Below, in pieces: positions 1 through 23,492 of a stretch of 23,492 nucleotides of DNA; positions within the stretch are counted from its first letter, which is position 1, and every line of letters starts with the position of its first letter. The notes beneath the pieces were generated by a model. It was not told the origin of the DNA. It searched no databases and saw nothing but the letters and a program-made list of their open reading frames with translations. The DNA is from a virus. The position numbers were made by a program, and so were the translations under genes. The DNA lies in the IMG/VR virus record IMGVR_UViG_3300030090_003333, positions 1 through 23,492 of that record. One strand, 5' to 3'.

Positions 1-2162
1 TCTGTTGCAGCATCTATATATTGTTCCTTAGCTTCTTTACTATCAAACAAATTTAAATTTAAAGACTCGTCCATAGCATCGAGCTGATCTTGCATTTTAT
101 CTCTAGTCTCTTTGTCTATACGTTCAGATTTAAAATCTTGCTCAACTTTTTCTCTTTGTCTATTTATATAGTTTCTTTTATGTTCTGGATTTACATGCGC
201 TACATATTTTGTTAAAAGCTCTTTAGAGCCTGTAGTTATTACCTGACCACCACCAACTAAAGGTCCTGTAGCTATTAAAGCTTGAGTACCTGCTTCTAAT
301 AATCTTTTTTTAATTTCTTTTACTTCAGGATTAACGCCAGTAGCTCTTGACACTCCAAACAAATTAACACCTTCTTGCAACTGTTCAGTTAATGTTTCTG
401 CAAACATAGCAACAGTTACATCTGAACCTATAGTTTTCCAACCATATTTTAAAAACTCTTTATAAGCCTTGTCTTGCCACTCTCTAAGTAATTTGCTAGG
501 TATAAATTTAGTAGCTTTTTTTATTGTTACAAAACCACCGACACTATCAAGACCAGCGTTTGCTAAACCTATGCCAAAAGCTATATTTGTATCTGACTCA
601 CCTTTGTCTATTAAGTCTAGTATTAAAGAGCGCTGACCTTTCATTTTTACACCATCTTTAGTAGTCATATCATCAAAAGGTAGTTTTCTAAACGCTAATA
701 AAGCTTCTTTTGGTTCTAACTTAGGAAACGTTTTCATAGCAGCTTTCATTGAAGTTATTTCTGCATAAGCGTTACCACCTTCTTGAGCTAAAGTAGAGCC
801 AGAAGCTGTAAAAGCTACACTTAATAGCTGAACCAACTGATCACCTATTATTCTACCAACTTTATCGCCATCAATACTAATACTTAAATCATCATCGTAG
901 AGCTCAGGTATGTTTATTTTTTGCATTTTTTCCTGATACTCTTTTGACTTAACCATAGCTTGCCCAATAGATTCAAGCAAAATAGGTTTTTGTTTTTTTA
1001 ACTGCTCTATTCTTTCTGCTACAGTATAGTTACCAGCTTTAACAGCTATCTCAGGATTTGATGTAGCTTCAGGTGTAAAAAGATTACCGCCATAATAAAC
1101 TTTTTCATTAACATCTTTTTGTTGCAACTCTTCTATATCAGCGTTAATCTGCTCTAATCTTTTAGCTTCATTTAACTGTGTAAATTCATAAGCTGCTTTT
1201 GGAAGTTTAACAGTCGCTGTTCCATAAATACCTTTTAAAAAATCATCAAACACTGGTGATTTAAGTATAGCTCTACCAACAGCAGTTTCACTAAAAACTT
1301 CTTCTTCACCTTCTTCTCTTACTTTTAGTTCTATTGTTGTTCCAAAAACTTGTTGAGCTATTCTGTTTGTAGTTTCTTCTATATTTTTTAAATCATCACT
1401 ATTAGAAAGTCTTTTGTCAAACTCTTTACCCATTATAGAAGTATATTCTTCCATAGCTTCTGAGTTTTCACTTATATCTAAAGTGTTGTATTTTTTTGAA
1501 AGACTGTTTATAGTAGTTTCTTTAAAGTCTTTCATTTCAAAAGCAACTTTGTTAGCTACTTTATTTAACACGCCACCACTATTAAAAATATCAGTAGATA
1601 TAGAGTTTTGAGCTTCAAAAAGCTCTTTAGAGCTCATGTTTTTTACATCTAAAGAATTATAATAATCGTTAGCAGTTTTATAACCTGCAGAAAAAAAGTT
1701 TAAATCAACACCGCTTTTATCAGCGTGTTCTTTAACAAAATCGTTTATTTTACCAGCGCTTCTTTTTTGTAAAAGAGCAAACTCATCAACATTAAACGTT
1801 TCAGTAACTCGATTACCATCTTTATCTTTAGGCGATGATATAGTTACGGCATCGGTAAAAGGTAAAGTTACACCAAAATTTTCATCACCAAGAGTAACAT
1901 TAGCTTGTTCTATTTTAAAGCCTAAAGCTCCAAGTTTACTTTTAAATTGAGTTACAAACTCTTCTTCTTGTAAATCAACATCTTCACGAGTTATTTGTGG
2001 TAAATCAGCAGTTTTATTAGCTTTTACGCTAGGAGTATAACCTTCACCTTGCAAGCCCATTTGTTGCAACGACATAAAGTACGAGTCAAAGTCTTCACCT
2101 CTTTTAGAAGCAAAACCTTTGAGCTGTTCTAAAGTGTATTGATTATCTCCTAATGTAAACAT
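1..2162 (-). CDS. Very large putative internal virion protein, 3' end beyond the window (first ~720 aa)
   Basis: The reading frame opens with ATG at 2162-2160, directly after the TAA of the upstream gene, and stays open to base 1, so the C-terminus lies outside the window. I translated it by hand. The N-terminus carries a short helical segment (YTLEQL at about residues 9-14, then DFDSY at about 24-28) that I recall at the start of giant proteins in related uncultured marine phages. The rest is mostly charged and helical, with two glycine-rich hydrophobic stretches at about residues 522-542 and 622-644. Size, position at the end of the structural module and these stretches fit a large ejection (internal virion) protein that crosses or lines the cell envelope during DNA entry, as in T7 gp15/gp16 or P22 gp16/gp20. 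An enzymatic domain, for example a lytic transglycosylase or RNA polymerase, could lie in the missing part. Function is inferred; the gene is certain. Confidence 0.85.
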   Translation of the reverse strand, partial: MFTLGDNQYTLEQLKGFASKRGEDFDSYFMSLQQMGLQGEGYTPSVKANKTADLPQITREDVDLQEEEFVTQFKSKLGALGFKIEQANVTLGDENFGVTLPFTDAVTISSPKDKDGNRVTETFNVDEFALLQKRSAGKINDFVKEHADKSGVDLNFFSAGYKTANDYYNSLDVKNMSSKELFEAQNSISTDIFNSGGVLNKVANKVAFEMKDFKETTINSLSKKYNTLDISENSEAMEEYTSIMGKEFDKRLSNSDDLKNIEETTNRIAQQVFGTTIELKVREEGEEEVFSETAVGRAILKSPVFDDFLKGIYGTATVKLPKAAYEFTQLNEAKRLEQINADIEELQQKDVNEKVYYGGNLFTPEATSNPEIAVKAGNYTVAERIEQLKKQKPILLESIGQAMVKSKEYQEKMQKINIPELYDDDLSISIDGDKVGRIIGDQLVQLLSVAFTASGSTLAQEGGNAYAEITSMKAAMKTFPKLEPKEALLAFRKLPFDDMTTKDGVKMKGQRSLILDLIDKGESDTNIAFGIGLANAGLDSVGGFVTIKKATKFIPSKLLREWQDKAYKEFLKYGWKTIGSDVTVAMFAETLTEQLQEGVNLFGVSRATGVNPEVKEIKKRLLEAGTQALIATGPLVGGGQVITTGSKELLTKYVAHVNPEHKRNYINRQREKVEQDFKSERIDKETRDKMQDQLDAMDESLNLNLFDSKEAKEQYIDAAT

Positions 2163-4013
2163 TTACTTAGAGTTTTCGTTGATAAATGTGTCTAAATCAC
2201 TGTTAAAAGTATCAGATGTAATATCTAATCTTATTCTTTTTGGTGGATCTGTTTTAGTTTCTACAACTATTATATCTCCAATAGCAAAAGCTTTTTTTAC
2301 TTTAAATTTATCTTTATAAGCTTGGTTTAAAGCATTTTTAACTATAGGAACAACATCGTCTTCATCAGTACCAACGCCTGCTAAAAGATTTTTAGATTTA
2401 AATCCAGTTGCTCCAGCGATATACCAAGATTGATCTTTAAATACATCTTTAGCTCTAAAGCCACTATTATTTGTTAGCATGTCTATTGCACCTTGGTAAT
2501 CAACTTGTTGAACTGTTCTTTCATCTGTTTCGTCATCTATGCTAGTTAATTCAAGTACTAAACCGCCTTTTGGATCTTTTTGATCTACATTAGGATCTTT
2601 TTTAATACTTAAGAACCTCGTAGCGTTACCATCAGAACCTAAATTTATAGGAGGTGCTTCTTCTCCAGCTTGTACATCATTAGCAGTCGCAACAAAAGAT
2701 TGTACTTTACGAGCGTTTTCTCTTTCTGTCGCAGTACCATCGCCACCATTTGCTGATGGCACATACTTTTGTAAACCTTGTTGGTTTATAACAGTAGCTT
2801 GATCTTTTGCAAAATCACCTAAAAAAGCTTTTGAAGTTTGTAAATTAAAATTAGGATCTCTTGGGTTTAACAAAGCAGATTTTAATTTTTTATAATTATC
2901 TTCATTAGCAAAATCATCTATATCTACTGTACCAGAGTTATCACTGTCAAAAGCAAGAGTGTTTAATGAGCTAAATAACCTAAAAGAAGTTTTGCTTAAA
3001 TCTGCAGAGTTTAAATCTTCAAACAAAGATTTACCACCAAACTTTCTACTAGCAGCCCACTCAAAATCAGCGGTAGTATGTATTTGCTCTGTAGTTGACA
3101 AAGCTATTTGATTTTTATCGTAATCACTTAGCGTTATACCTTGCACGCCATTGTCAAAAGCAGATTTTTCGTTATTAGCAAAACTAACACTAACTTTGCC
3201 ATTAGCAGGCACTATTAAACGTTTAACACTGTTTTGGTCAACAGTAAGATTATTACCAAAAGCATCTTCTATAGGCTTACCATTTTTATCTACGTAGGAA
3301 AATATAATATTTCCTTGATTGTCATAACCTTTTAAAGCTCTAGATCCATCACCTAAGGGTTTACCATTGTTTTTTAAAGCTCTTAAAAAATTAGCTTCAT
3401 CAATTCTTTCAGGATTTACAACAAAATTTTCTGGTTTTAAATACTCACCTATTAATTTAGAAGAAACTTCATATTCTTTTGCTGACTCAAATATATTATC
3501 TCTTCTATCTTTTAGCTCTGATCTTCTTTTTTTTCTTTCTGTACCTTTTAACTCACTACTACCAATAATAGGTGTTAAAGATCTAAGTTCTTTATTTATT
3601 TTTTCTAACTCGTCTTCTAAATCATTAACCACAAAATCAACTGTATTTCCAGAGCTATCTATATGTTTTTGATTAGCACTAAATCCAGGTGTTTCTTGAC
3701 TAGAAACGGTTGGATCTACAGTGGTATCAGTAGTAAAGTCCGTATTATTTTTGTAACTTCTAGTAGAGCCTGTGTTTTCGTCTTCTTCTTTTTGTTTTTC
3801 TATTAAAGCCGCGCCTACATCACCAGCTGCTTTTGCTAAATCTCCTAGCCCTTTACCTAAAGCGTTCATACCTCTTTCAAAAGAGTTACCTATTTGTTCG
3901 TAAACAGGTTGTAAACTTCTAGGCACATTAGCCATAGCAGCTTTATAAGCAGCATTTACTAACGTAGCATCTGTTCCTCCTAATATAGATGGTAATCCTT
4001 GTTTTTTTGCCAT
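2163..4013 (-). CDS. 616-aa putative virion protein with an EF-hand-like loop
   Basis: I do not recognise a named family. The N-terminus (residues 1-75) is Ala/Gly-rich and helical, and is followed by a polar Ser/Thr-rich linker (about 80-125) and a charged coiled-coil-like stretch (about 130-185). The middle and C-terminal parts look like mixed alpha/beta domains. Residues 356-367 read DSDNSGTVDIDD, a good match to the 12-residue EF-hand calcium loop (D1, D3, S5, G6, V8, D9, D12), flanked by plausible helices on both sides. The gene follows the ejection-type protein gene after 15 bases and abuts the giant protein gene (TAA then ATG). By position it is likely another internal or tail-tip virion component. 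The start is set by ATG behind an A/T-only leader, with no Shine-Dalgarno sequence. Confidence 0.85.
   Translation of the reverse strand: MAKKQGLPSILGGTDATLVNAAYKAAMANVPRSLQPVYEQIGNSFERGMNALGKGLGDLAKAAGDVGAALIEKQKEEDENTGSTRSYKNNTDFTTDTTVDPTVSSQETPGFSANQKHIDSSGNTVDFVVNDLEDELEKINKELRSLTPIIGSSELKGTERKKRRSELKDRRDNIFESAKEYEVSSKLIGEYLKPENFVVNPERIDEANFLRALKNNGKPLGDGSRALKGYDNQGNIIFSYVDKNGKPIEDAFGNNLTVDQNSVKRLIVPANGKVSVSFANNEKSAFDNGVQGITLSDYDKNQIALSTTEQIHTTADFEWAASRKFGGKSLFEDLNSADLSKTSFRLFSSLNTLAFDSDNSGTVDIDDFANEDNYKKLKSALLNPRDPNFNLQTSKAFLGDFAKDQATVINQQGLQKYVPSANGGDGTATERENARKVQSFVATANDVQAGEEAPPINLGSDGNATRFLSIKKDPNVDQKDPKGGLVLELTSIDDETDERTVQQVDYQGAIDMLTNNSGFRAKDVFKDQSWYIAGATGFKSKNLLAGVGTDEDDVVPIVKNALNQAYKDKFKVKKAFAIGDIIVVETKTDPPKRIRLDITSDTFNSDLDTFINENSK
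2913..2948 (-). other. EF-hand-like calcium-binding loop inside the 616-aa protein
   Basis: These 36 bases encode DSDNSGTVDIDD. Positions 1, 3, 5, 9 and 12 carry oxygen side chains, position 6 is Gly and position 8 is hydrophobic, as in canonical EF-hands and dockerin repeats. Helix-like segments precede it (from about residue 343) and follow it (to about residue 382). Only one such loop is seen in this protein. Confidence 0.6.
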
Positions 4014-4028
4014 ATTTAATTATTTTTT

Positions 4029-4733
4029 TTAAATCATTGCAGCGCCAACACTGCCTCCTCCTTGAGCTATACCGCCGATTATTTGACCATACATACCCAT
4101 TTGAGCACCTAACATTTGCGCTTCTAAACCGTAAGCACCCATTTGATTAGCGTAAGCAGCTTGCAATCCAGCGTTAGCGCCTGCCATACCACCAAACTCT
4201 ATACCAAGCAAAGTATTTATTCTTGACATTTCTGCTTGTTGAACCATTGCTTCACCACCTCTTTGTGCCATATCAGCAGCAGCCATACCACGTCTTTCTG
4301 CTACTTGTATTTGATTAGCAGCTCTTGCAGCTAAAACTCTGTTTTGTCTTTCTTGTTGAGCTATATTAGCTGATACTTGCGCGGCTTGTAATACACCTTG
4401 ATTAGCTAGCGATTGTGCTAAACTAGCTATACCACTACCACCAGCAGCACCTCTAAGAGCTTGTAATATATTAGCTCTTTGCTGCTCGCCTCTTTCCATT
4501 TGAAAGTCTGCAGCTTGTGTGTCTACAGTTAAATCTTCAAAGACATTTTCCATGTCTTCATAGTAATTTTGTAAGTCTCTATAAGGGTTAACAAACTCAA
4601 ATTGTCTATACTCTTCTTTTTGTTTTTCTAAAATATCTCTTTGTATAGCCTGCTCTGCTCTATAAGCAGCCACTTGTTCTCTTGCAAACTCTTGTGATTC
4701 TCTAGCAATACGTCTTCTTGCTCTTCCTCCCAT
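4029..4733 (-). CDS. Ala/Gln/Gly-rich internal virion (ejection-type) protein
   Basis: This 234-aa protein starts with a basic segment (MGGRARRRIAR) followed by a long charged helix (about residues 10-45). It then has a short conserved-looking stretch around NPYRDL and DLTVDTQAADFQ, and an Ala/Gln/Gly-rich helical C-terminal half including RGAAGGSGIASLAQ (about residues 94-107). The last 60 residues are Gly/Ala/Met-rich and weakly hydrophobic. From recall, proteins with the RGAAGGSGIA motif are widespread in marine podovirus-like phages. Composition and size resemble T7 gp14 and P22 gp7, small ejection proteins that insert into the outer membrane. It lies in the usual place, after the tail proteins and before the giant internal proteins. 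The family assignment is from pattern and context, not a search. Confidence 0.8.
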   Translation of the reverse strand: MGGRARRRIARESQEFAREQVAAYRAEQAIQRDILEKQKEEYRQFEFVNPYRDLQNYYEDMENVFEDLTVDTQAADFQMERGEQQRANILQALRGAAGGSGIASLAQSLANQGVLQAAQVSANIAQQERQNRVLAARAANQIQVAERRGMAAADMAQRGGEAMVQQAEMSRINTLLGIEFGGMAGANAGLQAAYANQMGAYGLEAQMLGAQMGMYGQIIGGIAQGGGSVGAAMI

Positions 4734-4735
4734 AT

Positions 4736-5155
4736 TTATATATATTTAAAAGTTTCGTAAGCTGGCGCTGTTTTATCTATTGTCCAGCTTAATTTATTGT
4801 GAATATTTTCCATGTGTACATTTCCGCAAACAGTAAATATAAACTTTATACCTTCTTGTTTTGCTTGTCTTTCTATATTAAGTATTAATTGTTCTATAAT
4901 ACTTCTCCTATCTTTTTGTCTGTAGTTAGGATTTGAAACTACATAAGTTAAGTAACCAACTGGCGCATGTTTGTCAACAAACAAAAAACCAGCAGCTACC
5001 ATTTCTTTTTTTTTGCCAATTATATAGCAATAATTATCGTGTGGCAAGTACTCTCTTTCTATAGCGCCTTTATCACCCCACCACCAGTCCCACCACTGTG
5101 AAACTAAATTGTAATCCGTATTATTAAAACTACGGAATATTATTTCGTTGTTCAT
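4736..5155 (-). CDS. GNAT-like N-acetyltransferase in the tail module
   Basis: This small 139-aa protein has the strand-helix pattern of the GNAT fold: an N-terminal strand and helix containing a tryptophan cluster (WWDWWW, residues 21-26), central strands (about 42-60), strand 4 (YLTYVVSNP, about 68-76) leading into a Q/R-rich acetyl-CoA pyrophosphate loop (RQKDRR, 79-84) and helix 3, and a C-terminal motif-B-like part (FTVCGNVHMENIHNKL, about 107-122). The loop lacks the usual Gly-x-Gly/Ala, so acetyl-CoA binding is plausible but unproven. The substrate is unknown. The gene stop overlaps no neighbour but is only 2 bases from the next ATG, so it is translated with the ejection-type protein. 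Similar small acetyltransferase genes among structural genes are, from recall, frequent in marine phages. Confidence 0.7.
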   Translation of the reverse strand: MNNEIIFRSFNNTDYNLVSQWWDWWWGDKGAIEREYLPHDNYCYIIGKKKEMVAAGFLFVDKHAPVGYLTYVVSNPNYRQKDRRSIIEQLILNIERQAKQEGIKFIFTVCGNVHMENIHNKLSWTIDKTAPAYETFKYI

Positions 5156-5204
5156 TTAATTTAATTTATAAAATAATAGTTACACTTTTTAGTGTTATTT
5201 TACA
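5156..5204 (-). promoter_or_regulatory. Short gap with two alternative weak hairpins
   Basis: On the minus strand, TAGTGT (complement of 5202-5207, overlapping the upstream stop codon) can pair with ACACTA (complement of 5190-5195). Alternatively ACACT (complement of 5191-5195) can pair with AGTGT (complement of 5182-5186). The two share one arm, so only one can form. The stems are 5-6 bp and AT-rich, and are followed by an A/T-rich leader before the acetyltransferase start. This could be a weak terminator or translation-control element, or chance in AT-rich DNA. Confidence 0.25.
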
Positions 5205-6878
5205 CTATGATGCTGTTATGAGACGGTCTAAATCAAAATAAAGAATTGTACTTCTTACAGCATTATTTGTTATTTGTACATTGCCACTTATCGTAAATAC
5301 TCTACCAGCACCTTTAAATGTTAAACTTTGACCGTTTTGTAACACATGACTACCTGGTGTTAAGGTAATAGTACTACTAGATATATTTGTAACTACAGGT
5401 GTAGCTACACCAGAGTTTAAATTAACGCCATGAACAGTACTAACATCATCTAATATACCGCTAGTACTTGTTATATCAAAACTAGTTAAAGCATCTGTAC
5501 CGTTAGCATCTGAGTCATTTACCGTGGTTGTTACATCTGCTAGTTCTATTTTTAAATCAGTCATAGTTATATCTATACCTGTTAAACTTTTAATATTTGT
5601 TTTACCGTAAGCGTAACATTTATTGTTAGTATTTCTAACATTTGTTAATTGTTGACCTGCGCTAAAAGTAACAATACCATCTTGATTTGATATTAAGCCA
5701 TATTCAATTGTAGGTTTTTTACCAAGTGTTTCAAGAGCAGGTATATTTACGTTAGTAATAGTATAATCTTCTTCTTCAATACTACCGTCTGGTTGAACAA
5801 TCTCTCTTGTTAATTCTGTTTCATCTACAATACCTTGAATTGTTGCGTTAGCAGTAAAATCTGCGGTAGCTCCAAACATATTTAAACCAGGTACTAAAGC
5901 GTGTAAGCTTGTGTTTGAAGTGTTTATTTGCCATCTACGATATTTAAGATCTTGAAACTTAACAACAGCGTTTGTACCAGCAGCAGGTATTGTTAACGCT
6001 TTGTTAACAGTAATTGTTGTACCAGAAACTCCAGTTACAACAACAGGTCCATCTAAATCATTTATACCATCAATACCTACACCTGTTACTGTGCTTTCAG
6101 TACCTACACCAGTACTAAGCACTTCTTCTTCACTCATAGTAAAAGTAGTGCTACCACTTAATGGTAAATTTGTTATATTGCCTTCAGTAGGATTTTCTGC
6201 GGGCGCATCTATTACAGAAGAAGGATAATTTCTAAAATAAGGTTCTGTTATTCCTAAAGTAGTAAAAGTAGTTAAATCACCTAAGCCGGGTTGTTTTAAT
6301 ATAACACCTTTTTTTGTAGAACCTAAAGTAACACTAAAAGAAAATGGTATTAAACCAGTATTGCTACCTGACTGTAAATCAAAATCAGCAGTAGTAATAG
6401 TTGCTCCACTAAAACCAGAAGCTGTAGAAGGTGTTAACGCACTTATTTGTAAAACAGAGTTTGGGTATTGATATATAACTCTTTGTAACACAGAAGAGCT
6501 AGAACCTATTGTATTGTTTATATCAACACTATCATCTGGAAACCTAGCGTCTACATAAGGAACATGAAAAGTATCTAACTCATTATGAGCATATAAATAT
6601 AAGTCGTACTTATTAGGATTATTACCGCTTGATAAACCACCAGCAGGAAACTGTATTATAACGCTAGCTTCACCATTAACACATTTTCTATTTTTTAATC
6701 TTTTTCTTGCAGAGCCAAAAGTTTGTGTACTAAAATCATAAAATGTAATAGTAGAACCTACAGTTCTTTGTACTTCTAAACTAAATATGGCACCGTTATC
6801 GCCTAGCACTTGAACACTTCTAGACTCACCGTCGTTACTTAAATAATTAGAACCGTAATTAAAATTTTTTATTTCCAT
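5205..6878 (-). CDS. Beta-rich tail or fibre-like structural protein (557 aa)
   Basis: No enzyme motif is visible. The protein is rich in Thr, Ser, Gly, Val and Ile in alternating beta patterns throughout and has few long helices. Segments ending in short beta hairpins of the type SGTTITVNKALTIPAAGT (about residues 284-301) and SSSTITLTPGSHVLQNGQSL resemble each other, suggesting repeated small beta domains. The C-terminus (STILYFDLDRLI) looks like a closing strand. It is coupled to the upstream gene by TAA-T-ATG (6882-6876) and ends in TAG. Position after the stabilization/nozzle genes and before the ejection genes suggests a tail accessory or fibre-like protein. The exact role is unknown; a receptor-binding role is possible but cannot be shown from this sequence. 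Confidence 0.8.
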   Translation of the reverse strand: MEIKNFNYGSNYLSNDGESRSVQVLGDNGAIFSLEVQRTVGSTITFYDFSTQTFGSARKRLKNRKCVNGEASVIIQFPAGGLSSGNNPNKYDLYLYAHNELDTFHVPYVDARFPDDSVDINNTIGSSSSVLQRVIYQYPNSVLQISALTPSTASGFSGATITTADFDLQSGSNTGLIPFSFSVTLGSTKKGVILKQPGLGDLTTFTTLGITEPYFRNYPSSVIDAPAENPTEGNITNLPLSGSTTFTMSEEEVLSTGVGTESTVTGVGIDGINDLDGPVVVTGVSGTTITVNKALTIPAAGTNAVVKFQDLKYRRWQINTSNTSLHALVPGLNMFGATADFTANATIQGIVDETELTREIVQPDGSIEEEDYTITNVNIPALETLGKKPTIEYGLISNQDGIVTFSAGQQLTNVRNTNNKCYAYGKTNIKSLTGIDITMTDLKIELADVTTTVNDSDANGTDALTSFDITSTSGILDDVSTVHGVNLNSGVATPVVTNISSSTITLTPGSHVLQNGQSLTFKGAGRVFTISGNVQITNNAVRSTILYFDLDRLITAS

Positions 6879-6879
6879 A

Positions 6880-8577
6880 TTACTTGCTGCTTTCGTTTAT
6901 TTGTGAACTAACAGAAAATAATTCTGCTTTACCTGTTGCACTGTTTCCAAATGTTACTTCTGCATAATAACCTGTAACACCTGATTTGTTTATATTAGAG
7001 TTCTTTTTAAATAATACAAAATCACCTTCTTCAAATATTGCTGCAGGTGGATTTGTACCAGTATCATGCCCTACTGTAATTGTGTTTTTACCAATTGACT
7101 TTATTTCTAAACTATATTCTTCTAAATCATCACTATCAATAACGTTACCATTACCAATATTAGTAGCTGTAACATAATGAATAGTGTCGTTTAAAGATAA
7201 AGACGTGTTAATATCTTCGTCAAATGTTATAACAACTTCACCTAAAACTGTAACAGCACCTAAACTATCGGTTTCTGTTAGAACAGTATCTTGCGATATA
7301 ACTCCTATACCTTGTATTTGATTTGAACTATAATCTATTATAGCGTTATCACCTTTTATATAATTAAACCACTTACCTTCTTTTTCTATAAACTCATTTG
7401 TTTTACCAGAGTTTTTATCTGTAGTTATATTACCTAAATACCAACCAGACTTGTCTTCTAAATTGTAATAGCTATCATCTTCGGTTCTTAAATCAACTCC
7501 AGATTCTGTCGTTGCCGTTATCCTAGCTTGAGTTCCTTCATAACTTATAGTTTCAAAGTTTTTAATAGTACTAGGCGCATCGTTAAACAATAAAGTTATT
7601 GCCGACTCATTAGGCACGCCATAAAACTCATTTCTACTTACAGTATTGTCGTGATGTAAATATATTTCACCTTTATTAAAACTATAATAATCACCAGAAC
7701 AACTTACACTACTTTCTGGCACGTATGTTTTAAAACTTGTCCAACCTCTAACGTTTTCTTGAAAACTAACAGTTGTGCTGTTTAAAGTTAAATTGTATTG
7801 ATCTTTCTTTTTATCATAGCCACCAATTAATAAACCAGATGTTCTTAAATTATCTCTAAAATAATCTTTCATACCATGCAAAGATATTGGGCTCAAACCA
7901 TCTCTTGATAATCTTAAAACAACACCTCTTTGTTTGTCTGTAAAATAAGATCTATATGCTTCTGAAACAAAAGACTCTGGATTTTTTGATATACCGTAAT
8001 CACCTACATAAGGTATTGCTTGGCCTAAAACTCTTTCGTTAGATAACAACTGTATGTTACCATCAGCATTAAACAAAGCGTCTTTATTAGCTAGTACTTT
8101 TAATACTTTATCTTCACAAAGAACTGTTAAATCAGAGTCTCTAGTGTGAAGTTTCTGTATGCTACCATAAGTAGGATTTAAATCTTTTGTTATTTTTTCT
8201 GCTAAATTAAATTGATTTGTTTCGTTAAAACTACTAGACTTATTATATATACCAGAATATATTAAACTGTTTTTTCTTTCTTCTTTTTTATAATCATCAA
8301 ACTCTGCAGAAACTCTAACACCAGGCGCTAAAAGCATTTTATTAAAATCATCTCTAACTCTTGTAGACTCTACGCCGTTACCAAAACTATAACAATTATG
8401 CCAATTTAAATCATAAGCAAAATTATGAGTTTTTGTTTTTAATGTAAAACTATCTGTTTGACCGTTACCGTCTAATGTAGGAATTGTATCTATTTCTATA
8501 TATATAACATCGCCATTTGGTTTTGTTATTTTAAATAGATCACCTACGTTTATTATTTTATTTATTGAGTATGACAT
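6880..8577 (-). CDS. C-terminal part of a stabilization/nozzle-type tail protein, as a separate 565-aa ORF
   Basis: From recall, the stretch FGNGVESTRVRDDFNKM (about residues 66-82) and the later LNPTYGSIQKLHTRDSDL and EDKVLKVLANKDALFNADG match the C-terminal half of long P22 gp10-like 'stabilization' proteins of uncultured marine phages. Repeated strands such as VVLRLSRDGLSPISLHGM fit a beta-propeller. The C-terminal segment GYYAEVTFGNSATGKAELF also looks like the usual end of that family. Here it is its own ORF, starting at 8577 one base after the TAA of the 1626-aa gene. Together the two probably build the ring below the portal that forms the tail nozzle. The start is the only sensible ATG given the TAA-T-ATG junction. 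Confidence 0.8.
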   Translation of the reverse strand: MSYSINKIINVGDLFKITKPNGDVIYIEIDTIPTLDGNGQTDSFTLKTKTHNFAYDLNWHNCYSFGNGVESTRVRDDFNKMLLAPGVRVSAEFDDYKKEERKNSLIYSGIYNKSSSFNETNQFNLAEKITKDLNPTYGSIQKLHTRDSDLTVLCEDKVLKVLANKDALFNADGNIQLLSNERVLGQAIPYVGDYGISKNPESFVSEAYRSYFTDKQRGVVLRLSRDGLSPISLHGMKDYFRDNLRTSGLLIGGYDKKKDQYNLTLNSTTVSFQENVRGWTSFKTYVPESSVSCSGDYYSFNKGEIYLHHDNTVSRNEFYGVPNESAITLLFNDAPSTIKNFETISYEGTQARITATTESGVDLRTEDDSYYNLEDKSGWYLGNITTDKNSGKTNEFIEKEGKWFNYIKGDNAIIDYSSNQIQGIGVISQDTVLTETDSLGAVTVLGEVVITFDEDINTSLSLNDTIHYVTATNIGNGNVIDSDDLEEYSLEIKSIGKNTITVGHDTGTNPPAAIFEEGDFVLFKKNSNINKSGVTGYYAEVTFGNSATGKAELFSVSSQINESSK

Positions 8578-8578
8578 A

Positions 8579-11500
8579 TTAAATAAATCTATTTTCTATA
8601 TGAGTTGGTTGAGAAGTAGTAGGTTGTACTGTAACTTTCTCTGATAAAGTTATATCACCTGCATCTGTTACGCCTGTAATAGTAACACCTTCTGGTATAC
8701 CATCACTTTCTATGTGCTCTATTTTAGAGCCTACTGGTATTATTTCACTTAGTTTATCTTCTGATATTTTGTAATAATTACTAGCTTCATAGTAAATATC
8801 TAAATTTTTATCTTTTTTAGACTCTGTTTCCCAAACAGCTGGATTTGCTGATAATTCACTTTGCTCTTCATCAACAACAGTAACAAACTGCATTGTGTAA
8901 CCAAGTGGCGCAACACCTGTTTTAGTTAATGCTTCACCACCTTTTCTAAACCAATTTAAATTTTTAGCAGAGTTAGGACACATACCGTTCATATAATATT
9001 GTTTAAAAACTAAATTATCTGAAGTAGTTATATCTCCAATTTTACCATTACCAGTTCCTGAGTCTAAGTCTTCATCATCACCGTCATAAGCTCTAAATTT
9101 AATAGTAAATTTATTTGTAGAGTTGTCAAAAGAAATATCACTAACTATAGCTTTTTTAGTTATTTCACGAGTAGTACTACCACCATCTTCATAAGCATGT
9201 AACACCATACCTTCTTGCACGCTCATTGTATCTCCAGCGGCTGTAGTACCACTTATACTATCAAGTTCTATTTTTGCTAAACCACTACTAGCATCTTTTG
9301 TACCAACAGGGTTTGTAGAAGCCGGTACTGTTAAAGTTATACCATCTGGTATTGGGCTTCCTGGTGTTCCAATAGGATTCCAAGCAATAGGCTTGTCAAG
9401 AGATAATCTATAATTTACAGAAAAATTATAAGCATTTAAAAAAGAAGGTGCTCTATAATGAACTGCAGTATCGCTAGGATTACCAGGACTACCAGGACTA
9501 CCGTTTAAACTACCACTAGAATCATATTCATTTAAATAATATGTATTACCATTATTATTACCGTTTACAATATTTTTATTTCCTAAAAATTGATTTACGT
9601 TTTGAGCTAAAGGCGCGTTGTAAGTGCTTGTACCACTATCATATTGTGCATCTTCACATAAATTATCATAGTTTACTAAATAGCTTATTGTAACATCAGT
9701 TATTGTGTATATAGTAGACGCTGGATCTTCTTTAAATCTAAACTGACTACCAGCGGCTAACTTTTTTATAAAAGCACCTTGTGTTGGTGCAAACGTAGAG
9801 TGATTTATTAAATCAAAAAAACTAGAGTCTGTATATGGATAACCTGAGCTAGCCCAACCAGTACCTTCTTCTGGTTCTATACCTCCAAAGCCAATATTTA
9901 TTGCAGAAGTAGTACTATAACCAGCATAAGCATCTCTTTCAACCCAACTACCGTGCACAGCTGAAGAGTTTGTTATAGGATATGCAGGACTAACTACAAG
10001 CCCATTAGTTTGTACTGTACCATAAGGATAGTTACGAGAGTTTTTCATACCATTAAAATACCACACATCTTCAAACTTTGCATTGTCTCTATCATCTTCT
10101 AAATCTAGTTTTAACACTCTATCATTAGCAGCTTTATCTGGATCTAATTCTGTATTTATACCTCTATACCAAGCCTTTAAACCTAAAATAGTATTCCATT
10201 TTTTTCTAGTATAATTAGGATCGCTGCTTCCTACATTAGCTGGGTCATAATCAAAATCACCTAAACTTTGAATAATAGACTTAGCTGACGATAAATATTG
10301 ATATAAAGTAGCATTACCATAGCTAGGTGGACTAGTTGCGCTTTCACCTAATGTAAAACTACCTACAGCATTGTAAGTACCACCTGCGCCTCCAGTATTC
10401 CAAGCATCTTCAGTAGAGCCTACTCCAAAAAACTGACCGGCTGCACCAGAACCATGATGATCAGGTGAGTTGTATTTATCATTATCTTTAGACTTAAAAT
10501 AATATAAAGTTTTGTCTGTTGCAGAAGAAGTTGTATACTCTATGTCTTCATTTTCTATACTAGAAGAAATAAATTGATTATAATGTTCATCTCTAAATAT
10601 TTTTACAAAAAATCTACCTTCAAATTTAGGTGAGTTTTCTATTCTCTCTTTAAATATTTTTAACGAAGCGCCGTCATTAACTTCAGTAGGCGTACCAGAG
10701 TTTGACGGGTCATCATTAAACTGAGCCATATCAGCGCCAAAAACACCTTCTATTGTAAATATAAATTTAGCAGGGCTACTAGTAGTTTTTTCAATATTAA
10801 AAACTTTATATCTATTAGAAGATAATGGAGCGTCAACAATTTGTATAAAATATTCATCACCTACAGGTCTATTGTTAAACAAAGTTTCTAGCTCAGACAA
10901 ACCGCTACTATTATATCTACTAAATAAAACGCTAAAGCTACTACCGTTTAAAGCTGGTATTTCACAACCTTGTGATGAGTCAAATAATAAAGCAGTAGTA
11001 TTATTATGAAACTTTTGACTTATAAGCATTTTATTTGCTTTTATAAACTCAGGAGCTTCATTTTTTATATCTATTACTTTGTATTTATTTTTAGTAGCTA
11101 AATCAACAACGTTATTGTCAATACCTTTTTTTAACACTAAATAATCATCTATTTCAACTTTATTTCTATCGCTAGATGCAAATGATAACCAAACATTACC
11201 GTCTTCAGCATCATACCAACGATCCATTGCTAAGTTAAAATATTCACCACCAATATCTTTAACATAAAATTTAAAATAATCAGCGTTTACAGGGTGACCG
11301 TCTGAATTTATTTGCACTTGCAAAGTGTTTATTTCAGGAGCAGATAATAACTGTACTTCGTTTGTAGCATCTGAATTTGTTAACACAGGTGTTTGTCTAC
11401 CATACTCATCACTATAAACTACACCTACTTGATATTTTCTAGAAGATTTTATCGACGGTATACCTAAACTGCTATTGTTTTCTTCGTTATTTATTTTAGT

Positions 11501-13459
11501 ATTTAAAAGTATGTTAAAATCTTCGTTTTGCGATGTAGTAGAGTTGTAATATTCTAAATCATAATTTTGCTGATAGTTACCATAAACAACTCTATTGCCT
11601 AAAACTTCTTGAGCTTTAGCTGTAATTGGAACATTATCATAAACTCTTAATAATTGATTTTCAGGTAATATACCTTTTGCAGTATCGTTTGTAATATTAT
11701 AATCAAAAAGTCCAAGTGAAGTTTTTATTGTATCAACTAAATATACAGCTGTAGAATCATCTTCTTTATATAAAATATCTATAGCAACAACATCATCTGG
11801 CATTTCATCGTTAAGATTTTTTAATGTTACATCTTTAACTGTATTTTCCATACCAATATTATAACCTTCTACTGGATGATAAGCAAAGCTACCAGGAGAA
11901 AACACCGCGTTACTAAAAGGTGAAAAGCAAGAATATTCGTTGTCAGCATATTTATATCTGTAAGCAAATCTAGCAAATTTTAAATCAAACAAACTTTCAA
12001 CATCTTCGTATAAATCTATGGCATAACCTAATGTGGTTTCTGTAGCTGGCACAGCAGGTGGTGTTCCTGCTATAGAAGTTACTTTAATACGTACTTTAGC
12101 AATCTGCACATCTATTCTAGTTAACTCTACATTTTTTACAGCGCCATTAAATAAATTACCACTATTATCAGTTGCAGCTTCAAAATAAATGGCGTTAGGA
12201 TAATATTGGCTTAATGTGTTATTAAAAGATTGTTCTGGTATAGTAAAATCATAAACACCAGCGTCTGACGCAGTTAGATCATTTAAGTCTATTTCGTAAT
12301 AATCCGAACTTCCACTTGCATTATTATGAAGTCTAATTAAAACTCTACCTTGTAAACTACTATTATACTCAGCTAATTCAAACGAAAGTCTGTATTTATA
12401 AGAATCTAACAATAAATTTCCAGCACCACTAGAATAAAAATAGTGTACTAGTTTTTTACCACTACTACCAGTAGTAGAATCAAAATAATAATCATTAGCT
12501 GTGCCTGAAAAAGTCCAGCTTGGAGTTTGAGTAATAGTGTTTTCTATAGGAAAAGGTAATATAGTATTTGCAAACTCATTGTTATTCCAATCAGTTATGT
12601 AACCTTTTAAATCGTAATCTTGTAATGGAAGAGAAGGAGGAGTATTGTCTAAATTAAAAGCTTTTAATATAACATCAGTACCTGCTTGCCAACTTAAAGT
12701 AAAATCATTACTAAAGTTTTCATCAGTTTCTATTATTGTATCAAAAGTATCACCTATTTTTATTGTTGAAAAGTCGTGTATTCTACCTCTAGAAGAGTTT
12801 ATAAAAGTATGTGGATTAGCTGCTATATTAGCTATGTTTATAAAACCTATATTAGCTAAAGTAGGATCTCTAAAATAATTATACTGTATTGTTGGAGCGT
12901 TAATAGGTGACTTTTTAATAACAGTTATATTTTCTTCTTTAGCATCTACATCTGTACCGCTGTAATCTGTTATTTTAGTTGCAGAAGTACCTGAAACATC
13001 AGTACCATCTATTGATCTTTGTATGTTTATTTTTTTAGGTTCATTAGCACCATCTGTAAAAAATAATAAATCATTAATTATATTTATACCTGTTATTTTG
13101 TTTTCACTAAACTTTAAAACAGTATTGTCTGTATCTACAAAAACAGGTATTATACTTGTTTTGTCGTACTGTAATATATAACTTTTTGGACTACTATCAG
13201 TAGTATCAAAAACAAACCAATATATTTTATTATTTTTTTCATCAGCAATACTACCTATACAAACACACTCATCATTAAGATAACTAATATTAGCAACTAT
13301 TTTATTACCAAGTATATTTTGTACAGAGCCAACATCAGTCTCGTCTGAAGTAGAAACTTGAATATTTATAGCATCTCTATACTCACCGTTTTGAACAAGT
13401 CTTTCGTCAAGATCTTTGTTCATTTTACCGGTGGTAAAATTATGTTTAATCTCCGGCAT
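8579..13459 (-). CDS. Giant stabilization/nozzle-type tail protein (1626 aa), N-terminal partner
   Basis: The N-terminus (KHNFTTGKMNKDLDERLV, residues 5-22, followed by NGEYRDAINIQVS) is a signature I recall from phage 'stabilization' proteins in marine and crAss-like phages, related in role to P22 gp10 and T7 gp12. Strand-rich repeats (for example CIGSIADEKNNKIYWFVFD, about residues 67-85, and ITGINIINDLLFFTDGANEPKKI, about 122-144) fit beta-propeller blades. Residues about 312-455 look like an inserted jelly-roll domain. Further on are LFDLKFARFAYRYKYADNEYS and DDVVAIDILYKEDDS, again family-like. A Gly/Pro/Ser-rich loop (GSPGSPGNPSD) lies in the C-terminal third. No protease or glycosidase motif is evident. 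The gene is coupled to both neighbours by TAA-T-ATG. The family call comes from recognised motifs; the role is inferred from the family and context. Confidence 0.85.
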   Translation of the reverse strand: MPEIKHNFTTGKMNKDLDERLVQNGEYRDAINIQVSTSDETDVGSVQNILGNKIVANISYLNDECVCIGSIADEKNNKIYWFVFDTTDSSPKSYILQYDKTSIIPVFVDTDNTVLKFSENKITGINIINDLLFFTDGANEPKKINIQRSIDGTDVSGTSATKITDYSGTDVDAKEENITVIKKSPINAPTIQYNYFRDPTLANIGFINIANIAANPHTFINSSRGRIHDFSTIKIGDTFDTIIETDENFSNDFTLSWQAGTDVILKAFNLDNTPPSLPLQDYDLKGYITDWNNNEFANTILPFPIENTITQTPSWTFSGTANDYYFDSTTGSSGKKLVHYFYSSGAGNLLLDSYKYRLSFELAEYNSSLQGRVLIRLHNNASGSSDYYEIDLNDLTASDAGVYDFTIPEQSFNNTLSQYYPNAIYFEAATDNSGNLFNGAVKNVELTRIDVQIAKVRIKVTSIAGTPPAVPATETTLGYAIDLYEDVESLFDLKFARFAYRYKYADNEYSCFSPFSNAVFSPGSFAYHPVEGYNIGMENTVKDVTLKNLNDEMPDDVVAIDILYKEDDSTAVYLVDTIKTSLGLFDYNITNDTAKGILPENQLLRVYDNVPITAKAQEVLGNRVVYGNYQQNYDLEYYNSTTSQNEDFNILLNTKINNEENNSSLGIPSIKSSRKYQVGVVYSDEYGRQTPVLTNSDATNEVQLLSAPEINTLQVQINSDGHPVNADYFKFYVKDIGGEYFNLAMDRWYDAEDGNVWLSFASSDRNKVEIDDYLVLKKGIDNNVVDLATKNKYKVIDIKNEAPEFIKANKMLISQKFHNNTTALLFDSSQGCEIPALNGSSFSVLFSRYNSSGLSELETLFNNRPVGDEYFIQIVDAPLSSNRYKVFNIEKTTSSPAKFIFTIEGVFGADMAQFNDDPSNSGTPTEVNDGASLKIFKERIENSPKFEGRFFVKIFRDEHYNQFISSSIENEDIEYTTSSATDKTLYYFKSKDNDKYNSPDHHGSGAAGQFFGVGSTEDAWNTGGAGGTYNAVGSFTLGESATSPPSYGNATLYQYLSSAKSIIQSLGDFDYDPANVGSSDPNYTRKKWNTILGLKAWYRGINTELDPDKAANDRVLKLDLEDDRDNAKFEDVWYFNGMKNSRNYPYGTVQTNGLVVSPAYPITNSSAVHGSWVERDAYAGYSTTSAINIGFGGIEPEEGTGWASSGYPYTDSSFFDLINHSTFAPTQGAFIKKLAAGSQFRFKEDPASTIYTITDVTISYLVNYDNLCEDAQYDSGTSTYNAPLAQNVNQFLGNKNIVNGNNNGNTYYLNEYDSSGSLNGSPGSPGNPSDTAVHYRAPSFLNAYNFSVNYRLSLDKPIAWNPIGTPGSPIPDGITLTVPASTNPVGTKDASSGLAKIELDSISGTTAAGDTMSVQEGMVLHAYEDGGSTTREITKKAIVSDISFDNSTNKFTIKFRAYDGDDEDLDSGTGNGKIGDITTSDNLVFKQYYMNGMCPNSAKNLNWFRKGGEALTKTGVAPLGYTMQFVTVVDEEQSELSANPAVWETESKKDKNLDIYYEASNYYKISEDKLSEIIPVGSKIEHIESDGIPEGVTITGVTDAGDITLSEKVTVQPTTSQPTHIENRFI
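12095..12526 (-). other. Predicted jelly-roll (carbohydrate-binding-like) insertion in the 1626-aa tail protein
   Basis: Residues about 312-455 show the strand pattern of CBM4/9-like or galactose-binding-like modules: TPSWTFSGTANDYYF, then YKYRLSFELAEYNSSLQGRV, then a strand near VYDFTIPE, and a closing NAIYFEAATD...FNGAVKNVELTRI. Such modules bind sugars or serve as structural add-ons. The boundary and fold are inferred from pattern only. Confidence 0.5.
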
Positions 13460-13460
13460 A

Positions 13461-15104
13461 TTATTTTATTATCTTAGATTTGTTTCTAAACTCTTGAATT
13501 ATTTGTTCTAACTTAATGTTAGATAATCTTAACTTTGCGTTTCTTTTTGTAGCTCTTTTTTCTTGTTTATATCTTCTTATAGCATACTCAGGTACACCTG
13601 ATCTACCAGACATAATATCACACAGCATGTGCTTGTACATTGCCTCTTCTGCAAATTTATGAACTTGCATTTCAGCATCAGTACCTAAACCATCACTTAT
13701 ATAGTCTAACACTATTGTCTTACCAGAAACATTAGAACTAAAGTTTATATATCCTTGTAAGTTATCTACATAGAAGCTACCGTTTACTTGAGCGTGTGAA
13801 GGTTCTAAACCATATCTTTGACCTTTATTTAAATTATGAAATCTTGGATCGTCATAATCATAGTCTATTACAACGTTTTCGTTAGGTGTATGTGATTTAT
13901 AATTTTCCCAAGTTGTAGAGTCAGTATCTGTAATATTTTTAGGCATTAACCTTTCTGTTGGCTCACCACTTTTACAAGACACACTATTTACTTTATTAAC
14001 AAACTCCCATTGAGTTGGAACTGTACCGTTGTTTGTTGGTTGAGTTTGTGTTGCTATTACACCATCGCCTTTTGTTTCTGAAGTAAACACTTCAACAAGA
14101 CTGTTTATTATAAAATAAACTTCATCATGAGCAGAAACATCTACGTCTAACTCTTGAACACCATCACTTGTAAATTCAATAAAACCAAGATCAGGATCGT
14201 TTAAGTTTTTACTTAAATAATTAGGATTATTATTTATTTGTTGAGCTGTTCCTTTTGTTTTAGTATTATTAACACCAGGTGAAGTTTGTATACCTACAAT
14301 AATTTTTCCATTAGGAACAGAGCTACTAAAACTCGTAGCGTTACCAGCACCAGTAGTATTACTAGTTAAGTCTTCCGTGAAAAGAGCTACGTCTGCGCTT
14401 ATAGTTAAAGTAGTTAATTGACTAACATCAACTCTTTGCCAACAAGATAATACTCTACCGTCATAATCAAGACTATTAACCACGTTTATAGGTTGTGAAA
14501 CATGAGTAAATTGTAGTTGATTACTAGTAGCAGCACCTGATCTTATTTTAAAACCACCACCAAAACCTAAAATTCCATTACCATTTGTATCTGGTCCCGG
14601 TGCAGAAGTTTGACCATCTCTTTGTACTTTACTAAAAGTTGGTCTTTTCCACCTTGGGTGTAATCTACTTTGAGCACTGTCAAAATCACCACCTATTAAT
14701 AGCTCTACATCATCAGAAAAAACATAATCACCATCATCATTTTGTAGTATTGCAAATGGGTTTGAAGTATGTTGAGTGTGATATAGCGGGTGCTTAATAC
14801 CAGACTCATCAGTAAAGTACACGCCTGTATAGTTAACGTAATCTTGTGGCAATATCATTTTTAAACTTGGTGGTAAAGTTATTTCTTGAGACTTTATAGA
14901 TTTAAAAGTGTCAAATGATAATTCTTGTATAGCTCTCATAGCGTGGAAAGCAATGTCAGCTCTTCTAATTCTAGGTATTATTTTGTCTTGTCCAACATAA
15001 GATATTTGAAACTGATTTATTATAGTATCTAATGATACAAACTGATAATTACCATAATCATTGCCTTCGTAATAAGCTTGGTTTGTTTCGTTTATTAATG
15101 CCAT
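13461..15104 (-). CDS. Head-tail ring/adaptor protein with a large insertion (547 aa)
   Basis: Residues 15-100 (NDYGNYQFVSLDTIINQF, then IRRADIAFHAMRAIQELSFD and LPPSLKMILPQDYVNYTGV) and residues about 398-547 (TWENYKSHTP, GQRYGLEPSHAQVNGSFYVD, SGKTIVLDYISDGLG, VHKFAEEAMYKHM) match, from recall, a ring/adaptor-type structural protein common in marine podovirus-like and crAss-like phages. The N-terminal helices resemble connector proteins that dock under the portal. Between the two halves, residues about 136-380 form a separate beta-rich domain that shorter homologs, as I remember them, lack. The C-terminus is basic and coiled (KRATKRNAKLRLSNIKLEQI). The gene sits 4 bases downstream of the other ring gene and is coupled to the giant tail gene. 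The adaptor role is inferred from family and position. Confidence 0.82.
   Translation of the reverse strand: MALINETNQAYYEGNDYGNYQFVSLDTIINQFQISYVGQDKIIPRIRRADIAFHAMRAIQELSFDTFKSIKSQEITLPPSLKMILPQDYVNYTGVYFTDESGIKHPLYHTQHTSNPFAILQNDDGDYVFSDDVELLIGGDFDSAQSRLHPRWKRPTFSKVQRDGQTSAPGPDTNGNGILGFGGGFKIRSGAATSNQLQFTHVSQPINVVNSLDYDGRVLSCWQRVDVSQLTTLTISADVALFTEDLTSNTTGAGNATSFSSSVPNGKIIVGIQTSPGVNNTKTKGTAQQINNNPNYLSKNLNDPDLGFIEFTSDGVQELDVDVSAHDEVYFIINSLVEVFTSETKGDGVIATQTQPTNNGTVPTQWEFVNKVNSVSCKSGEPTERLMPKNITDTDSTTWENYKSHTPNENVVIDYDYDDPRFHNLNKGQRYGLEPSHAQVNGSFYVDNLQGYINFSSNVSGKTIVLDYISDGLGTDAEMQVHKFAEEAMYKHMLCDIMSGRSGVPEYAIRRYKQEKRATKRNAKLRLSNIKLEQIIQEFRNKSKIIK
13965..14699 (-). other. Predicted jelly-roll insertion in the 547-aa ring protein
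   Basis: Residues about 136-380 begin with LLIGGDFDSAQ, a typical opening of sugar-binding jelly-roll modules. They continue with ILGFGGGFKIRSG, RVLSCWQRVDVSQLTTLTISADVAL, GKIIVGIQTSPG and a closing QELDVDVSAHDEVYFIINSLVEVF. The flanking ring-protein sequence resumes at about residue 395. The function (glycan binding, decoration or ring stabilisation) is unknown. Confidence 0.5.
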
Positions 15105-15108
15105 TTAT

Positions 15109-15843
15109 TTATTGTTTTTCTTGTTGTACAACAGCGCTTTGTGACTGTGCTGCAAATTGTGATAGTTGAGGTTTTTCTATAGCAACACCAGCCATAAATA
15201 ATATTCTGTAAACTAACTCAGACTCATCGGAAGGATGTAGTTCAAAGTTAATAGAATTACTTGAATCGTAAAAAGGTTTTTGATTAATTATTTTGTATGC
15301 CCAGTCAGGTTTTTTAGGAAACCTCGTGTATTTAATTCTAACTTGATCTCTTAGTGGGTCTATATTAGGAAAAGGATAAACTTGTATAGTATCATTTTGT
15401 TTTCTTACATATACAGGTCTTTTTTTTGATTGAACAGCTAGAGTAGTGTTATTGTATATACTCATATCTTTTTGAGTACTTTGCTCTGCAACAACTGAAA
15501 GTGTATTTTCTAAATACTTAACGTTTACTTGAGTTAAACGGTGTATGTCATCAATTGTAGCTGAAATATTTATATTGCCAAATTCATCTAAAACTGTAAC
15601 AGCTTTATCTACTTCTGAAAAAAAACTTATTTTATCTTCTAAATAATCTACCATATCAGAATATTCTGAAGTATTACCAGGTACTCTTTTAAATTGATTT
15701 AAATCATAAAAATACTGTTCAAATATTTCTTTTTGTGCTTGATCAGCAAATAAGTTAAATTCTTGAGGTGTTATATAACCTCTTTTTTCTTTATTAGCTA
15801 TTGCTAATACTTTTTGATATACTGTGTTTATATTTACTGCCAT
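15109..15843 (-). CDS. Putative head-tail connector/ring protein (244 aa)
   Basis: The N-terminus (NINTVYQKVLAIANKEKRGYI and TPQEFNLFADQAQKEIFEQY, residues 4-45) is a helical pattern I recall from a conserved structural protein of uncultured marine phages, placed just before the larger ring protein. A charged linker follows (about 60-75), then a beta-rich part (about 80-215) with KKRPVYVRKQNDTIQVYPFP and VRIKYTRFPKKPDW, and a last helix (SELVYRILFMAGVAIEKPQL) with a Gln/Ser-rich tail. The helix-strand-helix plan and position suit an adaptor ring between portal and tail nozzle, as P22 gp4 or T7 gp11 do, but no direct sequence likeness to those is visible. The ATG at 15843 follows an A-rich leader 19 bases below a strong hairpin. 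Confidence 0.8.
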   Translation of the reverse strand: MAVNINTVYQKVLAIANKEKRGYITPQEFNLFADQAQKEIFEQYFYDLNQFKRVPGNTSEYSDMVDYLEDKISFFSEVDKAVTVLDEFGNINISATIDDIHRLTQVNVKYLENTLSVVAEQSTQKDMSIYNNTTLAVQSKKRPVYVRKQNDTIQVYPFPNIDPLRDQVRIKYTRFPKKPDWAYKIINQKPFYDSSNSINFELHPSDESELVYRILFMAGVAIEKPQLSQFAAQSQSAVVQQEKQ

Positions 15844-15862
15844 ATTTTTTTATTGTAGTATT

Positions 15863-15886
15863 GTAACCACCCCGAAGAGTGGTTAC
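15863..15886 (-). promoter_or_regulatory. Strong UUCG-tetraloop hairpin in the leader of the 244-aa ring gene
   Basis: The minus strand reads GTAACCACTC-TTCG-GGGTGGTTAC: a 10-bp stem with one U-G pair and a C(UUCG)G loop. No U-run follows (AATACTACAATAAAAAAAT and then the ATG), so it is not a canonical intrinsic terminator. It may protect the 3' end of the upstream message, act as an RNase processing boundary, or terminate weakly. It is GC-rich against an AT-rich background, so it is unlikely to be chance. Confidence 0.75.
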
Positions 15887-15899
15887 TCTACTAAGGTTG

Positions 15900-16730
15900 T
15901 TACGAGTTTAATCGTTTTTCTATATTGGAGTAAATCTCCATACCTTCATCTGTTTTAAACCAAGCGGCTAAAGCAGAATATGGGTGCTCATCAAATGGAA
16001 CGTTTAATAGTTTTCTATCATTAGAAGCCCAAGTAAAAGTTCTTTGATCTGAGCTTAGTTTAATAATACCAAGTTCTGTTGCTTTAATTCCAAAGTTTCT
16101 AAGCTGAACGTTTTCATCATTTACTAATTCTAAGAACAAACTAGGGTTTCTCTTAGCATATAATAACAAATCACGTTTAAGTTCTTTAGAACTCATCTCT
16201 GATACTCTAGAACCAATTTCAACTCTCATAATAGCTTCAGCCATATCAATATCAATATCTCTAGCAGCGTTTAAAGCTTCTATTTCCATTTCTAACCAAG
16301 CTATTTCGTTTGTCGCAACTGCAACTGGCTTTTCTTCATAAAACAAAACATCTTTGTCTGGGTGATATAGTGAAAGAAGTTTTTGCAAAACAACTTTTTC
16401 TTTTTCAATTATTAACATACCATTTCTAAACACGATATGATCTAATCTTTGATCACCTTTCATTTCATCAACAAAACAAGTTTTTTGATTTACACAGTAT
16501 TTTAATTCTCTTTCATAACCTGCGTTTTCATCAAACCAATATATATTTGCAGATCTAATAGATCTTGATATAGGTTTTTTATCACCAACTAGTTTGTATA
16601 TTCTGTCTTTTATTTCCCAACCATCATTTGATTTTTTGTATGCTGGTTCAGTTCTTTTTGGTTTTTTTGTTTCAACAACTGGTGTTTCAACAACAGGTAC
16701 CTCTACCTTCTCTTTTTGTTTTTTTGCCAT
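15900..16730 (-). CDS. Conserved phage protein of unknown function next to the capsid gene (276 aa)
   Basis: The N-terminus (residues 1-35) is a Lys/Glu/Pro-rich low-complexity arm with a repeated VPVVETP-VVETKKP unit. A small beta domain follows (about 36-125; DGWEIKDRIYKLVG, RSANIYWFDENAGYERELKY). The C-terminal half is helical: ATNEIAWLEMEIEALNAARDID, KELKRDLLLYAKRNPSLFLELV, VQLRNFGIKATELGII, and an end region DQRTFTWASNDRKLLNVPFDEHPYSALAAWFKTDEG. From recall, this C-terminal plan recurs beside capsid genes of marine phages, including T4-like ones, without a known role. It is flanked by two strong hairpins and so may have its own expression level. A head-completion or assembly role is a guess from position. 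Confidence 0.8.
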   Translation of the reverse strand: MAKKQKEKVEVPVVETPVVETKKPKRTEPAYKKSNDGWEIKDRIYKLVGDKKPISRSIRSANIYWFDENAGYERELKYCVNQKTCFVDEMKGDQRLDHIVFRNGMLIIEKEKVVLQKLLSLYHPDKDVLFYEEKPVAVATNEIAWLEMEIEALNAARDIDIDMAEAIMRVEIGSRVSEMSSKELKRDLLLYAKRNPSLFLELVNDENVQLRNFGIKATELGIIKLSSDQRTFTWASNDRKLLNVPFDEHPYSALAAWFKTDEGMEIYSNIEKRLNS

Positions 16731-16762
16731 AATATAATATATAATAAAATTAATAAAATAAA

Positions 16763-16786
16763 GGGTCGAGGCCGAAGCCTCGATCC
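16763..16786 (-). terminator. Intrinsic terminator after the major capsid gene
   Basis: The minus strand reads GGATCGAGGC-TTCG-GCCTCGACCC: ten stem positions, nine paired with one A-C mismatch, closed by a C(UUCG)G tetraloop. It is followed at once by a T-rich tract (TTTATTTTATTAATTTTATT). It begins 12 bases downstream of the capsid stop codon. This is the clearest terminator in the window and probably ends most capsid transcripts while letting some polymerase read on into the neck and tail genes. Confidence 0.85.
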
Positions 16787-16798
16787 TTAATAAATAGT

Positions 16799-18304
16799 TT
16801 ACTTCATTAACATAAAGTTGTTAGCACCTTGTACTACTAAACATCTTTCTGATAAGTAATGAACTTGCATTGCATCAAGCGCAGATGTAGCAGCTCCAAC
16901 AGAACCAGTAACCCAAGTTTTCATTCTTCGGTTGTCAGTTGCTGAAGATCTAAATCTTACGTGTAAGAAAGGTCTCTTTAAGTTCTTTCCTAAAGCTTGA
17001 TCATATACAGAAGATACACCAGCAGGTATAATAACACCTCTGATTGCAGCAGAACCTGCAACACGGTTTATTTCACCTCTTGTTGCAAAATCATTTAAGT
17101 ATCTAAAGTCAGACTTATAGAAGTCATAAGAACCTCTTCTGAAACCAGAGAAACCTAAGTTTAACGCCATATCTTCAGATTGATTAAATACTCCGTAAGA
17201 AGTACCACCAGCTCCGTAAGAGTTCATAGAAGCTAACATATCATCAAAAGCAAGAGACGTAGCTCTGTTTACGAATAACATATTTTCTTCAATAGCACCT
17301 TGCTTATCGAACTCAGCTAAGATCGCATCGAACTCAGCTAAATCAGTAGCAGCGTTAACACCAGTAACACCTGAAGTTAAATTACCTCTATCTTCGATAG
17401 CTGCAAATAAACCTTCAGTACCAGCACCGTTAAGCCCAGCATCAGCAGTACCTCTAATTTGCTTGTTAGCAAAACCAATAACAGATGCAGCAGCTGTTTT
17501 TTCAGCTTCAAGCATTGTCATTTCTAAATAATCAGTAAATCTAGCTCTAGTATCACCTTCAGCTTTTAAGTACCATAAGTAACCATTTTGCCCTTCTTCA
17601 CCAGAAATTTCAACCCAACCAACTTGAGAAGCATCAGATCCTGAAACTTCGTAGTAATCTTTCATGATTATTGGTTTGTTGTTGAATTGCTTGAAAGATG
17701 GCTCAATAGCTTCTCTTCTATCAGCACTGTGAGTACCAGTAATATCAGAGTAAGATTGACCTTTACCATACTCAGAACCTATAACTAATAATATAGATCC
17801 GCTAGCAGTTGTAGCGTGATCAGTTAAATCAGCTTTGTCATAAGGCTCAACCGAAACAACGTTTGAGTCTGGAGTTTCTACTACTAAACATTTAGTAACG
17901 ATACCTGCACTTGCTATAAGTACAACATCGTTTACTCTAACACCGTGAGTTCTAGAGCTAGTAGAACCAACACCAGTATCACCGTCAATGTCTTTTGTAA
18001 TTGTAAACGTACCGTTAACATCACCAGCTACAGTGACTGTACCTTGGTACGATAAATGTAAACGACCTTGCTCAGACCAAATAACTTGATCAGCAGTCAT
18101 CGCTTCTTCTGCACCAACTTGAGATAAGAAACCAGAAATAGTTCTGTTACCAAATACTTCAGCTTCTTTTTCCATTAAGTCAGGCAGGTATTGTTGAGCC
18201 CAACCTTTAGTGTCAGCGCTCGTAAAATCGATGTAATTTGATGCTAGTGTTTGTTGCTTTGGAGCAGGTACACTATTCAAATTACCTCCTGCAGTAATTG
18301 CCAT
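16799..18304 (-). CDS. Major capsid protein (HK97-fold expected)
   Basis: This 501-aa protein lies directly after portal and scaffold-like genes, the usual place of the coat protein. The N-terminus (SNYIDFTSADTKGWAQQYLP, about residues 23-42, then DLMEKEAEVFGNRTISGFL) matches, from recall, major capsid proteins of uncultured marine podovirus-like phages. A small beta-barrel-like segment (about 88-180) is inserted after IWSEQGRLHLSYQG. Later parts include a helix (DYLEMTMLEAEKTAAASVIG) and an A-domain-like C-terminus (GVIIPAGVSSVYDQALGKNLKRPFLHVRFR, ending FMLMK). These fit the HK97 fold (N-arm, E-loop, P-domain, A-domain), though the fold is inferred. No protease cleavage site can be read with confidence. 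Base composition is slightly less AT-rich and codon choice looks more even, as in a highly expressed gene. A terminator follows it. Confidence 0.88.
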   Translation of the reverse strand: MAITAGGNLNSVPAPKQQTLASNYIDFTSADTKGWAQQYLPDLMEKEAEVFGNRTISGFLSQVGAEEAMTADQVIWSEQGRLHLSYQGTVTVAGDVNGTFTITKDIDGDTGVGSTSSRTHGVRVNDVVLIASAGIVTKCLVVETPDSNVVSVEPYDKADLTDHATTASGSILLVIGSEYGKGQSYSDITGTHSADRREAIEPSFKQFNNKPIIMKDYYEVSGSDASQVGWVEISGEEGQNGYLWYLKAEGDTRARFTDYLEMTMLEAEKTAAASVIGFANKQIRGTADAGLNGAGTEGLFAAIEDRGNLTSGVTGVNAATDLAEFDAILAEFDKQGAIEENMLFVNRATSLAFDDMLASMNSYGAGGTSYGVFNQSEDMALNLGFSGFRRGSYDFYKSDFRYLNDFATRGEINRVAGSAAIRGVIIPAGVSSVYDQALGKNLKRPFLHVRFRSSATDNRRMKTWVTGSVGAATSALDAMQVHYLSERCLVVQGANNFMLMK

Positions 18305-18324
18305 AATTTTTAAATTTTAAATTG

Positions 18325-19542
18325 TTATTTATTGTTTCTAATTTTAAACTTAAAATCATTAGAGTTATCACCTAATACTTTTACTTTCATACCACCAGCT
18401 TCAACTTCACCAAAAGATTGTCTTGGTTTCATATCAACATTTTTAGATTTAGCTATACTTTCTTTTAAAGCATCTGCTTTACCTTGTTCGTAGAAATGTT
18501 TTGCAATAGCATCAGCGTTCATAGCAGTAAACAATGACTTGTGATAACCTTCGGCATCAACTAAAGCAGAATTTTTATCAACAAACTTTGTCATAAAATT
18601 TTGTAAGTTGCTTTGTTTTTGCTTTACTTCATCTATATTTTTAACATTAAATCTAAATTTCTTTTCACCAACATCAAAGGAAAAACCTTTAAAATTATTA
18701 CTAAAAAGATTATTAGTTTTTTGATCAAAAATTTTAGTGTTATTGTCTATAACTTTTTTATTCTCTTCTGATTCTTTGTTATATCTATTAAAAAAATCTA
18801 AAGCTTTTTGTTGTTCTTTGGTCAACTTTGACCCAGCTTTTATTTCTTCATAGTATTTGGACTTCTGCCCGTCCAAGTGGGCTCTAGCGCTGGCAACTTG
18901 CTCTTTTAACGCTAATTTTTTTCTTTTTATTTCTCTATCGTCGTCTTCTTCTTCGTTGTATGAAAATGAATCTTCCATTAAAAAACTAATTTCTTCATCT
19001 GTAAGATGTTTTTTAGTTTGCTTGTAATATTCTCTTAGCACACTATTGTCGTCGTAAGTAGAATAATCTTGATTAAGACGAACGTAATCGTTTATATCAC
19101 CACCAGTTTCTTCCATAAAGTCAACTAGCTTTTGTATATTTTCAGGTAAATCTTTACCAGTTTCTTGAGCTTCAGCTATAGCTTCTTTAGTTTCTTCAAC
19201 TAAATCTTCTACTTGCTCTTCAATTTTTTCATCTGTTATTTCTTCAACAACGGGTTGCTCATCAGAAACTTCTTCGGAGACTTCTTGTTTAGCTTCTCCG
19301 GTAACTTCTTCAACGACTTCTTTGTTTTCTTCTTGAACTTCTCCGCTAGTTTCGGGTTCGTCGCGTACAGGAACCTCATCTGTGCTTTGCTTCTGAACGG
19401 CATCTTCTTCTTTTTTTGGTGGGTTATTTAAATCTATTTTAACAACACTGTCATCTCCAGCGCTATCAAATTTTGTTTCATCAACTGTTTGTACAGTTTC
19501 TTGTGTAGTTTCTTCAACTACGTTTTCTTTGTTTTCTTCCAT
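18325..19542 (-). CDS. Scaffold-like head assembly protein (405 aa)
   Basis: Residues 1 to about 125 are extremely acidic and low in complexity (many VEE, EEVT and EEI repeats), with no fold expected. The second part is charged and helical: LPENIQKLVDFMEETGG (about 136-152), DDREIKRKKLALKEQVASAR and a KSKYYEEI region, then NLFSNNFKGFSFDVGEKKFRF and a C-terminal helix AMNADAIAKHFYEQGKADAL. The last residues are basic (KFKIRNNK). An acidic disordered start, coiled middle and basic tail between portal and coat genes are typical of scaffolding proteins, which guide procapsid assembly and then leave. From recall, this family is conserved next to such capsid genes. No protease domain is visible. 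The gene starts at 19542 behind an A/T-only leader. Confidence 0.8.
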   Translation of the reverse strand: MEENKENVVEETTQETVQTVDETKFDSAGDDSVVKIDLNNPPKKEEDAVQKQSTDEVPVRDEPETSGEVQEENKEVVEEVTGEAKQEVSEEVSDEQPVVEEITDEKIEEQVEDLVEETKEAIAEAQETGKDLPENIQKLVDFMEETGGDINDYVRLNQDYSTYDDNSVLREYYKQTKKHLTDEEISFLMEDSFSYNEEEDDDREIKRKKLALKEQVASARAHLDGQKSKYYEEIKAGSKLTKEQQKALDFFNRYNKESEENKKVIDNNTKIFDQKTNNLFSNNFKGFSFDVGEKKFRFNVKNIDEVKQKQSNLQNFMTKFVDKNSALVDAEGYHKSLFTAMNADAIAKHFYEQGKADALKESIAKSKNVDMKPRQSFGEVEAGGMKVKVLGDNSNDFKFKIRNNK

Positions 19543-19569
19543 AATATAATATAATAATAATTAATAAAT

Positions 19570-21978
19570 CTATAAATTTCTTAGGTCAAAGCCTTCTCCA
19601 ATATTATTACTCATTGACTCAAAGTTTTTAGGTGTTTTACCACCTTTTCTTTGATCTATAAGTTCAGACTGTTGAGACGCTTGTATTCTAGTTCTTTCGT
19701 CTTTACGATCTTCTTTTGTTTTTTCTCTATTAGCTAATTGTTGAGTCTCAACGCCTTTTAACTGCATGTTATATTGAAACTCTACTTGCATTAATTGTTT
19801 TTTAATTTCAGCTTCTTGCTGTAATTTTTGCAACTCTAACTGAGCTTCTATTTGTGCCAACTCTAACTTGCTTTGAGTTAAAGCTTGGTTTTTTTGCATT
19901 TCAACTTGAGCAGCTTGTTGAGAAGCTTGTGCGTTAGACTGTGATTGAGCTTGAATATTTTCTAATTGTAACCTTCTATCTTTTAATTCTTTTTTACCTC
20001 TTCTTAGTTTTAAAAGCTTGTTAGCAAGTTTTAAATTTTTAGTTTCTCTAATATCTATAGCATCTTCAAGCTCTATACTATTTTTTTGTAAAGCTACTTG
20101 TATGTTGTTTTCAAGCATTTGTTTTTCTTCTTCATCTGGCTGTAATTGTATAAATATACCAAAGTCATACAAGTATAAATCTTCTATTTCTTTTAATGTA
20201 GCCACATTATGACTTCCTATAGCGTGGATAAAAGCATCTTTTGTTGGTGAATACTCTAATATGTCAGATATTCTTAATGATAATTGTTCTGCTATTTCTG
20301 CTGTTAAAAATAAACCTGCTTGCAAAACGTGTCTTGTTGCTGTATTACTATTTGCAGCTGCTAATTTTTGTACACCAACTAAAGCGTTTTTATCTGGCAT
20401 ACTACCGTCTCTAGCTTCATTAAGACCTGTAGTATCTCTAATCATTTGCATATAATAATTGTAATTAGCTATTAAAGCTTGTATTTTATTACCACCATTA
20501 CCGCTTGTTATTTCTTGTATAGGTACTTTACCAGCATTTATATCTCCGTCTTGCGTATATGATCTACCAATAATACTACCTGTTTGAAAGAACATATTTA
20601 AAGCTTCTTGCGGGTTGTAATTAGTACCATTACCTAAATCAACCTCTGCTAAACCATCAACATCTAAATAAACACCATCTGGCACCATACGGTTTAAAAC
20701 TTGTTGTAGCTTTAAATGTGTTAATTGTATCATATCAGCAAAACCAGTTATACGTCTAACTAAACTTTCTATTCTGCCTTTATACATACGAGGTGCAACT
20801 ATACTATAGTTCATCATAACTTTAGTATAATCACTTTTAGGTCTCATCATGTTTTTAGATAACTCCCATTTTAAAAGTCTATTAGTACCAAGTATTAAAG
20901 CGCCTTCATACAAAGTCTCTATGCTTCTATGTAGTTTTGTAAAGCTACCTTCTTTGTTTTCTGGTGGATTAAAATTATCATCTTTTTCTATAGCTTTTTC
21001 TGCACCAGTACCAGTTTCTTTTACTTTGTAAACTTCGTTCATATATGTTTTATAGTTAAAATATAAAACTTGAACTTTGTTATTGTCTTCTTCTTTATAA
21101 CCAGCTACGCCTTGTAAATAATTTTTTTGATATGTTTTTTTATTTTTAACTATATCTTCTAAATCTTCTTGCTCTAAAAACGGAAACTCTTTTACAAGCT
21201 CGTTTACAGGTATCATTTTAACTTCACCTACATAATATATATCATCAAAATAAGGTGATTCAGTGTATGAATAAACTAAATCAGCTGGATCAACATATTT
21301 TATAACAGCTCCTTCAGAAGTATTAAAATCAGTTTTAGCAGCACCAATACCTAATACAGTTAAGTCGTAATAAAAACGTTTTTGAATTAAATCAAATTTA
21401 TTTCCTTCAAACAATAAGTTTAAAGCTTGTTCTTCAGCTAGTTCTATAGGTTGTTTATAATCAAGCTGCATGTGAAGCTCAAGTTCTTCTTTACTCTCAG
21501 GTAGTTCTACGTCTGTTTGTCTAGTGTTTACGTCAAACTGTAATAAGTTAGCGTCATTAATATCTTTTAACTCCATGTCAGTTAAAACTGACTCCATATA
21601 GTTTGTTCTTTCTTTGACACCAAAAGGATCTATTGCATAAGCTTTTATATCGTAAGTTCTTTGAGTCATACCGTTTACAAGTATATCTACAAACTTAGGT
21701 ATAATAGGTACAGGTGTCCAGTCTAAATTTAAATAAGATAAATCACCATTAATTGATAATTCGTTTTTATATTTTTGTACTGACTGCTCTCCTCTAGCAT
21801 ATAATCTTAAACCATGATAATTATTTCTATTGCTAGTATATCTTGATTGATTATTGTCATCGTAAAACCACTCTTGCTCAATAGCTTTTGCTACTTTTAA
21901 ACCGTAATCATAGCTTAACTTTTCAGCATCGCTTACTACTTGACTTGGAAAATAACTTTTTATAACAGACTCTGCCAT
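19570..21978 (-). CDS. Portal protein (802 aa)
   Basis: The gene lies between terminase and scaffold and is of the length seen in podovirus and crAss-like portals. The N-terminal part (LYARGEQSVQKYKNELSING, residues 59-78; TPVPIIPKFVDILVNGM, 88-104) begins the clip and wing region. Central segments DLTVLGIGAAKTDF (205-218), VMMNYSIVAPRMYKG and EARDGSMPDKNALVGVQKLA are family-like, followed by a helix that would be the stem and crown part. Residues about 655-775 are a long Gln/Ala/Glu-rich coiled coil, and the protein ends FDLRNL. Twelve copies would form the ring through which DNA is packaged and ejected and to which terminase and ring proteins bind. Two bases separate it from the terminase stop. 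Position, length and motifs agree; the ring number is family knowledge. Confidence 0.88.
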   Translation of the reverse strand: MAESVIKSYFPSQVVSDAEKLSYDYGLKVAKAIEQEWFYDDNNQSRYTSNRNNYHGLRLYARGEQSVQKYKNELSINGDLSYLNLDWTPVPIIPKFVDILVNGMTQRTYDIKAYAIDPFGVKERTNYMESVLTDMELKDINDANLLQFDVNTRQTDVELPESKEELELHMQLDYKQPIELAEEQALNLLFEGNKFDLIQKRFYYDLTVLGIGAAKTDFNTSEGAVIKYVDPADLVYSYTESPYFDDIYYVGEVKMIPVNELVKEFPFLEQEDLEDIVKNKKTYQKNYLQGVAGYKEEDNNKVQVLYFNYKTYMNEVYKVKETGTGAEKAIEKDDNFNPPENKEGSFTKLHRSIETLYEGALILGTNRLLKWELSKNMMRPKSDYTKVMMNYSIVAPRMYKGRIESLVRRITGFADMIQLTHLKLQQVLNRMVPDGVYLDVDGLAEVDLGNGTNYNPQEALNMFFQTGSIIGRSYTQDGDINAGKVPIQEITSGNGGNKIQALIANYNYYMQMIRDTTGLNEARDGSMPDKNALVGVQKLAAANSNTATRHVLQAGLFLTAEIAEQLSLRISDILEYSPTKDAFIHAIGSHNVATLKEIEDLYLYDFGIFIQLQPDEEEKQMLENNIQVALQKNSIELEDAIDIRETKNLKLANKLLKLRRGKKELKDRRLQLENIQAQSQSNAQASQQAAQVEMQKNQALTQSKLELAQIEAQLELQKLQQEAEIKKQLMQVEFQYNMQLKGVETQQLANREKTKEDRKDERTRIQASQQSELIDQRKGGKTPKNFESMSNNIGEGFDLRNL

Positions 21979-21980
21979 AT

Positions 21981-23492
21981 TTATTTTTTAATTAATTTAG
22001 ATGTATTACCTTTGTTAGAATACTTAGCAATACTTATATTTAGTTTAGGTTTTTCTATTTTAGCGTTTGGTCTATATAAATGCCTATTACAAGCCATTAT
22101 AGCTAAACCAGAGCTTATAGAAGCATCATGCTTTGTTCTTTTGTTTATATCAAACTTAGCCCAATCATTTAACAACTCGTTAAAATAACAACTGCCAAAC
22201 TGACCTTGACTATCCATACCAACATGGTTTTGAATATACATTTCAATAGCAGCAGCATGTGCTTGTTTTATATCTTCACTTGTGTTTGGTATACCACCTA
22301 TTTCTTTTTCTGCAGTTGATAGTTTATTCCATATTTTATCTGGCCTGTTCATACTATAACCTCTATAACCTCTACGTCTTAAATAGTATAATAATCTAGG
22401 TTTGTTATTTTCTGCTAGTAACGGCATGCCATAAAATACTAATGCCATTAACACGTCTTCAAAAAACATCTCTGCAGTTTGTGGTCTAGCTAAATACTCT
22501 AAAAAAAACTGATTTGGTGGAGCGTCTTCCATGCTGAACTTAGTTAAGCCATGCAAAGCGCCTTTCGATCCTTTACCGTCTACAGTACCGCTAATATCGT
22601 AGCTGTCGCAGCCAAAAGCGCCCAAATGATCGTTGCCAGGGTATTTGCTTCCATTTTTTATTATTATTCTATTTTGTAAATTGCTAGGTGGTACCCAGCT
22701 TATTTTAAATCTACCTTTTGGATCAGGATAAAATATTACTTGCGTATCTTTTATACCGTTAACCCATTGAAAACTACCTACTGTAACGCCTAATGTTCTA
22801 GACATTTCTTCGTTGTAGTCTATTTGTTCGTATATTTTAACTAAGTTAAATATACTATTTTTTGTTTCATCTCTAAACGCATGTTCAGTTGTTCTTGGAA
22901 ACTGTCTGTAAAACTCGTTTAAAGCATCTTGATCACCTTTTAATCCTTCAGCTTCATTCTGCCAGTGATCTATTATACCGTAATCTATTAATTCTCCGTC
23001 AGGTCCGTATACATCATAATCTGGATTATTAAAGACTGGATCTCCGTATTCATCAATAAATCCTTCGTAGTTCCACTCCATTGGGATAAAGAGAGAATAA
23101 AGGCCAGACTTTGTTTGTCCATTACGATTTCGTCTCGATACATCTGAATCATTGTATAGTTTTTTAAAGTTGTCTCCACCTTTGTCAAGGGCGTTGGAAG
23201 TTGAGCCCATCATACACTTACCTACTATTCTACTACCAAGACGTAAACATGTTTTTGTTACACGCCAGTTATTTAATATGTTGTCAGGCCTTTCCCATTT
23301 ACCACTTTCATCGTGAACTAACAGTGTAAGTTTTTCTCCATCATAACTGTTATCGCCTGTATTTTTCCAATCAATAGTAGTATCAAGTCCAACCAAGTCT
23401 TCCTGCTTTTCATTAGCAGTAATTTTTTTACGAGTAAACTTACTCGCAGGTACACGGTAAGCAAGCTCAGACTTAGGTCTATCCATACCATC
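21981..23492 (-). CDS. terL: Terminase large subunit, 5' end beyond the window (C-terminal ~503 aa)
   Basis: The frame is open through the right edge (two more codons, Asp-Gly, precede the first in-window Met at 23486), so the Walker A region is missing from view. Counting from that Met, residues 53-60 (LTLLVHDE) are the Walker B strand with catalytic Glu, and 89-98 (GKCMMGSTSN) the ATPase coupling motif. The nuclease domain follows: GCDSYD (292-297, first metal Asp), a probable Glu near FFED (341-344) and KHDASISSG (452-460, last Asp), an RNase H-like set. RQFPRTTEHAF (194-204) is also terminase-like. The enzyme pumps DNA into the procapsid through the portal and cuts the concatemer. No small subunit is seen; it would lie outside the window. 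Stop is TAA, 2 bases from the portal ATG. Confidence 0.9.
   Translation of the reverse strand, partial: DGMDRPKSELAYRVPASKFTRKKITANEKQEDLVGLDTTIDWKNTGDNSYDGEKLTLLVHDESGKWERPDNILNNWRVTKTCLRLGSRIVGKCMMGSTSNALDKGGDNFKKLYNDSDVSRRNRNGQTKSGLYSLFIPMEWNYEGFIDEYGDPVFNNPDYDVYGPDGELIDYGIIDHWQNEAEGLKGDQDALNEFYRQFPRTTEHAFRDETKNSIFNLVKIYEQIDYNEEMSRTLGVTVGSFQWVNGIKDTQVIFYPDPKGRFKISWVPPSNLQNRIIIKNGSKYPGNDHLGAFGCDSYDISGTVDGKGSKGALHGLTKFSMEDAPPNQFFLEYLARPQTAEMFFEDVLMALVFYGMPLLAENNKPRLLYYLRRRGYRGYSMNRPDKIWNKLSTAEKEIGGIPNTSEDIKQAHAAAIEMYIQNHVGMDSQGQFGSCYFNELLNDWAKFDINKRTKHDASISSGLAIMACNRHLYRPNAKIEKPKLNISIAKYSNKGNTSKLIKK

Follow-up and report, generated by a model that had tools for sequence, protein, structure and literature searches.

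The window analysed here, a virus record of 23,492 bases, carries its long open reading frames on the minus strand as a crAss-like morphogenesis block (Table 1). The phrog_13704 protein of this block is read as the major capsid protein, and the ring protein gene is followed by the muzzle in the same order as gp43 and gp44 of crAss001. The muzzle of the window occupies two adjacent open reading frames in different frames (1626 and 565 aa); in a related contig (G001) the muzzle is one protein of about 2,750 aa, and in crAss001 one of 1371 aa. The division in the window is either a natural split or an assembly error. A GNAT acetyltransferase gene (139 aa, positions 4736-5155) also lies within the virion gene block. 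Because cultured relatives of the ring protein, found by tblastn, infect Flavobacterium, Cellulophaga, and Maribacter, the hosts of the window virus are likely marine Bacteroidota.

Table 1. Genes of the morphogenesis block and subdivisions of the ring protein gene in the window.
Feature	Position	Strand	Description
Terminase large subunit	21981-23492	-	Part of crAss-like morphogenesis block
Portal	19570-21978	-	Part of crAss-like morphogenesis block
405-aa protein		-	Between portal and phrog_13704 protein
Virion structural protein	16799-18304	-	phrog_13704
276-aa protein		-	Between phrog_13704 protein and phrog_14543 ring protein
Second probable ring protein	15109-15843	-	phrog_14543; constant length; served as control
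Whole ring protein gene, 547 aa	13461-15104	-	phrog_13977; R1-like core
N-terminal core, residues 1-116	14757-15104	-	Helices and first ring-fold strands (predicted structure); conserved in all homologs
Slot, residues 117-395	13920-14756	-	Bounded by conserved TSNP and STTW
Type A insert, residues about 130-382	13959-14717	-	CBM-like beta-sandwich (predicted structure and fold matches)
C-terminal core, residues 396-547 and stop	13461-13919	-	Rest of beta domain and C-terminal helices (predicted structure); kept in homologs with and without insert
Muzzle, two open reading frames	8579-13459 and 6880-8577	-	phrog_14478 and crAss_MUZ_C; directly downstream of ring gene

The ring protein matches phrog_13977 (273 aa; virion structural protein, head and packaging) over residues 7-137 and a second stretch (E value of 7.7e-44), as do relatives carrying the type B and type C inserts described below. 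Its AlphaFold2 model, computed from an 83-row alignment of natural relatives, has a mean pLDDT of 70.6, the ring core being less confident than the insert. Residues 21-547 of the predicted protein align to ring protein 1 (gp43) of crAss001 (7qog_B) with a Z score of 10.8 over 179 residues and an rmsd of 9.4, a high value which means that the two halves of the core sit differently in the model. Since this alignment spans residues 21-547, the window protein is, as modeled, a ring protein whose core is split by a CBM-like domain. The predicted core resembles the R1 ring fold, and we do not file it as a CrAss_Ring_1 member: the Pfam profile of that family (PF24228, threshold of 27 bits) had no match in the window protein or in the record. 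As the hhalign comparisons of empty-slot ring proteins with single crAss001 ring proteins were likewise not significant, the ring identity rests on fold, PHROG assignment, and gene order. Sequence searches of the PDB with the ring protein, its profile, and the insert profile found nothing. The crAss001 gp43 protein (PMC10172136) is therefore like the window core in its predicted fold and in its position directly upstream of the muzzle, but it has 236 aa and no such inserted domain. One scan of IMG/VR placed at least 574 homologs in the ring family. Aquimarina longa has a distant homolog (L142:3001-3822) on a scaffold of 837 kb, which may contain an integrated crAss-like relative.

Nearly all of the length difference among homologs falls between P116 (in TSNP) and S396 (in STTW), and many homologs are gapped here when aligned. 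Homologs from cultured phages cover 44-52% of the ring protein by tblastn in two pieces, its N- and C-terminal ends, which they carry joined; the two ends thus form one continuous conserved core, as had been proposed from the sequence alone. That shorter homologs lack the insert, as the sequence-only reading had stated, was borne out by the homolog of Maribacter phage Panino (290 aa) and by insert-lacking IMG/VR contigs, whose ring proteins have 301-303 aa; complete ring proteins among the IMG/VR relatives range from 301 to 585 aa. We measured slot lengths from profile boundaries on 237 non-redundant ring genes, and the distribution was bimodal: 96 slots were empty (14-37 aa), 140 were filled (112-318 aa), none fell between 37 and 112 aa, and the boundaries overlapped in the one remaining gene. 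With such a gap in the distribution, the difference is not one of a loop that grew gradually. The neighboring phrog_14543 ring protein of the same contigs served as a control, and its open reading frames stay within 229-281 aa (5th-95th percentile), so the length effect belongs to the phrog_13977 ring gene. The insertion in the ring protein is confirmed. Two contigs show further arrangements: one (L123:3001-7078) has three tandem ring genes, each with its own diverged type A insert, and an empty-slot ring protein in another (L048:3752-4843) bears some 65 additional residues of a different kind close to its N-terminus, which may mark a second site of insertion.

The insert of the window, which belongs to the family that we call type A, is predicted to be a beta-sandwich of jelly-roll type extending from about residue 130 to residue 382, its strands (residues 184-379) mostly having pLDDT values of 80-95. 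The earlier placement of a separate jelly-roll module at positions 13965-14699 (residues 136-380) was thus right to within a few residues, and in the model this sandwich stands apart from the ring fold and is not integral to it. Foldseek with the ring model returned 12 PDB chains at E < 0.001 (down to 1.2e-5), including an endo-arabinanase, a porphyran-binding module, CBM61, and CBM16. On realignment, CBM61 reached a Z score of 12.1, CBM16 11.9, an alginate-binding module 11.3, CBM4-2 11.2, and a hyaluronan-binding module 10.8, and phage tail proteins gave 10.0-11.2 with their C-terminal domains; according to the tool's own note, models without a clear relative typically have a best Z of 7-8. 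The likeness to sugar-binding modules noticed in the sequence therefore holds at the level of fold (CBM61, CBM16, and CBM4; Z 11-12). The insert shares the beta-sandwich with CBM16, CBM61, and CBM4 (2zew, 2xom, and 2y64) over about 130-150 residues, and differs from them in its low identity (about 8-15%) and longer loops. Type A inserts matched no CBM family profile at E values up to 1, and aromatic residues are scarce in the window insert (3 W and 3 Y); one of them, the conserved W152, probably has a structural role. Domains of Cry toxins and Eph receptors that belong to this fold class were also among the matches, so the fold alone is no proof of sugar binding.

Within type A, the residues that determine the fold are kept (F141 in 94%, W152 in 96%, Q223 in 93%, and G271 in 99% of the alignment). 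The type A insert profile held no conserved stretch usable for a collection scan, and a tblastn search for a relative of the insert in 50,697 phage records gave one 38-residue match with an E value of 0.5, which is chance. In the fetched loci, no copies of the type A insert occurred outside ring genes.

An all-against-all comparison divided the slot contents into three main sequence families, with 89 relatives of type A, 36 of type C, and 11 of type B; a further three genes resemble type C, and another resembles type B. In sequence, types A and B are weakly linked (hhalign P of 0.002), and no link was found between A and C or between B and C. Type B matches the profile of a hyaluronate lyase binding module (E value of 0.0025) and, weakly, CBM_4_9. 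Type C, a barrel that was folded separately, reached a pLDDT of 93.7, and half of it is similar to the Arthrobacter phage Bridgette decoration protein (Z 10.1) and also to tail-protein domains. Type B domains occur in the adjoining muzzle gene as well (L026:5366-9358, L019:5408-7636, and L020:5408-6257; E values down to 1e-17), and modules may therefore move between neighboring virion genes.

More important than the earlier reading, and not contained in it, is the exchange of unlike modules at the slot. When slot content is mapped on a tree built from the core only, it changes about 26 times. This is a quick tree with many weak branches, so the safe numbers are those forced by well-supported branches: at least 5 changes for type A, 6 for type C, and 5 for type B. 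Closely related pairs show the exchange directly. The cores of L176 (empty) and L179 (filled) are 93% identical; at the DNA level the two match as far as base 2384 of each, and the match starts again 45 bases further on in one and 303 bases further on in the other, which is a clean replacement of DNA at the slot. L071 and L148, with cores 87% identical, carry inserts of types A and C, respectively. Among type A pairs whose cores are at least 90% identical, the inserts range from 26% to 100% identity. Synonymous differences per site in L003 and L004 amount to 0.38 in the core and 0.09 in the insert, a contrast which points to recombination and suggests that the insert moved recently between lineages. 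The window ring gene is a mosaic in the same way: it is 94% identical to L002 in the core and 40% in the insert (92-94% and 39-40% across L002 and L003), and 65% and 63% identical, respectively, to L006. No long direct repeat involving the insert, as a template or variable repeat of a diversity-generating retroelement, was found in the window, which is a fragment.

These results bear on whether the slot merely tolerates insertions, with illegitimate recombination adding and removing domains at little consequence for fitness. In favor of this, the fillers have unlike folds and are often missing, and dN/dS was higher in the insert (0.09-0.85) than in the core (0.02-0.16) in almost every close pair that allowed both to be computed. 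However, these values stay below 1, the fold-determining residues of type A are kept, and no complete gene has a slot of intermediate length; we regard passive tolerance as very improbable. A structural role shared by the slot modules is conceivable from the predicted fold of type C. The modules could be decorations or clamps that stabilize the neck by packing on adjacent subunits of the ring, on the vertex of the capsid, or on the portal region, with different lineages using different beta-folds for one job. The likeness of type C to a decoration protein fits this role, a clamp could plausibly sit on a ring adjoining the portal, and many relatives manage with an empty slot. The interface with a conserved partner would, however, not be expected to change far faster than the core, as the inserts do between the window and L002/L003, and this explanation seems unlikely to us.

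We therefore consider the insert to be a surface module of the neck ring that can be exchanged and that most probably acts as an accessory binder of glycans, and we hold this reading with moderate confidence. The insertion, its edges, the predicted fold, the absence in relatives, the replacement by other modules, and the faster change than in the core were computed directly, and glycan binding is suggested by the fold, the fast change, and two parallels. The first is the evolved Dit of lactococcal skunaviruses, also a tail ring with inserted carbohydrate-binding domains, which aid adsorption to exopolysaccharide-bearing cells (PMC10688798); it is a different protein, at the siphophage tail tip, with other hosts. 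The window protein does not have the Dit core of siphophage tail tips, its core being a podovirus-type ring. The second is TTPA of Klebsiella phage KP32, a T7 gp11/P22 gp4-type adaptor of the same general ring class as the window protein, whose extra beta domain has been called lectin-like and proposed to bind exopolysaccharide (PMC5440376); no slot exchange is described for it, and enzymatic activity is claimed for KP32 but not for the window protein. The carbohydrate-binding accessories of R4C are a further parallel (PMC10276861). Against glycan binding stand the lack of a CBM profile match for type A, the scarcity of aromatic residues, the fold shared with Cry toxin and Eph receptor domains, and the decoration-like type C.

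In the mechanism that we propose, one loop of the core beta-domain of a neck or tail-barrel ring subunit serves as a fixed slot for exchangeable domains, and in the window virus this slot holds the CBM-like beta-sandwich. About twelve copies of the insert would stand out from the ring on its outer face and would bind a host polysaccharide, probably of marine Bacteroidota. The sideways exposure and the role in attachment or decoration suggested by the sequence-only reading are plausible. Binding would be weak, multivalent, and of low affinity, adding to the attachment by dedicated tail fibers, and would shift with changing surface glycans of the host. The type A relative G001 (L289:7397-12473) has fibre-like genes of its own, encoding a 936-aa protein, a 446-aa protein with an S74 chaperone domain, and a 311-aa protein with a laminin-G-like lectin domain; a binder on the ring would accordingly be an accessory adhesin.

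Such separate fiber-like genes would also suit a slot module that is a docking site for fibers or appendages, varies as fibers are exchanged, and takes the place of the tail-hub collar; in crAss001 this collar is seated on R1 and R2, which carry the fiber-holding hub proteins (PMC10172136). A match to the hub family is absent in the window and in seven relatives, but R3/4 went undetected there too, which makes the hub search uninformative. Moreover, fibers would have to dock elsewhere in relatives whose slot is empty, and the fold is that of small-ligand binding modules. We consider docking improbable.

Insertion of a CBM is already established for the Dit tail ring, and a lectin-like extra domain has been reported in one T7-type adaptor. 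In the open-access literature, we found no report of a CBM insertion or an exchange slot in crAss-type ring proteins; new within the literature searched are the crAss-type ring location, the slot with its two states, and a single site at which unlike folds replace one another. Host recognition by uncultured marine crAss-like viruses is mostly unknown. CBM-like domains present in many copies and exchanged at a fixed neck slot would give these viruses a second, genetically simple recognition surface, and the natural pairs with near-identical cores and different or absent inserts make this idea directly testable. The type of insert could also be used as a metagenome marker linking such viruses to host polysaccharides. 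More broadly, and tentatively, as a proposition whose chances we put a little short of even, the neck ring of this large group of uncultured marine crAss-like viruses might carry a dedicated exchange slot, one loop on a conserved scaffold where recombination between lineages swaps whole domains for adhesion or decoration whose folds are unrelated. If so, the virion neck would be a fast-evolving host-recognition surface beside the fibers and the tail tip, and it may help the virus to grip the variable sugar coats of its hosts.
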